64,000 nucleotides of DNA, from positions 62,001 through 126,000 of the forward strand of contig NZ_VCNK01000022.1 in NCBI RefSeq assembly GCF_006265095.1. Reading direction: 5' to 3'. The position numbers and the translations under genes were made by a program. Within the stretch, counting starts at the first letter, position 1. The number at the start of each line of letters is the position of its first letter. The stretch is from Phaeobacter sp. B1627 (GTDB taxonomy: Bacteria > Pseudomonadota > Alphaproteobacteria > Rhodobacterales > Rhodobacteraceae). The notes under the pieces are model-generated. The model was not told where the DNA came from, searched no databases, and worked only from the letters and a program-made list of their open reading frames with translations. This document shows positions 1 through 64,000 of the stretch, in pieces.

Positions 1-2
1 AA

Positions 3-1025
3 AACCAGGTCACCCAGGCGCGGCGTGCGCGCGACAAAATAATTGATCAGATCAGCAAACCTCCGGAGCCGGGTTGGAAATCTGCCGTCAACCAGATCTC
101 TGATACCGTTGACCGAATGGAGAAGGTCCTCAGCTTTCTGCAGGCTCACAGGGTCCTATCGGCCTCCCCCGCCGAGCTCCTTGGCCCCGTCCCTGGCTCC
201 GTCCCTGGCTCCGTCGATGTCTACCCCTCAGGACCGGCCTTGCAGCAGTCCGGCGGAACGTCGCAGGCCGGACCTGCAGAAAGCGGAACCTCGCAGGCCG
301 TGCTGCGCGACGCCAAAACTGCGGTCGGGCCACTGTCGGCCCCTGCGATTGCGAATGAGGCCGCCTCGGCAGACACGCTCAGCCCCCCTGCAGGGGGCAG
401 CCCGTCCCGCGTCATATACGTGATGGATGATGGCGTTGTGATCCTTGGCCTGGCCCCGGAGCGTGCAGCCCGCGACGCCTCAGGGTTCCGCGATCCGACA
501 GAGGTTCCGTTGCAATCATCCCGGACAGCAGACCATGCACAAGCAGAGTCAGGAGCTGTGTCAGGGGCACAGCCCCCGGGTGTGGTCGTGAACCTACCGC
601 TGACGGAGGATCAGCAGCGGGCGAGCCAGGATCTTATCGCTCTTGCGCGCAAGGCCTATGCGCAACTGCAACCTCTGCAACCTCGCGAGGCAGAACACTC
701 CGCGGATCTAATCACCACTACACAGGTCGGTATCACGGCTGAACTGGACATGGATCCCGCGTCCAAGCCCTCTGCCGACCGTATTACGCCGGCTGATCCC
801 CTGCCGGCGGCGTCGGCCTCTGCGCCGGGTTCAGAGAATACAACGGCAACCGCGCCACAAAATGATCCGCTGCATGCAACTGCTCAGCCGTTTGCCAATA
901 GCGCGAGTGAAGACGCCGCAGAGGCCACAAGACAGCAGCAGATCATTGCGCTGCAACTGGACGGGCATAACGACATTATTTACATTGTGCCCCCGGCAAA
1001 AGCGACAATGGATCTCATCGTCTGA
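3..1025 (+). CDS. hypothetical low-complexity protein, 5' end outside the window
   Basis: The reading frame is open from the first bases of the window, so this is the C-terminal 340 residues of a longer protein; the first internal ATG is at 117. The visible N-terminal part is charged and helix-like (RRARDKIIDQI, then SDTVDRMEKVLSFLQ), which supports real coding upstream of that ATG. The rest is rich in Ala, Pro, Ser, Gln and Thr, with a short Pro-Gly-Ser repeat near the start and no recognisable domain or membrane segment. It is convergent with the mmcB gene, whose stop codon lies about 40 bases away. I do not recognise the family, and its function is unknown. Confidence 0.55.
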   Translation, partial: NQVTQARRARDKIIDQISKPPEPGWKSAVNQISDTVDRMEKVLSFLQAHRVLSASPAELLGPVPGSVPGSVDVYPSGPALQQSGGTSQAGPAESGTSQAVLRDAKTAVGPLSAPAIANEAASADTLSPPAGGSPSRVIYVMDDGVVILGLAPERAARDASGFRDPTEVPLQSSRTADHAQAESGAVSGAQPPGVVVNLPLTEDQQRASQDLIALARKAYAQLQPLQPREAEHSADLITTTQVGITAELDMDPASKPSADRITPADPLPAASASAPGSENTTATAPQNDPLHATAQPFANSASEDAAEATRQQQIIALQLDGHNDIIYIVPPAKATMDLIV

Positions 1026-1064
1026 TCTGCCCTTCCTGACTGCGTCCTGCCTCATCCAGGGCGC

Positions 1065-1622
1065 CTAATCCGCGTCTGTTCCGCGCGGCAGGATCAGACG
1101 ACCTTCGGCCCCAAGCCGGGGATCGCGCAGCTTTTGCAGCCGCCGGGCCGCATCCATTGCGAATTTCTGAATAAGCTTCTTGCGACGCGGAGCAGACATC
1201 TTTTGCTCCGGCCCCATCCGGATAACTTCGGCGGAATAGGCATCGGCGAGGATCAGCCCCGTGTCCTGCGGCAACAGGTCGGTCGGAAAATCCATGTCGA
1301 CGGCCCAAAAGTAGCGATCGCACCACTGCAGGTAGCCCTGCCACTTTGCGTCGCTCTGATAATCCGCGCGGCTGGATTTGCATTCGATCACCCAAAGCTC
1401 TCCTTTGGGCCCCAGTGCCATCACATCCACCCGCAAGCCGCGATCAGGCACGAATTCCTCCACCGAAACATAGCCCATGGAGCGCAAATAGCGGCTCACT
1501 CCGCGCGCCAGACGCTGACCCGGCTGCGACAGAGAAACGGCGCGCCCTACCTCCCCGGCACTGGCTGTGGCAGGTTCAGGCCCGTCGGCAAAGTCGTCAT
1601 GATCGATGTCGGAACTGGTCAT
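1065..1622 (-). CDS. mmcB: MmcB family DNA repair protein
   Basis: This 185-residue protein matches the MmcB (DUF2161-like) family, named for mitomycin C sensitivity in Caulobacter and thought to be a nuclease-type repair factor. The core looks like a PD-(D/E)xK fold: Asp66 in RGLRVDVMA, then Glu80-Cys-Lys82 in WVIECKSSRADYQ. The first 30 residues are acidic and probably disordered. The start codon sits 11 bases from a perfect alphaproteobacterial LexA box (1634-1648), so SOS control is likely. The gene stands alone and converges with the left-edge gene. Family assignment is confident; catalytic activity is inferred from the motif. Confidence 0.9.
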   Translation of the reverse strand: MTSSDIDHDDFADGPEPATASAGEVGRAVSLSQPGQRLARGVSRYLRSMGYVSVEEFVPDRGLRVDVMALGPKGELWVIECKSSRADYQSDAKWQGYLQWCDRYFWAVDMDFPTDLLPQDTGLILADAYSAEVIRMGPEQKMSAPRRKKLIQKFAMDAARRLQKLRDPRLGAEGRLILPRGTDAD

Positions 1623-1633
1623 TTCGCCAAGGT

Positions 1634-1648
1634 GAACAATTCATGAAC
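1634..1648. promoter_or_regulatory. putative LexA (SOS) box upstream of mmcB
   Basis: The sequence GAACAATTCATGAAC is GAAC-N7-GAAC. Read on the mmcB strand it is GTTC-N7-GTTC, the direct-repeat LexA operator known from Rhodobacter and other Alphaproteobacteria. It lies directly upstream of the mmcB start codon, where bound repressor would block transcription. Both half-sites match exactly. Confidence 0.75.
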
Positions 1649-2119
1649 AAAAATCAAGCCCTCCCGTCGGCGCGCCCCCTTGTGCAGGAGGCACCGGACC
1701 ATTAGATGTGAGTGCAGGCGGGTTCTGCCCTTCTCGTGAACGGCAGCATTCCAGTGGCCTTAAGCAATTCCGAGGGAGCTGGCTCTGTGCGGACCCTGGT
1801 CCGTTTACCTGGCGCCCACCTGTACATACAGGTCCTCGGGAATCAACGCCACACGGTTGACAGGTGGTTCCCGCCACATCCACGCCCGTCGAGCTCCGCT
1901 CGATTTCATCGGTGACGGCTGGTATTTCTCCGATTTGTTGCCAATGCTCTGCCCCGCTATGCCCCCGTGCCTGCGCCGGATTTGTCCCCGATTGAGACAC
2001 CGAGGGTGAAATCTGAGGGGTGAACTCTGGCGCGGATCATGAGGGCTGCCCCCGAGAGTTCCCGGCCCGTCTAGTTCGAGGCCCGTCGCGGCCCCAAGTA
2101 CCATTGCTCCGCCAAAAGC
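1649..2119. other. intergenic stretch without a supported gene
   Basis: About 470 bases lie between the LexA box of mmcB and the next minus-strand gene. Open frames exist but lack ribosome-binding sites, family resemblance or consistent codon bias. One minus-strand frame ending at 1805 closes with a protein-like tail (VALIPEDLYVQVGAR), which may be a relic of a decayed gene. Confidence 0.4.
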
Positions 2120-2440
2120 TCAGGAACGGCCTGTGGACCGCGCCCCGGAAATATGCGCACGCACGCGAACAGGCTGCAGCTCCGGCCCGACCGACAGACC
2201 GCCGCCGGGACGATGATCGCGAGAGGCAATCCCCATCACGGAAATCCCGAACTGCACCCCGCCGAAGACCACCGCATTTGAAATCCATAGCACCGCCGCA
2301 GCCAAGACACCGGCATCGGATCCGAGGATCAAACTGCCCAAACGCCCCACATCAAGCGCAAGCAGAGCCCCCACGAAAACCGCACTCAGCACGAGGCCTG
2401 CAAGGGCGCTGCGAATATATAGTTTGATCAGGTCAGGCAT
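2120..2440 (-). CDS. small membrane protein, two predicted helices
   Basis: This is a 106-residue protein starting at ATG 2440, chosen because GGAGGATAAG lies immediately upstream. Residues 8-28 (ALAGLVLSAVFVGALLALDV) and 43-70 form two hydrophobic helices. The C-terminus is hydrophilic and Arg/Pro-rich. It resembles a short conserved membrane protein often seen in Rhodobacterales, but I know no function for it. It is transcribed alone; the next upstream gene is separated by a terminator. Confidence 0.65.
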   Translation of the reverse strand: MPDLIKLYIRSALAGLVLSAVFVGALLALDVGRLGSLILGSDAGVLAAAVLWISNAVVFGGVQFGISVMGIASRDHRPGGGLSVGPELQPVRVRAHISGARSTGRS

Positions 2441-2660
2441 CTTATCCTCCGCATCTCCATAGCCAATAGATAGGGTGGGGCCATCACCGCGTCCAGCTTC
2501 GACCCCGGACTGCGACGATTTTGCCGCGCCAGATGGTCTGTTCCATGCAAAACAGGACATGAGCCAGACCGTTCATCAGAGGAAAGCACAATGAGGGGAC
2601 AGCGCCATGAGGAGACCCGGGGCGCGCCCGACAGGCACGTCATCTCCAATGGTCGGCCAA

Positions 2661-2697
2661 ATGCAAAACGGCGCCCGTAAGAAGCGCCGTTTTTCTG
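2661..2697. terminator. bidirectional rho-independent terminator
   Basis: A 10-bp perfect stem AAAACGGCGC (2665-2674) / GCGCCGTTTT (2684-2693) encloses a 9-base loop. T-rich tails on both strands let it end BCCT transcription leftwards. Confidence 0.8.
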
Positions 2698-2723
2698 ATC
2701 TGCCTGCAGTTCTCTCACCTGTG

Positions 2724-4373
2724 CTAGGTATTGCGCCTTTCGCTCATAAGGCCGCGCAGGATGGCATAGCACATCACCAGCAACACGACCGTGAAGGGCA
2801 AACCCGTGGAGATCACCATCGATTGCAGCGATTGCAGGCCGCCCGCGCTCAGCAACAAGACGATTGCGACGGCGCCTTCAAAGATGCACCAGAACGCACG
2901 TTGCGGCACAGGCGCGTCAACCTTGCCGCCTGCGGTGATGGTGTCAATCACCAGCGAGCCGGAATCCGACGAGGTCACGAAGAACACGATCACCAGCACA
3001 ATCCCGACCAGCGACGTGATCCCCGCCAATGGCATGACGTCGAGCATCTTGAACAGCTTCAACTCCAGCGCCGCATCCTGGGCCACGGTGTAGCCATCGG
3101 TGACCACCTGATACATCGCCGTGCCGCCAAAGACGCTCATCCACATCACGCAGACCATCGAGGGGATCAACAGGACGCAAATGATGAATTCCCGCACGGT
3201 GCGGCCTCTGCTGACGCGGGCTATGAACATGCCAACAAAGGGCGACCAGGAGATCCACCAGGCCCAGTAGAATGATGTCCACCCCTGGCTGAAGTTCACG
3301 TCTTCTCGGCCGACCGGGTTTGACAACGCAGGCAGATATTGGATGTAGGCCACCAGTGAGTCCCAGAACAACGACAACAGGAACAGCGTCGGCCCGACCA
3401 GCAGCACGAAAATCAACAAGACGAAGGCCAGCCCCATATTGATCTCCGACAGGACCTTCACGCCGCCGTCAAGGCCACGCAAGACCGACACCAGCGCAAT
3501 TGCCGTGATCGCTGAGATCAACACCACCTCGGTGGTGGCGCCGACGGGCACCCCGAACAATTCGTTCAGTCCCGCATTTGCCTGCGTCGCGCCGAACCCC
3601 AGCGAGGTCGCCAGACCGAACAGCGTCGCGAAAACCGCGAGCGTGTCGATCAGATGGCCCACCCAGCCCCAGACCGCATCCCCGAACACCGGGTAGAATG
3701 CCGACCGGATCGTCAGAGGCAAGCCTTTGTTATAGCTGAACAATGCCAGCGCCAGAGCCACCACGGCGTAGATCGCCCAAGGGTGTAGCCCCCAGTGAAA
3801 AATCGTTGCGGCCATGCCCAGACGCATTGCTTCCGTCTCGTTGCCGAGGGCCGCACCCAACGGGGCCCAATCCGTGCGCACACCGCCTTCGGTCGCGGTC
3901 CCCCCCATGGAGGAGGCAAAGTGGCTCAGAGGTTCCGAGACCCCGTAGAACATCAACCCGATCCCCATCCCGGCGGCGAACAACATCGCAAACCACCCGA
4001 TGTAGCTGTAATCAGGCGTCGCCTCTGTGCCGCCGAGGCGGACATTGCCCAATGGCGTCACGATCAGCATCAGACAAAAGAGCACAAAGATGTTCGCCGC
4101 CCCGATGAAGAACCAGTCAAATCCCTTGGTGACAGAGCTGAAGAGCCAGGCAAACGCAGCCCCTGCCTGCTCCGGCAGGGCGAGCGTGTAGAATACAAAC
4201 GCCACAATCGCGACGCCGGAGACCAGAAATACCGGATTGTGGATGTCAAAGCCAAAGGGACCGACACTGCCCTCCACATTGTCCTGTCCGATTTCGTATT
4301 CAGTGTTGATGACATGCGCAGCGCCGTCCGGGCTGGGAATCCCGTCGGACGTTTCCGTCGTTTGGTCGGTCAT
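2724..4373 (-). CDS. BCCT family osmolyte/betaine transporter
   Basis: This 549-residue inner-membrane protein belongs to the betaine-carnitine-choline transporter family, which takes up quaternary ammonium compounds or related osmolytes by Na+ or H+ symport. The glycine-rich GMGIG stretch of the unwound helix is at residues 135-139, followed by the family's FYGVSEPLSHF. The tryptophan-rich FYWAWWISWSPFVG signature and the SRGRTVREF loop lie further on. About twelve hydrophobic segments are visible. The start at 4373 is chosen because the hydrophilic N-terminus MTDQTTETSD begins there after an AGGCG site; frames further upstream look noncoding. It follows a universal stress protein gene by 25 bases, probably as one operon. 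Substrate cannot be read from sequence. Confidence 0.93.
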   Translation of the reverse strand: MTDQTTETSDGIPSPDGAAHVINTEYEIGQDNVEGSVGPFGFDIHNPVFLVSGVAIVAFVFYTLALPEQAGAAFAWLFSSVTKGFDWFFIGAANIFVLFCLMLIVTPLGNVRLGGTEATPDYSYIGWFAMLFAAGMGIGLMFYGVSEPLSHFASSMGGTATEGGVRTDWAPLGAALGNETEAMRLGMAATIFHWGLHPWAIYAVVALALALFSYNKGLPLTIRSAFYPVFGDAVWGWVGHLIDTLAVFATLFGLATSLGFGATQANAGLNELFGVPVGATTEVVLISAITAIALVSVLRGLDGGVKVLSEINMGLAFVLLIFVLLVGPTLFLLSLFWDSLVAYIQYLPALSNPVGREDVNFSQGWTSFYWAWWISWSPFVGMFIARVSRGRTVREFIICVLLIPSMVCVMWMSVFGGTAMYQVVTDGYTVAQDAALELKLFKMLDVMPLAGITSLVGIVLVIVFFVTSSDSGSLVIDTITAGGKVDAPVPQRAFWCIFEGAVAIVLLLSAGGLQSLQSMVISTGLPFTVVLLVMCYAILRGLMSERRNT

Positions 4374-4398
4374 CGCTGTCGCCTTTCGTTTGGGAATT

Positions 4399-4830
4399 TC
4401 ATTTTGTGGGCTCCTGGTCGCGAACGAGTAGCACAGAGGCCGGACTATGGGCCGCCACATGCGCCCCGTGCCCCGCCCAGATGTAGTCGGAGACATTGGG
4501 CATATGGGTTGCCATGACGACCAGATCCGCACCGAGATCCCTGATCGCCTTTTCCAATGCTTTGTTCAAATCCACCGCAGGATCGTGGCTGATGATCGCG
4601 TGGCCGCTGGCCGGCACCCCGTGCTGCGCAGCCTGGCTTGCCGCGAAAACCTTCAGCTTTGCGTCATATTCTTCGGGCGTTCGTGCCACGACCCCCGGTG
4701 TGGAAGACGCAACCCCGACAAAGCACAAAGCCGCCTTGTGGGTACGGGCCAGATCTGCGGCCACCTGCAGGGTCCTCCCCAACGCGGCCTCATGCGCCAA
4801 GTCAACCGGCACGACTATTTTTTGGAACAT
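4399..4830 (-). CDS. universal stress protein (UspA family)
   Basis: This is a 143-residue single-domain UspA protein. It starts MFQKIVVPVDL with the usual nucleotide-site Asp near residue 9. It ends with the ADLVVMATHMP strand and a G-x-G-x-H-V..-S-P-A-S-V-L-L-V-R C-terminal signature variant, typical of ATP-binding Usps. The start follows the strong site AGGAGGGGAT. It precedes the BCCT transporter in the same direction; Usp/transporter pairs are common and suggest co-expression under osmotic or general stress. Confidence 0.88.
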   Translation of the reverse strand: MFQKIVVPVDLAHEAALGRTLQVAADLARTHKAALCFVGVASSTPGVVARTPEEYDAKLKVFAASQAAQHGVPASGHAIISHDPAVDLNKALEKAIRDLGADLVVMATHMPNVSDYIWAGHGAHVAAHSPASVLLVRDQEPTK

Positions 4831-5178
4831 ATCCCCTCCTGTTTCTGCCAGCCCTGTCGGGCTCTTGTTTCCGGGTATCGCTGTCAACTCCAGGGCTGGA
4901 GACGACATTTCGTGGTTAACAGGCTGACAGGATTCGCTGCGCAACGCAAACTTATGACCAATTTCCGTGCAATACTGATACGGAGAGGCGGGCGCGGGCC
5001 TCCTTCGGTTGCCAGATGCGGACGTCCTTCGGTTGCCGGATGTGGGGCCCGCAAACAAAAAAGGCGCAAGGCCCCTGCCCTGCACCCACTCCTGTTGTCC
5101 GACGCCGATTGCCTTTCTTTCTGCACGTCAGAGTACGGCCGTCAGCCAGTTTGCCCCCCACGCGCGCGCCGTGCGGGA
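4831..5178. other. intergenic region with a 21-bp imperfect direct repeat
   Basis: This 348-base gap separates nusB from the usp gene and must carry the usp promoter. It contains two copies of TCCTTCGGTTGCCRGATGYGG-type sequence, at 5001-5021 and 5025-5045, differing at two positions. No gene is supported. No clear terminator for the nusB operon was found. Confidence 0.5.
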
Positions 5179-5673
5179 TCAGAACGCCTCGGGCCGTGCC
5201 TCGCGTGCAATATGGTCGAGCACAGCATTCACAAAGCTCGGCTCCTTGCCCTCGGGAAAGAACGCGCGCGCGATGTCGACATATTCGTTGATGACCACCT
5301 TTACGGGCGTGTCGCATTCAACAAACTCCGCACCAGCGGCCCGAAACAACGCGCGCAGGGTCGGATCAATACGCGCGATCGGCCATTTCGCCACCAGCGC
5401 GCGGTCCGTCATCTGGTCGATCCTCGCCTGATGATTGACCGCTTCGCGGACCAATTGGCGGAACAACTTCGGATCGCCCTCGGCGTATTCATCCTCATCG
5501 TAGACCGCACCGAACCGGTGATCTTCGAATTCGACGATGACCTTGTCAAAGGACTGATCGCTCTGTTCCATCTGGAACAAGGCCTGCACCGCGTACAGAC
5601 GGGCGGCGGAGCGGGCCTGCGTCTTGGTCTTTGCCGGTTTCGCAGCCGGTTTAGAGGCGTCTTTCGAGGTCAT
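5179..5673 (-). CDS. nusB: transcription antitermination factor NusB
   Basis: This 164-residue protein is NusB, the RNA-binding factor that with S10 (NusE) assembles antitermination complexes on rRNA operons. Family-typical segments are ARLYAVQALFQME after a basic Lys/Ala-rich leader, ALFRAAGAEF and VVINEYVDIARAFF. The alanine-lysine leader of about 25 residues is an extension common in Rhodobacterales. The gene follows ribH by 23 bases, the standard alphaproteobacterial ribH-nusB arrangement. Confidence 0.95.
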   Translation of the reverse strand: MTSKDASKPAAKPAKTKTQARSAARLYAVQALFQMEQSDQSFDKVIVEFEDHRFGAVYDEDEYAEGDPKLFRQLVREAVNHQARIDQMTDRALVAKWPIARIDPTLRALFRAAGAEFVECDTPVKVVINEYVDIARAFFPEGKEPSFVNAVLDHIAREARPEAF

Positions 5674-5696
5674 GCCGTGGTCAATCCGTTTTCTGA

Positions 5697-6221
5697 TTAA
5701 GCGAGCCGATAGGAGTCGGAGGAGGGTTTGAACCCGACTCCCTTGGTCTGGGCGCCCCACTTACGCGCCAGCGCGACCAGATGCAAGGCTGCAGCCGCAG
5801 CGCCACCGCCCTTGTTCTGATCATCGGGGTCTGCGCGCACCTCGGCCTGCTTGCGGTTTTCCACCGTCAGAATGCCATTGCCGATGCAAAGCCCCTGCAG
5901 GCCCAAAAGCTGGATCGCGCGCGAACTGTCGTTGCAGACGGTGTCGTAATGCGTCGTCTCCCCCCGGATCACGCAGCCCAGCGCCACGTAGCCGTCAAAG
6001 TTTGACGATCGGTCAGAAATCCCAATCGCAGTCGGGATTTCCAATGCTCCGGGAACTTCGACCACCTCATAGGTGCCACCCACGGCCTCAATCTCGGCCA
6101 CGGCGCCTGCAACCATATTGTCGGCAATATCCTTGTAGTAGGGCGAGACCACGATCAACAGCTTTACCGGCTTGTCAAATGTCGGACGGGGCAGAATGTA
6201 GTGGGTTTCATGTCCAGCCAT
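5697..6221 (-). CDS. ribH: 6,7-dimethyl-8-ribityllumazine synthase
   Basis: Lumazine synthase condenses 5-amino-6-ribitylamino-uracil with 3,4-dihydroxy-2-butanone 4-phosphate, the penultimate riboflavin step. The 174 residues contain the substrate-loop motifs VPGALEIP and GCVIRGETTHYD, with the catalytic His in the latter. A short N-terminal extension and a C-terminal tail (VGFKPSSDSYRLA) exceed the usual core of about 155 residues. AAGGAGG precedes the ATG. It lies 14 bases after ribBA. Confidence 0.96.
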   Translation of the reverse strand: MAGHETHYILPRPTFDKPVKLLIVVSPYYKDIADNMVAGAVAEIEAVGGTYEVVEVPGALEIPTAIGISDRSSNFDGYVALGCVIRGETTHYDTVCNDSSRAIQLLGLQGLCIGNGILTVENRKQAEVRADPDDQNKGGGAAAAALHLVALARKWGAQTKGVGFKPSSDSYRLA

Positions 6222-6235
6222 GGAACAGGCCTCCT

Positions 6236-7360
6236 TCAGGATTCAGATGACAAGATGGGGCGGGTGCCGACAATGGACAACCCGTATGCATCAAGGCCAA
6301 GGTATTTCGTTTCCGGCGAGTCGGTGAGCAGGATCAGCTCTTCCACGCCCAGTTTATTGAGGATCTGAGCCCCCAGACCGGTTTGTTTGATGGTGCGGGG
6401 CCCATCCTCTTCGGCGGCATAAAGCGCGTTGCGGGGCTGCCGGAACAGACAGACAATCCCGCGCCCCTCTTCGGCCACCAGCTGCATCGCTTTCGGCAAT
6501 TCACCCGCAGGCTTCGGGCCCAGCCCCAGTAGGTCAGAAGCCTCGTGCAGAACATGGGTCCGCGTCAGGACCGGCCCCGGTGTCGTGATGTCGCCCTTGA
6601 TCAGAACCACATGCTCCACGTCGTGGGTCTGGTCGGTAAACAGCCGCATCTCCCAGTCGCCGCCGTATTCGGAGGACACCGTGGAGCGCCCGGTTTCATC
6701 CACAAGGTTGTCATTCCTGGTCCGGTAGGAGATCAGATCGGAGATCGTGCCGATCTTCATGTCGTGGGTCTTTGCAAACTCCACCAGATCCGGCAGGCGC
6801 GCCATGGTGCCGTCTTCTTTCATGATCTCGCAGATCACGCCCGCAGGCTTCAACCCCGCCAGACGGGAGATATCGACCGCCGCTTCGGTATGGCCTGCCC
6901 GCACCAATACCCCGCCGCGCTTTGCCCGCAGTGGAAACACATGGCCGGGGGTCGCGAGGCTGGTCATCGCGTTTTGCTCATTGATGGCCGTGGCCACGGT
7001 CAGCGCCCGGTCGGCGGCTGAAATTCCGGTCGACACCCCTTCGCGCGCTTCGATGGAGACGGTAAAGGCCGTCTCGTGTCGCGACGAATTGTTCACGGCC
7101 ATCATCGGCAATCCAAGACGGTCGATCCGCTCCGCAGTCATCGGCAGGCAGATCAGCCCGCGCCCGTGCGTCGCCATGAAATTGATCGCCTCCGCATCCG
7201 CGAATTCAGCAGCGATCACCAGATCGCCCTCGTTTTCACGGTCCTCATGGTCCACCAGGATATACATCCGCCCTTTGCGAGCCTCTTCGATGATATCCTC
7301 GATGGGACTGATGGCTTCCCGCAATTCGGCTTCGACGGGACCGGGCGTTTCATAGCTCAT
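6236..7360 (-). CDS. ribB: 3,4-dihydroxy-2-butanone-4-phosphate synthase fused to a degenerate GTP cyclohydrolase II domain
   Basis: The N-terminal half (about residues 10-210) is an intact RibB synthase, which converts ribulose 5-phosphate to the four-carbon riboflavin precursor. It shows the acidic loop DHEDRENEGDL (37-47), the GHTEAAVD motif and the conserved His pairs. The C-terminal half (about 235-374) resembles GTP cyclohydrolase II but lacks the three zinc cysteines (C-x10-CxC): only one Cys (304) occurs after residue 210. The second domain is therefore probably inactive or structural, a pattern also known from other Alphaproteobacteria. No separate ribA is in the window. Start at 7360 chosen at the family N-terminus. 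Confidence 0.92.
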   Translation of the reverse strand: MSYETPGPVEAELREAISPIEDIIEEARKGRMYILVDHEDRENEGDLVIAAEFADAEAINFMATHGRGLICLPMTAERIDRLGLPMMAVNNSSRHETAFTVSIEAREGVSTGISAADRALTVATAINEQNAMTSLATPGHVFPLRAKRGGVLVRAGHTEAAVDISRLAGLKPAGVICEIMKEDGTMARLPDLVEFAKTHDMKIGTISDLISYRTRNDNLVDETGRSTVSSEYGGDWEMRLFTDQTHDVEHVVLIKGDITTPGPVLTRTHVLHEASDLLGLGPKPAGELPKAMQLVAEEGRGIVCLFRQPRNALYAAEEDGPRTIKQTGLGAQILNKLGVEELILLTDSPETKYLGLDAYGLSIVGTRPILSSES

Positions 7361-7499
7361 GGGCGGCAGGTCTTTCGCTGGTGAGGACACGCGGCGCAGG
7401 CAATGCCCGTCCACGACAAAGTTTGTGCAAGCCGAAATAGACCACGAAGGGCGCAAATACCAGCCCTGCACAGGGCACCGGCAGGGACGTCACCGGCAC
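7350..7499 (-). CDS. possible 49-residue membrane peptide overlapping ribBA start
   Basis: A GTG-initiated frame encodes a short hydrophobic segment (CAGLVFAPFVVYFGLHKL) followed by a basic tail. It ends just inside ribBA, 8 bases past that gene's ATG, as translationally coupled leaders do. No clear Shine-Dalgarno is present and I know no homologue. Offered as a candidate only. Confidence 0.22.
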   Translation of the reverse strand: MPVTSLPVPCAGLVFAPFVVYFGLHKLCRGRALPAPRVLTSERPAAHEL

Positions 7500-7667
7500 T
7501 CATTCTGTGCGTGTCTGCACCATCGCCACCGCCCTGCCCGTTCACTGCGCGCGCCTGAGGGCAATGCGGCGGCGGCATCTGGAATCTTCCGTCGGGCATA
7601 CGGGCGCGCCCTTGCCTCCCTGCTCCCCCTGACCTGAGCTCACCTGTCCCCGGCTTTCCGGCCCCGG
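7500..7667. other. intergenic leader of ribBA without recognised riboswitch
   Basis: Together with the following 140 bases this forms a 307-base gap between the preceding hypothetical gene and ribBA. I looked on the minus strand for the conserved FMN-riboswitch core and did not find it. No gene is supported here. Confidence 0.4.
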
Positions 7668-8249
7668 TCAGCGACCGGCCCCGTTGCGGAAATACTCCGC
7701 CGCACTCAGATAGGCCGCCGCACGTCCGGCGGTGCTCCATTCATGCTCCAGCGGGGCATCCCCGATGACCACAACCGCAGAGCCCGACAGACCACGCGCA
7801 TGGATGATCCCCTGCACCGCCTCCCGGATGTGACCCCAGCCGTCGGTAAAGACCGGCGCCTGCCCCGTTGCATCCAGGACCGGGTTGGCCTCGGCCACAT
7901 GCTCCGGCCGCAGCGGGCGATGCGCCAGCGCAAGACGTCCGGCCCCGACCACCTTTTCCAAAGCCTCCGCCTCCCTCTCAGGCATCTCAGCGCGACCAAA
8001 GAGCTGCAGCGCATTGGAGGAAAACAACAGCCCCAGCACGTCCCGCCCCGACGTCTGACGCACTTTTGCGTAGGTTTTGTAGTCCATACCCAGCTCCGCT
8101 GCCCGCTTGAGCCGCATCTGCAACACCAGTTTCGGGATAGTATTGGGCATCAGCTTCTTCTGCGCGGAGCGCCACGCATACGTCCGCCAGACCTTTCCCG
8201 GCTCCATACTCGGCCCACCGTTATGTCCCAACCCAGCCACGACAGTCAT
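7668..8249 (-). CDS. conserved hypothetical protein in the riboflavin operon
   Basis: This 193-residue soluble protein has no domain I can name. It opens with the GLGHNGGPSM motif seen in many short alphaproteobacterial proteins. A basic helical stretch follows (WRSAQKKLMPNTIPKLVLQMRLKRAAELGMDYKTYAKVRQ), then an alpha/beta-like part (SAVVVIGDAPLEHEW). Its ATG directly abuts the ribE stop codon (TAG-ATG), so it is translated from the rib transcript. The linkage suggests a role in flavin metabolism or an HNH/phage-derived origin; neither is shown by sequence. Confidence 0.75.
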   Translation of the reverse strand: MTVVAGLGHNGGPSMEPGKVWRTYAWRSAQKKLMPNTIPKLVLQMRLKRAAELGMDYKTYAKVRQTSGRDVLGLLFSSNALQLFGRAEMPEREAEALEKVVGAGRLALAHRPLRPEHVAEANPVLDATGQAPVFTDGWGHIREAVQGIIHARGLSGSAVVVIGDAPLEHEWSTAGRAAAYLSAAEYFRNGAGR

Positions 8250-8837
8250 CTAGAGGCTCTCCTGCAGGCGCGCCACATAGCGTGCCAATGTGTCGATCTC
8301 GAGGTTGACGCGATCCCCCAGCGTCACATCGCCCCAGGTGGTCACCTCTTTGGTGTGTGGTATGAAATTGATCCCGAACTCGCGTCCCTCCACCTCATTC
8401 ACCGTCAACGAGGTGCCGTTCAACGCGACCGATCCCTTCGGCGCGATGAACCTGGCAAGGTCCTCCGGCGCCCGCAGCGTGACGCGGGTGCTGTCGCCCT
8501 CATCGCGCAGCCCCACGACCTCGGCCACGCCATCCACATGCCCCGAGACGATATGGCCGCCCAGCTCATCGCCGACCTTCAGCGCACGTTCCAGGTTCAC
8601 CCGCTTCCCCACAACCCAGGTATCGAGGTTGGTCTTTGACACCGTCTCGGCTGAGATCTGGACATCGTACCAATCCGCGCCCAGCGCCACGACCGTCAGA
8701 CAGACCCCGTCCGACGCGATAGAGGCCCCCATGTCTATGCTGTCGGTGTCATAGGCGGTCTGGATACGGGCGCGCAGATCGCCCTCCTGCTCCAGCGCGA
8801 TGAGGGTGCCGACATCGGTGATGATCCCGGTGAACAT
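8250..8837 (-). CDS. ribE: riboflavin synthase, alpha subunit
   Basis: Riboflavin synthase dismutates two lumazine molecules into riboflavin and a pyrimidine. The 195 residues show the internal duplication of the family: an N-terminal barrel beginning MFTGIITDVG and a second barrel containing GVALNGTSLTV-type sequence. The SGHVDGV motif marks the first active-site strand. It heads the ribE-hypothetical-ribBA-ribH-nusB run on the minus strand. Its upstream region diverges from the capsule gene kpsS. Confidence 0.96.
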   Translation of the reverse strand: MFTGIITDVGTLIALEQEGDLRARIQTAYDTDSIDMGASIASDGVCLTVVALGADWYDVQISAETVSKTNLDTWVVGKRVNLERALKVGDELGGHIVSGHVDGVAEVVGLRDEGDSTRVTLRAPEDLARFIAPKGSVALNGTSLTVNEVEGREFGINFIPHTKEVTTWGDVTLGDRVNLEIDTLARYVARLQESL

Positions 8838-9028
8838 GGGCTGTCTCCTTCGAATTTCCGCGCCGCATTGGACGCACCGTTTGCCCAGAGCTAGCCCTTG
8901 GCCGCGCCCGGCTCAAGAGCGCGCTTGCCGTGGTGAAGCATCTGGTCATAGTTTGGCCCTAGAACAGGTGGAAATTGACCGGATCTCCGCCACCTCTTTC
9001 AGCACGCGACCAAAGGACCGCCGCCGAG

Positions 9029-10321
9029 ATGCCCCCGCCTTCCGCCGACACGCGCAGCTTTTTGTTCCTGCAAGGTCCGCACGGACCGTTTTTTGCCGCG
9101 CTCGCGCGCCTTTTGCGATCGGCGGGCTGTCGGGTCCATCGCGTCGGCTTCAACACCGGTGACCGGGTCTTCTGGACCGACCGGCAAAGCTACATCCCCT
9201 ACAGGGGGGCGCCTGACGACTGGCCTGCGCGGTTTGCCGAATTGCTGGATGTGCATGATGTGACCGATATCGTCCTTTATGGCGATACACGTCCGGTTCA
9301 TGCCCGGGCGACAGAGATCGCGCGCAGCCGCGGCGTGACCGTCCACGTCTTTGAAGAAGGCTACCTCCGGCCCTATTGGGTCACCTACGAACGGGGCGGC
9401 TCCAACGGCCATTCCCGCCTGATGCAGATGCAGGTCGCCGACATGGAGCAGACCCTCGCCCGCAGTGAGCTGGACATGCCACTGCCACCGGCCCATTGGG
9501 GCGATACCCGGCAACATGTGATCTACGGCGCGCTCTATCACTGGTTCGTCATGTTCTGGAACCGGGGCTACCGCAGCTTTCGCCCGCATCGGGCGTTGCC
9601 GGTCACCCGAGAATTTCAGCTCTACCTGCGTCGTCTCCTGATGATGCCGATGCACGCGCTTGACCGCCGCATTGCCACCGCGCGCATTCGAAACGGCGGT
9701 TTTCCCTACCATCTGGCGCTGTTGCAGCTGGAACATGACAGCGCCTTTCAGGCCCACTCCCCTTTTTCCACTATGACGGATTTTCTGGACACCGTGATCA
9801 CCGATTTCGCTGCCAGCGCGCCGACGCATCACCATCTGGTGTTCAAGGCGCATCCGCTGGAAGACGGCCGCGTGCCGCTGCGCCGTGATCTGAAGCGTAT
9901 CGCCCGCGCCCATGGCGTCAGCGACAGGGTCCACTACGTGCGGGGTGGCAAGCTGGCCCAGCTTCTGAACGAAGCGCGCACGGCCGTGACCGTGAACTCC
10001 ACCGCGGGCCAGCAAGTGCTCTGGCGCGGCCTGCCGCTCAAGGTCTTCGGCAAGGCCGTCTATGACAAGCCCGAATTCGTCTCCACCCAGCCCCTCACGG
10101 AGTTCTTTACCGCGCCGGCCCGCCCGGACGGACGCGCCTACAAACAGTATCGCCGGTATCTTCTGGAAACATCGCAGCTGCCCGGCGGATTTTATTCCCG
10201 CTCCGGGCGCAGACAGTTGTTGCGGCAGGTCGTCGACATGATGCTGGCAGCCGAGGATCCCTATGACGCGTTCCTCGCCGGAACAGCAGCGCCACGGCAA
10301 CACTTGCGTGCCGTGACCTGA
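9029..10321 (+). CDS. kpsS: KpsS-like capsular polysaccharide glycosyltransferase
   Basis: KpsS enzymes transfer the first beta-Kdo onto the phosphatidylglycerol anchor of group 2-type capsules at the cytoplasmic membrane. The 430-residue protein begins with the family opening RSFLFLQGPHGPFF and includes FNTGDRVFW. It also has VHVFEEGYLRPYW and the C-terminal VNSTAGQQVLWRGLPLKVFG nucleotide-sugar motif. An upstream TTG at 8975 would add 18 residues, but the ATG at 9029 fits the family N-terminus and follows AAGGA. The gene lies between the two halves of the riboflavin locus, pointing the other way, and is followed by the export lipoprotein and KpsC. Confidence 0.88.
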   Translation: MPPPSADTRSFLFLQGPHGPFFAALARLLRSAGCRVHRVGFNTGDRVFWTDRQSYIPYRGAPDDWPARFAELLDVHDVTDIVLYGDTRPVHARATEIARSRGVTVHVFEEGYLRPYWVTYERGGSNGHSRLMQMQVADMEQTLARSELDMPLPPAHWGDTRQHVIYGALYHWFVMFWNRGYRSFRPHRALPVTREFQLYLRRLLMMPMHALDRRIATARIRNGGFPYHLALLQLEHDSAFQAHSPFSTMTDFLDTVITDFAASAPTHHHLVFKAHPLEDGRVPLRRDLKRIARAHGVSDRVHYVRGGKLAQLLNEARTAVTVNSTAGQQVLWRGLPLKVFGKAVYDKPEFVSTQPLTEFFTAPARPDGRAYKQYRRYLLETSQLPGGFYSRSGRRQLLRQVVDMMLAAEDPYDAFLAGTAAPRQHLRAVT

Positions 10322-10367
10322 GCCACAGTGCACAGGTCTCTGGATTTTTTCCGAACACTCGGTTAAT

Positions 10368-10396
10368 TTGCTGGCAAAACTTGAGGCAAAATAAAA
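10368..10396 (+). promoter_or_regulatory. possible sigma-70 promoter for the export lipoprotein gene
   Basis: TTGCTG at 10368-10373 and ATAAAA at 10391-10396 are separated by 17 bases in an AT-rich patch just upstream of the gene. The match is moderate only. Confidence 0.3.
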
Positions 10397-10417
10397 ACAG
10401 GTCGAGGAGACCGAGCA

Positions 10418-11554
10418 GTGAAACCCATGCATTTTCGATGGGCGCGCCCCGTGGCATTGCTGACGGCAGTTGCCCTTGCGGCGTCCTGCGGGCTGCCCAA
10501 GGTTGGCCCAAGCAAACGTCAGATTTTTGCGGGATCCGTTCAAAAACAAGGCGATGCCTTTGTTGTATCCGTCAATGACCGCGTCGCCCTTGCCACCGCC
10601 GTTGTGCCGGCGCTCGGGTTTTCGGACTCTTTCGCCAATGCGTCGGTGCTGACATCGGACATCATCCGGCCCGGCGACATTCTCGGGCTGACCATCTGGG
10701 AAAACGTCGATGACGGCCTGCTTGCCAGCGCCGGGGCAAATGCGACGGCCCTCGAAGAAGTGCAGGTTGACGGGGCCGGATACATATTCGTGCCCTACGC
10801 CGGCCGGGTGCGGGCCTCGGGCAACACGCCCGAACAGCTGCGCGAAGCGATCACCGAAAAGCTGGAGGATCAAACACCGGATCCGCAGGTTCAGGTCCGT
10901 CGCCTCGCCGGGGATGGCGCCACCGTGAGCCTGACCGGAGCCGTCGGCGGTCAGGGGGTCTACCCGATCGAGCGCCCGACGCGGACGCTGTCGACCATGC
11001 TGGCGCGCGCCGGTGGCATCGCAATCGAGCCGGAAATCGCGCAGGTTACCATTATCCGGGGCCAGCAGACCGGCACCGTGTGGTTCGAGGATCTCTATGA
11101 CAACCCGCAGCTTGATATTGCGCTGCGCAATGGCGACAAGATCCTTGTCGAGGCCGATACACGCGCCTTTACCGCCCTTGGCGCCACCGCTGCTCAGGCC
11201 CGCGTGCCCTTCGAGAGCCAGAACCTCTCTGCGCTGGAGGCCATCGCGCAGGTTGGTGGCCTGATTGCCACCGCGTCCGACCCCACCGGCGTGTTTGTCT
11301 TCCGCAACGAAGCGGCGGAGATTTCAAATCAGGTCCTGGGACGCAACGATCTGATCGGTGCCCAGCGGATGGTCTATGTGCTGAACCTCACCCAGCCGAA
11401 CGGGTTGTTCATCGCCCGCGATTTCGTGATCCGGGACGGCGATACCATCTATGTGACCGAGGCGCCCTATGCGCAGTGGACCAAGACCCTGTCGCTGCTG
11501 TTCAGCCCCCTCTCCACAGCGGCAAGCATTGACACGCTCTTCGGTGCCGACTGA
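10418..11554 (+). CDS. polysaccharide export outer-membrane lipoprotein (OPX/KpsD-Wza type)
   Basis: This 378-residue protein has a lipoprotein signal peptide with lipobox LAASC (Cys24) and is thus anchored at the outer membrane. A Poly_export region near residues 85-190 contains IRPGDILGLTIWE and VDGAGYIFVPYAGRV. Two SLBB-like beta-grasp repeats follow (VSLTGAVGGQGVYPI and the LSALEAIAQVGGL region). OPX proteins form the outer-membrane channel for capsule or exopolysaccharide. It sits between kpsS and kpsC, consistent with capsule export, although no KpsMTE-type transporter is in the window. Confidence 0.9.
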   Translation: MKPMHFRWARPVALLTAVALAASCGLPKVGPSKRQIFAGSVQKQGDAFVVSVNDRVALATAVVPALGFSDSFANASVLTSDIIRPGDILGLTIWENVDDGLLASAGANATALEEVQVDGAGYIFVPYAGRVRASGNTPEQLREAITEKLEDQTPDPQVQVRRLAGDGATVSLTGAVGGQGVYPIERPTRTLSTMLARAGGIAIEPEIAQVTIIRGQQTGTVWFEDLYDNPQLDIALRNGDKILVEADTRAFTALGATAAQARVPFESQNLSALEAIAQVGGLIATASDPTGVFVFRNEAAEISNQVLGRNDLIGAQRMVYVLNLTQPNGLFIARDFVIRDGDTIYVTEAPYAQWTKTLSLLFSPLSTAASIDTLFGAD

Positions 11555-11560
11555 TCTCTC

Positions 11561-13603
11561 ATGATGCAAAGGCCGAAGCCGCATCCTGACACCACACAAA
11601 CCGGGAGCTCTCGCTCCCGGCTTTTTGTGTACAATAGCGGGTTTTTATTCCAGCAGCGGGTGCGGCGCATTCTGCAGCTCGCCGGCTATGATATTCGTCT
11701 TGGCCGCCCGAAAGACGGCGACTTCGTCGGCATATGGGGGGATTCTCCCACTGCACATCGCGGCAAGAAGGTCGCCGAAGCCCACCACGCGGCGATGATC
11801 CGGGTTGAGGATGCTTTCCTGCGCTCGGTCCATCCAGGGCGCAGCGGGGAGCCGCCGCTTGGGTTGCTGATCGATCGCACCGGGGTGCATTTCAATCCGC
11901 ATCTGTCCAGCGACCTTGTGATCATGCTGAAGACGGATCCACTGGACGACAGCCACCTGATGCGGCGTGCACGGGATGCAATGGCCCGCCTGCAGGACGC
12001 ACATCTCAGCAAATACAACGCCTTCCACCCTCAGGTGCCGGTGCCGGATCCCGGTTATGTCCTGGTCGTTGACCAATTGCGCGGCGATGCCTCCGTCAAG
12101 GCGTCAGTGCCGTTTCCGGGGGCCGATCAGGGCCGGTTTCAAGAGATGCTTGCCTTTGCGCAGGAGGAACATCCCGGCGCGCGCATCCTGATCAAGACCC
12201 ACCCGGAGACGGTGCGCGGCCACCGGCCCGGGTATTTCAGCGCCCGTGATGCCACTGGTCGGGTGGAGCTGTTCGATGCCCCGGTGTCGCCGCATCTCCT
12301 GCTGGAGGGGGCGGTCGGGGTCTATACAGTGTCGTCGCAGCTGGGGTTCGAAGCGATCCTCGCGGGGCATAAACCGCGGATCTTCGGCCAGCCGTTCTAT
12401 GCCGGTTGGGGCCTGACAGAGGATGAATTTCCACCGCAGGGGCGCACCCGCAAGCTGACCCGGGCCCAGCTTTTTGCCGCTGCAATGATCCAGTATCCCA
12501 CCTGGTATGACCCCTACAACGATCAGCTCTGCGAGGTGGAACAGGTGATTGATGCACTGGAGGCACAGGTGCGGGCCTGGCGCGAGGACCGCGTTGGCTG
12601 GGCCGCCTCCGGGATCAGTTTGTGGAAACGCAAACCTTTGCAGAAGTTTTTTGGCCAGCACGTTCGCATGCGCTTCACTGAAAGTGCGCAGACAGCCCGC
12701 AAGAGCGGCAAGTCCTGGATGGTCTGGGCCAGCAAGGCGACCGAGGCACATGCAGGGGCCTGGAACCTGGAGGATGGTTTTTTACGTTCAAAAGGTCTCG
12801 GGGCGCAGCTTGTCCCGCCCCTGTCTCTGGCGCTGGACCGGCAGGGGATCTATTACGACCCCACTCGTCACAATGATCTGGACGATCTGATCCGCGCCCG
12901 CGCGACACTGACCCCGCAGCAGGAAAGGCGGATCGAAGCCTTGGTGATGCGTTTGATCAAGCACGAAATCACAAAATACAACATTGGTGGCGACCTGCCG
13001 GAGCTCCCCAAAGGGCATCGTATTTTGGTGCCCGGCCAGGTCGAAGATGACGCCTCGATCCGGCTTGGCACCGGCAAGATCAATACCAATATGAAGCTGC
13101 TGCAAGCGGTGCGCGCGGCCCGTCCGAAGGCCGTTATCATCTACAAACCTCATCCGGATGTCGAAGCCGGATTGCGCAAGGGAGAGCTGCGGTCGGTTGA
13201 AACCTGGGCGGATGTGATCGCGGTGCGCGCCAATCCGGCCGCCCTGATCGATTCCGTTGACGAAGTCTGGACCATGACCTCGCTTCTCGGGTTCGAGGCT
13301 TTGCTGCGGCGGGTGCCTGTGACCTGTGTCGGGCTGCCGTTTTATGCCGGGTGGGGGCTGACGCAAGACCGGCTGCAGGCCCCACACTGGCGGGACGCAA
13401 AGCCTGGTATACTCGGGCTGGCCTATGCCGCGCTCATTGACTATCCGCGGTATTTCGATCCCATCTCCGGACTTCCCTGTCCGCCGGAAGTGGCGGTGGA
13501 TCGGTTGATCAACGGCGACCTGCCGCAACCGGGCCAGCTTAATCGAAGCCTGTCGAAGCTGCAGGGGCTCCTGGCCAGCTCCGTCCGTCTTTGGCGCGGA
13601 TGA
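11561..13603 (+). CDS. kpsC: KpsC-like dual beta-Kdo capsule glycosyltransferase
   Basis: KpsC extends the Kdo linker of lipid-anchored capsules. The 680-residue protein shows the expected duplication: each half carries the FEALLRR/FEAILAG helix followed by PFYAGWGLT (about residues 285 and 595). Each half also has an EDGFLRS/EDAFLRS motif (about 90 and 400). The annotated start is uncertain: ATG 11561 lacks a good Shine-Dalgarno. A terminator-like hairpin (11601-11620) lies inside the first 20 codons, and the conserved part begins only at LFVYNSGFLF. A GTG at codon 23 is an alternative. The upstream gene's stop is 6 bases before the first ATG. Confidence 0.88.
   Translation: MMQRPKPHPDTTQTGSSRSRLFVYNSGFLFQQRVRRILQLAGYDIRLGRPKDGDFVGIWGDSPTAHRGKKVAEAHHAAMIRVEDAFLRSVHPGRSGEPPLGLLIDRTGVHFNPHLSSDLVIMLKTDPLDDSHLMRRARDAMARLQDAHLSKYNAFHPQVPVPDPGYVLVVDQLRGDASVKASVPFPGADQGRFQEMLAFAQEEHPGARILIKTHPETVRGHRPGYFSARDATGRVELFDAPVSPHLLLEGAVGVYTVSSQLGFEAILAGHKPRIFGQPFYAGWGLTEDEFPPQGRTRKLTRAQLFAAAMIQYPTWYDPYNDQLCEVEQVIDALEAQVRAWREDRVGWAASGISLWKRKPLQKFFGQHVRMRFTESAQTARKSGKSWMVWASKATEAHAGAWNLEDGFLRSKGLGAQLVPPLSLALDRQGIYYDPTRHNDLDDLIRARATLTPQQERRIEALVMRLIKHEITKYNIGGDLPELPKGHRILVPGQVEDDASIRLGTGKINTNMKLLQAVRAARPKAVIIYKPHPDVEAGLRKGELRSVETWADVIAVRANPAALIDSVDEVWTMTSLLGFEALLRRVPVTCVGLPFYAGWGLTQDRLQAPHWRDAKPGILGLAYAALIDYPRYFDPISGLPCPPEVAVDRLINGDLPQPGQLNRSLSKLQGLLASSVRLWRG
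11601..11628 (+). terminator. terminator-like hairpin within the 5' end of kpsC
   Basis: CCGGGAGC-TCTC-GCTCCCGG forms an 8-bp GC-rich perfect stem with a 4-base loop, directly followed by CTTTTTGTGT. It would act on plus-strand transcripts leaving the export lipoprotein gene, either as its terminator or as an attenuator for kpsC. Confidence 0.7.
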
Positions 13604-13608
13604 AGGAT

Positions 13609-13652
13609 GCGAGGCGCTGCCTCGCGCTCCGAGGTATTTTCAAAAGATGAAA
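13609..13652 (+). repeat. hairpin plus dispersed 3'-UTR element, copy A
   Basis: GCGAGGC-GCT-GCCTCGC (13609-13625) is followed by GAGGTATTT and AAAGATGAAA (13631-13652). The second part recurs after soxB and glpX in this window. It lies downstream of kpsC in the same orientation and may end its transcript. Confidence 0.55.
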
Positions 13653-13754
13653 CCAGAGCCGAAATCGCTGCTGTGATCATGTGACCGAATGCGCGTGGTC
13701 TTCGGCGCATTGGCAGCCTTTTCCACGTCAGCGGAAGGCGGTTCAGGAAATCGT

Positions 13755-14855
13755 CTAGCTTTGAGGGCGTTTCCAGCGATGCAGGATATCGGCGCCGATG
13801 GTGCGGGTCTCGATCAGGTCAAACCGCGGAGCGTCCGGCAAGGCCCCAATCCCCAATGCGCCGATTGAGGGCAGCCCCTCGGCGCCAATCGCAACACCGG
13901 CCGTGAAGCCGACCAGCTCATCCACCAGATCATGGGCCAACAACGTTGCGGCCAGCGCGCTGCCACCCTCGCAGAATACACGCGTCATGCCCACCTGCCC
14001 CAGTTGCTGCAACACGTCATGCGGGTCGAGCTGCGTGCCCAACGCCCCACAGGACAGGAGAGTGGCGCCGACCCCTTCCCATGCGCGGATACGCTCTGCA
14101 TCGGCACTGTGACCGTGGCAGAGAAAAAGCGGCACATCGCGTGCCGAACGGGCCAGGCTGCTCATCAGCGGCAAGTCGAGATGACGTGACACGACCACCC
14201 GCGCGGGCTGGGCCTCGATGCCGAGGTCACGCACGGTCAGGCTGGGATCGTCCGCCCGGGCCGTCCCCGCGCCGACCATCACCGCGTCATGGCGGGCGCG
14301 CATGGCGTGTACAGCCCGGCGGGCTTCGGGGCCGGTGATCCATTTGCTCTGCCCGGAGCCCGTCGCAATGCGGCCATCGAAGCTGGCGGCCAGCTTGAGG
14401 GTTACAAACGGCCGTCCCTGTTCTGTCCTGAGGAAGAATCCCTCGTGGTCGAACCCGGCCTCATCCATGCAAACGCCGGTGGTGACTTTTATGCCCGCCG
14501 CGCGCAACATCGCAAACCCCTGACCGCTGACACGTGGGTCACTGTCGCCAATCGCGGCCACCACGCGTGCGACACCTGCATCAATCAAAGCCTGCGCGCA
14601 GGGCGGGGTCTGGCCGGTATGGGCGCAGGGTTCGAGGCTGACATAGGCCGTGGCACCCTCAGCAGCCGGCCCGGCCTGAGCCAGGGCCACGGCCTCTGCG
14701 TGCGGCCTGCCACCGGGTTGGGTCCAGCCGCGTCCGACAACCCGCCCCGAGCGCACAATGACGCATCCGACCGCAGGATTGGGCCAGGTTCGCCCCTGCC
14801 CTCTGCGCCCGAGCGACAGGGCCATCGCCATGAAGCGATCATCACTCTGGGTCAT
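13755..14855 (-). CDS. ribD: bifunctional riboflavin deaminase/reductase
   Basis: RibD performs the second (deaminase) and third (reductase) steps of riboflavin synthesis. The N-terminal cytidine-deaminase-like domain shows HAE (52-54) and PCAHTGQTPPC (76-86) as zinc ligands and catalytic Glu. The C-terminal reductase domain has TLKLAASFDGRIAT, GAGTARADDPSLTVR and the FCEGGSALAATLL cofactor loop. Length (366) is normal. It follows nrdR by 36 bases on the minus strand. The rest of the riboflavin genes resume 4.9 kb downstream, beyond the oppositely oriented capsule genes. Confidence 0.96.
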   Translation of the reverse strand: MTQSDDRFMAMALSLGRRGQGRTWPNPAVGCVIVRSGRVVGRGWTQPGGRPHAEAVALAQAGPAAEGATAYVSLEPCAHTGQTPPCAQALIDAGVARVVAAIGDSDPRVSGQGFAMLRAAGIKVTTGVCMDEAGFDHEGFFLRTEQGRPFVTLKLAASFDGRIATGSGQSKWITGPEARRAVHAMRARHDAVMVGAGTARADDPSLTVRDLGIEAQPARVVVSRHLDLPLMSSLARSARDVPLFLCHGHSADAERIRAWEGVGATLLSCGALGTQLDPHDVLQQLGQVGMTRVFCEGGSALAATLLAHDLVDELVGFTAGVAIGAEGLPSIGALGIGALPDAPRFDLIETRTIGADILHRWKRPQS

Positions 14856-14891
14856 GGGTTCAGACCTTTCCCTGCACGTCAGATCCGCAGA

Positions 14892-15359
14892 TCAGCTGTC
14901 AGGCTGGACCGGTGGACGCAACTCGTGCACAAAATCCTCGAAATCGTCGGCCGCCTGGAAGTTTTTATAGACGCTGGCAAAGCGCACATAGGCCACCGTA
15001 TCGATCCGGGCCAGCGCTTCCATCGCGATTTCGCCGATCATCTTGGAGCGGATATCGGTTTCCCCCATGCTCTCAAGCCGTCGCACGATGCCGGAGATCA
15101 TCTGATCGATCCGCTCCGGATCTACCGGGCGTTTCTGCATGGAGATCCGGATGGAGCGTTCCAGCTTGTCGCGGTCGAAATCCTCCCGCTTGCCGTTGGA
15201 TTTTATCACCACCAGATCCCGCAGCTGGACCCGTTCATAGGTGGTGAAGCGCCCACCGCAGGCCGGACAGGACCGGCGCCGACGAATAGAGACGTGATCC
15301 TCTGCCGGGCGTGAATCCTTCACTTGGGTATCGACATTTCCGCAAAACGGGCAGCGCAT
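14892..15359 (-). CDS. nrdR: transcriptional repressor NrdR
   Basis: NrdR is an ATP/dATP-responsive zinc-ribbon repressor of ribonucleotide reductase genes. The 155-residue protein begins MRCPFCGN, with Cys3/Cys6 and Cys31/Cys34 (SCPACGGRF) forming the ribbon around an arginine-rich turn. The ATP-cone follows ([20 protein letters not shown]). The start is set by this N-terminus, which must carry the first zinc ligands. The nrdR-ribD pairing is typical of Alphaproteobacteria. Confidence 0.96.
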
Positions 15360-15498
15360 CCGCGGGCTCCCTTCCCTGACACAAAATCGCTCTAGTGCGC
15401 AGCCTTGCGCATTTATCCACAACTATAGGGGAGCTGCTAGAGTTTGGGTAGAGGGGAATTGCCACCGCAACACCTTGGCCTGCGGGGCGTGCAGCGGG

Positions 15499-15918
15499 CT
15501 AGGCAAGATGCGCGAAGACCCTGCGCTGATGCGGGGCATTGCGGTGTTCGAAGAGATAGATCCCCTGCCAGGTGCCCAGCACTGGCCGCCCGTCCGAGAT
15601 TGGGAGCGACAGGCTCAGCGGCAGCATTGCCGCCTTGATATGGGCCGGCATATCGTCCGGCCCCTCATAGGTATGACGCAGATAGGCCATCGACGGATCG
15701 CTGGAGGGCGGCACCAAACGGGCGAAATATGCGAGCAGGTCATCGCGGACCTCGGGATCGGCGTTCTCCTGCACCAGCAAAGAGCAGGACGTATGGCGCA
15801 CAAACAGCGTGAGCAGCCCGGCCTCCACCTGCGATTGAGCGACCCAATCGCACAGCAGCCGCGTGAATTCGTAGAGCCCCTGCCCCTGTGTCTCGATCGT
15901 GAACTCGTGCTGCGGCAT
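15499..15918 (-). CDS. YjbQ (UPF0047) family protein
   Basis: This 139-residue single-domain protein belongs to the YjbQ family, some members of which show weak thiamin-phosphate synthase activity. Conserved segments are LLTLFVRHTSCSLLVQENADPEV, the HTYEGPDDMPAHIKAAML motif with the metal-binding histidine, and the C-terminal GTWQGIYLFEHR. It is cytosolic. Upstream on the same strand is a lipoprotein gene, 12 bases away, possibly co-transcribed. True function in this organism is not known. Confidence 0.92.
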   Translation of the reverse strand: MPQHEFTIETQGQGLYEFTRLLCDWVAQSQVEAGLLTLFVRHTSCSLLVQENADPEVRDDLLAYFARLVPPSSDPSMAYLRHTYEGPDDMPAHIKAAMLPLSLSLPISDGRPVLGTWQGIYLFEHRNAPHQRRVFAHLA

Positions 15919-15930
15919 GCTTCGGCGGTC

Positions 15931-16383
15931 CTAGAAGAAGAGCAGCGGTTCAACTTCGTGACAGAAGCCCTCGGCGGTGGAGAGGCTGAAGGCGTCACCG
16001 GGTTTGAAGCCATAGGCGCGGCGTATGAGCGGATAGCCCTCCGCGCGCGGAATTTCGTCGAGGGTGAAGGTCACCGCATCGATACGGCCGCTGACGACGC
16101 TGTCCGCCCGCCCCTTCTGGACGTAGATCATCTGCGACCACCCCGCCCCAAGGCGCCGCCGCGCGAAATCAGCAGCGGTGCACCAATAGGACGCACCATT
16201 GGCGCCGATCTGCGGCACCACCTCAAAGCTGCGCGCATCCAGCGCATAGACCCGAGCCTGCGTGCGTGGAGCATAGAAATCCGCCTGTGCTCCGGTACTG
16301 GGCAGCTCGGTGCAGGCCGCCAGTCCTGACAGACCGATCAGGGCAGTACAGGCGAGGCGGTTGAAAACGCTGGAGATCGGCAT
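15931..16383 (-). CDS. putative lipoprotein
   Basis: This 150-residue exported protein has a lipobox LAAC at Cys24 after a hydrophobic signal (LACTALIGLSG). The start at 16383 is preferred over 16392 because AAGGA is then placed 8 bases upstream. The mature part contains two further cysteines (SYWCTAADFARR and GFCHEVEP), which could form a disulfide. No named domain is recognised. It lies just upstream of the yjbQ-like gene, and similar small lipoproteins occur in other Rhodobacterales. Confidence 0.75.
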   Translation of the reverse strand: MPISSVFNRLACTALIGLSGLAACTELPSTGAQADFYAPRTQARVYALDARSFEVVPQIGANGASYWCTAADFARRRLGAGWSQMIYVQKGRADSVVSGRIDAVTFTLDEIPRAEGYPLIRRAYGFKPGDAFSLSTAEGFCHEVEPLLFF

Positions 16384-16466
16384 CAGGGGCATCCTTCGTT
16401 GGCTCCCGCTGATGTAGGCCGTTCACGTGAGCGGAACAAGTCTTCGACTGGCGCGGAGAAGCCGGA

Positions 16467-16775
16467 TCAGGAAGAAAGCTCTGAACCGCGCGGGCGAAAC
16501 GGGATGATCTCGGCGGATTGACCGCGCCCCAAGGTCTCCTCCAGAAGCTGCAGCGCGCTGGCATTGGGTTTGAGCCCGCCGTCCGGCCGATAGATGGCCC
16601 GCGCCTTGGCCCGCAGCATTTCACGGGTTTCCTGTGGGCTCATGCGGGTCAGCTCTTGTTCATGCTCGCGCATTGCCGAGACAAGAAAGGAGTTCACCTC
16701 CGTCATCGTTTCCAGCGCATCCAGCTGCTTGTCCAATGCGGTCATGGCACGCGTCAACTCGTTACGTCCGCTCAT
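16467..16775 (-). CDS. hypothetical small helical protein
   Basis: This 102-residue protein is mostly charged and helical (LTRAMTALDKQLDALETM, then REHEQELTRMSPQETREML). It has no membrane segment. The start at ATG 16775 is preceded by GGGGGT; a GTG two codons upstream is possible. I do not recognise a family. It lies between the lipoprotein gene and rpoD, separated from rpoD by a terminator. Confidence 0.55.
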   Translation of the reverse strand: MSGRNELTRAMTALDKQLDALETMTEVNSFLVSAMREHEQELTRMSPQETREMLRAKARAIYRPDGGLKPNASALQLLEETLGRGQSAEIIPFRPRGSELSS

Positions 16776-16967
16776 CGTCACCCCCGGTTCTGTCTGGTCA
16801 AAGCGATCACACTCACCCAGGACAGGATAATTCTTTGAAAACTTTATTCAACACGCAGATTGGCCGGTTGGTTAACACCAAAAGGCGCAGACCCGTTCCC
16901 GGCACGCGAGACCGGAGGTTCAGGCGCGACATGATTTGGTAGACCTGGGCCGCTGGGAGAAGGAACG

Positions 16968-17002
16968 AAAAAGCGCCCCGAACTCAATCCGGGGCGCCTT
17001 TG
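16968..17002 (-). terminator. rho-independent terminator after rpoD
   Basis: GCGCCCCG (16973-16980) pairs with CGGGGCGC (16990-16997) around a 9-base loop. On the minus strand the stem is followed by TTTTTCG, as expected for the end of rpoD. Confidence 0.82.
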
Positions 17003-17059
17003 AAACCTTGGTCTGATGCAGGCGGAGCCAGCCCGGAAAACCGGGGGCCGCCTTGGGTG

Positions 17060-19054
17060 CTATTGGTCGAGGAAGCTGCGCAGTTTGCGCGACCGGCTCG
17101 GGTGTTTCAGCTTGCGCAGGGCCTTGGCCTCGATCTGACGGATACGCTCACGGGTCACCGAGAACTGCTGGCCCACTTCTTCCAGCGTGTGGTCGGTGTT
17201 CATGCCAATGCCAAACCGCATCCGCAAAACACGCTCCTCGCGGGGGGTCAGGCTCGCCAGAACCCGGGTGGTGGTTTCCTTGAGGTTTTCCTGAATGGCG
17301 CTGTCCAGCGGCAGCACAGCATTCTTGTCCTCGATGAAATCGCCCAGCTGGCTGTCTTCTTCGTCGCCAATCGGCGTTTCCAGAGAGATCGGCTCCTTGG
17401 CGATCTTCATCACCTTGCGGACTTTTTCCAGCGGCATCTGCAGCTTTTCAGCCAGCTCTTCCGGCGTCGGCTCGCGGCCGATCTCATGCAGCATCTGGCG
17501 CCCGGTCCGGACCAGTTTGTTGATCGTCTCGATCATGTGAACCGGGATCCGGATAGTCCGGGCCTGATCCGCAATCGAGCGGGTGATCGCCTGACGGATC
17601 CACCATGTGGCATAGGTCGAGAATTTGTACCCGCGACGGTATTCGAACTTGTCCACCGCCTTCATCAGGCCGATGTTGCCTTCCTGAATGAGATCCAGGA
17701 ACTGCAGGCCGCGGTTAGTGTATTTCTTGGCGATCGAAATCACGAGACGCAAGTTCGCCTCGACCATTTCCTTCTTCGCCTGACGGGCTTCTTTTTCGCC
17801 TTTTTGCACCTGCTGCACGATACGGCGGAATTCCGAAATATCGAGACCCACGTATTGGCCGACCTGCGCCATATCTGCCCGCAGTTCTTCGACCTTCTCG
17901 GTGGAGCGTTCGATGAACATCTGCCAGCCCCGACCCGGCTTTTCCCCCATATCGGACAACCAGTTGGGGTCCAGCTCGCGTCCCCGGTAGGCGTCAACGA
18001 ACTCCTTGCGGTTGATCCGGGCCTGATCGGCGAGTTTGACCATCGCGCTGTCGATCTGCATCACACGGCGGTTGATGCCATAGAGCTGGTCAATCAGGGC
18101 TTCGATCCGGTTGTTGTGAAGATGCAGCCCGTTCACCAGCTCCACGATCTCGGAGCGCAGCTGCTGATACTTGGCTTCATCCGACGCCGAGAAGGAGCCA
18201 TCCTCATTCAGCGTTGCCGAGATCCGCAGATCCTGCATTTCCGACAACATCGCGAAATCATTGGAAATCCGTTCCAGAGTTTCCAGAACGCGGTCCTTCA
18301 GCGCGGCCTCCATGGCAGCGAGGGACATATTGGCCTGATCGTCCTCATCCTCATCATCGTCATTGTTGAGGATCGGGTTGCCGTCGGCGTCCAGCTCGGG
18401 ACTGTCTTCTTTGCTTTTCTCCGGCGTGGCGGCACTTACCGCCGACGGATCGACCACCGGCTGTTCGACGCCACCTTCTTCGTCCATCTGATTGCCAAAG
18501 GTGGCTTCCAGATCGATCACATCCCGCAACAGGATGTCTTCGGACAGAAGTTCGTCGTGCCAGATCGTAATCGCCTGAAAGGTCAAGGGGCTCTCACAGA
18601 GCCCAAGGATCATCGTGTTGCGACCCGCCTCGATGCGCTTGGCGATGGCAATTTCGCCTTCGCGCGACAGCAATTCGACGGACCCCATCTCGCGCAGATA
18701 CATCCGCACCGGATCATCGGTACGATCGAGTTTTTCGGCCTGCGCGCCCGCGACAGAGACTTCGCGATTGGTCTCGGCAGAGACCAGTTCGGTGGAGCCT
18801 TTGTTCTCCTCTTCCTCGGCCTCTTCGTCCTCGATGATGTTGATGCCCATCTCCGACAGCATGGACATGACATCCTCGATCTGTTCGGAGGAGACCTGAT
18901 CCGGCGGCAGAACCTGATTGAGCTGATCGTAGGTGATGTAGCCCTTCTCACGGGCTTCGGCGATCATCTTCTTGACCTGGGCCTGGCTCATGTCGAGCGA
19001 AATTTCGGCGTCCTGATCGTCAGGCTTGCGGTCATCAGTATCTTTGGCGGCCAT
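17060..19054 (-). CDS. rpoD: RNA polymerase primary sigma factor RpoD (sigma-70)
   Basis: This 664-residue protein is the housekeeping sigma factor. It has an N-terminal region 1.1 (about 25-80), an acidic spacer with a long Asp/Glu run around residues 220-240, and region 1.2 ([11 protein letters not shown]). Regions 2.1-2.4 include [20 protein letters not shown] for -10 recognition. Region 4.2 ([27 protein letters not shown]) contacts the -35 element. It follows dnaG in the same direction, the classical dnaG-rpoD pair, with a 167-base gap that probably holds its own promoter. Confidence 0.98.
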
Positions 19055-19221
19055 TCATTGCTCCTCTAAGGGGCTGCGGGCGATTCGGGTGGATCGAATC
19101 ATTAGTGCGGTCTTGTGATTCGTCACCCCGTTTACCCAATTTTTCTTTGCGCTTCTTTAGCAAAACGTCATTTCGCGGCGTGGCGGCCACAGTCGGGCAC
19201 GTCAGAACCGCTTCCATTCAG

Positions 19222-21231
19222 TTATTTTTCGCTGAAGCCGATTCGGTTGAGCAGGGCGCCAAAGGCATCGCGCTCATCCCTGTTGAGCCGCGCACCGTTC
19301 TCGCCCACATCATATGTCGCCTTGTCCTCATTCTCGCTGCGAACAGCCCGGTTGCGGGCCTCTGCCGCCTGACGCAACCGCCAGGTCAGGGCCTCATCGG
19401 CGAGACTATCCAGATCCTCCTCGGCCTCCGCCAGTTCAGCATTGAGCCCCGCCATGCTCTCGAGTTTCGCGAATTCCTCGGCCAGAGTGAGGCTGGCCAT
19501 TTCCAGATCGCCGGGTTTGCGCACGCAGGGACTGATTGCCACATGGCGCAGGGCCATCAGGTTTTCAAGGGCATCAGGCCCGAGAGCATACGTAATTTCA
19601 TCGCGAAGTCGCTCTGGTGCATCAATGCCGTGACGCAATACGAGGTCACGCAGGTGGGCATGATCGGGATCCCGGCACTGCATGCGTTCGAGGTTGATCT
19701 CGAACTCCGGGATGACGGTCGGCGTTGTCAGGGCCGTGGCCAGGATCACGGCCTCACGCACCCGGGCAAAGTCCTGATCCTCGGCCGCGGCCACGATCGA
19801 TGACCGCGTGGTCGCGCGCGGCGATGGCGGCGCCGCCCATGGCATGCGGGCGCCATCGCGAAACCCGCTCTGGGATCGGGAGCGCGGTTTGTATCCCCCC
19901 TGACGTGTCTCATAGCCGGAGCCCCCCTGCCGCGCGCCGCCCCGGTTGCCCCGAAAGAGCTGGAACCGCAGTTCCTTGAGATCCTCGGCATAGTGCTGGC
20001 GAATTGACGGATCGCGGATCAGCTTGATCTTCTCACGCAACGACTTGTCCAGCGCGGCCTTGCGTTCGGGGCTGTCAAAGACCCGGCCTTCGGTTTCTCG
20101 CTGCCACAACAGCCGCACCATCGGGATCGCCTGATCCAACACCGTCTGCACGGCCCCGGCCCCTTCCGCGCGGATCAGATCGTCAGGATCCTTGCCGTCG
20201 GGCATGACGGCAAACCGCAGGGACTTGCCCGCTTCCAGCAAGGGCAGCGCCATGTCAATCAGACGCATCGCCGCCCGCACGCCGGCCGTGTCACCATCCA
20301 GCGCGATGATCGGCTCATCCGAAATCCGCCACAGCAATTGCAGCTGGCTGTCGGTGACGGCTGTTCCCAGCGGAGCCACAGAAGACGCGAACCCCGCCTC
20401 GGACAGCGCAATCACATCCATGTAGCCTTCCGCCACCACCAATGTGCTGCCGCGTCCGGAGGCCGCACGCGCAGGGCCGTGGTTATACAGGTTGCGCCCC
20501 TTGTCGAACAGCTCCGTCTCGGGCGAGTTCAGATATTTGGCGTTGTCGTTCGGATCCATCGCCCGCCCGCCAAAGGCAATGGCCCGCCCCCGCGCATCGC
20601 GGATCGGAAACATGATCCGGTTGCGAAACGTATCATAGGGTTTCTTGCCCTTGCTCGAAGGCTTTGCCAGCCCCGCCCCAAGGATCAGATCATCAGCGAC
20701 GCCCTTGCCTTTCAAGGCATCCCAAAGATGCTGCCAGCCATCAGGCGCAAAACCGATTTCCCAGCGCTCCAGCGCCTCAGCACTCAGTCCCCGCCGCGAC
20801 AGATAGGCCCGCGCCTCGCTTGCCGCCTGCGTGTTCAGCTGGAGGCGGAAAAACCGCACCGCCTGCTCCATGACGTCCGCAAGCTGCGTGCGCCGATCCT
20901 GCTTCTCGGCCGCCTTCGGATCACGTTTCGGCATCTCCAGCCCGGCTTCGCCCGCGAGGATTTCCACCGCCTCCATGAAAGAGACATTCTCGGTCTCCTG
21001 CACGAATTTCAGGGCATCTCCCTTGGCGTGACAGCCAAAGCAGTAGTAAAATCCCTTGCGGTCATCCACATGAAAAGACGCCGTTTTCTCGTGATGGAAC
21101 GGACAGGGCGACCACAGGTCTCCCTTGCCTGGCTGGCTCTTGCGCTGGTCCCACATGACCTTTCGCCCGACAACGTCAGACAGGCTGACGCGGGTGCGCA
21201 GTTCATCCAGGAATCCAGGAGGCAGAGACAT
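19222..21231 (-). CDS. dnaG: DNA primase
   Basis: DnaG lays RNA primers for replication. The 669 residues include the N-terminal zinc-binding domain (Cys43, His46, Cys64, Cys67 within CPFHHEK and FYYCFGCH) and the TOPRIM core (VVAEGYMDVIAL, ALDGDTAGVRA). A C-terminal helicase-binding region follows a Gly/Arg/Ser-rich linker. It starts MSLPPGFLDELRTRVSLSDVV, the canonical opening. rpoD follows. Confidence 0.97.
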   Translation of the reverse strand: MSLPPGFLDELRTRVSLSDVVGRKVMWDQRKSQPGKGDLWSPCPFHHEKTASFHVDDRKGFYYCFGCHAKGDALKFVQETENVSFMEAVEILAGEAGLEMPKRDPKAAEKQDRRTQLADVMEQAVRFFRLQLNTQAASEARAYLSRRGLSAEALERWEIGFAPDGWQHLWDALKGKGVADDLILGAGLAKPSSKGKKPYDTFRNRIMFPIRDARGRAIAFGGRAMDPNDNAKYLNSPETELFDKGRNLYNHGPARAASGRGSTLVVAEGYMDVIALSEAGFASSVAPLGTAVTDSQLQLLWRISDEPIIALDGDTAGVRAAMRLIDMALPLLEAGKSLRFAVMPDGKDPDDLIRAEGAGAVQTVLDQAIPMVRLLWQRETEGRVFDSPERKAALDKSLREKIKLIRDPSIRQHYAEDLKELRFQLFRGNRGGARQGGSGYETRQGGYKPRSRSQSGFRDGARMPWAAPPSPRATTRSSIVAAAEDQDFARVREAVILATALTTPTVIPEFEINLERMQCRDPDHAHLRDLVLRHGIDAPERLRDEITYALGPDALENLMALRHVAISPCVRKPGDLEMASLTLAEEFAKLESMAGLNAELAEAEEDLDSLADEALTWRLRQAAEARNRAVRSENEDKATYDVGENGARLNRDERDAFGALLNRIGFSEK

Positions 21232-21256
21232 ATCGGGGTCCGATCAATCAGGCACT

Positions 21257-21616
21257 TCAGTTGTCGGCAAGGTTCTTCTTCATGGTCTGGATCTGCTCCC
21301 AGTTCTCAAGACATTGCGCCTCGAACACCTCTCCGAGGTCATATTGTTTCAGATCGCGCCGCTTCATCTGATAGACATGCGCTGTCAGTTGCGGAATGGC
21401 ATTGGAGAAATTTGCAGGCCAGTCCGGCGATGTCGCACGGATCGTATCCTCGACCTGGGCCTGCGGCACCCGGTCCAGCCGCGCCTGCTGTACGGCGGAC
21501 ATCACCTGGCCCTGGTATTTGCAGCTGTCCTCCTTGCCGAGATCGGCGTCAGCCAGAACAGATGTGGCACTCAGGGGCGCCGCCACAAGCGCGGCAGCAA
21601 GGATCTTGCGGATCAT
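21257..21616 (-). CDS. secreted hypothetical protein
   Basis: This 119-residue protein begins with a clear signal peptide (MIRKILAAALVAAPLSATSVLA, cleavage near residue 22). The mature part of about 97 residues has two cysteines (DSCKYQGQ and EAQCLENW) and is helix-rich. Small periplasmic proteins with this pattern are common in Rhodobacterales, with no known function. It lies 25 bases upstream of dnaG on the same strand and 38 bases downstream of soxG. Confidence 0.75.
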   Translation of the reverse strand: MIRKILAAALVAAPLSATSVLADADLGKEDSCKYQGQVMSAVQQARLDRVPQAQVEDTIRATSPDWPANFSNAIPQLTAHVYQMKRRDLKQYDLGEVFEAQCLENWEQIQTMKKNLADN

Positions 21617-21654
21617 AGATCAGCTCCGGAATCAGTTTCGAGATTCCTGCCAAT

Positions 21655-22200
21655 CTAGCCCCGTGCCGCCACGGCTTCCATGGCTGTTTTGACATCGTGA
21701 ACAAGCGTTTCGGCGAACGAGCGGAACACCATGATTTGAAAGGATTTTGCTGACACCCGCGTGAGCGACGCCATCATGTGCCGCAGTTCGGTGCGCGCCG
21801 TATGGCCCGGTTGGAACACCCGAGGGCGCAGATCCACCGGCACCAGACGGGCCAACACATCCTCTGCCCGGTCGCCGTCCAGCCGCACCACGGCCCAGCC
21901 ATCGCTGATATCGGTCAACGCCGCGTGCGCCGCCAACCCGGGCTGGGCGTCGGGCCCCATCAACACCGCCTGCCTCCGACCGAACCAAACCGCGCGCGCC
22001 TCCCCGGAGCCAGTGGTCCGGTTCGGGGCCGGAAAGGCCAGCCCATGCGCCGCGTCCATCGCCGCGCTCAGGGCCGCCTCCTGCCCCGCGTAGGGCGCAA
22101 TCAGCGTCAATGTGGTTGGCGGCTCCTCGCGCAGGGTAAAACCGCCGACGGTCGCGGGCAGCAGCCCCTCACAGGGAGATTTCGCACTCAGATCATCCAC
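21655..22200 (-). CDS. soxG: sarcosine oxidase gamma subunit
   Basis: The small gamma subunit completes heterotetrameric sarcosine oxidase and packs against the alpha subunit's aminomethyltransferase domain. The 181 residues include SAKSPCEGLLP near the start and the typical ISDGWAVVRLDGDRAEDVLARLVPVDL core. The GTG at 22200 is chosen because it overlaps the soxA stop (GTGGATGA), giving translational coupling and the family N-terminus. It is the last gene of the sox operon. Confidence 0.9.
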   Translation of the reverse strand: MDDLSAKSPCEGLLPATVGGFTLREEPPTTLTLIAPYAGQEAALSAAMDAAHGLAFPAPNRTTGSGEARAVWFGRRQAVLMGPDAQPGLAAHAALTDISDGWAVVRLDGDRAEDVLARLVPVDLRPRVFQPGHTARTELRHMMASLTRVSAKSFQIMVFRSFAETLVHDVKTAMEAVAARG

Positions 22201-25138
22201 GGACACGCCCTCCCTCAGGATCAAAAAACACCGGGTTCACAACCTCGCACAGCGTATCAATGCCCCGCGTGTGATCGACCAGCCGGACGGTGTCTCCCAT
22301 CCGGTCCCGTCCGGCCGACAGCATGGCCAACCCGATCATGTGACCCAGCGTCGGCGAGAACCCGACCGAGGTCACATACCCCAGATCATTGACCCGCTCG
22401 ACCGAGGCGTCGGGGTCAAACAGATGCGCCCCGGCACTGATGTCCTGGGCCGCGCCCGCAGGCTTGAGCCCGACAAGCTGCATCCGGTCTTCATCCATCA
22501 AGCCTGCACGCTCCGACAGAGCCTTGCCCCAGCATGACTTTTTCTTTGATATCAGCCCCTGCATGCCAAGGTCAAAAGCCGTCACAGTTCCGTTGATTTC
22601 TGCGTGGGTGATGAACCCCTTCTCGATCCGCAGAACATTGAGCGCCTCCATACCATATGCCCCACCGCCAAGGCGCTCGGCCTGCGCGACCAGCGCCCGG
22701 TAAAGCGCATCGCCGTAGCGCGCCGGAACGGCGATCTCATAGGCGTGCTCGCCCGAAAAGGAGATCCGGAACAAGCGGCCCCGGACCCCTTTGACCGTGA
22801 TCTCGCCGCAGGCCATGAACGGCCAGCTGTCGCCATTCACTGTTTCCTCGACCAATCCGTCAACGAGTGCGCGCGCCTTGGGGCCCGCGATGGCAAACTG
22901 CGCCCAATGATCCGTCACCGAGGTGAACCGCACATCAAGATCGGGACGGACAACTTGGGTCAGAAACTCCAGATGTGCCATGACCTGTCCCGCCGCTGCG
23001 GTGGTGGTGGTCATGACGTAGTGATCCTCGCCCAGCCGCGCGGTGGTGCCATCATCCATGACAAAACCATCCTCGCGCAGCATCAAACCATAGCGGACCC
23101 GGCCGATTTTCAGGGTGGAGAACATGTTGGTATAGACCAGATCCAGCAGTCTGGCCGCATCGCGCCCCTTGATGTCGATCTTGCCGAGCGTCGAGACATC
23201 GCAGACGCCCACCGCATTGCGCACCATCATGACCTCGCGATCACAGGACTGCCGCCAGTTCGTCTCCCCCTGCTTGGGGAAATAGCTGGCCCGATACCAG
23301 AGCCCCACCTCGGTGTTGGACGCGCCCTGCTCCAATCCCGCCGCGTGGCTTGTCAGGTAGCGCCGTGGCTTGAACCCCTGCCCTTCGCCCCCCGCTCCCA
23401 TCGCGGCAATCGAGGTCGGCACGAAAGGAGGGCGGAAGCTGGTGACTCCCGTCTCTGGAATGCTGCGACCGGTTGCATCGGCCAGCACCGCAAGGGCCGC
23501 CACGTTGGAATTCTTGCCCTGATCTGTCGCCATTCCCTGTGTGGTGTAGCGCTTCATATGCTCCACCGAGCGGAAATTTTCCGTCGCGGCCTGAGTGACG
23601 TCCTTGACCGTGACATCATTCTGGAAATCCAGCCACGCGCGCCCCTTGCCCGGCACGGCCCAAAGCGGGCTGATCCGATAGACCTCCTCCGAGGCCACCG
23701 GCAGAGGCGGCACCTGTGCTTTCAGACCGAGATCTGCCAGAGCGGCCCTTGCAGCCGCCGCCCCTTCGCGCAGGGCACCGCCGGTGGAGAAGACACCATT
23801 GGCCGCCCCGGCCACCTGCATCCCCGGCACCACCCCGGCAACCGGCACAAAGGCCGCCAGCTCCCGGTTCCAGCGGGGGCGTCCATTCATGTGACAGGTC
23901 AGATGGACCGACGGGTTCCAGCCCCCGGACATCGCGAGGCAATCTGTCTGGATTTTCTCCTCACCCCGAACGCTGCGCACGGTGACGCTCTGCAGTCGGC
24001 GGCGCCCGGCCGTATCACAAACCACGGCCCCCTTGATCACCGGAAAGCCGGTGCCATCCGGCGCATCGTGGCGGCTGTCGACCACAGCGGTCACATGGAC
24101 CCCGGCGGCCAGCAGATCGCGGGCGGTCCGATGGGCGTCGTCATTATTGGCAAAAACCGTGATCCGCTCCCCCGCTGCCACGCCCCACCGGTTGAGATAT
24201 GCGCGCACGGCACCTGCGGTCATGATCCCCGGTCGGTCATTGTTGGGAAATGCAACCGGTCGCTCGATTGCCCCTGCCGCCAGCACCGACGCCTTGGCTG
24301 CGATCCGCCAGAAACACTCACGCGGACGGTGCGCGGTCTTCAGTGATTGACTTGGTGGCAAGTGATGCGACACCCGCTCCAGCGCCGAAAATGTGCCCTG
24401 ATCATAGGCGCCCGTGATCGCCGTGCGGGTCATCAGGCGGACGTTGTCCAGCGCCTCCAACTCGGCAATCACCTCTGCCGCCCAGACATGGGCAGGCCTG
24501 CCATCGATTTCTTCAACCTCAGCCAGCAAGCGCCCGCCCATGCGGCTGTCCTCTTCCGCGAGGATGACATCGGCACCCGCGCGCGCGCCAGTCAGTGCCG
24601 CCATCAGCCCCGCAGGCCCCGATCCGATCACCAGAAGATCGCAAAACGCAAAGGCTTTCTCATAGACGTCCGTATTGGGTGTTCCGGACAAAGCACCCAG
24701 CCCCGCAGCGCGGCGAATGATGGGCTCATAGAGCTTTTCCCAAAACGGCGCGGGCCACATGAAGGTCTTGTAGTAAAATCCTGCCCCCAGAAAGGGTGCG
24801 GCCAGATCGTTTACGGCCATCACGTCCCGGTCCACGGAAGGCCAGCAGTTCTGACTGCGCGCCACCAGCCCTTCGAATATGTCCTGCTGGGTCGCCCGGA
24901 TATTGGGATCCCCCGCCGCGCCTTCACCAACGGTCACAAGGGCATTGGGCTCTTCCGATCCTGCGGTCAGTATGCCCCGCGGACGGTGATACTTGAACGA
25001 TCGCGCGACCAGATGCACATCATTTGCCAGCAGAGCCGAGGCCAGCGTATCGCCTTCCACTCCCATATAGTGTTTGCCGTTGAACGAAAAACTGACCGGA
25101 CGATTTCCCATCCCATGCCCCAGGCCCGAGATCCTCAT
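22193..25138 (-). CDS. soxA: sarcosine oxidase alpha subunit
   Basis: The 981-residue alpha subunit binds NAD+ and tetrahydrofolate and helps convert sarcosine to glycine plus methylene-tetrahydrofolate. An N-terminal ferredoxin-like segment (FNGKHYMGVEGDTLASALLAN) leads into a FAD/NAD-type domain with VIGSGPAGLMAA near residue 170. The C-terminal third is an aminomethyltransferase (GcvT)-like domain with YRASYFPKQGETNW and YGMEALNVLRIEKGF. Its ATG overlaps the soxD stop by four bases (ATGA). Confidence 0.96.
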   Translation of the reverse strand: MRISGLGHGMGNRPVSFSFNGKHYMGVEGDTLASALLANDVHLVARSFKYHRPRGILTAGSEEPNALVTVGEGAAGDPNIRATQQDIFEGLVARSQNCWPSVDRDVMAVNDLAAPFLGAGFYYKTFMWPAPFWEKLYEPIIRRAAGLGALSGTPNTDVYEKAFAFCDLLVIGSGPAGLMAALTGARAGADVILAEEDSRMGGRLLAEVEEIDGRPAHVWAAEVIAELEALDNVRLMTRTAITGAYDQGTFSALERVSHHLPPSQSLKTAHRPRECFWRIAAKASVLAAGAIERPVAFPNNDRPGIMTAGAVRAYLNRWGVAAGERITVFANNDDAHRTARDLLAAGVHVTAVVDSRHDAPDGTGFPVIKGAVVCDTAGRRRLQSVTVRSVRGEEKIQTDCLAMSGGWNPSVHLTCHMNGRPRWNRELAAFVPVAGVVPGMQVAGAANGVFSTGGALREGAAAARAALADLGLKAQVPPLPVASEEVYRISPLWAVPGKGRAWLDFQNDVTVKDVTQAATENFRSVEHMKRYTTQGMATDQGKNSNVAALAVLADATGRSIPETGVTSFRPPFVPTSIAAMGAGGEGQGFKPRRYLTSHAAGLEQGASNTEVGLWYRASYFPKQGETNWRQSCDREVMMVRNAVGVCDVSTLGKIDIKGRDAARLLDLVYTNMFSTLKIGRVRYGLMLREDGFVMDDGTTARLGEDHYVMTTTTAAAGQVMAHLEFLTQVVRPDLDVRFTSVTDHWAQFAIAGPKARALVDGLVEETVNGDSWPFMACGEITVKGVRGRLFRISFSGEHAYEIAVPARYGDALYRALVAQAERLGGGAYGMEALNVLRIEKGFITHAEINGTVTAFDLGMQGLISKKKSCWGKALSERAGLMDEDRMQLVGLKPAGAAQDISAGAHLFDPDASVERVNDLGYVTSVGFSPTLGHMIGLAMLSAGRDRMGDTVRLVDHTRGIDTLCEVVNPVFFDPEGGRVRG

Positions 25139-25425
25139 GGCTCCACCTCCGTTTCCGGCGCAGGCATCGCAAGATCCGCATCCTCAGCCAGGACCGACCC
25201 AAGCATCTCATGGGTTGCGGTGTTCCGGGTGACCTGAACCCAGGCGCCACAGCCCATCTCGTGATGCCAAAGCTCGGCCAACGACCCGGCCGGATTCAGA
25301 CGCAGGTGAACCTGAGCGTGCCAGGCCTCGATCCCGGCCTCCAGTGCCGGCGCTCCAAGCGCGGCACCCCGATATGTGAACTCGCGACGATCCCGCTCGC
25401 CGCAGATCGGACAGGTGATCCTCAT
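25135..25425 (-). CDS. soxD: sarcosine oxidase delta subunit
   Basis: The 96-residue zinc-binding delta subunit opens MRITCPICGERDRREF, with Cys5 and Cys8 as ligands. Other ligands probably come from the HHEMGCGAWVQVTRNT stretch. The start at 25425 keeps this N-terminus; GAAAGGG upstream serves as ribosome site and overlaps a dispersed repeat element. It overlaps soxA. Confidence 0.94.
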   Translation of the reverse strand: MRITCPICGERDRREFTYRGAALGAPALEAGIEAWHAQVHLRLNPAGSLAELWHHEMGCGAWVQVTRNTATHEMLGSVLAEDADLAMPAPETEVEP

Positions 25426-25435
25426 GACCGGCGCC

Positions 25436-25468
25436 CTTTCATCTTTTCCCAAATACCTCCGCCGGAGG
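25436..25468 (-). repeat. dispersed element, copy B, between soxB and soxD
   Basis: On the minus strand a CCTCC-GGC-GGAGG palindrome is followed by GAGGTATTT, three bases and AAAAGATGAAA. The sequence matches copies A (13631) and C (38239). Here its end also supplies the soxD ribosome-binding site. Confidence 0.6.
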
Positions 25469-25491
25469 CTCCTGTGACCCGCGCCAGACGC

Positions 25492-26745
25492 TCAGTGCAG
25501 ATTATGTTGCGCACCGGTTCCCTCCTCATCCATCAGCCCATAGCCGCTGCGAAACCGATCCAGCCGGAACCGGGCGGCAGCTTCATGCGGGCGATCCGTG
25601 GCGATCAGATGGGCAAAGCAGTGGCCCGAGGCCGGTGTTGCCTTGAACCCGCCATAGCACCAGCCGGCGTTCAGATAGAGCCCCTCGACAGGCGTGTGAT
25701 CAATAATGGGCGACCCGTCGGGCGTCATATCCATAATCCCTCCCCAGCTCCGCAGCAGCCGTGCCTTGGTCAGGGCGGGCACCATTGCCGCGATGGTTTC
25801 CATCGTATGTTCCGCCATCGGCAGGTTCCCGCGCGCCGCGTAGGAGCTGTAGAAATCCAGATAGCTGCCGAACACCAGCCCCCCCTTGTCGGATTGGCTG
25901 ATGTAGAGATGCCCCTCGGCAAAGGTCACCACATGGTCGAGCACCGGCTTCAGACCTTCCGATACAAACGCCTGCAAAACATGGCTCTCGACCGGCAGGG
26001 TCAGCCCCGCCATTGCCGCCACCTGTCCGGAACGTCCCGCAGCCGCCAGCGCGACTTTTCTGGCCCGGATCGGACCGCGCGCGGTCTGAACCCCCACGAC
26101 CCTGCCGCCCTCTACATCGATACCTGTGACTTCACAATTCTTGATCAGGTCCACACCGAACTGATCCGCAGCGCGCGCATAGCCCCAGGCGACCGCATCA
26201 TGGCGCGCGGTCCCGGCGCGGCGCTGCAGCAGCGCGCCCATGATCGGAAACCGATTGTTGTCATAGTTGAGAAACGGCACCAGCTTCTTCAATTCATCTC
26301 GGTAGAGAATCTCGGCATCATCGCCCTGATTGACGATCGCATTGGCCCGGCGGATGGTCGCATCGCGCTGTCCGTCGTTGTGAAACAGATTGAGAATGCC
26401 GCGCTGCGACATCATCGCATTGTAGTTGAGATCCTGCTCCAACCCCTCCCACAGCTTCAGGGAGTGCGAATAAAACTCCGAATTGCCCGGCAGATAGTAG
26501 TTCGCACGCACGATGGTGGTGTTGCGGCCAACATTGCCGCCCCCAAGGTAGCCCTTTTCCAGCACGGCGATATTGCGAAGCCCATGCTCCTTGGCGAGGT
26601 AATATGCGGTGGCAAGCCCGTGTCCACCGCCGCCAATGATCACCACATCGTAATCCCGCTTTGGTTCAGGGTCGCGCCAATGGGGGCCCCAGCCCTTGTT
26701 GCCCGTCAGCCCTTCCTTCAGCACCCGCCAGCCTGAAAATCGCAT
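25492..26745 (-). CDS. soxB: sarcosine oxidase beta subunit
   Basis: The beta subunit carries the FAD site where sarcosine is oxidised, and covalent FMN at the interface with alpha. The 417 residues show the dinucleotide motif IIGGGGHGLATAYYLA (36-51). They also have NVGRNTTIVRANYY and a HDAVAWGYA motif (His182), the likely covalent FMN ligand by family analogy. The start follows GGGGAGA. It is the first gene of soxBDAG, and the upstream 320 bases hold a tandem repeat array. Confidence 0.96.
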   Translation of the reverse strand: MRFSGWRVLKEGLTGNKGWGPHWRDPEPKRDYDVVIIGGGGHGLATAYYLAKEHGLRNIAVLEKGYLGGGNVGRNTTIVRANYYLPGNSEFYSHSLKLWEGLEQDLNYNAMMSQRGILNLFHNDGQRDATIRRANAIVNQGDDAEILYRDELKKLVPFLNYDNNRFPIMGALLQRRAGTARHDAVAWGYARAADQFGVDLIKNCEVTGIDVEGGRVVGVQTARGPIRARKVALAAAGRSGQVAAMAGLTLPVESHVLQAFVSEGLKPVLDHVVTFAEGHLYISQSDKGGLVFGSYLDFYSSYAARGNLPMAEHTMETIAAMVPALTKARLLRSWGGIMDMTPDGSPIIDHTPVEGLYLNAGWCYGGFKATPASGHCFAHLIATDRPHEAAARFRLDRFRSGYGLMDEEGTGAQHNLH

Positions 26746-27067
26746 GGCTCATCTCCCCAAGCTCTGTTCCTGTCGCCCTCTCGCCCCGCAAAACTGTCGC
26801 ACTGCAAAACTGTCGCACTGCAACACTGTCGCACTGCAACACTGTCACACTGTCATACGGTCACGCTTGACAGGGCAGATCCGCTTTGAGCTCAGTGCTA
26901 GCTGGTTTGCCCTGAGGCTCCTAGCCCTGAACGTCAAAGTTCGGCAGTGTTTTGTGCAGATGGCCACGAACTGGGCATTTCTGTCTAGTTCGATTTACGA
27001 CAAGCAAGCGGTCTTTTCGACAGGTTTCACTCAATGGGCAAAACTATGACTTCGGGCTTTGCCGCAC
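26746..27067. other. promoter region of soxBDAG, no gene
   Basis: This 322-base gap lies between the divergent-free ends of soxB (start) and the exonuclease gene (end), both on the minus strand. It contains the 16-bp tandem array at 26790-26853 and no supported coding sequence. Confidence 0.5.
26790..26853. repeat. four-copy 16-bp tandem repeat upstream of soxB
   Basis: Units close to AACACTGTCGCACTGC recur at 26790-26805, 26806-26821, 26822-26837 and 26838-26853. The last copy is degenerate. The array begins 45 bases upstream of the soxB ATG and could be a multi-site operator or a slippage-generated microsatellite. Confidence 0.75.
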
Positions 27068-27676
27068 CTAGCCAAAATCAGAGGCGTCAAGCGCCCCGCC
27101 GCGCAGGTGGTGCTGGACCGCATAGGTCACTGACAATGCGTCATCGACCGCGTCATGCCCCTGCAGCGGCGGGTGGTCGATCTGGTAATAGCTGGCCAGG
27201 GTGTTGCTGCGGGTGACTTTCAAATCATCATATGGCATGCCCGCCTTCAGGAACAGATCGCAGGCGTTGCCGAACCGGGTCACCGGCAGCGGCGGCACGA
27301 GGCCAGCCACGTAGCAGCTGATCGCCACCATATTGAATTCATCCTTGCCCCAGGACCACAGACGGGCGCCATCGGCATAGTCCTCAACCGCCTTCAGCGC
27401 CGAACCAAGCGGCACGGCTTGGCGATCAAGAACCTCTTCGGTAATGCCGGTCAGCCTGGTGAAAAACGGATCCAGCGGCCACCGCGCGCCCTGCCGGTCA
27501 ACCGGCAACACATAGATCCGTTCGGTCCCGAGGATGGGAAAATCCTGTTCCAGCCCCAACTTCACCAGACCGATCTGTGCAATCACGGGATCCGGGTCCT
27601 TCGGGCCACACCAGAACCGCGAGGGAGAGCCCTCGGCCGTCAGAAATTCACAATCAAACACAATAGCTTGCTTCAC
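27068..27676 (-). CDS. DEDDh-type 3'-5' exonuclease domain protein
   Basis: This 202-residue protein resembles the DnaQ/RNase T superfamily. Asp8 and Glu10 in VFDCEF form the first metal site, KDEFNMV around residue 112 is a likely second acidic element, and HDAVDD (174-179) matches the HxAxxD third motif. It is cytosolic and short, with no polymerase or helicase partner domain. A role in RNA trimming or repair is plausible but not shown. It is flanked by gdhA and the sox promoter region, and appears to be a single-gene unit. Confidence 0.7.
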   Translation of the reverse strand: MKQAIVFDCEFLTAEGSPSRFWCGPKDPDPVIAQIGLVKLGLEQDFPILGTERIYVLPVDRQGARWPLDPFFTRLTGITEEVLDRQAVPLGSALKAVEDYADGARLWSWGKDEFNMVAISCYVAGLVPPLPVTRFGNACDLFLKAGMPYDDLKVTRSNTLASYYQIDHPPLQGHDAVDDALSVTYAVQHHLRGGALDASDFG

Positions 27677-27773
27677 GACCCGCTCCTTCGGTAGAATTCC
27701 GTGCCTTCCGGACCTTGACCTAGCGTCACCCAGGCAAGGGGCAAGCAGAGGAGGTCATCCACACAAGCGGCAA

Positions 27774-27810
27774 GTGAAACAGGCCCTCCCGATATGGGAG
27801 AGCCTGTAGA
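27774..27810 (-). terminator. hairpin after glutamate dehydrogenase
   Basis: AGGCCCTCCC (27781-27790) pairs with GGGAGAGCCT (27796-27805) with one mismatch around a 5-base loop. On the minus strand GTTTCAC follows, a weak U-tract. Confidence 0.5.
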
Positions 27811-27853
27811 ACAGGACCGGATAATCCCGGTCATCAAACAGCATATTGCCGCG

Positions 27854-29284
27854 TCAAAGACCCTTGGTCCGGTAGCTGCCCGCGACCTTGCCAATGGAGA
27901 CCAGATAGGCGGCAGTCCGCAGATCCGTCACGTCATCGCGCTCGTGCCAGACATCACGCATGGATTGGTAGGCGGTGCGCATGGTGTCATCCAGGCCCGA
28001 GCGCACCAACTCCAACTCGCCCGCCCCCTTGAGGTATTTCTCCTTGAACTTGGAATCCAGCGTCCAGGTCTTGCCCATGCTTTCCGACAACGCCTCGAAC
28101 TGGTCCACAACAAGCTGGTGACGCGCCTCTTCCTGACGCCGCTGCATGCGACCGAACCGGATATGCGACAGGTTTTTCACCCACTCGAAGTAGGAGACCG
28201 TCACGCCCCCGGCATTTGCATACATGTCGGGGATGATCACCGTCCCCTTCTTGCGCAGGATCTCATCCGCCCCGGCGGTAACCGGGCCGTTGGCAGCCTC
28301 GATCACCAGTTTGGCTTTGATCCGGTCTGCGTTGGTCAGATTGATGACCCCCTCCAGTGCCGCCGGCACCAGAATATCGCAGTCCTCTTCGAGGTATTTG
28401 GCCCCATCCTTGATGTAGCGGCCCGAGGGATACCCATCAACGCCGCCATGTTTCGCGATCCAGGCGTGCAGATCTTCGATGTCGAGCCCGTTTTCATCCA
28501 TCAGCCCACCGTCGCGTTCGATCACGCCGATGATCCGGCAACCGTCCTCCTCGGAGAGGAATTTTGCCGCATGATAGCCAACGTTGCCCAGGCCCTGCAC
28601 GATGACGCGCTTGCCATCGAGCGTGCCGGAGAGCCCCGCTTTCGCCTTGTCTTCCTCATAGCGGAAGAACTCCTGCAGGGCGTATTGAACCCCGCGGCCT
28701 GTGGCCTCGACCCGGCCGGCGATCCCGCCGGCGTTCAGCGGCTTTCCGGTGACGCAGGCCCTTGCATTGATGTCTGTGGTGTTCATGCGGGCATATTGAT
28801 CCGCAATCCACGCCATCTCGCGCTCGCCTGTTCCCATGTCGGGCGCAGGCACGTTCTGCGACGGGTGGATCAGATCGCGTTTCGCCAGTTCATAGGCGAA
28901 GCGGCGGGTGATCAGTTCCAGCTCCTGCTCGTCGTATTCACGCGGATCGATACACAAGCCGCCTTTTGAGCCGCCGAAAGGGGCTTCGACGAGGGCGCAT
29001 TTGTAGGTCATCAACGCCGCCAGCGCCTCGACCTCATCCTGGTTGACCCCCATTGCATAGCGAATGCCGCCCTTGACCGGTTCCATATGCTCCGAATGGA
29101 CGGAGCGGTAGCCCGTGAACGTTTGGAGCTTCCCGCGCAGGCGCACGCCGAAACGCACGGTATAGGTTGCGTTGCAGACACGGATTTTTTCTTCCAGTCC
29201 GGGCGGCAGGTCCATCAGCGCCACGGCGCGATTGAACATGAGGTCCACACTTTCGCGAAAGCTCGGTTCTTTGAGATTGCTCAT
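27854..29284 (-). CDS. gdhA: glutamate dehydrogenase
   Basis: This 476-residue enzyme interconverts glutamate with 2-oxoglutarate and ammonium. The catalytic region shows YKCALVEAPFGGSKGG (Lys95, Lys107) and PAPDMGTGEREM (Asp150). The Rossmann domain has VIVQGLGNVGYHAA (228-240). A C-terminal extension of about 40 residues after the helical tail is longer than in short NADP enzymes and resembles alphaproteobacterial NAD-preferring forms. Coenzyme choice cannot be settled by eye. It is monocistronic. Confidence 0.95.
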   Translation of the reverse strand: MSNLKEPSFRESVDLMFNRAVALMDLPPGLEEKIRVCNATYTVRFGVRLRGKLQTFTGYRSVHSEHMEPVKGGIRYAMGVNQDEVEALAALMTYKCALVEAPFGGSKGGLCIDPREYDEQELELITRRFAYELAKRDLIHPSQNVPAPDMGTGEREMAWIADQYARMNTTDINARACVTGKPLNAGGIAGRVEATGRGVQYALQEFFRYEEDKAKAGLSGTLDGKRVIVQGLGNVGYHAAKFLSEEDGCRIIGVIERDGGLMDENGLDIEDLHAWIAKHGGVDGYPSGRYIKDGAKYLEEDCDILVPAALEGVINLTNADRIKAKLVIEAANGPVTAGADEILRKKGTVIIPDMYANAGGVTVSYFEWVKNLSHIRFGRMQRRQEEARHQLVVDQFEALSESMGKTWTLDSKFKEKYLKGAGELELVRSGLDDTMRTAYQSMRDVWHERDDVTDLRTAAYLVSIGKVAGSYRTKGL

Positions 29285-29690
29285 CGGCTGTTCCCGTCCT
29301 CCTGAAACGACTCAAGTTGCGATACTGCTCCCCATCTATTCAGAGAACGTTACGTCCTGCGACCTATTATCCACAGAAACTGCACAAAAAAGCGGCAAAC
29401 CCACTCCCCTGCGGCACCGGCCTTTTCGGATCCGCCACCCGGGAGCTGTGGCGCGAGCCTCTGATCCCGGAACGGATTGTTTCAGCTGGCCAGACAACCC
29501 GAGAAACCGGACAGGATTAGCGTCAAACTCTCCCGAAAAGAGCGGTTTAGGACCAGATCGCGCCCCAGTTCGGCCATCTTTATCAACCATTCCTAAAGCG
29601 GGCGAACATGTGCTTTGAACTTCGGTTCCGGCCTTGCCCTATTCATCTCGGCTCATCTCGGCTCTTTTGATCGCTGGAAAGACATCAGAT
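29285..29690. other. intergenic region between gdhA and the TadG-like gene
   Basis: This 406-base region lies between divergently transcribed genes and must hold both promoters. A short direct repeat (CATCTCGGCT, twice, 29644-29663) lies near the plus-strand gene. No additional gene is supported. Confidence 0.45.
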
Positions 29691-31409
29691 ATGAACGGCA
29701 ATTTCTGGACGACGACATCATTGGCCTCTCGTGGCCTATGGACGGGGCTTCGGAAGACTGGCCTGCGGGAGACTGGGCTGCGGTTCCGGGCTGACGAGAG
29801 CGGCGTGCTGGAAAAGCCGATGATTGCCACCCTGCTCTGCATGCTGGCCGTCGGTGGCATCGGTATGGATCTGGTACGGCTCGAACGGGACCGAACAGAG
29901 TTGCAATACACCCTTGACCGCGCGGTCCTTGCGGCGGCCGACCTGGATCAGCCCCTGGCCCCCGACGCCGTCGTGCTGGACTACATGGCCAAGGCCGGGC
30001 TGGACCGATATTACAAGCAACCCTACACCGAAATCACGCCGTCGTCGAAACGGGTCACAGCAACCGTAGATGCGGATTTCGAAACCTATTGGATGAAAAT
30101 TGCCAGGTACGACAAGCCGCTGCCGCTCAGGGCGGCGGCGACTGCGGTCGAGAGTATCGGCAATGTCGAGATTTCACTGGTGCTGGATGTCTCTGGATCC
30201 ATGGGGCAGGACAACCGTCTGAGGAACCTGAAAACCGCCGCCAAGCAATTCGTCCAGACCATGGATGACAACACCGAAGACGGCAAGATGACGATTTCCA
30301 TCGTGCCCTATTCGACGCAGGTTTCGATGCCCGCCTCTGTGCTCGACCAATTGCAGTTGAGCGACGCGCACAGCTATTCCCATTGCATCAACTTTGACAG
30401 CGACGATTATTCCACCACCGCGATCAGCACGGTCGACGACTACGAACAGACCATGCATTTTTCGATCTGGGGCAGCAGCGACTACCGCAACAGTTCCGAT
30501 CTGGTCAGACTGGCAACCTGCGCGTCGCATGTCAACAATCCCGAACGCACGGTGATGTTGCTGGAAGACGACGTCGATACGCTGCAGGACTACATCGACG
30601 ACTTCGAAGCCAGCGACAACACCTCCATCGACGTTGGAATGAAATGGGGCGTCGCCCTGCTGGATCCGTCGATGCAACCGATCGTCTCAACCCTCGCGAG
30701 CGGTGTCGATGCGGAAATAGATCCACAATACGCCAATCGCCCGGTCAGCTATTCAGACCATGAAACGCTGAAGGTCATCGTATTGATGACGGATGGCCAG
30801 AACACCGATCAGTATTATGTCAACAGTGACTACCGCAACGGGGGCTCGCAGGTCTGGTACAATGCCGATGAGAGAGTCTACTCGACCTACAACGAGAACA
30901 CAGGAAACTACTTCTGGCATGATCCCGATACCGGCTCCGGCACCTGGGGCCCGCATCCCTTTGGCGATGGCAATCTGTCAAAGAAATACTGCTACCGTTG
31001 GGATTACCGTGGCAACTGCTCTCGTGAAACCACAATGCGCGAGCGCGGAAGCTCCGTTGAGCTGAGCTTTGCCGATCTTTTTGCCGATACCTCACTGCAA
31101 TACATCTACTACTACCTGTTCTACGACTGGATGGACTACTACGACGCCCGTGATGAATGGTACTATGACGTGTACAATGCGGTAGGGGCCAGCAGCAAAG
31201 ATCTCCGGACCCAGTCGATCTGCACCGCGGCCAAGGATCAGGGCATCATCGTCTTCACGATCGGCTTCGAAGCACCCGAAGGCGGCCAGACCGTTCTGCG
31301 CGACTGCGCAAGCTCCGACTCGCACTACTACGATGTCAAAGGGCTGGAAATCGCTGAGGCCTTCAACTCCATCGCCTCGGCGATCCGCCAACTGAGGCTG
31401 ACAGAATGA
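29691..31409 (+). CDS. TadG-like pilus assembly protein with von Willebrand factor A domain
   Basis: This 572-residue secreted or membrane-anchored protein has a TadE/G-like hydrophobic helix at about residues 43-60 (PMIATLLCMLAVGGIGMDLVR). A VWA domain follows, with an intact metal site DVSGSMG (Asp166, Ser168, Ser170) and a later VLMTDGQN. Between the two VWA parts lies a region exceptionally rich in Tyr, Trp and Asp (for example QYIYYYLFYDWMDYYDARDEW). The start at 29691 follows GGAAAG; an earlier ATG at 29634 lacks one. It overlaps the TadE-like gene by four bases. No other tad/cpa genes are present. Confidence 0.85.
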   Translation: MNGNFWTTTSLASRGLWTGLRKTGLRETGLRFRADESGVLEKPMIATLLCMLAVGGIGMDLVRLERDRTELQYTLDRAVLAAADLDQPLAPDAVVLDYMAKAGLDRYYKQPYTEITPSSKRVTATVDADFETYWMKIARYDKPLPLRAAATAVESIGNVEISLVLDVSGSMGQDNRLRNLKTAAKQFVQTMDDNTEDGKMTISIVPYSTQVSMPASVLDQLQLSDAHSYSHCINFDSDDYSTTAISTVDDYEQTMHFSIWGSSDYRNSSDLVRLATCASHVNNPERTVMLLEDDVDTLQDYIDDFEASDNTSIDVGMKWGVALLDPSMQPIVSTLASGVDAEIDPQYANRPVSYSDHETLKVIVLMTDGQNTDQYYVNSDYRNGGSQVWYNADERVYSTYNENTGNYFWHDPDTGSGTWGPHPFGDGNLSKKYCYRWDYRGNCSRETTMRERGSSVELSFADLFADTSLQYIYYYLFYDWMDYYDARDEWYYDVYNAVGASSKDLRTQSICTAAKDQGIIVFTIGFEAPEGGQTVLRDCASSDSHYYDVKGLEIAEAFNSIASAIRQLRLTE

Positions 31410-31948
31410 TGCGCGCCCCTGCCCTGCCCGCCCGATTGCGCCGGTTCCGCGAGGCCGACGACGGCAATGCGACAATCGAATTTGCGATCCTGTTCCCGCT
31501 GATGCTGCTGGTCCTCTTCGCCTCGGTCGAGCTGGGGTTGATCACCGTGCGACAGATCATGCTGGAGCGCGCCATGGACATGACGGTCCGCGATATTCGC
31601 CTCGGCACCGGTGGCAATATGCAGCATGATGACATTCGCGACAGGATCTGTGCCAGATCCGGGTTCATCGACGACTGTGCAACCTCGCTGCGTCTCGAAA
31701 TGGTGCAGCTCGACCCCTTCGCCTGGGGCGGGGTCAATTCCGACCCGGACTGTGTCTCCGTCATTGAAGAGGTGGAGGCGGTCACCACCTTTGTAAACGG
31801 GGGATCAAACGATCTGATGTTCCTGCGGGCCTGCATGAGCTTTGACCCCGTCTTTCCCCACTGGGGCCTCGCCGACAGCATGCAAAAGGACGGTCAGGGT
31901 CGCATTCGCCTCTATGCCTCCAGCGCATTTGTTCAGGAGCCGAAATAA
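31406..31948 (+). CDS. TadE-like pseudopilin-family protein
   Basis: This 180-residue protein has the TadE signature: a short basic N-terminus, then DDGNATIEFAILFPLMLLVLF (about residues 18-38) as the membrane segment with the conserved Glu. Three or more cysteines follow in the extracytoplasmic part. TadE/F minor pseudopilins assist Flp pilus assembly. It overlaps the VWA gene upstream (ATGA) and is 3 bases from the next TadE/F-like gene, forming a three-gene operon. Confidence 0.88.
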   Translation: MMRAPALPARLRRFREADDGNATIEFAILFPLMLLVLFASVELGLITVRQIMLERAMDMTVRDIRLGTGGNMQHDDIRDRICARSGFIDDCATSLRLEMVQLDPFAWGGVNSDPDCVSVIEEVEAVTTFVNGGSNDLMFLRACMSFDPVFPHWGLADSMQKDGQGRIRLYASSAFVQEPK

Positions 31949-31951
31949 GCC

Positions 31952-32557
31952 ATGGGTCAGTTTCTCATTGATATCCTGCGCCGGTTTCGGCGCCGCGAAG
32001 AGGGCAACGTCTCGGTTGAGGTTGCCTTTTACCTGCCCTTCCTGCTCGGCATCTTTGCGGCCACTTACACGCTGTTTGATCTGTTTCGGCAGGAGACGGT
32101 CAATACCAAAGCCGCCTATACCATCTCGGACCTGATCTCGCGCGAGACGGCCGCCCTGAACGATGACTACATCGACAGCATGTTCACCCTGGCGCAGCTT
32201 CTGGTGCGGTCAGATTCCGGCATGTCGATGCGGGTATCGGTGATCCGCTGGGACGAAGACGACAATCGCTACTACGTCGATTGGTCCGTCGAGCGGGGCG
32301 ACTTGATGAACGTCTGGACCGATGGCACGGTGTCCGATATCGAGGCCAAGCTGCCCACGATGCCCGACCAGGAGCGCGTGATCCTTGTCGAGACATGGAA
32401 CAATGTGGAGCCCGCTTTCAACATCGGCTTCTCCACCCGCAATATCTACAACTTCGTGTTCACCCGCCCCCGCTTTGCCTCTCTCGTCGCCTTTGAGGGG
32501 GAAATATTCAGCGACGGTACTATTCACGATGACGAAATCGACGACTCCGTGATGTGA
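31952..32557 (+). CDS. second TadE/TadF-like protein
   Basis: This 201-residue protein starts with a basic segment and the membrane helix EEGNVSVEVAFYLPFLLGIF, with Glu at the processing-site position as in TadE/F. The remainder is acidic (calculated by eye from runs such as RWDEDDNRYYVDW) and probably periplasmic. It is the last gene of the small tad-like operon. Whether it pairs with a distant Flp pilus locus is not visible here. Confidence 0.85.
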   Translation: MGQFLIDILRRFRRREEGNVSVEVAFYLPFLLGIFAATYTLFDLFRQETVNTKAAYTISDLISRETAALNDDYIDSMFTLAQLLVRSDSGMSMRVSVIRWDEDDNRYYVDWSVERGDLMNVWTDGTVSDIEAKLPTMPDQERVILVETWNNVEPAFNIGFSTRNIYNFVFTRPRFASLVAFEGEIFSDGTIHDDEIDDSVM

Positions 32558-32667
32558 TGGCGCGACCATGACTCGGTGACAAGGTCCGGCGCGGCCTTTG
32601 AAGTCGCCACCTGATCAATGGGCTGCGATTATTCCGCCTGACGCCGCCTGACCAGATGTTTGTGCAT

Positions 32668-33159
32668 TCAGTCTGCGTTCTGTTCCGCCATCAGGGCCGC
32701 CAGGATTTCAGAGGCCGTTTTGGTTTGCGACCCAGGCGTCACCCCGCCGATGCCAATCCGACGCCCCATCCGCCACCACAAACCCGGATACCACTGGCGC
32801 GTGTCCCGGCTCCGACTGCGCATCAGAAACCCGTTGGAGGGCTTGAAGGCAAAGAATCCGCGGTCCAGATGCTCCAGATCTGAAATTCTCACCAGCTCGA
32901 CTCCATCGGAACAGCGCAGCACCTTGGGCGTCAGCTCCAACCGGTGCGCAGTGGCGTGCCACATGCGATATCCCATCCACAGCGCCGCGCCTGCAACCAC
33001 AACCAAGAAGATCCACCACCCAAAGCCCAGCGAACTGGTTACCGCGACATAGAGAGACAGAAGCCCCAGCCCCGCAAGCATTGCCACCCCCAGCACCCTG
33101 CGGGCGGGCGAGGCCTCGATGGTGGCCAGAATTTCATCGGCGCCATAGGGGCTGTTCAT
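32668..33159 (-). CDS. membrane protein, PH-domain-like
   Basis: This 163-residue protein has two adjacent membrane helices (about residues 20-42 and 46-64: VLGVAMLAGLGLLSLYVAV and WWIFLVVVAGAALWMGY). A soluble domain beginning RLELTPKVLRCSDGVELVRISDLEHLDR follows and resembles bacterial PH-like membrane proteins. It converges with the tad-like operon. Function unknown; I base the call on layout, not on a named family. Confidence 0.65.
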   Translation of the reverse strand: MNSPYGADEILATIEASPARRVLGVAMLAGLGLLSLYVAVTSSLGFGWWIFLVVVAGAALWMGYRMWHATAHRLELTPKVLRCSDGVELVRISDLEHLDRGFFAFKPSNGFLMRSRSRDTRQWYPGLWWRMGRRIGIGGVTPGSQTKTASEILAALMAEQNAD

Positions 33160-33481
33160 GGATTGCTCTCCCTGTTTTGGTCAGGACCCAATCCACGACC
33201 GATGGGGCAGAGGTAGCGAAAAACATCTGAACCTAACAGCCCCTTTCGAGGGCACCAGAAACGCAGCAGCCGCAGACACGCCCCGCAACCCGGGTCCTGC
33301 TCGCCCCTCGCCCCACCCTCTTCCACCCGCCCGAACCGCAGACGGCTCTGTCTCAGACCCGCTCTCGGTCGCGGGCCTTGGCCTCTGCACCCGCGCACAG
33401 TGACCGTCAACCTGTGCAGACTTCCGTTCCCCGTGGTTCGGTCTAGATTGGCAGAGAGATCACCTCATCAGGAGAACCCAA
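33160..33481. other. intergenic region, promoters for divergent genes
   Basis: This 322-base region lies between the divergent membrane-protein and pirin genes. It is C-rich on the plus strand, with no supported gene or strong repeat. Confidence 0.4.
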
Positions 33482-34393
33482 ATGTCCCTGCGTCCCGTCC
33501 TTGAAACCCGCGCCGCCCAACCGACGATGGAAGGGGCAGGTGTCCATCTGCACCGCGCCTTTGGCTTTCAGGATCCCAGCGAGCTGGACCCCTTCCTGCT
33601 GTTTGACGACTTTCGCAACGACCATCCGGAGCTCTACCAGCAGGGTTTCCCCTGGCACCCCCACCGCGGGATCGAGACCATCACCTATGTGCTTGCAGGC
33701 ACGGTCGAACATGGCGACAGCCTCGGCAACACCGGCACGCTCGGCGCGGGCGATGTGCAGTGGATGACAGCCGGCTCCGGCATCCTGCATCAGGAAATGC
33801 CCGCCGGGAATCGCGAGGGGCAAATGCACGGGTTTCAACTCTGGGGGAACCTGCCCGGACGCGACAAGATGTGCGCGCCGCGATATCAGGACGTACAGGG
33901 CAAAGAAATCCCCGAGGTCATCGACGACGACGGCACCCGCGTCAAAGTGATCGTCGGCTCCTTCTGGGGCAAGACCGGCCCTGTCGACGGCATTGCGGCC
34001 GATCCGCAGTATCTCGACATCCATGTTCCGGCCGGAGTGAAAAAGACCTTTCGGATCGATACCTACCGGCGGGCCTTTGCCTATATCTTTGACGGTTCCG
34101 CCGCCTTTGCGGATGCCTCCCGCCCGCAGGGGGTGCTGCTGGAAAAAGAGGTCGCAGGACAGGAAGTCAACATCCGCGACATGTCCGGGGATCGCACGCT
34201 GGTGCGCTTCGGCACCGGCGATGAAATCACCGTGCAGGCAGGCCCCGAGGGCGTCCGGTTCCTGCTGATTTCCGGCGCACCGATCCAGGAACCGGTGGCC
34301 TGGCATGGTCCGATCGTCATGAATACCCGGGCCGAACTGCAAAAAGCCTTTGCTGAATTGCGCAACGGCACATTCATCAAGCCCGCGCATTGA
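33482..34393 (+). CDS. pirin family protein
   Basis: This 303-residue bicupin protein matches pirin. The N-terminal cupin carries the metal ligands: HPHRGIET (His59, His61) and SGILHQEMP (His103, Glu105). Some pirins have quercetinase activity or act as redox-linked regulators. It starts after a clear AGGAGA site and stands alone, followed by a GC-rich hairpin. Role here is not evident. Confidence 0.92.
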   Translation: MSLRPVLETRAAQPTMEGAGVHLHRAFGFQDPSELDPFLLFDDFRNDHPELYQQGFPWHPHRGIETITYVLAGTVEHGDSLGNTGTLGAGDVQWMTAGSGILHQEMPAGNREGQMHGFQLWGNLPGRDKMCAPRYQDVQGKEIPEVIDDDGTRVKVIVGSFWGKTGPVDGIAADPQYLDIHVPAGVKKTFRIDTYRRAFAYIFDGSAAFADASRPQGVLLEKEVAGQEVNIRDMSGDRTLVRFGTGDEITVQAGPEGVRFLLISGAPIQEPVAWHGPIVMNTRAELQKAFAELRNGTFIKPAH

Positions 34394-34414
34394 TCACACC
34401 AGACAGGCGCCTGC

Positions 34415-34444
34415 GGGCGGTCCCCCTGCTCCCGGGGGCCGCCC
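34415..34444 (+). terminator. GC-rich hairpin after the pirin gene
   Basis: GGGCGG-T-CCCCC (34415-34426) pairs with GGGGG-CCGCCC (34434-34444) with one bulge. No T-run follows, so it may be a transcript-end stabiliser or a rho-dependent site. Confidence 0.5.
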
Positions 34445-34556
34445 GTCCGGTACCGTCGCGTGATCCATCACCGTCCGTCCTGCAGAATAAAAGCGCGCGG
34501 TAGCGCTCATCTTGAAACCCGTCTGCCGTCAGATACCCACCTGCCGCCGAACCCGA

Positions 34557-35144
34557 TCAGAGCGCGACGGATTTCCGGACCATGTCCCAATAAAGCGTCT
34601 CCACCTCAGTCAGCGACAGCCGCCCGCCATCCCGATACCAGGTCAACACACCATTCAGCATCGCAATCACCGCAAGCGCCGCGATCTTTGTATCCGGCAC
34701 CTGGAAAACGCCGGTGGCAACGCCCTCCTTCAGGATGTTTTCCAGCTGATCCTCATAGGCCCTGCGGCGGTCCTCGATGCGGGCGAAATTCTCTTCGGTC
34801 AGATTACGCAGCTCCATATAGGCGATGAAAACCGCGTCCGACCGCTCCAGATTATAGCGGATGTGAAAACGCACGAATGCTTCCAGTCGGGCGACCGCGT
34901 CTCCGGACACCCGCTGTTCGGCCCAGGCCGCCAACAGGTCCTCCATATGGGCCTGCATCAGATCCACCAACAAGCTCTGCTTGTCGCTCGTGTAATTGTA
35001 AAGCGCCCCTGCCTGCAAACCCACATGGGCCGCAATCTGGCGCATCGACACGGCGGCAAACCCATGTCGCGCAAAAAGCTCCTGCGCCGCCGCACGGATG
35101 CGGGGGCCGGTAATGTCGGAATGAGAGCCTTGCGTACGTGCCAT
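34557..35144 (-). CDS. TetR family transcriptional regulator
   Basis: This 195-residue regulator has a TetR helix-turn-helix near residues 14-55 (RIRAAAQELFARHGF, MRQIAAHVGLQAGALYNY). The C-terminal ligand domain resembles regulators of acyl-CoA or fatty-acid metabolism. The start at 35144 is chosen because the HTH then has the usual short leader. A perfect palindrome lies 14 bases upstream of it. Ligand and targets are unknown; autoregulation and control of the divergent lipoprotein gene are likely. Confidence 0.9.
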   Translation of the reverse strand: MARTQGSHSDITGPRIRAAAQELFARHGFAAVSMRQIAAHVGLQAGALYNYTSDKQSLLVDLMQAHMEDLLAAWAEQRVSGDAVARLEAFVRFHIRYNLERSDAVFIAYMELRNLTEENFARIEDRRRAYEDQLENILKEGVATGVFQVPDTKIAALAVIAMLNGVLTWYRDGGRLSLTEVETLYWDMVRKSVAL

Positions 35145-35158
35145 GGCGCCAAAGGTAA

Positions 35159-35174
35159 CTGAACATTTGTTCAG
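35159..35174. promoter_or_regulatory. palindromic TetR-type operator
   Basis: CTGAACATTTGTTCAG has perfect 7-bp arms around two bases. It sits between the TetR start codon and the divergent lipoprotein gene, in the position of an autoregulatory operator. Confidence 0.7.
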
Positions 35175-35259
35175 ATAAAACCCACCTCCGGCAGGCGTCG
35201 CGATGTCTTGTACCCACAGGCACATTTGTGCATCAAGGGCGGGAACAAGGACCATTGCC

Positions 35260-35619
35260 ATGCCCTGCCGACACACCTCGACGCTACCGTCCACAGAGCC
35301 GCTTGCCGATCGGCTCTACGCCGCATCAAAGCCGCGAACAAGGGGCACGGTTGTACAGCTCGGCAGCGTGGCCCCGCTCTGCGCACTGGCCCTGCTTTGT
35401 GCATTTGCTCTCACCTCCTGCACCCGCGTCCCCGAGCTCGAGGATCGCCTGCCCGCGGACCTGCAGGACCAGCCCTACCCCCGATTGCTGCCTCTCGGGA
35501 CCGCCCTCGCAGCCGAACCGCTTCCCGAGGTAGAAAGCGCCGAATTGACGGAGACGCTCGATGCGCGCGCGGCGCGGTTGCGCCAACGGGCCGCAGACCT
35601 GCGCCGCCGGACACCCTGA
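35260..35619 (+). CDS. small putative lipoprotein upstream of hom
   Basis: The coding frame shows a hydrophobic segment and lipobox (CALALLCAFALTSC), then a short Pro/Leu-rich mature part ending in an Arg-rich helix (ARAARLRQRAADLRRR). Similar short lipoproteins precede homoserine dehydrogenase genes in Rhodobacterales. Start is uncertain: ATG 35260 has AAGGA at 8 bases, but gives a long leader before the lipobox; ATG 35203 and GTG 35368 are alternatives, the latter giving a normal-length signal without basic residues. Confidence 0.6.
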   Translation: MPCRHTSTLPSTEPLADRLYAASKPRTRGTVVQLGSVAPLCALALLCAFALTSCTRVPELEDRLPADLQDQPYPRLLPLGTALAAEPLPEVESAELTETLDARAARLRQRAADLRRRTP

Positions 35620-35637
35620 GCGGGATCCTGATCAACC

Positions 35638-35766
35638 GTGTCGCCCGACGCGCAGGCGAACCTGTCGGCCGAAGAGCAGACCGACGAGGCGTTGCACCAC
35701 CGGGCCAGAGCGGCTAATGCGTCATCCAACCTTTCGACATCCATTTATGAGGACCTCCCGCTATGA
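35638..35766 (+). CDS. possible 42-residue ORF overlapping hom start
   Basis: A GTG-initiated frame (SPDAQANLSAEEQTDEALHH) ends with TGA overlapping the hom ATG (ATGA). Coding-like composition and coupling are suggestive. There is no clear ribosome site and no known relative. Confidence 0.2.
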   Translation: MSPDAQANLSAEEQTDEALHHRARAANASSNLSTSIYEDLPL

Positions 35767-37049
35767 CTGAACCGCTTCGACTGGGGATTGCAGGTTTGGG
35801 CACGGTTGGCATTGGCGTGGTGAAAATCATCCGTCGCCACGCAGCCCTGCTGGAGGCCCGAACCGGCCGCCCCGTGGTGATATCTGCGGTCTGTGCCCGG
35901 GATGCCTCCAAAGACCGCGGTGTGTCTCTCAAAGACTATGCCTGGGAGACCGATCCGGTCGCATTGGCCACCCGCGACGATGTCGATGTCTTTGTCGAGC
36001 TGATGGGCGGACACGACGGCCCCGCCAAGGCCGCAACCGAGGCCGCACTGGCCGCTGGCAAGGATGTGGTCACCGCCAACAAGGCGCTGCTGGCGATCCA
36101 TGGGCAGGCTCTTGCCGAACAGGCCGAGGCCAAGGGCCGTGTGATCCGGTTCGAGGCGGCCGTGGCCGGTGGCATTCCGGTGATCAAATCGCTGACCGAG
36201 GGGCTGGCGGGCAATGAGATCACCCGCGTCATGGGGGTTATGAACGGCACCTGCAACTACATCCTGACCCGGATGGAAACTGCGGGCCTGCCCTATGCCA
36301 CCGTGTTCAAGGAAGCGGACGACCTTGGCTATCTCGAGGCCGATCCGACGCTGGATGTCGGCGGGATCGACGCCGGTCACAAACTGGCGTTGCTGGCGGC
36401 GATTGCCTTTGGCACCAAACCGGCCTTTGACGATGTGAAGCTCGAAGGGATCCAGAGGATCGCAATCGAAGACATTCGTCATGCTGCCGATATGGGCTAC
36501 CGGATCAAGCTCCTCGGGGTGGCTCAGCGATCGGCGCGGGGGCTGGAGCAGCGTATGACACCCTGCCTCGTTCCCGCGAACTCTCCCCTGGGACAGCTGG
36601 AAGGCGGCACCAACATGGTGGTGATCGAAGGCGACGCGATCGAACAGGTGGTTCTGCGCGGCCCCGGCGCGGGCGAAGGCCCGACGGCCAGTGCTGTGAT
36701 GGGGGATGTGCTCGATATTGCGCGGGGCATCCGGATCGCGACCTTTGGTCAGCCCGCCGCAACGCTGGACGATGCGCCCTCTGCGCAAGCCGGCCTGCCC
36801 GCGGCCCATTACGTGCGCATGTCGCTGCAGGACAAGCCGGGGGCGATGGCAAAGGTGGCGGCGGCGCTCGGGGACGCGGGTGTCTCGATCCACCGGATGC
36901 GCCAGTATGACCATTCGACCACCATCGCACCGGTTCTGGTGGTGACGCATAAATGCACCTCATCCATGCTGGAACATGCTCTGGACGGGCTGGAGGCGAC
37001 CGGTGTCGTCGAAGGAGCCCCAGTCGCATTGCGCATCGAAGAACTGTGA
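35763..37049 (+). CDS. hom: homoserine dehydrogenase
   Basis: Homoserine dehydrogenase reduces aspartate semialdehyde to homoserine, feeding threonine and methionine synthesis. The 428 residues have the NAD(P) motif GIAGLGTVGIGVV (8-20), the catalytic region GVMNGTCNYIL and LGYLEADPTLDVGG with the active-site Lys nearby. A C-terminal ACT domain follows from about residue 345 (YVRMSLQDKPGAMAKVAAAL), the usual site of threonine feedback. It is followed by glpX and recJ, a common Rhodobacterales order. Confidence 0.96.
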   Translation: MTEPLRLGIAGLGTVGIGVVKIIRRHAALLEARTGRPVVISAVCARDASKDRGVSLKDYAWETDPVALATRDDVDVFVELMGGHDGPAKAATEAALAAGKDVVTANKALLAIHGQALAEQAEAKGRVIRFEAAVAGGIPVIKSLTEGLAGNEITRVMGVMNGTCNYILTRMETAGLPYATVFKEADDLGYLEADPTLDVGGIDAGHKLALLAAIAFGTKPAFDDVKLEGIQRIAIEDIRHAADMGYRIKLLGVAQRSARGLEQRMTPCLVPANSPLGQLEGGTNMVVIEGDAIEQVVLRGPGAGEGPTASAVMGDVLDIARGIRIATFGQPAATLDDAPSAQAGLPAAHYVRMSLQDKPGAMAKVAAALGDAGVSIHRMRQYDHSTTIAPVLVVTHKCTSSMLEHALDGLEATGVVEGAPVALRIEEL

Positions 37050-37136
37050 CATTTGATCTTTATACGCAACAGGCGGACGGGGTTTGACCAGATCGCGCCC
37101 GAAACGACCACCGTTAGCGTCACCATCGCCGCCGCT

Positions 37137-37158
37137 CCCTTGCCCCTGCGGGCAAGGG
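37137..37158 (+). other. perfect 9-bp hairpin between hom and glpX
   Basis: CCCTTGCCC-CTGC-GGGCAAGGG has no T-tail. It may modulate transcript stability rather than terminate. Confidence 0.45.
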
Positions 37159-37206
37159 CGGGGTATGCCGGATGGGATCACAAGAGATTGAGATAGGAAT
37201 TTGGGA

Positions 37207-38190
37207 ATGACTTCGACACCTGCCGATGCGCCGTTTCACGACCGCATGCTGTCCCTGGGCCTGGCCCGGGTTGCCGAACAGGCCGCTCTGGCCTCTGCTC
37301 CGCTAATTGGGCGCGGCGACGAAAAGGCCGCCGATCAGGCCGCCGTGAACGCCATGCGCGAGCAGCTCAATCTGCTGGACATCGCCGGTGTCGTGGTCAT
37401 CGGCGAAGGCGAACGCGACGAGGCGCCAATGCTGTTCATCGGTGAAGAAGTCGGCACCGGCAACGGCCCCGGCGTGGATATTGCCCTTGATCCGCTCGAA
37501 GGCACCACCCTCACCGCCAAGGACATGCCAAACGCGCTGACGGTGATTGCGATGGGGCCACGCGGCTCGATGCTGCATGCGCCCGATACATATATGGACA
37601 AGCTGGCCATTGGTCCCGGCTACGCCGATGGCATCGTATCGCTGGATATGTCCCCGCGCGAGCGGGTCGAAGCGCTGGCGGCCGCCAAAGGCTGCAGCCC
37701 CGCCGACATCACCGTCTGCATTCTGGAGCGCCCACGGCACGAGCCGATGATCGCGGAAGTGCGTGAAACCGGAGCCTCCATCCGCCTGATCACCGACGGC
37801 GATGTTGCGGGCGTCATGCATTGCGCCGAAGCCGAAATCACCGGTATCGACATGTATATGGGTCAGGGCGGCGCCCCCGAAGGGGTCCTGGCGGCAGCGG
37901 CGCTGAAATGCATGGGAGGCCAGATCTTTGGTCGTCTGGTGTTTCGCAACGACGACGAGAAGGCCCGGGCCGCCAAAGCAGGCATCACCGACCTTGACCG
38001 CATCTACACCCGGGACGAGATGGTCACGCAGGACGTGATTTTTGCCGCCACCGGCGTCACCGGCGGCTCGCTCCTGCCCAGCATCCGGCGTCGGCCGGGG
38101 TGGGTAGAGACCACCACGCTGCTGATGCGTTCCAAGACAGGGTCCGTGCGGCGCATGAGCTACCGCACCCCACTGAGCGCGCATCAGTAA
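37207..38190 (+). CDS. glpX: class II fructose-1,6-bisphosphatase
   Basis: GlpX hydrolyses fructose 1,6-bisphosphate in gluconeogenesis. The 327 residues show IGRGDEKAADQAAVNAMR, VIGEGERDEAPML and the metal-binding DPLEGTTL, all class II signatures. A TTG two codons upstream is possible; ATG 37207 has AGGA at a good distance. It sits between hom and recJ, and a terminator with a dispersed repeat element follows. Confidence 0.95.
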   Translation: MTSTPADAPFHDRMLSLGLARVAEQAALASAPLIGRGDEKAADQAAVNAMREQLNLLDIAGVVVIGEGERDEAPMLFIGEEVGTGNGPGVDIALDPLEGTTLTAKDMPNALTVIAMGPRGSMLHAPDTYMDKLAIGPGYADGIVSLDMSPRERVEALAAAKGCSPADITVCILERPRHEPMIAEVRETGASIRLITDGDVAGVMHCAEAEITGIDMYMGQGGAPEGVLAAAALKCMGGQIFGRLVFRNDDEKARAAKAGITDLDRIYTRDEMVTQDVIFAATGVTGGSLLPSIRRRPGWVETTTLLMRSKTGSVRRMSYRTPLSAHQ

Positions 38191-38238
38191 CGCCATCGCC
38201 CTCCCCCCTCCGCAGCGCTTGCAGGCGCGGTCGGAAAG

Positions 38239-38261
38239 TAGGTATTTATGAAAAGATGAAA
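38239..38261 (+). repeat. dispersed element, copy C, after glpX
   Basis: TAGGTATTT, three bases and AAAAGATGAAA lie 48 bases after glpX, in the same orientation as the gene. It leads straight into the terminator stem. Confidence 0.6.
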
Positions 38262-38292
38262 GGCCGGGACCGAGCGGATCCGGCCTTTTCTC
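38259..38292 (+). terminator. rho-independent terminator after glpX
   Basis: AAAGGCCGG (38259-38267) pairs with CCGGCCTTT (38280-38288) around a 12-base loop, followed by TTCTCTT. It separates glpX from recJ. Confidence 0.75.
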
Positions 38293-38317
38293 TTAGCCAT
38301 CAGCAGGAGCCACAGAG

Positions 38318-40060
38318 TTGAGTTTTCTGGGAGTCGAGACCTCATTGACCGGACGGCGTTGGATTGGGCCGGGCATCGATCAGAGCCGCGCCGGTGAGCA
38401 TCTGGCGCAGGAAACCGGTCTGCCGCCAGCGGTCTGTCAGGTTCTGGCCCGCCGCGGCGTCCCCGCACATGAGGCCAGCGGTTTTCTCGCGCCCCAGCTT
38501 CGCGAACTGTTGCCCGATCCGCGCCGCATGAAGGATATGGAGGTCGCTGCTGCGCGCTTTCTTGAGGCCATCGAAAAACGTCAAAGGGTCGCGATCTTTG
38601 CGGATTATGACGTCGATGGCGGTGCGTCGGCGGCCTTGCTTTTGGTGTATCTGCGTCAGATGGGACAGGATGCGACGCTCTATATTCCGGATCGCATCGA
38701 CGAGGGCTATGGCCCCAACGAGGAGGCGATGGCCGCCCTGGCTCGGGATCATGACCTGATTGTCTGCGTCGATTGCGGAACACTGTCGCATGGTCCTATC
38801 GCGGCGGCCAGGGGCGCTGATGTGGTGGTTCTGGATCACCACCTCGGCGGGGAGACCCTGCCCGCCTGTGTGGCAGTGGTAAATCCCAACCGCCAGGACG
38901 AAGATGGCGACCTCGGCTACCTCTGCGCTGCGGGGGTGGTGTTTCTGATGCTGGTCGATGTCCGCCGGCAGGCCCGGGACAAAGGGTTCGGGACCGGGCC
39001 CGATCTGATGGGACTGCTGGATCTGGTGGCGTTGGCAACGGTCGCCGATGTGGCCCCGCTGATCGAGGCCAACCGGGCGCTGGTGCGGCAGGGCCTGAAG
39101 GTCATGGGACGGCGCGCGCGCCCGGGTCTTGTGGCACTGGCGGATGTCAGCCGGATGGACTCTGCCCCCTCAACATATCACCTCGGGTTTCTGCTGGGCC
39201 CCCGTGTCAACGCCGGAGGGCGCATCGGCAAGGCCGACCTCGGCGCGCGGCTTTTGGCCACCGAGGATCCACACGAGGCCGCGGCCCTTGCGGAACGGTT
39301 GGATCAGCTGAACACGGAACGGCGTGATATTGAGAATGCCGTGCGGGCTGCCGCCCTCGAACAGGCCGAGGCACGGGGCTTTGACGCACCGCTGGTCTGG
39401 GCCGCAGGCGAAGGCTGGCACCCCGGGGTCGTCGGCATCGTGGCCTCCCGCCTGAAAGAAGCCACCGGCCGCCCGGCGGTTGTGATCGGGCTTGATGGCA
39501 GCGAAGGCAAAGGGTCGGGACGCTCCGTCTCCGGCATCGACCTTGGCGCTTCGATCCAGAGAATGGCGCTGGACGGCCACCTCATCAAAGGGGGTGGGCA
39601 CAAGATGGCGGCCGGGCTGACCGTGGCCCGGGATCAACTGGAACCCGCCATGGCCCGACTGTCCGAGCTGTTGGAAAAACAGGGGGCCGGCGATCTGGGG
39701 CCATCTGACCTGAAGCTGGACGGGATGTTGATGCCCGGTGCCGCAACCGTCGAGTTGATCGAACAGATCGAACAGGCAGGCCCCTTTGGCGCCGGTGCCC
39801 CTGCCCCGCGCTACGGTTTTCCCGAGCTTGCCGTGCGCTTTGCCAAACGTGTGGGCGAGTCGCATCTGAAGGTCAGTTTCACCGACGGCATGGGGGGCAA
39901 CATCGACGCCATCAGCTTTGGCGCCTTTGATACAGCGCTGGGACCGCGTCTGCTGGACCATGGCGGTGCGCGCTTTCATGTCGCCGGTCGCCTGGAGGTC
40001 AACACCTGGGGCGGGCGTCAAAGCGCGCAATTGCGATTGGAAGATGCGGCCGAGGCCTGA
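38318..40060 (+). CDS. recJ: single-stranded-DNA-specific exonuclease RecJ
   Basis: RecJ is a 5'-3' single-strand exonuclease used in recombination and mismatch repair. The 580 residues carry the DHH-family motifs: FADYDVDGGAS (94-104), VCVDCGT, LDHHLGG (Asp173-His174-His175), and the DHHA1 signature GGGHKMAAG. The start is TTG 38318, supported by AGGAG 8 bases upstream and the family N-terminus. It follows glpX after a terminator. Confidence 0.95.
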   Translation: MSFLGVETSLTGRRWIGPGIDQSRAGEHLAQETGLPPAVCQVLARRGVPAHEASGFLAPQLRELLPDPRRMKDMEVAAARFLEAIEKRQRVAIFADYDVDGGASAALLLVYLRQMGQDATLYIPDRIDEGYGPNEEAMAALARDHDLIVCVDCGTLSHGPIAAARGADVVVLDHHLGGETLPACVAVVNPNRQDEDGDLGYLCAAGVVFLMLVDVRRQARDKGFGTGPDLMGLLDLVALATVADVAPLIEANRALVRQGLKVMGRRARPGLVALADVSRMDSAPSTYHLGFLLGPRVNAGGRIGKADLGARLLATEDPHEAAALAERLDQLNTERRDIENAVRAAALEQAEARGFDAPLVWAAGEGWHPGVVGIVASRLKEATGRPAVVIGLDGSEGKGSGRSVSGIDLGASIQRMALDGHLIKGGGHKMAAGLTVARDQLEPAMARLSELLEKQGAGDLGPSDLKLDGMLMPGAATVELIEQIEQAGPFGAGAPAPRYGFPELAVRFAKRVGESHLKVSFTDGMGGNIDAISFGAFDTALGPRLLDHGGARFHVAGRLEVNTWGGRQSAQLRLEDAAEA

Positions 40061-40139
40061 TTTTGCTGTTTTTGTGGCGCGGCCGTTCTGTGTGTCGCCC
40101 CCTGTGGAAAACAAATTTCGCTGATCCATGCTTTTTCGC

Positions 40140-40168
40140 TTGCGAGGGCCGGCGCAAATCCCTAGACA
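40140..40168 (+). promoter_or_regulatory. promoter of the first tRNA-Glu
   Basis: TTGCGA (40140-40145) and TAGACA (40163-40168) are 17 bases apart, 16 bases before the tRNA. It differs from the promoters of copies 2 and 3. Confidence 0.55.
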
Positions 40169-40184
40169 CGCGCTCACACAGCGC

Positions 40185-40259
40185 GGCCCGTTCGTCTATC
40201 GGTTAGGACGCCAGGTTTTCAACCTGGAAAGAGGGGTTCGATTCCCCTACGGGCTGCCA
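40185..40259 (+). tRNA. tRNA-Glu(UUC), copy 1
   Basis: Cloverleaf with anticodon TTC in loop GGTTTTCAACC, T-arm GGGGTTCGATTCCCC, G-U first acceptor pair and encoded CCA. 75 bases. First of three identical genes. Confidence 0.95.
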
Positions 40260-40417
40260 CTATCCCTATATTGGTGACTGCTGTCCGCTCGGGATCTGAA
40301 ACCTGCATCTCTGCGGGTTTCCACGCGGCGAAAAATCCCCCCAAGTCACTGAAAATGATGAATTTTCACGGATCCCACCAGCTTCGCAAAAACTTTGCAC
40401 TTTCTGTAGTTTCCCCC

Positions 40418-40446
40418 TTGCACAGTCATTGGGGACTGAGTAAACA
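40418..40446 (+). promoter_or_regulatory. promoter of the second tRNA-Glu
   Basis: TTGCAC (40418-40423) and TAAACA (40441-40446) are separated by 17 bases, 18 bases upstream of the tRNA. Confidence 0.6.
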
Positions 40447-40464
40447 CCCCCTCACGCACAGCGC

Positions 40465-40539
40465 GGCCCGTTCGTCTATCGGTTAGGACGCCAGGTTTTC
40501 AACCTGGAAAGAGGGGTTCGATTCCCCTACGGGCTGCCA
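40465..40539 (+). tRNA. tRNA-Glu(UUC), copy 2
   Basis: Identical to copy 1, displaced by exactly 280 bases. CCA encoded. Confidence 0.95.
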
Positions 40540-40697
40540 CTATCCCTATATTGGTGACTGCTGTCCGCTCGGGATCTGAAACCTGCATCTCTGCGGGTTT
40601 CCACGCGGCGAAAAATCCCCCCAAGTCACTGAAAATGATGAATTTTCACGGATCCCACCAGCTTCGCAAAAACTTTGCACTTTCTGTAGTTTCCCCC

Positions 40698-40726
40698 TTG
40701 CACAGTCATTGGGGACTGAGTAAACA
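40698..40726 (+). promoter_or_regulatory. promoter of the third tRNA-Glu
   Basis: Same TTGCAC/TAAACA pair as for copy 2, within the duplicated spacer. Confidence 0.6.
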
Positions 40727-40744
40727 CCCCCTCACGCACAGCGC

Positions 40745-40819
40745 GGCCCGTTCGTCTATCGGTTAGGACGCCAGGTTTTCAACCTGGAAAGAGGGGTTCG
40801 ATTCCCCTACGGGCTGCCA
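40745..40819 (+). tRNA. tRNA-Glu(UUC), copy 3
   Basis: Identical to copies 1 and 2; followed by a T-rich ATTTTTATTT that may terminate the array. Confidence 0.95.
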
Positions 40820-40852
40820 TTTTTATTTCAAACCGCTTGTGCCAGCCACCAC

Positions 40853-42283
40853 TCACGTTCGAAAAATACGCTCCTGCGGCGGGGATTTCTCTGTTGATGA
40901 AATCACCCGCCGCAGGCGTTCCAAAGCCTCTTCCTGCTCGTCCAGATCGTTGAGGCTTGCCCCGAGGATCAGGCCATTCAAACCGGCGGAGCCCCGACAA
41001 AAAGCCGACAATGCATCGGCCCCCAGACCATGGGCGCGTGCCGACTGCGCGAGCTTCTGATCGTTGAGGCCATCCCGTAAATGCAACACGACCTGCATCC
41101 CCGCATGATGATCCTGGACGTGACCAACATCGGAAAAGTCGCGGCGCAAACGGTCAACAAGGTTACGGTGCCGCTCCGCATAGACGCGACGGACGCGGCG
41201 CAGGTGACGATAGAATTCGCCGCGATGCATGAACTCCGCCAAGGCAGCCTGCGGCATCGAACTTGCCCGCGCCCCCTTGGCACTCATTGCGGTGCCGAGG
41301 ACATCGACCAGACCGTCCGGCGCCACGATATAGCCCATCCGCAGACTATTGGAGAATACTTTTGAAAAGCTGCCAATATAGACTGTGCGGCCCTGCGCAT
41401 CGACGCCGGCCATGGCGGGAATCGGATGTCCTGCATAGCGAAATTCGGAATCGTAGTCGTCTTCGATGATCCAGCCGCCGGCCTGCGCCGCCCAGGCAAT
41501 AAAGGACTGCCGCCGTCCGGCACTCATTGCGCCGCCGAGTGGATACTGGTGCGATGGGGTCAAAACCACCACCCCGGTGCCATCCCCGACCGTCGGCACT
41601 TCGGCCCCCTGCGCATCAACAAAGAGATCCCGCACCCGAAGCCCTTGGGCCTCGGCAAAATTGCAAATCGGCGGAAAGCCCGGATCTTCGACGGCGACGG
41701 TGCCGCCCTGCCTGGCCAGCGCATGCAGGCAGATATCCAGCGCCTCTGTCGCGCCGGACGTCACCAGGATCTGCTCCGGGCGGGCCGGAATGCCGCGCCA
41801 GTCGCGCACATGGGTGGCAATGGCCTGCCGCAGCTCCGGATGGCCGAAGCCACCGCAGCCGGTCAGCATCTCCTCCGGTCGAGTGCGGCATAGGCGCGAC
41901 ACGCATTTCGCCCAGGCCCGATACGGAAACAGGCGCATGTCCGGCTCCCCGGCCTCCAGCGACAAGGGCGGATGTTCGGTCAAATCCTGTGCCGGGTATG
42001 TTTCCTCTGCGGGCGACAGCTCCACCTCTCCCATGGCGCAGACCGTATAGCCAGACCCGCGCCGCGATCTGAGGTACCCCTCTGCCATCAGCTGTTCGTA
42101 GGCGGTCACCACGGTTGCCCGCGCCACACCAAGATCCGTCGCCAGTGCTCGGGTTGCAGGAAGCCGCTCCTCCGGAGCCAATGCCCCGGACCGGATCCGG
42201 CTGCGGATCGCGGCGCAGATCTGTTCAAATATCGGCGTATCCGATCCCCGGTCGGGCATAAAACCCAGCGCAGCAACTGTCAT
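40853..42283 (-). CDS. MocR-type GntR/aminotransferase transcriptional regulator
   Basis: This 476-residue protein fuses a GntR winged helix (about residues 15-80: RLPATRALATDLGVARATVVTAYEQL) to a fold-type I aminotransferase domain. The PLP lysine is probably Lys308 in YIGSFSKVFSNSLRMGY. Such MocR/PdxR proteins sense PLP or amino compounds and usually control a neighbouring gene. The gene follows the molybdopterin oxidoreductase on the same strand by 96 bases. Target and effector are unknown. Confidence 0.93.
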   Translation of the reverse strand: MTVAALGFMPDRGSDTPIFEQICAAIRSRIRSGALAPEERLPATRALATDLGVARATVVTAYEQLMAEGYLRSRRGSGYTVCAMGEVELSPAEETYPAQDLTEHPPLSLEAGEPDMRLFPYRAWAKCVSRLCRTRPEEMLTGCGGFGHPELRQAIATHVRDWRGIPARPEQILVTSGATEALDICLHALARQGGTVAVEDPGFPPICNFAEAQGLRVRDLFVDAQGAEVPTVGDGTGVVVLTPSHQYPLGGAMSAGRRQSFIAWAAQAGGWIIEDDYDSEFRYAGHPIPAMAGVDAQGRTVYIGSFSKVFSNSLRMGYIVAPDGLVDVLGTAMSAKGARASSMPQAALAEFMHRGEFYRHLRRVRRVYAERHRNLVDRLRRDFSDVGHVQDHHAGMQVVLHLRDGLNDQKLAQSARAHGLGADALSAFCRGSAGLNGLILGASLNDLDEQEEALERLRRVISSTEKSPPQERIFRT

Positions 42284-42379
42284 GATATTCGGCCTGTCGA
42301 GATTTCCGGACCCCCACGCTATGCCTTGGGGACCCGCTGCGCAAGTCTGCGGCAGCGGGCGCGAAGATCCGCGGCCGGC

Positions 42380-44494
42380 CTAGCCTGCGCCCGCCCCCTC
42401 ACCGGCGCGGCGCAGCTCCACAAAGGTCTCGTTGTAGCAGGCCCCATCGCCAATATCCGTGCGCAGCGCAGAGGAGATCAGGGCATTGGCCGTCAGCCCG
42501 GTTTGCGAGCTTTGCCGCCAGGTTCCTTTGGCCGCATAGACCACACCCGGCCGCATCGCGTCCGAAATCCGCAGTCGAAACGTGACACTGCCGCGCTGGT
42601 TTTCCACCGCAACAAACTCATCATCGCCAAGCCCGCGCGCGGCGGCATCGGCTGGATGCACCTCAAGCACTTCCGGCCCCTTGGACCAGGGGGAGCTGCC
42701 AAATGTTGCGTTGATCCGCTTGTCGGAGCTGGGCGTGATCAGCACCAATGGCAGGTCCTGCCGTGCGGGATCATAGCGCGGCACACCAAAGCCGCCGGCC
42801 TGCTCGAGATCAGAGCTGAACAATTCGATCCGGCCCGAAGCCGTGGCAGGGTGAACCGTGTCGCACAGAACCAGAGGCGCGCCGCCTTCCGCCTGCATCT
42901 CCAGCGCCCGGTCGGTTGGCATCTCGCTTGGGGGGCGGCCCCCGAATTGCGGATGGCTGCCATCCATTGCCTCATCCATCAAGGTGACGTCACTGGCCTG
43001 ATGTTCCGGTTCGACATAGCCGAACCGCGCGGCCAGACGGCGAAAGATCTCCGTGTTGGGGAGGCTCTCGCCGAGCGGCGCGATCACCGGTTCCGCCCGC
43101 TGCACATAGTTTTGCCCATAGGCGGCGAAAATCTCATCATGTTCGAAATGCGAAGCAGCCGGCAGGATGACATCGCACAAGGCCATGCTGTCAGTCATGA
43201 CGACGTCACAGCCAACCACAAACATCTCCTCCTGACTCAGAGCCTCGATCATGCGACCCTGATCCGGATGCGTGGCCACCGGGTTGTGGTTGTAGATCAT
43301 CACAGCCCCCACCGGCACCTCCTGATCGCGATCCAGCATCAGCCGCGCAACATCCAGGATGTTGACGACCCGGGTCGCGGGATCGATCAGATGGTCCCCC
43401 TGCAGACGCGCACGGGTCTTGGGAGAGGCGAGACCGGATTTGGCAATGACACCTGCCCCGGGTCGGCCATGCTGGCCCAGCAGCGCGTTCAGCGCCATGG
43501 CCGCGCGCAAACCCGATCCGCCCGAGCGCCCGCGCTCCATTCCGTTGCCCAGCGCCGTGGCCATCCGCTCTGCCGCCTGCATCCAGTCGGCCAATTGCCC
43601 CAGATCCGCCAGCGACAGTCCGCAAATATCAGCAGTCGCCGCCAGACTATACTGCCGCGCCTCCGTCATGTAGGCGTCGCTCCCCAATGTCCAGCGCGCG
43701 ATGAACCCCGTATCAAAGGCGCCCCGCCGCTCAAGCTCCGCCGCCAATCCCTGCGCCAGGATCACGTCGGTCCCGGGGCGGACCTGAAGGTGCAGATCCG
43801 CCTGCTGGGCAATCTTGATCCGCTTGGGGTCAATCACCACAAGACGCGCCCCCTGCGCCCTGGCCGCTTTGACGACGCGTGTCAGGTGCAGGTTGGACAC
43901 TGTCACATTGTTGCCCCAGACGACGATCAGATCGGACTGGGCCGCCTGCTCCGGCGGCATGCCCGGCGCATCGCCATAGAGGCTCTCGTAGGCCAGCCCC
44001 CGGACACCGCCACACAGGGGCCCCCGGTTCAACCGGGTTGCTCCAAGGCGGTAGAAAAACCGCCGGTCCAGCGATCCACCCGCCAATTCACCGTGAGGAC
44101 CCGCGTAATTCAGCGGCAAGATGGATTGTGGGCCGAACTGGTCGATAGATCTTTGCATCCCCTCATGCACCAGTTCGAGCGCCCGGTCCCAGGAAATACG
44201 TTCAAATTGCCCGGACCCGCGTGGCCCCGTCCGGCGCAGCGGATGCGTCAGCCGCGAAGGCCCATGCACAAAATCAGGATAGGCCCGGGCGACCTTGTTG
44301 CAAACGACCCCGGCCGTAAACGGATTGGCGTCAGAGCCCCGCACAGCCACGATCCGTCCGTCTGTGACGTCCACGTTGAGGCTACAGGTATCTGGGCAAT
44401 CGAGCGGGCAGACGCTGGGCAGAACCTGCGTCCGGGACGTGGGCCGGTGCCCCTCCTCCGCGACAAAGGGGTGTTTCAGATCGGATGGTGGCAT
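42380..44494 (-). CDS. molybdopterin-dependent oxidoreductase (DMSO reductase superfamily)
   Basis: This 704-residue enzyme has an N-terminal 4Fe-4S site CPLDCPDTC plus Cys65 (CNKVARAYPD). Molybdopterin-binding segments include VVWGNNVTVSNLHL, VVIDPKR and the C-terminal molydop-binding domain (EVLEVHPADAAARGLGDDEFV). No twin-arginine signal is present, so it is probably cytoplasmic. The start at 44494 has GGAG 7 bases upstream; ATG 44509 does not. Substrate unknown; family members act on formate, nitrate, S- or N-oxides and others. No electron-transfer subunits adjoin it. Confidence 0.88.
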   Translation of the reverse strand: MPPSDLKHPFVAEEGHRPTSRTQVLPSVCPLDCPDTCSLNVDVTDGRIVAVRGSDANPFTAGVVCNKVARAYPDFVHGPSRLTHPLRRTGPRGSGQFERISWDRALELVHEGMQRSIDQFGPQSILPLNYAGPHGELAGGSLDRRFFYRLGATRLNRGPLCGGVRGLAYESLYGDAPGMPPEQAAQSDLIVVWGNNVTVSNLHLTRVVKAARAQGARLVVIDPKRIKIAQQADLHLQVRPGTDVILAQGLAAELERRGAFDTGFIARWTLGSDAYMTEARQYSLAATADICGLSLADLGQLADWMQAAERMATALGNGMERGRSGGSGLRAAMALNALLGQHGRPGAGVIAKSGLASPKTRARLQGDHLIDPATRVVNILDVARLMLDRDQEVPVGAVMIYNHNPVATHPDQGRMIEALSQEEMFVVGCDVVMTDSMALCDVILPAASHFEHDEIFAAYGQNYVQRAEPVIAPLGESLPNTEIFRRLAARFGYVEPEHQASDVTLMDEAMDGSHPQFGGRPPSEMPTDRALEMQAEGGAPLVLCDTVHPATASGRIELFSSDLEQAGGFGVPRYDPARQDLPLVLITPSSDKRINATFGSSPWSKGPEVLEVHPADAAARGLGDDEFVAVENQRGSVTFRLRISDAMRPGVVYAAKGTWRQSSQTGLTANALISSALRTDIGDGACYNETFVELRRAGEGAGAG

Positions 44495-44718
44495 GGCGCG
44501 GCTCCGCATTGGCGATGTCGTTTTGCCTGTCCTAGATCACAAGCAGCACAGGACAAAGCACCAATAATGACCAATTCAAGCAGACCAATTTGAACGGTTT
44601 TGAGCACAGTGCCTCTGGTCTCTTGCCGCGGTTGGCGGCGCGTCCCATCCGGCGACTTGGCGATCATGGCATGCAGAGCATCGCAACCAACGCGCCCCCG
44701 CCCCTGCGCGCAGAAAGG

Positions 44719-45735
44719 TCAGGCAGACTTGCTGCTGGGGGGCGCCATCTCAGCTTCGAGATGAGGGGCAAAGAACATATGTCGCGCCCGCCCGGCCCGT
44801 TTGGCGCCATAAAGAGCCACATCCGCCTGATGGAGCAATTGCGCCGCATCCGGTTGCGACATTGACGACGACAGCGTTGTGCCGGCAGAGGCCGAGATCC
44901 TGCAGGTCTGAGCGCCATACATCATCGGGTCTTCCAACCTCTGGATCAGACGCTGGGCCAGTTCGCTCAGCCGCCCAATATCCATGAGACCCTCAAATAT
45001 GAGAACGAATTCATCGCCGCCAATTCGCGCCACGGTGTCTGATTTGCGGGTGCAATCCACCATGATCGCGGCCACCCGCTGCAACACCGCATCACCCGCG
45101 GCGTGGCCGTAGGTGTCATTGACCTGCTTGAAGAAATCCAGATCCACATGCATCAACGCGAAATCCCGACCGCTGTTGATCAGACGGTTCAGTACGTGAT
45201 CCATGGCGCGACGGTTCTTGAGGCCGGTCAGCGTGTCGGTAAAGGCCTGTTCTTCAGCGGCAATCTTCGCCCCTTGCAAGCGCAGGTTCAACTGACGCGA
45301 GGCCTCCATCGCGGCGGATTTGGCCTCGACCAGATACAGCATCTCGATGGTCAGATCCGTAGGCGAGAAATCCTGGCTGGTCAGGTCGAAATCGCGCACC
45401 GCATCCAGAACCGAAATACCGAAGGACAGATTGATAAAGCCGCCCTTACCGGCTGGCAGCGGCACCAGAACCCCCTTCATCCGGGTATGGGGCGCAGAGC
45501 GCAATTGGAAATGGAGCTTGCTGCCCGCTGTTTCCATCAGGTCATCGACGGTCTTGACCCAGCGCGGTCGCTGGAGGTCGAAGATATCGAAAAAGGACCG
45601 CCCCTCCCAGGAGTCCTCACCGCGGATTTTATCCAGCGTCGGACCATAGCTCTGCAGCTTGCCGTCAGTGTCGATGATGACATGCATCGGACAGATCTGA
45701 TCGGCCATCGCGCTGAGATCCTGCAAGCTCATCAT
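44719..45735 (-). CDS. diguanylate cyclase with HNOB-associated (HNOBA/PAS-like) domain
   Basis: This 338-residue protein has an N-terminal HNOBA-like sensory region (about residues 10-140: FDIFDLQRPRWV, MKGVLVPL, LTIEMLYLVEAKSAAME). A short signalling coil leads to a GGDEF domain (about 160-330). The active site is intact (ARIGGDEFVLIF, 239-243), as are the substrate residues FFKQVNDTYGHAAGD. An inhibitory RxxD site (RKSD, 230-233) is placed five residues before it. It makes cyclic di-GMP. Its ATG overlaps the H-NOX-like gene's stop (ATGA), matching the known pairing of H-NOX sensors with HNOBA-GGDEF partners. Confidence 0.9.
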   Translation of the reverse strand: MMSLQDLSAMADQICPMHVIIDTDGKLQSYGPTLDKIRGEDSWEGRSFFDIFDLQRPRWVKTVDDLMETAGSKLHFQLRSAPHTRMKGVLVPLPAGKGGFINLSFGISVLDAVRDFDLTSQDFSPTDLTIEMLYLVEAKSAAMEASRQLNLRLQGAKIAAEEQAFTDTLTGLKNRRAMDHVLNRLINSGRDFALMHVDLDFFKQVNDTYGHAAGDAVLQRVAAIMVDCTRKSDTVARIGGDEFVLIFEGLMDIGRLSELAQRLIQRLEDPMMYGAQTCRISASAGTTLSSSMSQPDAAQLLHQADVALYGAKRAGRARHMFFAPHLEAEMAPPSSKSA

Positions 45736-46319
45736 AGCGGATGCGCTCCGAGATCAAAGGTCCGGCCCTCGGAGAACTCGCTTTCGATCAGGGTGATGGA
45801 GATCACATCGGCGCCGTCCTGTGTGCCCGCGAGATCAAGGATCACCAGAGCACCATAATCATCGGCCATCGCCCTCAGCACACCGGTCATCACCTGAGCA
45901 TATCCAGGCACGCCCGGCTGGCACAAAAGTTCGAACTGGCCCGGGGCCTGCTCGATCAGCTCCAACCCCGGCAAATGCAGGTCGGACACGGCCAGCCGCG
46001 CCCGGTCGGGCAAGTCATCCAGTGAATGCAGAAACTCGACGTAGTTGACGCCGCCAAACCGCAGCAGACGGCGCAGGGCCTCCACTTGCGGATTGGACAC
46101 CAGAAAGGTCCCGACATCTTCCAGAATTTCGAGCAAAGGGCGTTCAAGGCTCCGTTCTACTGCGCGCATCATCCGCATTGATTGATCTTCAGGGTATACG
46201 AGCATCGCTTCGAACTCGGAAAATCCAAGTTCGCTTGCGTCCATGATCTCGTTCCAGCGCTTGCTCCCATATGTGCTGGTAACAAACGCTTGGACAGCCC
46301 TGTTGATCAAACCGTGCAT
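45732..46319 (-). CDS. H-NOX-like (heme NO-binding) domain protein, degenerate heme site
   Basis: This 195-residue stand-alone protein aligns with bacterial H-NOX sensors: MHGLINRAVQAFV at the start, EFLHSLDDLPDRARLAVSDL at the heme helix and GVLRAMADDYG near the propionate site. In typical members the heme helix reads LDNLH, with His as proximal ligand; here Pro104 takes that place. The conserved Tyr-x-Ser-x-Arg triad reads Cys133-x-Pro135-x-Val137. Heme or NO binding in the canonical way is therefore doubtful. His98 or His115 could substitute, but both are off-position. It is coupled to the diguanylate cyclase gene. Confidence 0.85.
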   Translation of the reverse strand: MHGLINRAVQAFVTSTYGSKRWNEIMDASELGFSEFEAMLVYPEDQSMRMMRAVERSLERPLLEILEDVGTFLVSNPQVEALRRLLRFGGVNYVEFLHSLDDLPDRARLAVSDLHLPGLELIEQAPGQFELLCQPGVPGYAQVMTGVLRAMADDYGALVILDLAGTQDGADVISITLIESEFSEGRTFDLGAHPL

Positions 46320-46462
46320 ACGGTCGTTCCCTATCTCACCTTTTAGCCAAAATTAAGTCCGCATGCTTAAGAAAGGCCGAATATCTAAGATTTCATATTC
46401 TTTCTGTCTTACCAACACGCCATGTTCCAGAGCTTGCTGGAAAAACGAATAATTCTGACGTC

Positions 46463-46499
46463 ATACAAAACAAAAGCCGAGGGGACAGTTTCCCACGGC
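46463..46499 (-). terminator. rho-independent terminator
   Basis: GCCG-A-GGGGA pairs with TTCCC-A-CGGC (46476-46499, one mismatch, 4-base loop). On the minus strand TTTTGTTTTG follows. It ends a transcript coming from mttB or from a small RNA between them. Confidence 0.65.
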
Positions 46500-46675
46500 C
46501 TCAAGGGTCTTGCATATGCGAATCGTGCGGTATTTCCCTCTTGAGCTGACATCCGAGGCATGATGCGAAGCTTCCGGGCGGGGTCTCCCTGACTCGTATC
46601 CTATCATTCTGTGCGATTGTTACGCAGCCACCATAAGACAAGACATGCGCACTCTCCAATGAAATAGTGATCTTT

Positions 46676-46704
46676 GCGGCAAGTTTCATGCGGAAACTTG
46701 CCGC
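46676..46704. other. perfect 12-bp hairpin just after mttB
   Basis: GCGGCAAGTTTC-ATGCG-GAAACTTGCCGC has no mismatches. It starts about 25 bases past the mttB stop, without a T-tail on either strand. It may stabilise the mttB mRNA end or start a structured RNA. Confidence 0.65.
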
Positions 46705-46728
46705 AGGGACGCAGGCCGGGACAGAAAC

Positions 46729-48288
46729 CTAAAAATCGGTGGGCGCGCCACCTTCGGATTTCCGCCGCTCCACAAAGGCTGCCAACTCCTCTCGGATAGC
46801 CGGATCCATCGGCGGTTCTTCAAATTCGGCTATGATCTGCTTGTAGATCTTGTGTGCCCGCTCCGCCGTCCAGACGCCGCCTGCCGCCTCCCAGGCCTCG
46901 TAATTGCGCCAGTCACTCAGGAAAGGCTGATAGAACGCAGTGGCATAGCGATCCTGGGTGTGCTGGATGCCAAAGAAATGGCCATCGTTGCCAACTTCGC
47001 GGATGGCATCCAACGCGATCTCATCAGGTCCTGTCGCCACGATCGCCGGCTCCATATAGCGCTGGATCATCTGCAGCACTTCACAATCCATGATGAATTT
47101 TTCGGGGCTTGCGATCAGCCCCCCTTCGAGCCACCCGGCGGCGTGATAGACCATATGGGTGCCCGACTGTACGGCAGCCCAGAGCGAATTGGAGGTCTCC
47201 CACATCGCTTGACCATCGGGGACATTTGCGGCGCACACCCCCGAAGACCGCATCGGCAGCCCATAAAACCGGGCCATCTGGCCGGTCATCTGGGTCGCCC
47301 GCATGTATTCCGGCGTGCCAAAGGCAGGGGCACCGGATTTCATGTCCACGTTCGACGTGAAGGTACCGATCGCGCAGGGGGCACCGGGACGGACATATTG
47401 GAACAGGGCAATCGCGCAGAGCGATTCCGCCAGCGACTGCGCCACCGCACCTGCCATCGTCACCGGCGCCATCGCACCCGCCAGCGTGAAGGGCGACACG
47501 ATCACCGGCTGGCCGCGCCGGATCAGACGCAAGGAGCCGTCGATCATGGGGTCGTCATGCTTCAGCGGCGAGGTGGAGTTGATATTGGTATACATCCGAG
47601 GTGTCGCCTCGAATTCCGCATCGCTCAGCCCCCCGGCGATCCGCACCATTTCCATCACGTCCTCGACCCGCTCCTTGCCCAGCGAATAGGCGTGCGTCAC
47701 CTTGTCCGTGATCGTCAGCTTGTCAAAAAGCACATCCAGGTGGCGCACCGAGGCATGTATGTCCACAGGCTCCACCGGATATCCGCCCGCGAAGTGGATG
47801 CAATTGAAATACTGCGTCAGTTTCAGCAGGTTCTGGCATTGCGCGCGCGTTCCCGAGACCTTCTTGTTCAGCTCCACGTCCCAATAGTTGGGCGGCGAGG
47901 ACACATTGCCGAACACCATCGTGTCGCCACCGATGCGGATTGTGCGATCCGTGTTCCGCGGGGTCAGGGTAAAGTCCGACGGCGCCTTTGCGACCATGTC
48001 CATGACAAAGTCGCGACCCATCCGGACCAGTTCACCGTCTACTTTGACGCCGGCCTCCCGAAAGATCTCCAACGCCTCGGCATTCAGGAATTGAACTCCG
48101 ATTTCCTCCAGGATCCGCATGGCGCCATCATGAATTGCGGCCACGCCTTCATCGGTCAACGGTTCAATCGGGCGGTCAAGATTGGTCGGAGGATTCCACG
48201 GCATCTGTTCCAGCGTTGCCGTACCACGACGGGCCGCTGCCCCCGCTCTGCCGCCGCCACGGCGTTTGCGCGCAACTGTCTCCGACAT
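46729..48288 (-). CDS. mttB: MttB family trimethylamine/betaine methyltransferase homologue (no pyrrolysine)
   Basis: This 519-residue protein belongs to the MttB superfamily, whose pyrrolysine-free members such as MtgB demethylate glycine betaine or related quaternary amines with a corrinoid partner. The frame is uninterrupted, with no in-frame amber codon. Conserved parts include IEPLTDEGVAAIHDGAMRIL, ASVRHLDVLFDK and GAPAFGTPEYMRATQ. A 25-residue Arg/Ala/Gly-rich leader precedes it. The start at 48288 follows GGGGGAG. No corrinoid protein or reductive activase lies nearby, so partner and substrate are open. Confidence 0.9.
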   Translation of the reverse strand: MSETVARKRRGGGRAGAAARRGTATLEQMPWNPPTNLDRPIEPLTDEGVAAIHDGAMRILEEIGVQFLNAEALEIFREAGVKVDGELVRMGRDFVMDMVAKAPSDFTLTPRNTDRTIRIGGDTMVFGNVSSPPNYWDVELNKKVSGTRAQCQNLLKLTQYFNCIHFAGGYPVEPVDIHASVRHLDVLFDKLTITDKVTHAYSLGKERVEDVMEMVRIAGGLSDAEFEATPRMYTNINSTSPLKHDDPMIDGSLRLIRRGQPVIVSPFTLAGAMAPVTMAGAVAQSLAESLCAIALFQYVRPGAPCAIGTFTSNVDMKSGAPAFGTPEYMRATQMTGQMARFYGLPMRSSGVCAANVPDGQAMWETSNSLWAAVQSGTHMVYHAAGWLEGGLIASPEKFIMDCEVLQMIQRYMEPAIVATGPDEIALDAIREVGNDGHFFGIQHTQDRYATAFYQPFLSDWRNYEAWEAAGGVWTAERAHKIYKQIIAEFEEPPMDPAIREELAAFVERRKSEGGAPTDF

Positions 48289-48423
48289 GGTGCTCCCCCT
48301 CAGACTGTGAACCGAATTCTCCCTCGATACTGCATCATCGCCTTCCAGACACACCTGTCCATTCCCGACACGGCATGTCGCTTTCCCGTCGGAGGATGCC
48401 GCTTGGCGCAGACCCTCCCGGGG

Positions 48424-49113
48424 TCAGCCCGCAAGCCAGGCCGGGATGTGGCCGATATCGGGCAGGACCACATCTGCGTGCGGCGCGAGATCGGCGGCGC
48501 TGGCCATTCCGGTCAGAACGCCGATGGTCTGCATGCCTGCAGCACGTCCGGCGATCAGATCGTGCAGACTGTCGCCCACCATAGCAGTTTGCGACGGCGG
48601 GACCGAGGCGGTCTTGCAAAAGGCCAGCAAGGGATCGGGGTCTGGCTTGGCCCCATAGCCGCTGTCTGCACCGATCACCATGTCGAAAAGCTCAAGCACG
48701 CCGGAGCGGGTCAGATGACGGCGGGCCGAATGTTCACCGTCATTTGTCATCACGCCCAATCTGTAGCCCTCCGCGCGCAGCCCTTCGAGAAACGGAGCCA
48801 AGGGCACCGCCTGCGCCAATTCGGCCTCTGCGGCCGTCCGGGTCAGATAGGTGGCAAGCTCCGCGGGTGCCCGGCCCGGAACATGCGGTGACAGCCGCGC
48901 CGCGATCTCGCCGTTTGTGCCTGCGATGGCAATACTGTCCGGCCGGAATGCCCGTTGCTCCAGATCATAACTGATGGCGTCCGCCAGTGCGGCCAAGCGA
49001 TCACTGTTTCCCTCCGCCAGGTCGGTCAGCATCGTCATCGACCAGCCATTCCAGGTGCGGGAAAAGTCGAACAGCGTACCGTCCTTGTCAAACAGAAGCG
49101 CGGAAAGGGTCAT
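48424..49113 (-). CDS. HAD family phosphatase (phosphoglycolate phosphatase-like)
   Basis: This 229-residue HAD hydrolase has the nucleophile motif LLFDKDGTLFDF (Asp9, Asp11), the Thr of motif II in GVMTNDGEHS, a Lys in GAKPDPDPL and the acidic motif VGDSLHD. The cap (about residues 18-85) is of the helical subfamily I type. Likely substrates are small phosphate esters such as phosphoglycolate. It lies between mttB and the DUF3572 gene, all on the minus strand, but gaps of 46 and 135 bases leave an operon uncertain. Confidence 0.9.
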   Translation of the reverse strand: MTLSALLFDKDGTLFDFSRTWNGWSMTMLTDLAEGNSDRLAALADAISYDLEQRAFRPDSIAIAGTNGEIAARLSPHVPGRAPAELATYLTRTAAEAELAQAVPLAPFLEGLRAEGYRLGVMTNDGEHSARRHLTRSGVLELFDMVIGADSGYGAKPDPDPLLAFCKTASVPPSQTAMVGDSLHDLIAGRAAGMQTIGVLTGMASAADLAPHADVVLPDIGHIPAWLAG

Positions 49114-49159
49114 TGATGGTCCTCGGGGATATCAGGGATCAGGGCGTTCCGCAGCCCTA

Positions 49160-49444
49160 TCACGTCCAGTGGACCTGTTCACCCCCCGGCAAGGCCGCGC
49201 GCGCCTCGACCAGCGCGCTATAGGGAAGACCTTCGAGATCGCAAAAGGCCATGACCCAGGCGTCATCCATCAGCAGAAAGTCCAGAACAGCCCCGAGGAA
49301 TGTCGCATCGTTCACCCGGTCACGCAGGTCCGACAGCGAGGCCCCGCTGGCGCCAAGGAAGACCGGCAGCAGGTCGTCATTGCCAGCCAGCCAGCTCAGC
49401 GCTTTCAAACTCAGAACCTCGGCCTGATCGGCGGAAAATGGCAT
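49160..49444 (-). CDS. DUF3572 family protein
   Basis: This 94-residue protein is the alphaproteobacterial DUF3572: LSLKALSWLAGNDDLLPVFL at the start, then ASLSDLRDRVNDATFLGAVLDFLLMDDAWV and the terminal ALPGGEQVHW. AGGAGG precedes the start. Function is unknown. It is commonly found next to PleD-like diguanylate cyclases in Rhodobacterales, as here, in divergent orientation. Confidence 0.9.
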   Translation of the reverse strand: MPFSADQAEVLSLKALSWLAGNDDLLPVFLGASGASLSDLRDRVNDATFLGAVLDFLLMDDAWVMAFCDLEGLPYSALVEARAALPGGEQVHWT

Positions 49445-49559
49445 AGCAGCCTCCTTGTCGACACTTTTAGGTCAAATTGCTGTAAATACGAAAGAGTTTG
49501 TTAACCAGTCTAATCGACACTCGGACCACGTCATAAGACAGATATGAAGGTGTTCGGAC

Positions 49560-50960
49560 TTGCTAGGCACGATCCTGATCATAGATGGGGTCTCCATCAA
49601 TCGCATCATTTTGAAGGTGCAGCTGACGGCCGCCTGTTTCCAGGTGTTGCAGGCCGATACTGTTGCGGCCGCCGTCGCGCTGGCGTCCGGCAACCGTCCA
49701 GATCTTGTCCTGACCGCAATGTCCCTTCCCGACGGTGACGCCGCCGCCCTCAAGCAGGCCTTGGCCGCCATGCCACAGGTCGCGGATGTGCCGGTGATCG
49801 CGCTCAGTGCTCAGAATGACCGCGCCACCCGGATCAAGGCTCTGTCGGCCGGAATTGATGAAGTGTTGCCGCAACCCGTGGACGATATGATCCTTCAGGC
49901 CCGCATCCGCAGCCTGCTCCGCATGCGCTCCAAGAATGAAGATCTGCAACTGTGCGAAGACGGCGCGCACAGGTTGGCCATCCCCCTTGCCGCGGCGGCG
50001 CAGCGCATGTCGCGACCCGACGCCCGAATCGCACTTCTGTGTCACGATCTGCAAACCTCTCTCAAATGGAAACGCCGCCTGTCCTCGCAGGTCAGCGATG
50101 ATCTGCGCGCCTGTACCCTCGACGCCATCCAGGATCTGATGCGGTCTCCGGTGCCGGATGTCATCGTGATCGAATTGAACGAACTCTCCGCCGGCATGGC
50201 GCTGCGCCTTCTCGCTGATCTGCGGGCCCGGGCAAGCACCCGCGACTGCATTGTGGTCGCGGTGCCCAACCCGGCCGACGCCACCATTGCCGCCGAAGCT
50301 CTGGACCGCGGTGCACATGATGTGTTGCACTGCGGTTTTCAGGTCGAGGAACTGGCGCTGCGGATCAACATACAACTGGAGTACAGAGGCCGGGCCGAGC
50401 GCGCCCGGGACACATTGCGCAACGGGTTGCGCGCCGCGATGGAGGATCCGATGACGGGCCTTTATAACCGGCGCTACGCAAAACCCTTCCTCGACCGGGT
50501 CGTCTGTGACGCTGCGCTGTCGGGTCAGCAATATGCGGTGATGGTCGCAGATCTGGACCACTTCAAGCGGATCAACGATCAGTTCGGCCACCCGGTCGGC
50601 GACGCGGTCCTGATCGAAGCGGGCCGGCGGCTGCAGGCAGAGTTGCGCAATTGCGACATGCTGGCCCGTATCGGCGGCGAGGAATTCATGGTCGTCATGC
50701 CCGGCGTCTCGGCCGCAGAAGTCAGCAGCACCGCAACCCGGCTGTGCACGGCGATCAACACGGCCCCCTTCACCGTTTCGGGCGCCTCGACCCCGATCGA
50801 GGTCACCATCAGCATCGGCGCCGTCATCGGGGGGCCTCACGCGGGCGAGACCTCGGCTGATGGCCTGTTTGCAGCTGCGGACCGGGCGCTTTATGATGCC
50901 AAACGTGCCGGACGCAACCAAACCTCTCTCGGTGCCGCGTCACGTCCGGCAGCCGCCTGA
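49560..50960 (+). CDS. pleD: PleD-like diguanylate cyclase with degenerate receiver domains
   Basis: This 466-residue protein has the PleD layout: receiver 1 (1-125), receiver-like adaptor 2 (about 150-280) and GGDEF (about 295-455). The cyclase looks active (ARIGGEEFMVVM, 372-376; HFKRINDQFGHPVGD) with an RxxD inhibitory site (RNCD, 363-366). Receiver 1 lacks the phosphoacceptor: Ala53 replaces Asp, Gly10 replaces the second acidic-pocket Asp, and Gln105 replaces the conserved Lys. In receiver 2, Glu205 lies where an Asp would be. The start is TTG 49560 (ILIIDG), with GAAGGTG upstream. Adjacent DUF3572 supports the identity. Confidence 0.88.
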   Translation: MLGTILIIDGVSINRIILKVQLTAACFQVLQADTVAAAVALASGNRPDLVLTAMSLPDGDAAALKQALAAMPQVADVPVIALSAQNDRATRIKALSAGIDEVLPQPVDDMILQARIRSLLRMRSKNEDLQLCEDGAHRLAIPLAAAAQRMSRPDARIALLCHDLQTSLKWKRRLSSQVSDDLRACTLDAIQDLMRSPVPDVIVIELNELSAGMALRLLADLRARASTRDCIVVAVPNPADATIAAEALDRGAHDVLHCGFQVEELALRINIQLEYRGRAERARDTLRNGLRAAMEDPMTGLYNRRYAKPFLDRVVCDAALSGQQYAVMVADLDHFKRINDQFGHPVGDAVLIEAGRRLQAELRNCDMLARIGGEEFMVVMPGVSAAEVSSTATRLCTAINTAPFTVSGASTPIEVTISIGAVIGGPHAGETSADGLFAAADRALYDAKRAGRNQTSLGAASRPAAA

Positions 50961-51142
50961 TCACGCCCACCTGCGCCGGTGGTTCAAATCGGGCGTTCTA
51001 TAGCCACTGCGCCGACCGGGGAACAAAGGCGGCGCCACGGATCATCCCCAGATCAGCTCCGCTATTCCCGGCCCGCTTTTCCCGACCTGTCTTCCCCGAC
51101 CAGTGACCGGACACCCACCGGACACGGGGGAGCCCATCGGCG

Positions 51143-51703
51143 TCAATCGCTGCCTCTTTGAGTTCCCCCGCCGTGAGTTCCCCCGCCCTGGCCATCGCGC
51201 GATTTCGGTTTGCGGAACCGTGCGATATGACGCTCGACCCGGTCGGCAAAGGCCGCACGCTCTTCGGGACTCATCTGTTGCAGCTTGCCGATCCAGGCGT
51301 CTTGCAGCGTGGACTTGAAGCTCTCGATCTCAGACGATTGTTCGGCGATACGGTCCCGCAACCTAGCGACATCCAGCGGCTCCTGCCGGATCAGGTCCAA
51401 TAGCGCCTTCAGCTCTGCGATCCGACGGTCGACAACACTGTCAAACTCGCCCTCGCCCAGATCGCGCAGCATTCTCTGCTGGTCCGGGTCGAAACTCCGA
51501 AACATCACCCCGCCAATGGCATCGGCGGCAGCGGGGGGCGGCGGAGCCTTGTGATAGCGCTTGCCGCCATGGGGGGGCTCCCGCAGAGCTGATCCTGCGA
51601 CCACTCCGATCACCGCGAGGTTGGCCCCCAGCGAGAGCGCAAACGCCAGCTTGAGCCAGCGCGGCGTGCGGGATAGAGATTTGGTGCCCGAGATATCAGT
51701 CAT
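51143..51703 (-). CDS. periplasmic heavy-metal sensor (CnrX/CpxP-like) protein
   Basis: This 186-residue membrane-anchored protein has one N-terminal helix (about residues 18-40: LAFALSLGANLAVIGVVAGSA). A periplasmic helical hairpin follows (FDPDQQRMLRDLGEGEFDSVV, LDLIRQEPLDVARLRDRIAEQ) of the Spy/CnrX type. The C-terminus is Gly/Arg/His-rich. Such proteins sense metals or envelope stress and often tune an ECF sigma factor. It overlaps the upstream small membrane protein by four bases, in an operon with an ECF sigma and an EF-hand protein. Confidence 0.85.
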   Translation of the reverse strand: MTDISGTKSLSRTPRWLKLAFALSLGANLAVIGVVAGSALREPPHGGKRYHKAPPPPAAADAIGGVMFRSFDPDQQRMLRDLGEGEFDSVVDRRIAELKALLDLIRQEPLDVARLRDRIAEQSSEIESFKSTLQDAWIGKLQQMSPEERAAFADRVERHIARFRKPKSRDGQGGGTHGGGTQRGSD

Positions 51704-52113
51704 TGCATGTCCTCTGCCAGAACCGTGGCCAGGTCAAAAGTTTCATAAGCCGCATAATCGTCGCCGCTGACCATCGCGGATGCATCGCTGAGCGTGCCCA
51801 GCCCGGCTGCGTTCATGACAACCTCCGGCCCGGCAATCCCGACCCACAGGCCGATCCAAAGGCCGGTGCAGCTTGCCGTCACCAGGCCACCGACCGAAAC
51901 CCAGCCCCCCAATGCGGAGACCAGAGCCGCAAGCGGGCCACGCCTGACGCTGCCATCCTGCGGCGGGAGCGGAGGGGCCTGCCAATGCGCCTGTTGCGCC
52001 GCAGCATCCGCGAGGATCGCGGAGGTCAGCCGCTCAGACACGACCGGACGCGCGTCACGGGCCTCCCGAAACAGGGCTTCGATATCGTCAAAATTGTCGT
52101 GATGATCAGTCAT
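51700..52113 (-). CDS. putative anti-sigma-factor-like membrane protein
   Basis: This 137-residue protein has an acidic cytoplasmic N-terminus (DNFDDIEALFREARDARP) and a single membrane segment (about residues 70-95, LGGWVSVGGLVTASCTGLWIGLWVG). A short periplasmic tail follows. Its ATG overlaps the ECF sigma stop (ATGACTGA), so the two are translated together. The layout fits a small anti-sigma factor or CnrY-like partner, inferred from position; I see no zinc-binding ZAS motif. Confidence 0.72.
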   Translation of the reverse strand: MTDHHDNFDDIEALFREARDARPVVSERLTSAILADAAAQQAHWQAPPLPPQDGSVRRGPLAALVSALGGWVSVGGLVTASCTGLWIGLWVGIAGPEVVMNAAGLGTLSDASAMVSGDDYAAYETFDLATVLAEDMQ

Positions 52114-52726
52114 CGTGATACCCCAATTCATCTCGTCGCCCGGCCAGCGCCTTGGCAAGGGCCCTTTTGCCCCGTGCCGTCAGGCTTTCTACGGCTTCCA
52201 CGCCGATCTCCATGATCCCGGCAATCTCCGGGTTCGTCAGCTCTTCTATGTGCCGCAGGACAACTGCCTGGCGCTGGCGCTCTGGCAGGGTCATCAATGC
52301 GTCCTGCAACGCATCGGCACGCGCTTGGTTCTGCAGGGTCTCTGCCGCGCTGGCAGCAGGATCCGGCGGCTCCGGCACCGCATCCAGATCCAGGGTTCCG
52401 CCCCGGGCCCGGCGTTTGATGTCGATGCAAAGGTTCATTGTGACCCGATAAAGCCAGGTCGAGACCCTCGCCTCCCCCTGACGCCAGTCGGGTGCCACCT
52501 TCCAGAGCCGGATCATCGCTTCCTGAGTGACATCTTCGGCCTCTGCCCGATTGCCAAGCACCCGCATGGCCATGCCCAGCACCCGCGGCCCCAGACGCTG
52601 CGTCAACTCGGCGGCGACTGTGGGATCGCCATTGGCGAACAGCACCAGGAGCGCCTCGTCACTCACCTCCGGCTCCGGCTCCATGACGGCCGCGGCAGCA
52701 GAGGCCGTGCCCCGCAGCCCCATCAT
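52106..52726 (-). CDS. ECF-type RNA polymerase sigma factor
   Basis: This 206-residue sigma-70 family regulator has region 2 (QRLGPRVLGMAMRVLGNRAEAEDVTQEAMIRLWKVA), the region 2.4 stretch VSTWLYRVTMNLCIDIKRR and region 4 (TLPERQRQAVVLRHIEELTNPEIAGIM). The start at 52726 is supported by GGAGG five bases upstream; an ATG at 52771 lacks one. An acidic linker rich in Pro and Glu begins the protein. It lies between the EF-hand gene and its probable membrane-bound antagonist. Targets are not visible from the window. Confidence 0.92.
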   Translation of the reverse strand: MMGLRGTASAAAAVMEPEPEVSDEALLVLFANGDPTVAAELTQRLGPRVLGMAMRVLGNRAEAEDVTQEAMIRLWKVAPDWRQGEARVSTWLYRVTMNLCIDIKRRARGGTLDLDAVPEPPDPAASAAETLQNQARADALQDALMTLPERQRQAVVLRHIEELTNPEIAGIMEIGVEAVESLTARGKRALAKALAGRRDELGYHDD

Positions 52727-52796
52727 GCGCGCCTCCCCCCGTGAGGGAGGCGCAGGTTTATCGGCATACATATGCACTGTTCAGTCCAGATCGGAC

Positions 52797-53294
52797 TTAC
52801 TCCGAGTCGGCGCCATGGCCCCTGTGGTCGGGTCCATCGCGGTGATGTTTCTTCTTCATCACGGCTTCGATGATTGCCTGCGCAGTATCGAACTCCGCCT
52901 TGGAGATCGACCCGTCGCCGTTGGTATCTGCCTTTTCCAGCAGCTTGTGTGGGCCGCGGCGCTGCGGCATTTCTTCGACGCTGAGCGCACCGTCGCCGTT
53001 CTTGTCGAAGCGTTCGATCATAGCTTCGGTCCGTTTGGCAATCCTTTCCTGCGCCTTGGCTGTCATTTCCTCAGCAGTCAACATCCCGTCGCCGTTGGCG
53101 TCGGCCTCGTCAAAGCGTTTCTGGCCCATGGCCGCGATCTCTGCCTGTGTCAAAGCGCCGTCACCATCCGCATCCAGTTGCTCAAACGTGGGCTTTTGAC
53201 GATCAGGGCCAAAGCCGGGCTTGGCCACCGCGATGGTCCCCGCCGCCGCAGTGGACAGGGACAGGAGAGTCGCAATCAGGATCTGTTTTTTCAT
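52797..53294 (-). CDS. periplasmic EF-hand calcium-binding protein
   Basis: This 165-residue exported protein has a signal peptide (cleavage near residue 24) and four EF-hand loops at about residues 41-52, 65-76, 97-108 and 123-134. Each follows DxDGDG or DxNGDG with the terminal Glu (for example DANGDGMLTAEE), so all should bind Ca2+. The C-terminus is His/Lys/Asp-rich. AAAGGA precedes the start, and a 7-1-7 palindrome lies in the leader. It heads the ECF sigma operon, with a 70-base gap. Confidence 0.93.
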   Translation of the reverse strand: MKKQILIATLLSLSTAAAGTIAVAKPGFGPDRQKPTFEQLDADGDGALTQAEIAAMGQKRFDEADANGDGMLTAEEMTAKAQERIAKRTEAMIERFDKNGDGALSVEEMPQRRGPHKLLEKADTNGDGSISKAEFDTAQAIIEAVMKKKHHRDGPDHRGHGADSE

Positions 53295-53320
53295 AACGTC
53301 GTTCCTTTAGTTCAGCCTCA

Positions 53321-53335
53321 GCAGCACTGTGCTGC
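53321..53335. promoter_or_regulatory. palindrome in the EF-hand gene leader
   Basis: GCAGCACTGTGCTGC has perfect 7-bp arms around one base, 27 bases upstream of the EF-hand gene start. It could be an operator or a small hairpin. Confidence 0.5.
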
Positions 53336-53560
53336 CCGATGTATGAGTAAAACGACCGCCACCGGGGTTTCCGTCGCGCCGACGGCATTTATTTTTCATC
53401 TCCCGAATGCAGCGCCCGATAACGGCACCCTGTTGGCCGGGGCGCGTCACCCGGTCACAGCGCATTCACCCTTTGGTTTGCATATTTCTCTAGAAAGGTT
53501 GAAATGGACCGTAGACTGCATGATCTGCGGTCGGGCCCAGCCAAAGCGACGGAGCATCAG

Positions 53561-54007
53561 ATGACCCAGACCCCAGGCCTCGTACAGCAGGATATGGCCC
53601 CAGGTGACCGCCCGACCAAGCCCGCCTTGTGGAGAGGCTGGCGTCGCCGCTGTCCCAATTGCGGCGAAGGCCATCTGCTGCACAGCTATCTGAAGGTGAA
53701 CGACCAGTGCACCGTCTGCGGGGAAACGTTTCACCACCACCGCGCCGATGACGGGCCGGCCTATCTGACCATTCTTGTCGTCGGGCACCTGATGGCCCCC
53801 CTCATGCACTATACCGCGTTTGAGTGGCGCCCCTCACCCTGGGTCATGGCCAGCGTGTTCTCGACCGGTTGCCTGGCGGCCTCGCTCTACCTGCTGCCGC
53901 GTCTGAAGGGGGCCGTTGTGGCCTATCAATGGGCCCGCCGGATGTACGGCTTTGAAACGGCCACCCCGGGATCCAAAGCCACAGCCGACGCCGGGACCAC
54001 TGAATGA
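53561..54007 (+). CDS. DUF983 family membrane protein
   Basis: This 148-residue protein has a zinc-ribbon-like pair (CPNCGEG at Cys31/Cys34, CTVCGE at Cys50/Cys53), then two membrane helices (about residues 67-90 and 97-120). That is the DUF983 layout found mainly in Alphaproteobacteria. The start at 53561 follows GGAG at 6 bases; 53504 lacks one. Function is unknown. It is followed 102 bases later by a NUDIX gene in the same direction. Confidence 0.9.
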   Translation: MTQTPGLVQQDMAPGDRPTKPALWRGWRRRCPNCGEGHLLHSYLKVNDQCTVCGETFHHHRADDGPAYLTILVVGHLMAPLMHYTAFEWRPSPWVMASVFSTGCLAASLYLLPRLKGAVVAYQWARRMYGFETATPGSKATADAGTTE

Positions 54008-54109
54008 CCGGAATTGCCCGTTCTCGGCTCTTTCCTTTCTGACCGAAAGACGTGACACTGCGATCCGGCCCGCCCGCGAGCAGGCCACTGCAGGCAGGAG
54101 GACACAGGC

Positions 54110-54838
54110 ATGACAGGCACAACCGGACCGGAGCAGAGCCGGGACAAGACAGCGATCCGCGATGCGGCCACCGTCATCGCCGTGCGTGACCGCGACAGTT
54201 GCGACCCCCGTGTTCTGATGGGCCAGCGCGGCGCTCAGGCCGCCTTCATGCCGAATAAATTTGTCTTTCCCGGTGGCGCGATGGATGCCGGTGATCTCGA
54301 TATCGCGTTGCACGCCGATATCGCGCAACCCTGCCGTGACCGCCTGAGGGCAGAGGGCGGCGACCGGATCTGGCAGGCGCTCTGCATCGCTGCGGTGCGC
54401 GAACTCTGGGAGGAGACCGGGCTTATTCTCGGCCGTCCGGGACATTGGCCCGGCACCGTGCCCGCCGACTGGCAGAGCTATGCCGCTGCCGGGCATGTGC
54501 CGGATGCCTCGGCCCTGACCTTCGTGTTTCGCGCCCTGACCCCTCCGGGCAGGCCACGCAGGTTCGATGCACGGTTCTTTCTTCTGGAGGCCGAGTCCCT
54601 TGTCGGCGATCTCGACGATTTTTCCCGCGCATCGGACGAGCTGTCCCATCTGCAATGGGTGCCCCTCAGCCAGGTCCGTCGCTTCGATTTGCCCTTCATC
54701 ACCGAAGTGGTCCTGGCCGAGGTGAGCGCAACCCTGCGGTCCGGGAAATCCCCGGAGAGCACACCGTTTTTCCGCAACGATGACGAGGAAAGCCTGTTCC
54801 TGCGCCTGCATGGCCGTCCCATGCCCCAGGCCGATTGA
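54110..54838 (+). CDS. NUDIX hydrolase
   Basis: This 242-residue protein carries a NUDIX box, AAVRELWEETGL (94-105). The preceding conserved Gly (FPGGAMDAGD, 53-62) is separated from it by an insert of about 35 residues, as in NUDT7/NUDT19-type CoA diphosphatases. Substrates are probably nucleoside- or CoA-linked diphosphates. AGGAGG precedes the ATG. It is probably co-transcribed with the DUF983 gene. Confidence 0.88.
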   Translation: MTGTTGPEQSRDKTAIRDAATVIAVRDRDSCDPRVLMGQRGAQAAFMPNKFVFPGGAMDAGDLDIALHADIAQPCRDRLRAEGGDRIWQALCIAAVRELWEETGLILGRPGHWPGTVPADWQSYAAAGHVPDASALTFVFRALTPPGRPRRFDARFFLLEAESLVGDLDDFSRASDELSHLQWVPLSQVRRFDLPFITEVVLAEVSATLRSGKSPESTPFFRNDDEESLFLRLHGRPMPQAD

Positions 54839-54881
54839 GAGCCGCAGACCGCCGCAGCCTGATTGCGCCAGACCGCCGCAA

Positions 54882-55784
54882 TCAGAGCGCAAGGATCAGG
54901 GCGAGGATCGACAGCACAAGAAGCCCCATGCCAAAGATCTCGCGCCGGGTGACGGTCTCCTTGAAAAACACCAGGGAGGCCAGCAGCGACAGCAGCAATT
55001 CGACCTGTCCCAGCGCCTTCACATAGGCTGCGTTCTGCAATGTGAAGGCGAGGAACCAACAAAACGAGCCGCCCATGCTGGTCAGCCCGACCCAGACCGC
55101 AACCCGCCGCGCCGCCCAGACCCGCCGGATCTCGGCCGGGTCTCTGACCGTCAGCCAAACCAGCATCATGACCGTCTGCAGACAGACCACCACCGCCAAT
55201 GTCACCGCCGCCCGCAGCACAGCATCGGGGACCTGCAATTCCAGCGAGGCCCCGCGATAGCTCACTGCAGAAAAGGCAAAGAGAACCCCGGACCCCAATC
55301 CCAGCAGCGGCGCGCGCCCGGTGAGTTGCTGCCAGAGGCCGGGCGCGGTGTCGGCGGACTTTGACAACACCAGAACGGCCCCCAGCCCAATTGCGATTGC
55401 CAGCCAGCCCAGCACCGACACCTCGTCGCCCAGAACCACCAGCCCGACGAGCGCCGTCTGGATGACTTCGGTTTTCTTGAAGGTGATGCCAACCGCGAAA
55501 TTGCGCGCCTTGAAGAGGGCCACCACACATATCGTAGCGAGGATCTGCGACAGGCCACCGACGGCTGCAAAGCCCCAGAACCCGGCCGACAAGGCGGGCA
55601 TCTCGGCCCCGGTTGTCCGGGCATAGGCCCAAAGCAGCAGCAGGATCAGCGGCGCGGAATAGATGAACCGTGAAAAGGTCGCCCCCGCCGGGCTCAGTGA
55701 TACGGAACTCAGTATTTTTTGCAGCATGAACCGCACGGTCTGGAATGTGGCGGCAGCGAAGGTGACAACAATCCAGAGCGGCAT
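54882..55784 (-). CDS. EamA/DMT superfamily transporter
   Basis: This 300-residue inner-membrane protein has about ten helices in two EamA repeats; the second ends with the helices LGQVELLLSLLASLVFF and FGMGLLVLSILALILAL. The Glu/Lys-containing FFKETVTRREIFG loop between them is typical. The substrate is unknown; relatives export amino acids or other small metabolites. GAGG lies 7 bases before the start. Confidence 0.85.
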   Translation of the reverse strand: MPLWIVVTFAAATFQTVRFMLQKILSSVSLSPAGATFSRFIYSAPLILLLLWAYARTTGAEMPALSAGFWGFAAVGGLSQILATICVVALFKARNFAVGITFKKTEVIQTALVGLVVLGDEVSVLGWLAIAIGLGAVLVLSKSADTAPGLWQQLTGRAPLLGLGSGVLFAFSAVSYRGASLELQVPDAVLRAAVTLAVVVCLQTVMMLVWLTVRDPAEIRRVWAARRVAVWVGLTSMGGSFCWFLAFTLQNAAYVKALGQVELLLSLLASLVFFKETVTRREIFGMGLLVLSILALILAL

Positions 55785-55826
55785 GGGATGGCCTCAGGGC
55801 ATACTATTGCATACCGCATATATGAC

Positions 55827-56834
55827 CTATTCCGCCGGAGGCTTCCAGAGCGGATGTGGCACCGGGTCCTTTGCCCTCAGGAAATACCGGCGGAACACGC
55901 TGGCGTAGCTCTTCAGCACATAGCCGTCGTTGCTCGCCTGAAACGCGCGCCGGTGTCGGTCATACAGGGCCGGCAACCGGTGCCACGGCACTCCGGGATA
56001 GAGATGATGAACCACATGCAGATTGTTGTTCAAAAAGAGAAACCCCAGAGTGCTGCCAAGCAGGCCACGGCTCTCGACGATGGCGGTTCGGCCGTGTTTG
56101 TCCAGATGGGCGCGATGCTCCAGATAGGTGCGGATCTTCAGGATCGCCAGACCAAGATAGGCCGCGGCACCATAGGCCCAGATCGGCATGGCGGAGAGGG
56201 ACACAAGCCCCAGCACTGTCGCCGCACCGACCGCATGCAGGATCCAGTCGCGCAGAACGCCGGTCTCGCCTTGCCGGATCAGCGCCCAGTCTGTCTGCAT
56301 GAAACCGATCTGCCCGACCAGCGGCCCCACCACCATCCGCCCCAGCAACGTGTTGTTGATCCGCAGCACCCCCCGGTGCCAGACCGGCAGCCGCATCCAG
56401 ACCTGCGGGTCATGAAAATTGCTCTCGGGATCGTCATAGGGATCCGTCAGGTTTTCGTCCTGATGGTGCTGCAAATGGGTGTCGCGAAAACGCCCGTAGG
56501 GCACACACAGGTTCAGCGGCAGAAACACCAGCGCTTCATTCACCGCTCTGCGGTTGAACGGATGGCCGTGCAGAACCTCGTGGCTCAGGGATGAATGCAA
56601 AACCACCATCAGCGCCGCGACACAGACCGCAAGCAGCAGCGAGACCTGAGGCAGGGTGAAAATCGCGCCCCCCCAGATCAGATAGCAGCCCAGGATGAGG
56701 GCGAACGTGCCCCATTCGCTCCGCTCCGGAAGCGCAGAACGGGCGTCGGCCTCCACGCGCTCGATCTCTGGAAGCGGCGCAGCGGCGGCAGTCTGCGCGG
56801 ATGCGAGCCGCTCTTCTTCGGTCAGATCACGCAT
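55827..56834 (-). CDS. fatty acid desaturase
   Basis: This 335-residue membrane di-iron enzyme has the three histidine boxes HEVLHGH (85-91), HLQHH (120-124) and HVVHH (273-277), with four or so membrane helices between them. It introduces double bonds into acyl chains or hydroxylates a lipid; the exact substrate is not clear. It overlaps the DUF2061 gene by 8 bases and is transcribed divergently from an XRE regulator, suggesting membrane-lipid control. Confidence 0.9.
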   Translation of the reverse strand: MRDLTEEERLASAQTAAAAPLPEIERVEADARSALPERSEWGTFALILGCYLIWGGAIFTLPQVSLLLAVCVAALMVVLHSSLSHEVLHGHPFNRRAVNEALVFLPLNLCVPYGRFRDTHLQHHQDENLTDPYDDPESNFHDPQVWMRLPVWHRGVLRINNTLLGRMVVGPLVGQIGFMQTDWALIRQGETGVLRDWILHAVGAATVLGLVSLSAMPIWAYGAAAYLGLAILKIRTYLEHRAHLDKHGRTAIVESRGLLGSTLGFLFLNNNLHVVHHLYPGVPWHRLPALYDRHRRAFQASNDGYVLKSYASVFRRYFLRAKDPVPHPLWKPPAE

Positions 56835-57045
56835 GCTGGGACACGCTGCTCCGGCCCCAGGCGATCTGCGCCCAGATCCGCTCGTACATTACATAGGTGA
56901 CGAACCCGATCGCGGCATTGATCAGCGCCATCGCGCCGCCGACGCTGGCCGACCCGGTCGCGACAAAGCCCACGGCGGTCATCACCGTCAGGCCTATCAC
57001 ATTCCACACCACCGCCTTCACGAGGGAGCGTCCACGCGTTTCCAT
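56827..57045 (-). CDS. DUF2061 family membrane protein
   Basis: This 72-residue protein has two membrane helices (about 10-30 and 36-58) and starts METRGRSLVKAVVWNVIGL, the DUF2061 pattern. GGAGGTGAT lies directly before its ATG. It overlaps the desaturase start and is probably co-translated with it. Role unknown. Confidence 0.88.
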   Translation of the reverse strand: METRGRSLVKAVVWNVIGLTVMTAVGFVATGSASVGGAMALINAAIGFVTYVMYERIWAQIAWGRSSVSQHA

Positions 57046-57130
57046 ATCACCTCCGATGTTTTGAACTGCCTTCAGACTAGGTCACCGGCGATCTGTGCAG
57101 AATTCTGTATGTGATTAACAAAATCCAACG

Positions 57131-57171
57131 TTTGTGATATTTATCGACACATGATGGAAAATATCGACAAA
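57131..57171. promoter_or_regulatory. inverted repeat over the XRE regulator start codon
   Basis: TTTGTGATATTT (57131-57142) is the near-complement of AAATATCGACAAA (57159-57171), with one indel; a direct repeat of ATCGACA is also present. The site covers the regulator's ATG (57151), as in autorepression. Confidence 0.55.
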
Positions 57172-58020
57172 CGCCTGCGTGCCTCGCAGTTTCGCGAGCG
57201 ACTGAACCGGGCTCTGCGCGACAGTGGCCTGAGCCAGAGTGCATTGGCCCGGGCCACCGGCGTTGACCGCTCGACCATTTCGCAGCTCCTGACGGATGAC
57301 GGGGCGCGATTGCCTAATGCCCATGTGGTCGGGGCCTGTGCATCGGCACTTGGGGTATCGGCAGATTGGTTGCTCAGCCTGTCGGACCGACCGGAAAGTG
57401 CAGCCGAGCTGCTGGCCTCGTCGGTCTCAATGTCAGAAGCGCCACGGGCCCTGGTCGATGCCCGTATCTACGAGTGGCATCAAGAGGCTGCCGGATACAA
57501 GATCCGCCATGTTCCGACCACCCTGCCCGATATGCTCAAGACGCGGGCCGTTCTGGAATGGGAATACGCGCCGCATCTGGGCCGGACCGCGCATCAGGCC
57601 ATTGGCGCGTCAGAAGACCGTCTGGCATGGATGCGGACATCCGGGTCCGACTATGAAATTGCCCTGCCGATCTACGAGGTCGACAGCTTTGCCAAAGGCG
57701 TCGGATATTACGAAGGGCTCCCCGTGGAGCTGCGCATCGAACAATTGGATCATCTGGAGCGATTGACCACGCAGCTCTACCCGAGGCTGCGGATCTATCT
57801 CTATGATGCCAAGCGGCTGTATTCCTCTCCACTCACGATCTTCGGTCCGCTGTTTTGCGTGTTTTACGCCGGCAGCCACTATATGGCCTTTCGGGATCGC
57901 GAGCGGGTGGAAACCTTTACCGGCCATTTCGACAGGCTGGTGCGCGAGGCAGACATCACCGCCCGCCAGTTGCCGCGCCGGGTCAGGGCTCTGCGGGCTC
58001 AGCTCAGCCAGCCCAGGTGA
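57151..58020 (+). CDS. XRE family transcriptional regulator with C-terminal sensor region
   Basis: This 289-residue protein has an HTH near residues 14-70 (FRERLNRALRDSGLSQSALARATGVDRSTISQLL). A 200-residue C-terminal domain of unrecognised type follows (YEWHQEAAGYKIRHVPTTLPDML, RIYLYDAKRLYSSPLTIFG), possibly a ligand-binding region as in other long XRE regulators. ATG 57151 lacks a Shine-Dalgarno and overlaps an inverted repeat. It diverges from the DUF2061-desaturase pair and probably controls it. Confidence 0.85.
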   Translation: MMENIDKRLRASQFRERLNRALRDSGLSQSALARATGVDRSTISQLLTDDGARLPNAHVVGACASALGVSADWLLSLSDRPESAAELLASSVSMSEAPRALVDARIYEWHQEAAGYKIRHVPTTLPDMLKTRAVLEWEYAPHLGRTAHQAIGASEDRLAWMRTSGSDYEIALPIYEVDSFAKGVGYYEGLPVELRIEQLDHLERLTTQLYPRLRIYLYDAKRLYSSPLTIFGPLFCVFYAGSHYMAFRDRERVETFTGHFDRLVREADITARQLPRRVRALRAQLSQPR

Positions 58021-58094
58021 TCGACCACCCCAGGTGATCGCCTCGCCGAAGTGCCCCGCAAGGGGATGCGCCCGCAGTCCGCTCCGGTTCGGGA

Positions 58095-58850
58095 TCAGAC
58101 CTTTGGGTCCGGGTTTTCGGTATGGCCATCCACGGCAATCACCTGGCCGGACACCCGGCGCGCGGCGTCAGATCCCAGAAAGACGGCCATATTGGCAACA
58201 TCCTCTGCCGTGACCCAGGTTCGCATCGAGGTGCCCGCCGCATAGCCCGTGTAGACCGCGTCCCTGCTCATCCCCTTCAACGCAGCCTCGCGGTCCAGAA
58301 CGCCCTCCATCCGGGGGCCTTCGACCGCGCCGGGGCAGATGGCGTTGGCCCGGATGCCAAAGGGGCCGAGCTCCATCGCCAGCGTTTTCATCAGGCCGAT
58401 GACTGCCCATTTTGCCGCCGCATATGGCGCGCGGTTGGGATAGCCGTAGATCCCGGCCGTCGAAGAGGTCAAAACGAGGCTCCCCTGCCCCGCCAGCTTC
58501 ATCAGGGGGGCGGCGTATTTCGCGGCCAGAAACGCCCCTTCCAGGTTGACGCTGACGCAGGCACGCCAATCCGCCAGCGCCACATCCTCGACCGGTGCCG
58601 TCGGCCCGGCAACACCGGCATTGGCGCAGAGCACGTCCAGCCCTCCGGCTGCCCCGACTTCGGCAAAGAGCGCGGCGACAGCAGGCTCATCCGCAGCATC
58701 GACCTGCCGCGCCTGCCACCCGTCTGGCACATCCGCCAGCGCGGCGGCATTGACATCCGTCACCCAGACCTCGGCGCCGGTGGCCGCAAAGCCCTCGGCC
58801 ATGGCGCGCCCGATCCCGGAGGCCCCTGCTGTGATCAGAACGCGGCTCAC
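58095..58850 (-). CDS. short-chain dehydrogenase/reductase in the carnitine operon
   Basis: This 251-residue SDR has the cofactor motif TAGASGIGRAMA (7-18), NAG (CANAGVAG) and the catalytic Tyr-x3-Lys (YAAAKWAV) with Ser in LTSSTAGIYG. The start is GTG 58850, overlapping the carnitine dehydrogenase stop by four bases (GTGA). A role in side steps of carnitine or betaine metabolism is likely from context only; its exact substrate is not known. Confidence 0.88.
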   Translation of the reverse strand: MSRVLITAGASGIGRAMAEGFAATGAEVWVTDVNAAALADVPDGWQARQVDAADEPAVAALFAEVGAAGGLDVLCANAGVAGPTAPVEDVALADWRACVSVNLEGAFLAAKYAAPLMKLAGQGSLVLTSSTAGIYGYPNRAPYAAAKWAVIGLMKTLAMELGPFGIRANAICPGAVEGPRMEGVLDREAALKGMSRDAVYTGYAAGTSMRTWVTAEDVANMAVFLGSDAARRVSGQVIAVDGHTENPDPKV

Positions 58851-60319
58851 CGGGGAGCACCGATGGCGCGACCCAGCCCCTCAGGTGCAGGCAGCGCCGC
58901 ATGGGCTGTGGCCAGCCTGACCAGATTGGCCTCGATATGCGCCGCAGGCGGAGCCGAGCGGCGGGTCTTCAGATCCACATGCAGCAACATATGTTCGCCG
59001 GTGGCCAGCAGCCGGTCGCCCTCATACATCTCATGCCACAGATGCATTTTCTTGCCCTGCCCCAGGATGACCCGCGTCCTGACCTGAATGGGGTGGCCCG
59101 CGTGCACCTCATCAAGGTGGCGGATATGCGTCTCGGCGGTAAAATAGCTGCCGCCGGAGGCAATATACTCCGCATCACAGCCGATGATCTCCATCAGCCG
59201 GTCGGTCGATTGCGCAAAGGCATCCAGATAGCGGCTCTCGGTCATATGGCCGTTGTAGTCGGTCCAGTCCAGCGGCACCACGCGGGCCTGCGTCAGTAGC
59301 GGCTGGCTGATGTCGGCGACCTCCTCCATGCTGCGGGCCAGACCGGCCTCGCCCATGCGCGACATGTCATGGTCGTTCTGCAAGGCCCCCGCGCCCCAGT
59401 CATTCGCCGACAGCGCTCGCATCATCCCCACCAGATTGTCGTCCCGGATCCGCTCCAGTTCGCGGATCGAGTGGTGGCCGGACTGCGCATCGGATTGGCC
59501 TGCGATCAGATCGACCAGCTCATCGTTGTATTCCGGCACATCCATCAGCTTGGTCCAGGGCCAGCTGAGACAGGGGCCGAACTGGGCGAGGAAATGTTTC
59601 ATCCCCGCTTCGCCGCCCGCAACCCGGTAGGTCTCAAACAGCCCCATCTGCGCCCAGCGGATGCCGAAGCCATAGCGGATGGCATTGTCGATTTCCTCGG
59701 TGGTGGCGATGCCGTCCTTGACCAGCCACAGAGCCTCGCGCCAGACCGCCTCAAGGAAACGATCCGCTACATGAGCGTCGATTTCCTTTTTCAGATGCAG
59801 GGGATACATGCCGACCGAGGTGATGATCTCCTTCGCCGTGTCGATCACCTCGGGCGGGTTGGCAGCGGTGGTGACCAGTTCGACCAGCGGCATCAGGTAG
59901 ACCGGGTTGAACGGGTGCGCCACCACGATCTGCGCGGCATTTTCAAACCCCTCCTGCAGCTGCGAGGGTTTGTAGCCCGAGGTCGAGGATCCGATGACCG
60001 CATCCGTCGGCGCCTGCGCCTGCAGCTCGGCGTAGATCTTCTGTTTCAGATCCAGCCGCTCCGGCACGCTTTCCTGAATCCAGGATGTCCCCGCGACCGC
60101 CTCGGCAACGGTGGCGTGAAACGTCAGCGCGCCCTCAGCGGGCAGCGCCACATTGCCAAGCCCCGGCAGGGATCGACGCGCATTGTCGAGCACTTCGCCG
60201 ATCTTGCGTTCAGCCTGCGGGTCCGGGTCAAACACCCGCACATCCCACCCGTTCAGCAGGAACCGCGCAGCCCAGCCGCCGCCGATCACACCGCCGCCAA
60301 TGATTGCCGCTGTCTTCAT
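58847..60319 (-). CDS. L-carnitine dehydrogenase fused to a thioesterase domain
   Basis: This 490-residue protein combines two activities. Residues 1-320 form a 3-hydroxyacyl-CoA-dehydrogenase-like carnitine dehydrogenase (AIIGGGVIGGGWAARF, VVAHPFNPVYLMPLVELV), which oxidises L-carnitine to 3-dehydrocarnitine. Residues about 340-480 are a hotdog thioesterase (VPLDWTDYNGHMTESRYLDAF), probably acting on betainyl-CoA. The fusion is known from Rhizobiales and Rhodobacterales. AAGGATAGGGT precedes the start. It follows the BKACE gene after a 152-base gap holding two 15-bp direct repeats. Confidence 0.93.
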   Translation of the reverse strand: MKTAAIIGGGVIGGGWAARFLLNGWDVRVFDPDPQAERKIGEVLDNARRSLPGLGNVALPAEGALTFHATVAEAVAGTSWIQESVPERLDLKQKIYAELQAQAPTDAVIGSSTSGYKPSQLQEGFENAAQIVVAHPFNPVYLMPLVELVTTAANPPEVIDTAKEIITSVGMYPLHLKKEIDAHVADRFLEAVWREALWLVKDGIATTEEIDNAIRYGFGIRWAQMGLFETYRVAGGEAGMKHFLAQFGPCLSWPWTKLMDVPEYNDELVDLIAGQSDAQSGHHSIRELERIRDDNLVGMMRALSANDWGAGALQNDHDMSRMGEAGLARSMEEVADISQPLLTQARVVPLDWTDYNGHMTESRYLDAFAQSTDRLMEIIGCDAEYIASGGSYFTAETHIRHLDEVHAGHPIQVRTRVILGQGKKMHLWHEMYEGDRLLATGEHMLLHVDLKTRRSAPPAAHIEANLVRLATAHAALPAPEGLGRAIGAPR

Positions 60320-60374
60320 ACCCTATCCTTCCAAATCCCGGGGCCATAGGAACTTGCCCCTGTCAACGTCGACT

Positions 60375-60411
60375 CAACGCCCTGTCATGCCGCTGCCAAC
60401 GCCCTGTCATG
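60375..60411. repeat. 15-bp direct repeats between BKACE and carnitine dehydrogenase genes
   Basis: CAACGCCCTGTCATG occurs at 60375-60389 and 60397-60411, 22 bases apart (two helical turns). It may be a regulator site or a short duplication. Confidence 0.5.
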
Positions 60412-60432
60412 TCACTGTCCATGCAGAGGCCC

Positions 60433-60455
60433 CGGCGGGGGTCCTGCCCCCGCTG
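60433..60455 (-). other. GC-rich hairpin between BKACE and carnitine dehydrogenase genes
   Basis: GCGGGGG (60435-60441) pairs with CCCCCGC (60447-60453) around a 5-base loop. No T-tail follows. It may limit read-through or processing within the operon. Confidence 0.4.
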
Positions 60456-60471
60456 CGCTGCCGGACACCCC

Positions 60472-61389
60472 TCACTTTGCCAATGGCGCCTGTTTCGTCA
60501 GACCCAGCTTCTCGCGCACTTCTGCCGGGGTGATGACCCGGGCGCCGAGGTTTTCGATGATCGATCCCGCGCGTTCGACGAGTTGCCAGTTTTCCGCCAG
60601 CACGCCCTTGTCCAGGTAGAGGTTGTCCTCCAGCCCGACCCGCACATTGCCGCCCGCCAACACCGAGGCCGCCACATAGGCCATCTGATTGCGCCCCAGT
60701 CCAAAGGCTGAGAAGCACCAGTCGTCCGGCACATTGTTGACCATCGCCATGAAGGTATTGAGGTCATCCGGCGCGCCCCATGGCACGCCCATGCACAGCT
60801 GCACCAACGCCGGGCTGTCGAGGATGCCGTCTTTGACCAGCTGTTTGGCATACCAGAGGTGGCCAGTGTCAAAGGCTTCGATTTCCGGCTTCACACCCAG
60901 CGCGGTCATCATCCTGCCCATCGCCTGCAACATGCCGGGCGTGTTGGTCATGACGTAGTCGGCCTCGGCAAAGTTCATGGTGCCGCAATCCAGCGTGCAG
61001 ATCTCGGGCAGGCATTCGGCCACATGGGCAACGCGTTCCGTGGCGCCGATCATGTCGGTGCCGGCCGCGTTCACCGGCAGCGGGTTTTCGACGCCGCCAA
61101 AGATGATATCGCCGCCCATGCCTGCGGTCAGGTTCAGCACCACATCGGTGTCGCTGTCCCGGACCCGCTCGGTCACTTCGCGGTAGAGGGCGAGGTCGCG
61201 GGACGGCGCGCCGGTGTCGGGGTCGCGCACGTGGCAGTGCACCACAGCCGCTCCGGCCTTGGCCGCGGCAATGGCGCTGTCGGCGATCTCCCTGGGTGAG
61301 CGAGGCACGTGCGGGCTGCGGTCCTGCGTGCTCCCGGAGCCGGTCACGGCACAGGTGATAAAGACCTCGCGGTTCATGGAAAGCGGCAT
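60472..61389 (-). CDS. BKACE family 3-keto acid cleavage enzyme (dehydrocarnitine cleavage)
   Basis: This 305-residue protein belongs to the beta-keto acid cleavage enzyme family (DUF849). It has the zinc-site VHCHVRDP (His51, His53) and LNLTAGMGG, with [12 protein letters not shown] in the substrate-CoA region. In carnitine catabolism it reacts 3-dehydrocarnitine with acetyl-CoA to give betainyl-CoA and acetoacetate. It is the first gene of the operon, facing the divergent regulator. Confidence 0.93.
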
Positions 61390-61523
61390 TTTTATTTTTC
61401 CCTCTGATGTACAGGGTTGTGCCTCGGGTTATCCCCAGGCTTCTCCCCGGATTCCAATTTGCGCTGCCAGCAACCTTGGCCCAGCCTTGCGGACAAGAGT
61501 TTACCTCAGGCGAATCGAAGTTG
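61390..61523. promoter_or_regulatory. divergent promoter region of the carnitine cluster
   Basis: These 134 bases separate the BKACE gene from its divergent regulator and must hold both promoters. No clear palindrome was seen. Confidence 0.5.
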
Positions 61524-62555
61524 ATGAAATCCGCAAAAAACATACTCCAGCCGGAGAACCGCCCGCTCAAGACTGCCGTTCTGGTGATGGACGATTGCAA
61601 TACGTTGTCTTTTGCCGCCGCTGTCGACCCGATGCGGGCGGCCAATCGTCTCGCCGGGCGCCCTGCCTTCGACTGGGACTACATCAGCGCCACGACCGAG
61701 CCGCCGATGCTGACCAGCGGGCTGACCGTGCCCGCGTCGCCCCTGGCACGGCTGGACAGCTGTGACCTGTTGCTGGTGATTGCAGGGTTCCAGCTCGCCC
61801 GTCATGCCACCCCCAGCCTGCTGGCCGGCCTGCGCCGGATTGCCGGCACCGGCGCGACCATCGCGGGCATTGATGGCGGCCCCTGGCTGATGGCAGAGGC
61901 CGGTCTGCTGGATGGCCGCCCGGCCACCACCCACTGGGAAGACCTGGAGAATTTCTCCGCCCGCTTCCCCGACATTCACTGCCGGACGGACCGCTTTACC
62001 GTGTCCGACGGGCGGCTGACCTCCGGCGGAGCGACACCTGCGATCGAGATGATGCTGCATGTGATCGGCGCCCGGCATGGGCACGGTTTTGCCTCCCGTG
62101 TGGCGGGGCTGTTCCTCTATGACGGGATTGCCACGCCCCAACGGGCACAGAGCCGTCTCGGCCATCATAAGCACAACGCCCTGACCGCCAAGGCCAATGC
62201 CATCATGGAGGCGGCGCTGGACGATCCCAAACCCCTCGCTGAGATCGCAGAAGCCTTGGGCACCAGCCCCCGCAGCTTGCAGCAACAGTTCCGTCTGCGT
62301 CTGAACACCACGCCGCAGGACCACTACCTCCAGCTGCGCCTGGCCGAGGCACGGCGACTGGTGACAGATACCGACCTGCCGTTGATGGAGGTTGCCATGG
62401 CCACGGGGTTTACCTCGCAATCGAGCTTCGCCCGTGCCTTCCGCACCGCCCATGACACCTCGGCCCGGGAGTTGCGGCAGGCGCGAGAGACCGCGGCCAT
62501 GTCCTCATACCCAGCAGTGCAGGCCAACAGCCACGCGAGCCACAGCACGAACTGA
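61524..62555 (+). CDS. cdhR: GATase1-like/AraC family transcriptional regulator (CdhR type)
   Basis: This 343-residue regulator has a DJ-1/PfpI-like N-terminal domain (about residues 20-210, VLVMDDCNTLSFAAAVDPMR) and a C-terminal AraC HTH (about 240-325: LAEIAEALGTSPRSLQQQF, MEVAMATGFTSQSSFARAF). CdhR-type proteins activate carnitine dehydrogenase genes in response to carnitine. The start at 61524 gives the family N-terminus. It is divergent from the operon it likely controls. Confidence 0.9.
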   Translation: MKSAKNILQPENRPLKTAVLVMDDCNTLSFAAAVDPMRAANRLAGRPAFDWDYISATTEPPMLTSGLTVPASPLARLDSCDLLLVIAGFQLARHATPSLLAGLRRIAGTGATIAGIDGGPWLMAEAGLLDGRPATTHWEDLENFSARFPDIHCRTDRFTVSDGRLTSGGATPAIEMMLHVIGARHGHGFASRVAGLFLYDGIATPQRAQSRLGHHKHNALTAKANAIMEAALDDPKPLAEIAEALGTSPRSLQQQFRLRLNTTPQDHYLQLRLAEARRLVTDTDLPLMEVAMATGFTSQSSFARAFRTAHDTSARELRQARETAAMSSYPAVQANSHASHSTN

Positions 62556-62919
62556 ACCGGCCCAGTTGAACTGGCCCATCTGAACGGAGCGATGCTGTGT
62601 GTGGAGGGGGAGGCTCCCGCCCGTCGCCGGATCTTGGGATCCGCTCCCGTTGGGCATAGCGCCGCGCAAATGCGCGGCGCAGACGCGTCCGGTGGCAGGC
62701 ATCGCGCATCACCCCTCCGCAGGCCAGGTCGCTGCCCGCTGCCAACACCCATCAGCCCCACCCGACCGCAGCCACCCGGAAGGTCCTGGGCCGCCATTGG
62801 GGCCACCACCGCATTCTCAACCAGGCGCCGCGCCGCGCCAGCGGCGCCGGGCCCAACCGGGGAGTCTGCATTTCAATGCAGACGACACGGGCGGGAGCCC
62901 TCGCCCCCACCTGCCACAT
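62556..62919. other. noncoding block with several inverted repeats
   Basis: These 364 bases lie between the regulator and the aldo/keto reductase. Imperfect inverted termini (62601-62624 and 62887-62910, sharing GGCTCCCGCCCGT) enclose two hairpins: GCGCCGCGC-AAAT-GCGCGGCGC (62659-62680) and GTCTGCATT-TC-AATGCAGAC (62864-62883). No gene is supported. Confidence 0.6.
62601..62910. repeat. inverted-repeat-bounded element (possible MITE)
   Basis: A shared 13-base core at both ends, in opposite orientation, bounds about 310 noncoding bases with strong internal hairpins. The layout resembles a miniature inverted-repeat or REP-type element. No transposase or clear target duplication is seen. Confidence 0.4.
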
Positions 62920-63966
62920 TCAATAGGGCATCGGGTTGGCCCGGTGAGCGGCATCGATATCGGCCAGAACCGCATCGCTCAGCTCCAGATCCACCCCCTG
63001 CAGCAAATGCGCCAGCTGATTGACATTCGTGGCACCAAAGATCGCCGAGGCCATAAAGGGCCGGGTTTTGCACCACGCCAGCGCCATATGCACCGGATCC
63101 AGCCCATGATCCGCCGCGATCTGCAAATAGGCCGCCACAGCGCCCAGAACCCGATCGGACTGCCGCCCGCCCATCTCGGCGTTGAGCGATTTGCGAGACC
63201 CCTCCGGCACCGCGCCATTTTGATACTTGCCGGTCAGATATCCCGCAGCCAGCGGCGAGAACGACAACAGCCCCACATCCTCATAGTGGCTCAGCTCCGC
63301 AAGGTCGGTGTCATAGAGGCGGCACAGAAACGAATACTCGTTCTGGATCGAGGCCACCCGGGGACCTTTGCCCGCATCAGAGAGCCGCAACCATTGCGCG
63401 GTGCCCCAGGCACTTTCGTTCGACAGGCCGAACGCGCGGATCGTGCCCCGGTCCACCTCGCGCTGCAATGCACCCAGACAATCTTCCATATTTGCGATCA
63501 CATCCGCCCGGCTTTGGGGCGATGTGGTCGGGTCGTATGTCCAGTTCTTGCGGAACATATAGCTGCCCCGGTTTGGCCAGTGGAACTGATAGAGGTCGAT
63601 ATAGTCGGTCCGGAGCCGTTTCAGCGAGGCCTCGATCGTGGCTGTTATGGTGGCACTCGATATCGGTGCCCCATCCCGCGCCACAGAGCCCTCTCCGGAA
63701 TGTTTGGTCGCAAGGATATAGTCGCCCCGGCGGCCGGTCTTTGCATTCCAGTTGCCGATGTACTCCTCACTGCGCCCCATGGTTTCCGCGCGGACGGGGT
63801 TGACCGGATACATTTCTGCCGTATCGAGAAAGTTGATGCCCGCGTCCAGCGCCATGTCGATCTGGGCATGGGCGTCGACCTCATCGGTCTGCGTTCCATA
63901 GGTCATGGTCCCGAGACACAACTCCGATACCATCATGTCCGTGCGGCCAAGCCGGTTCATTTTCAT
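62920..63966 (-). CDS. aldo/keto reductase
   Basis: This 348-residue protein is an NADPH-dependent (beta/alpha)8 oxidoreductase. The catalytic tetrad is visible: Asp48 and Tyr53 in FLDTAEMYP, Lys88 in LATKHSG and His near residue 129 in DLYQFHWPNRG. The length and the WPNRG segment fit the Tas-like subgroup, which includes many enzymes of unknown substrate. AGGAG lies 8 bases upstream of the ATG. It is probably monocistronic. Confidence 0.92.
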   Translation of the reverse strand: MKMNRLGRTDMMVSELCLGTMTYGTQTDEVDAHAQIDMALDAGINFLDTAEMYPVNPVRAETMGRSEEYIGNWNAKTGRRGDYILATKHSGEGSVARDGAPISSATITATIEASLKRLRTDYIDLYQFHWPNRGSYMFRKNWTYDPTTSPQSRADVIANMEDCLGALQREVDRGTIRAFGLSNESAWGTAQWLRLSDAGKGPRVASIQNEYSFLCRLYDTDLAELSHYEDVGLLSFSPLAAGYLTGKYQNGAVPEGSRKSLNAEMGGRQSDRVLGAVAAYLQIAADHGLDPVHMALAWCKTRPFMASAIFGATNVNQLAHLLQGVDLELSDAVLADIDAAHRANPMPY

Positions 63967-64000
63967 CCCGCAGTCTCCTTATGTCATGCTTGGCAGGACC

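Follow-up and report, generated by a model that had tools for sequence, protein, structure and literature searches.

What does an H-NOX protein do for its partner cyclase once the residues that hold the heme are gone? The question arises from a 64,000-nucleotide stretch of Phaeobacter sp. B1627 DNA (here, the window), for which a preliminary description reported an H-NOX-like protein without the heme-ligating histidine or the Tyr-x-Ser-x-Arg motif, encoded in overlap with a diguanylate cyclase gene. We examined the protein, its relatives, and its gene neighborhood by sequence comparison and structure prediction.

The window protein combines a predicted H-NOX fold with the loss of the heme motifs

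Pfam detects an HNOB domain in the window protein at 73.1 bits, compared with a cut-off of 25.5, and the best solved relative found by phmmer is the Nostoc H-NOX Alr2278 (E 2.1e-12), consistent with the H-NOX-like fold originally described. In the phmmer alignment, His105 of Alr2278, which we take to be the heme ligand, pairs with Pro104 of the window protein, and Tyr134, Ser136, and Arg138, presumably the propionate-binding Tyr-x-Ser-x-Arg motif, pair with Cys133, Pro135, and Val137, which confirms the residue assignments of the preliminary description. The AlphaFold2 model, computed from a 62-row alignment in which two rows are canonical, has a mean pLDDT of 91.2, and its best Foldseek matches are Nostoc H-NOX structures with TM values of 0.80 to 0.82 of the query length. 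Also among the matches is 2kil, the structure of a His-to-Gly H-NOX mutant. With the HNOB domain and the predicted fold present and the proximal His and Tyr-x-Ser-x-Arg absent, the window protein is, as modeled, an H-NOX fold lacking all of the heme motifs; it is the only HNOB match in its own genome.

Table 1. Features of the H-NOX and cyclase genes, in window coordinates
Feature	Position	Strand	Basis
Group 5-type protein with H-NOX fold, 195 aa, without proximal His and Tyr-x-Ser-x-Arg	45732..46319	-	open ORF, Pfam, AlphaFold2, Foldseek
HNOBA-GGDEF diguanylate cyclase, 338 aa	44719..45735	-	Pfam; 4-base overlap with H-NOX gene
Pro104 codon (CCC), proximal heme His position	46008..46010	-	alignment to Alr2278; codon
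Cys133-Gln-Pro135-Gly-Val137, Tyr-x-Ser-x-Arg position	45909..45923	-	alignment
His2, only His or Cys kept in >70% of the family (133/146)	46314..46316	-	family alignment
C-terminal Gly-Arg-x-Phe-x-Leu tail, residues 185-190	45750..45767	-	family alignment; pLDDT about 55
Putative TTTNTTAA element upstream of the gene, position -55 relative to its start	46367..46374	-	position conserved in family

The Group 5 form predominates in the sampled family

We searched 148 genomes, 91 from the same family and 57 others, and found HNOB domains in 72 of them. When all matches were sorted by alignment, the type present in the window (Group 5) occurred in 68 of the 91 family genomes and in none of the 57 others, establishing the Rhodobacterales sub-clade without these residues that the preliminary description had proposed to look for. 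The canonical heme type was found in nine of the 91, six of which have both types, and in one of the 57. In the family as sampled, this type therefore outnumbers the heme form, 68 to nine genomes, and an annotation as "heme NO-binding protein" is not a sound basis for assuming a link from NO to c-di-GMP.

Ten of the 11 canonical rows carry His and Tyr-x-Ser-x-Arg, and one has Tyr-x-His-x-Arg; this last row is the second His-bearing H-NOX of genome G034 (L033). Neighbors of the four canonical H-NOX genes that were scanned encode a histidine kinase (L002, L006, and L009) or a GGDEF-EAL protein (L010). Across 385 genomes of the class, 11 match the family alignment. Four of these matches are strong and all come from the same family, and the seven weaker ones, one of them from the same family, all have His and Tyr-x-Ser-x-Arg. 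An H-NOX from a genome of the same family (L173, G341:C3:466601-467065) has the canonical His and Tyr-x-Ser-x-Arg beside an HNOBA-GGDEF-EAL enzyme, whose HNOBA score of 23.1 bits falls just below the cut-off of 23.4, and may offer a glimpse of an older arrangement. Viral contigs gave 30 pattern matches, none of which is a relative.

Within the genus, the gene is present in 16 of the 17 other genomes that the search included, the exception being a genome that is 67% complete, and residue 104 in the 16 is Pro in 15 and Ser in one. Since the gene and a residue other than His at position 104 recur across the genus, and the median dN/dS is 0.07 (nine genus sequences picked for equal length, 31 of 36 pairs kept at dS below 1.5, many of them with dS near 1, so that the ratio is rough), the absence of the heme motifs is not a product of chance or sequencing error.

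Residue 104 is variable, and no histidine or cysteine takes its place

Our family set of 148 members joins the 68 loci of a first, unranked set to 80 named members, which are the best 80 of at least 580 encoding stretches in a ranking by the D. shibae sequence, a choice that favors His-bearing rows. Some named and unnamed rows represent identical or near-identical genomes, and 142 of the 146 rows used for the tree differ. Position 104 in the 148 members is Pro in 97, His in 20, Ser in eight, Gln in five, Ala in four, Gly in four, Asn in three, Lys in two, Asp, Thr, Val, or Arg in one each, and a gap in one; in the first set, His occupies four and Pro 52 of 67 readable rows. Pro makes up 97 of the 127 non-His residues; this preference among the replacements means that residue 104 does not vary without restriction.

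The complete Tyr-x-Ser-x-Arg motif is missing from all 148 members, including those that keep His104, and Tyr133 occurs together with Arg137 only in row L080, which has Arg104. Positions 133, 135, and 137 vary widely, which speaks against the earlier suggestion of a new ligand, in the sense of a conserved contact at the old propionate end. The same variation, together with that at position 104, makes a single shared ligand touching these residues unlikely, and hence weighs on the idea that the old heme pocket binds another small molecule as its signal. That the fold is kept, that the gene is under purifying selection, and that a sensor-cyclase operon with no signal would be unusual are all in its favor; on balance, we think it improbable.

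In the 146-row alignment, no His or Cys stands in for the missing ligand. His98, which the preliminary description had allowed might occupy the ligand position under a better alignment, coexists with His104 in 12 of 146 relatives, fixing the register, and was rejected as a substitute as well (82 of 126 rows without His104 compared with 12 of 20 rows with it, Fisher p 0.80). Aromatic residues or His at position 135 (Trp, Phe, His, or Tyr) accompany His104 in 17 of 20 rows versus 25 of 126, an association that involves five independent pairs and is not significant. The commonest Cys, Cys133, is found in 89 rows, about 61% of the family (146-148 rows), and was set aside, as was a zinc site, for want of conservation; Cys reaches at least 30% of rows at positions 11 and 133 only. 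The proposal of another metal site likewise lacks support, as the ligand has no His or Cys substitute and His2, alone in exceeding 70%, is unlinked to His104. A metal or redox switch of the kind described for the heme-free Vibrio cholerae H-NOX could draw on Cys133, present in 89 of 148 sampled members; with even the most frequent Cys at about 61% of rows, and with Group 5 proteins reported to have no conserved Cys (PMC8738867), we hold such a switch to be very improbable.

Non-canonical heme binding, for instance through His2 or with no protein ligand, combined with NO sensing like that of the D. shibae protein, has more to recommend it. His2 is near-invariant (133 of 146 rows), the overall H-NOX shape is retained in the predicted fold and Pro117 and Gly70 are invariant, a list of heme NO sensors includes the D. 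shibae H-NOX, a member of this family (PMC8846402), and Kumar and Spiro conclude that NO signals by way of the Paracoccus denitrificans protein, which lacks the His (PMC5588039). Against it stand the absence of the full Tyr-x-Ser-x-Arg from 148 of 148 sampled members, the drift at positions 133, 135, and 137, and the fact that D. shibae itself has His104. Nor does His2 behave as a compensating ligand, being no commoner in rows without His104 (115 of 126) than in rows with it (18 of 20, p 0.69). We therefore regard this explanation as unlikely.

Conserved positions include a C-terminal tail

Identity reaches 97% or more at 31 positions of the 146-row alignment. Fourteen are identical in every row, with or without His104: W22, E67, G70, R83, R84, R87, R106, P117, G146, D153, G156, L158, F188, and L190. 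Judged from the alignment, the strong constraint on the window H-NOX lies away from the heme site. Gly70 is, we presume, the published hinge Gly of Group 5. The dN/dS of 0.07 already contradicts the view that the gene is decaying and is retained only through its linkage to the cyclase; this conservation and the deletion phenotype in P. denitrificans (PMC5588039) also speak against it. The lost heme motifs would fit decay, as would a relative (L077, genome G053) whose H-NOX gene is split across two overlapping frames, because the gene is broken or the sequence is faulty; we consider decay the least credible of the explanations weighed here.

The last two invariant residues belong to a Gly-Arg-x-Phe-x-Leu (GRxFxL) tail that is complete in 134 of 146 rows and is missing from all 11 canonical rows, from 10 of them by a gap. 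AlphaFold2 places it with low confidence in the lone H-NOX protein. Invariance despite low model confidence, together with absence from the canonical rows, suggests that the tail is a candidate docking peptide.

Upstream of the gene, the element TTTNTTAA occurs in 79 of 147 upstream stretches, compared with a mean of 1.6 in 20 mononucleotide shuffles, and 74 of its occurrences lie at -60 to -41 relative to H-NOX starts. By its letters it resembles the CtrA half-site as given in PMC7232146. A full CtrA-type TTAA-N7-TTAA was found in one of the 147 stretches (shuffled mean 0.32), with no enrichment.

His104 has changed repeatedly

To follow residue 104, we used a tree of 146 rows built from the cyclase and the H-NOX, with H-NOX columns near 97-107 and 131-139 removed. 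On this tree, a quick one with no mixture model and with SH-aLRT support only, His104 undergoes at least nine changes, of which at least five are forced by starred branches; the shuffled mean is 19. The repeated changes indicate that the remaining system tolerates the loss of His104. In a rooted model with 155 rows, the family ancestor has His with a probability of 0.61, and the log-likelihoods are -41.3 for the free model, -44.1 for gain only, and -47.5 for loss only. D. shibae DFL12 (L036), a genome in which 3 kb of one contig matches NC_009956.1 exactly, has His104 with Cys-x-Trp-x-Arg, and its nearest row on the tree is the Dinoroseobacter metagenome genome L080 with Arg104. The P. denitrificans H-NOX (L171) falls in the window clade, with Pro104 and the shared clade residues; it is 37.9% identical to the window protein (tblastn, E 7e-34). 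These mapped natural pairs with and without His make the question of which signal is sensed directly testable.

The partner cyclase is intact and almost always adjacent

The cyclase gene starts inside the stop of the H-NOX gene, with an overlap of four bases, and Pfam calls both HNOBA (33.1 bits, cut-off 23.4) and GGDEF in its product, in agreement with the gene overlap and partner originally described. The cyclase model (mean pLDDT 92.7) comprises an N-terminal mixed sheet, a long helix at residues 128-165, and the GGDEF part; Foldseek matches it best to diguanylate cyclases, headed by proteins of PAS-GGDEF-EAL architecture, and we read the N-terminal part of the model as PAS-like. Of 148 family loci, 147 carry an HNOBA-GGDEF cyclase gene on the H-NOX strand (67 of 68 in the first set and 80 of 80 in the named set), the exception, L079, being truncated by its contig end. 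All 146 partner cyclases in the alignment retain GG[DE]EF, and 145 of them the RxxD site. Continued function, for which the preliminary description had argued from the gene overlap, is thus supported.

Genes encoding HAD and MTTB proteins adjoin the window H-NOX gene, as they do in Phaeobacter sp. G2 (L172), in which the order cyclase-DUF3572-HAD-MTTB-H-NOX-cyclase of the window recurs on a 120-kb plasmid (CP104104.1). HAD and MTTB are among the neighbor families in a figure legend of PMC8738867, where the text available does not tie them to a group. The second diguanylate cyclase of the window (49560-50960, + strand) has receiver and GGDEF domains by Pfam and a GGEEF motif, and we read it as PleD-like. 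The starts of this gene and of the H-NOX gene are 3.2 kb apart, so that two cyclase genes bracket the H-NOX/MTTB/HAD/DUF3572 cluster.

A regulator for which heme may no longer be obligatory

Among the options raised in the preliminary description, a ligand-free regulator is the best. We see about an even chance that the window protein is a Group 5 H-NOX serving one HNOBA-GGDEF cyclase with heme no longer obligatory, probably as an inhibitor and perhaps through a lock resembling the NO-bound state. The H-NOX would control the cyclase by direct contact, through the conserved residues and the GRxFxL tail, independently of NO or heme; that the tail or the surface touches the cyclase we infer from conservation. 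Control would then come from the amount of H-NOX made or from another input.

In canonical H-NOX proteins, NO severs the bond between iron and His, and the protein signals in the form thus released, a state that His-to-Gly mutants mimic; a literature search for the His-to-Gly mutant by name gave no match. Because the NO-bound form is the His-released form, a His-less protein could, by analogy with these mutants, stay permanently NO-bound-like and cyclase-inhibiting.

Inhibition is the probable direction because of the genetics of P. denitrificans and the findings in D. shibae. Kumar and Spiro (2017), who noted that the H-NOX proteins of P. denitrificans and Rhodobacter sphaeroides lack the axial His, reported that deletion of hnoX gave less biofilm and no BapA, that deletion of dgcAB raised both, and that H-NOX might inhibit DgcA (PMC5588039), a model also found in PMC12582929. 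Islam et al. (2025) repeated the deletion phenotype, discussed DgcA inhibition, and found c-di-GMP to be below detection in P. denitrificans (PMC12582929). For the D. shibae H-NOX, detection of NO followed by inhibition of Dgc1 is reported (Bedrunka 2018, as cited in PMC7232146 and PMC8846402).

The same work also bears on the role of NO. Kumar and Spiro's own reading is that NO acts via H-NOX, alongside H-NOX-independent NO effects (PMC5588039), and this counts against an NO-independent role; Islam et al. present the P. denitrificans protein among NO-sensing H-NOX proteins, and the text of theirs that was searched contains no mention of the missing ligand (PMC12582929). The reported NO response of the D. 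shibae member, which has His104, indicates that some family members do respond to NO. More speculatively, and in our view less likely than not, gas sensing may be optional in a pair held together by conserved contacts and a GRxFxL docking tail, single changes at residue 104 may switch lineages between NO-responsive and NO-independent forms, and the His-less form may be a permanent NO-bound-like inhibitor. The literature examined, as far as its text was available, yielded no report that measured heme or cyclase activity in the case of a member lacking His.

Comparison with known systems

H-NOX proteins with the ligand missing are already in print (PMC5588039, PMC8738867). Lee-Lopez and Yukl (2022) describe Group 5 as having the proximal His in fewer than 10% of proteins, mostly replaced by Pro, with no conserved Cys, and ask what these proteins sense; the available part of their description makes no mention of Tyr-x-Ser-x-Arg, the tail, or His2 (PMC8738867). 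Our additions are the family-wide loss of Tyr-x-Ser-x-Arg, the lack of His compensation, the mapped His switches, the invariant Phe-x-Leu in the GRxFxL tail, the near-invariant His2, and the positioned upstream element. None of them turned up in the H-NOX literature available to us, in searches that had neither the tail nor the upstream element as a target and left out subscription journals.

In the soluble guanylate cyclase alpha-subunit, an H-NOX domain without heme is kept together with PAS/HNOBA, coiled-coil, and cyclase parts; there it is one domain within a subunit of an animal cyclase, whereas the window H-NOX is a separate protein. The canonical Nostoc Alr2278 shares the fold with the window protein but retains His and Tyr-x-Ser-x-Arg, which Legionella Hnox1/Lpg1057 and the Shewanella woodyi H-NOX, both listed in PMC8846402, also keep. 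Like the window protein, these canonical proteins are partners of signaling enzymes. The V. cholerae H-NOX responds free of heme through Cys oxidation at a zinc site, and its study found the proximal His conserved in all 598 sequences (PMC7108781); its type is marked by three conserved Cys plus a His/Gln, whereas in the window family no Cys other than those at positions 11 and 133 reaches 30% of rows. D. shibae H-NOX/Dgc1 is closer, belonging to the same clade and operon type and likewise lacking the full Tyr-x-Ser-x-Arg, but it has His104 and reported NO detection where the window protein has Pro104. Closest are Group 5 and P. denitrificans, which share with the window the H-NOX fold, the loss of His with Pro as the commonest replacement, the absence of a conserved Cys, and an adjacent GGDEF gene. 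HNOBA is called by Pfam in the window cyclase, whereas in the P. denitrificans cyclase it is found by phmmer only. From Group 5 the window protein shows no difference of kind; it is another member.
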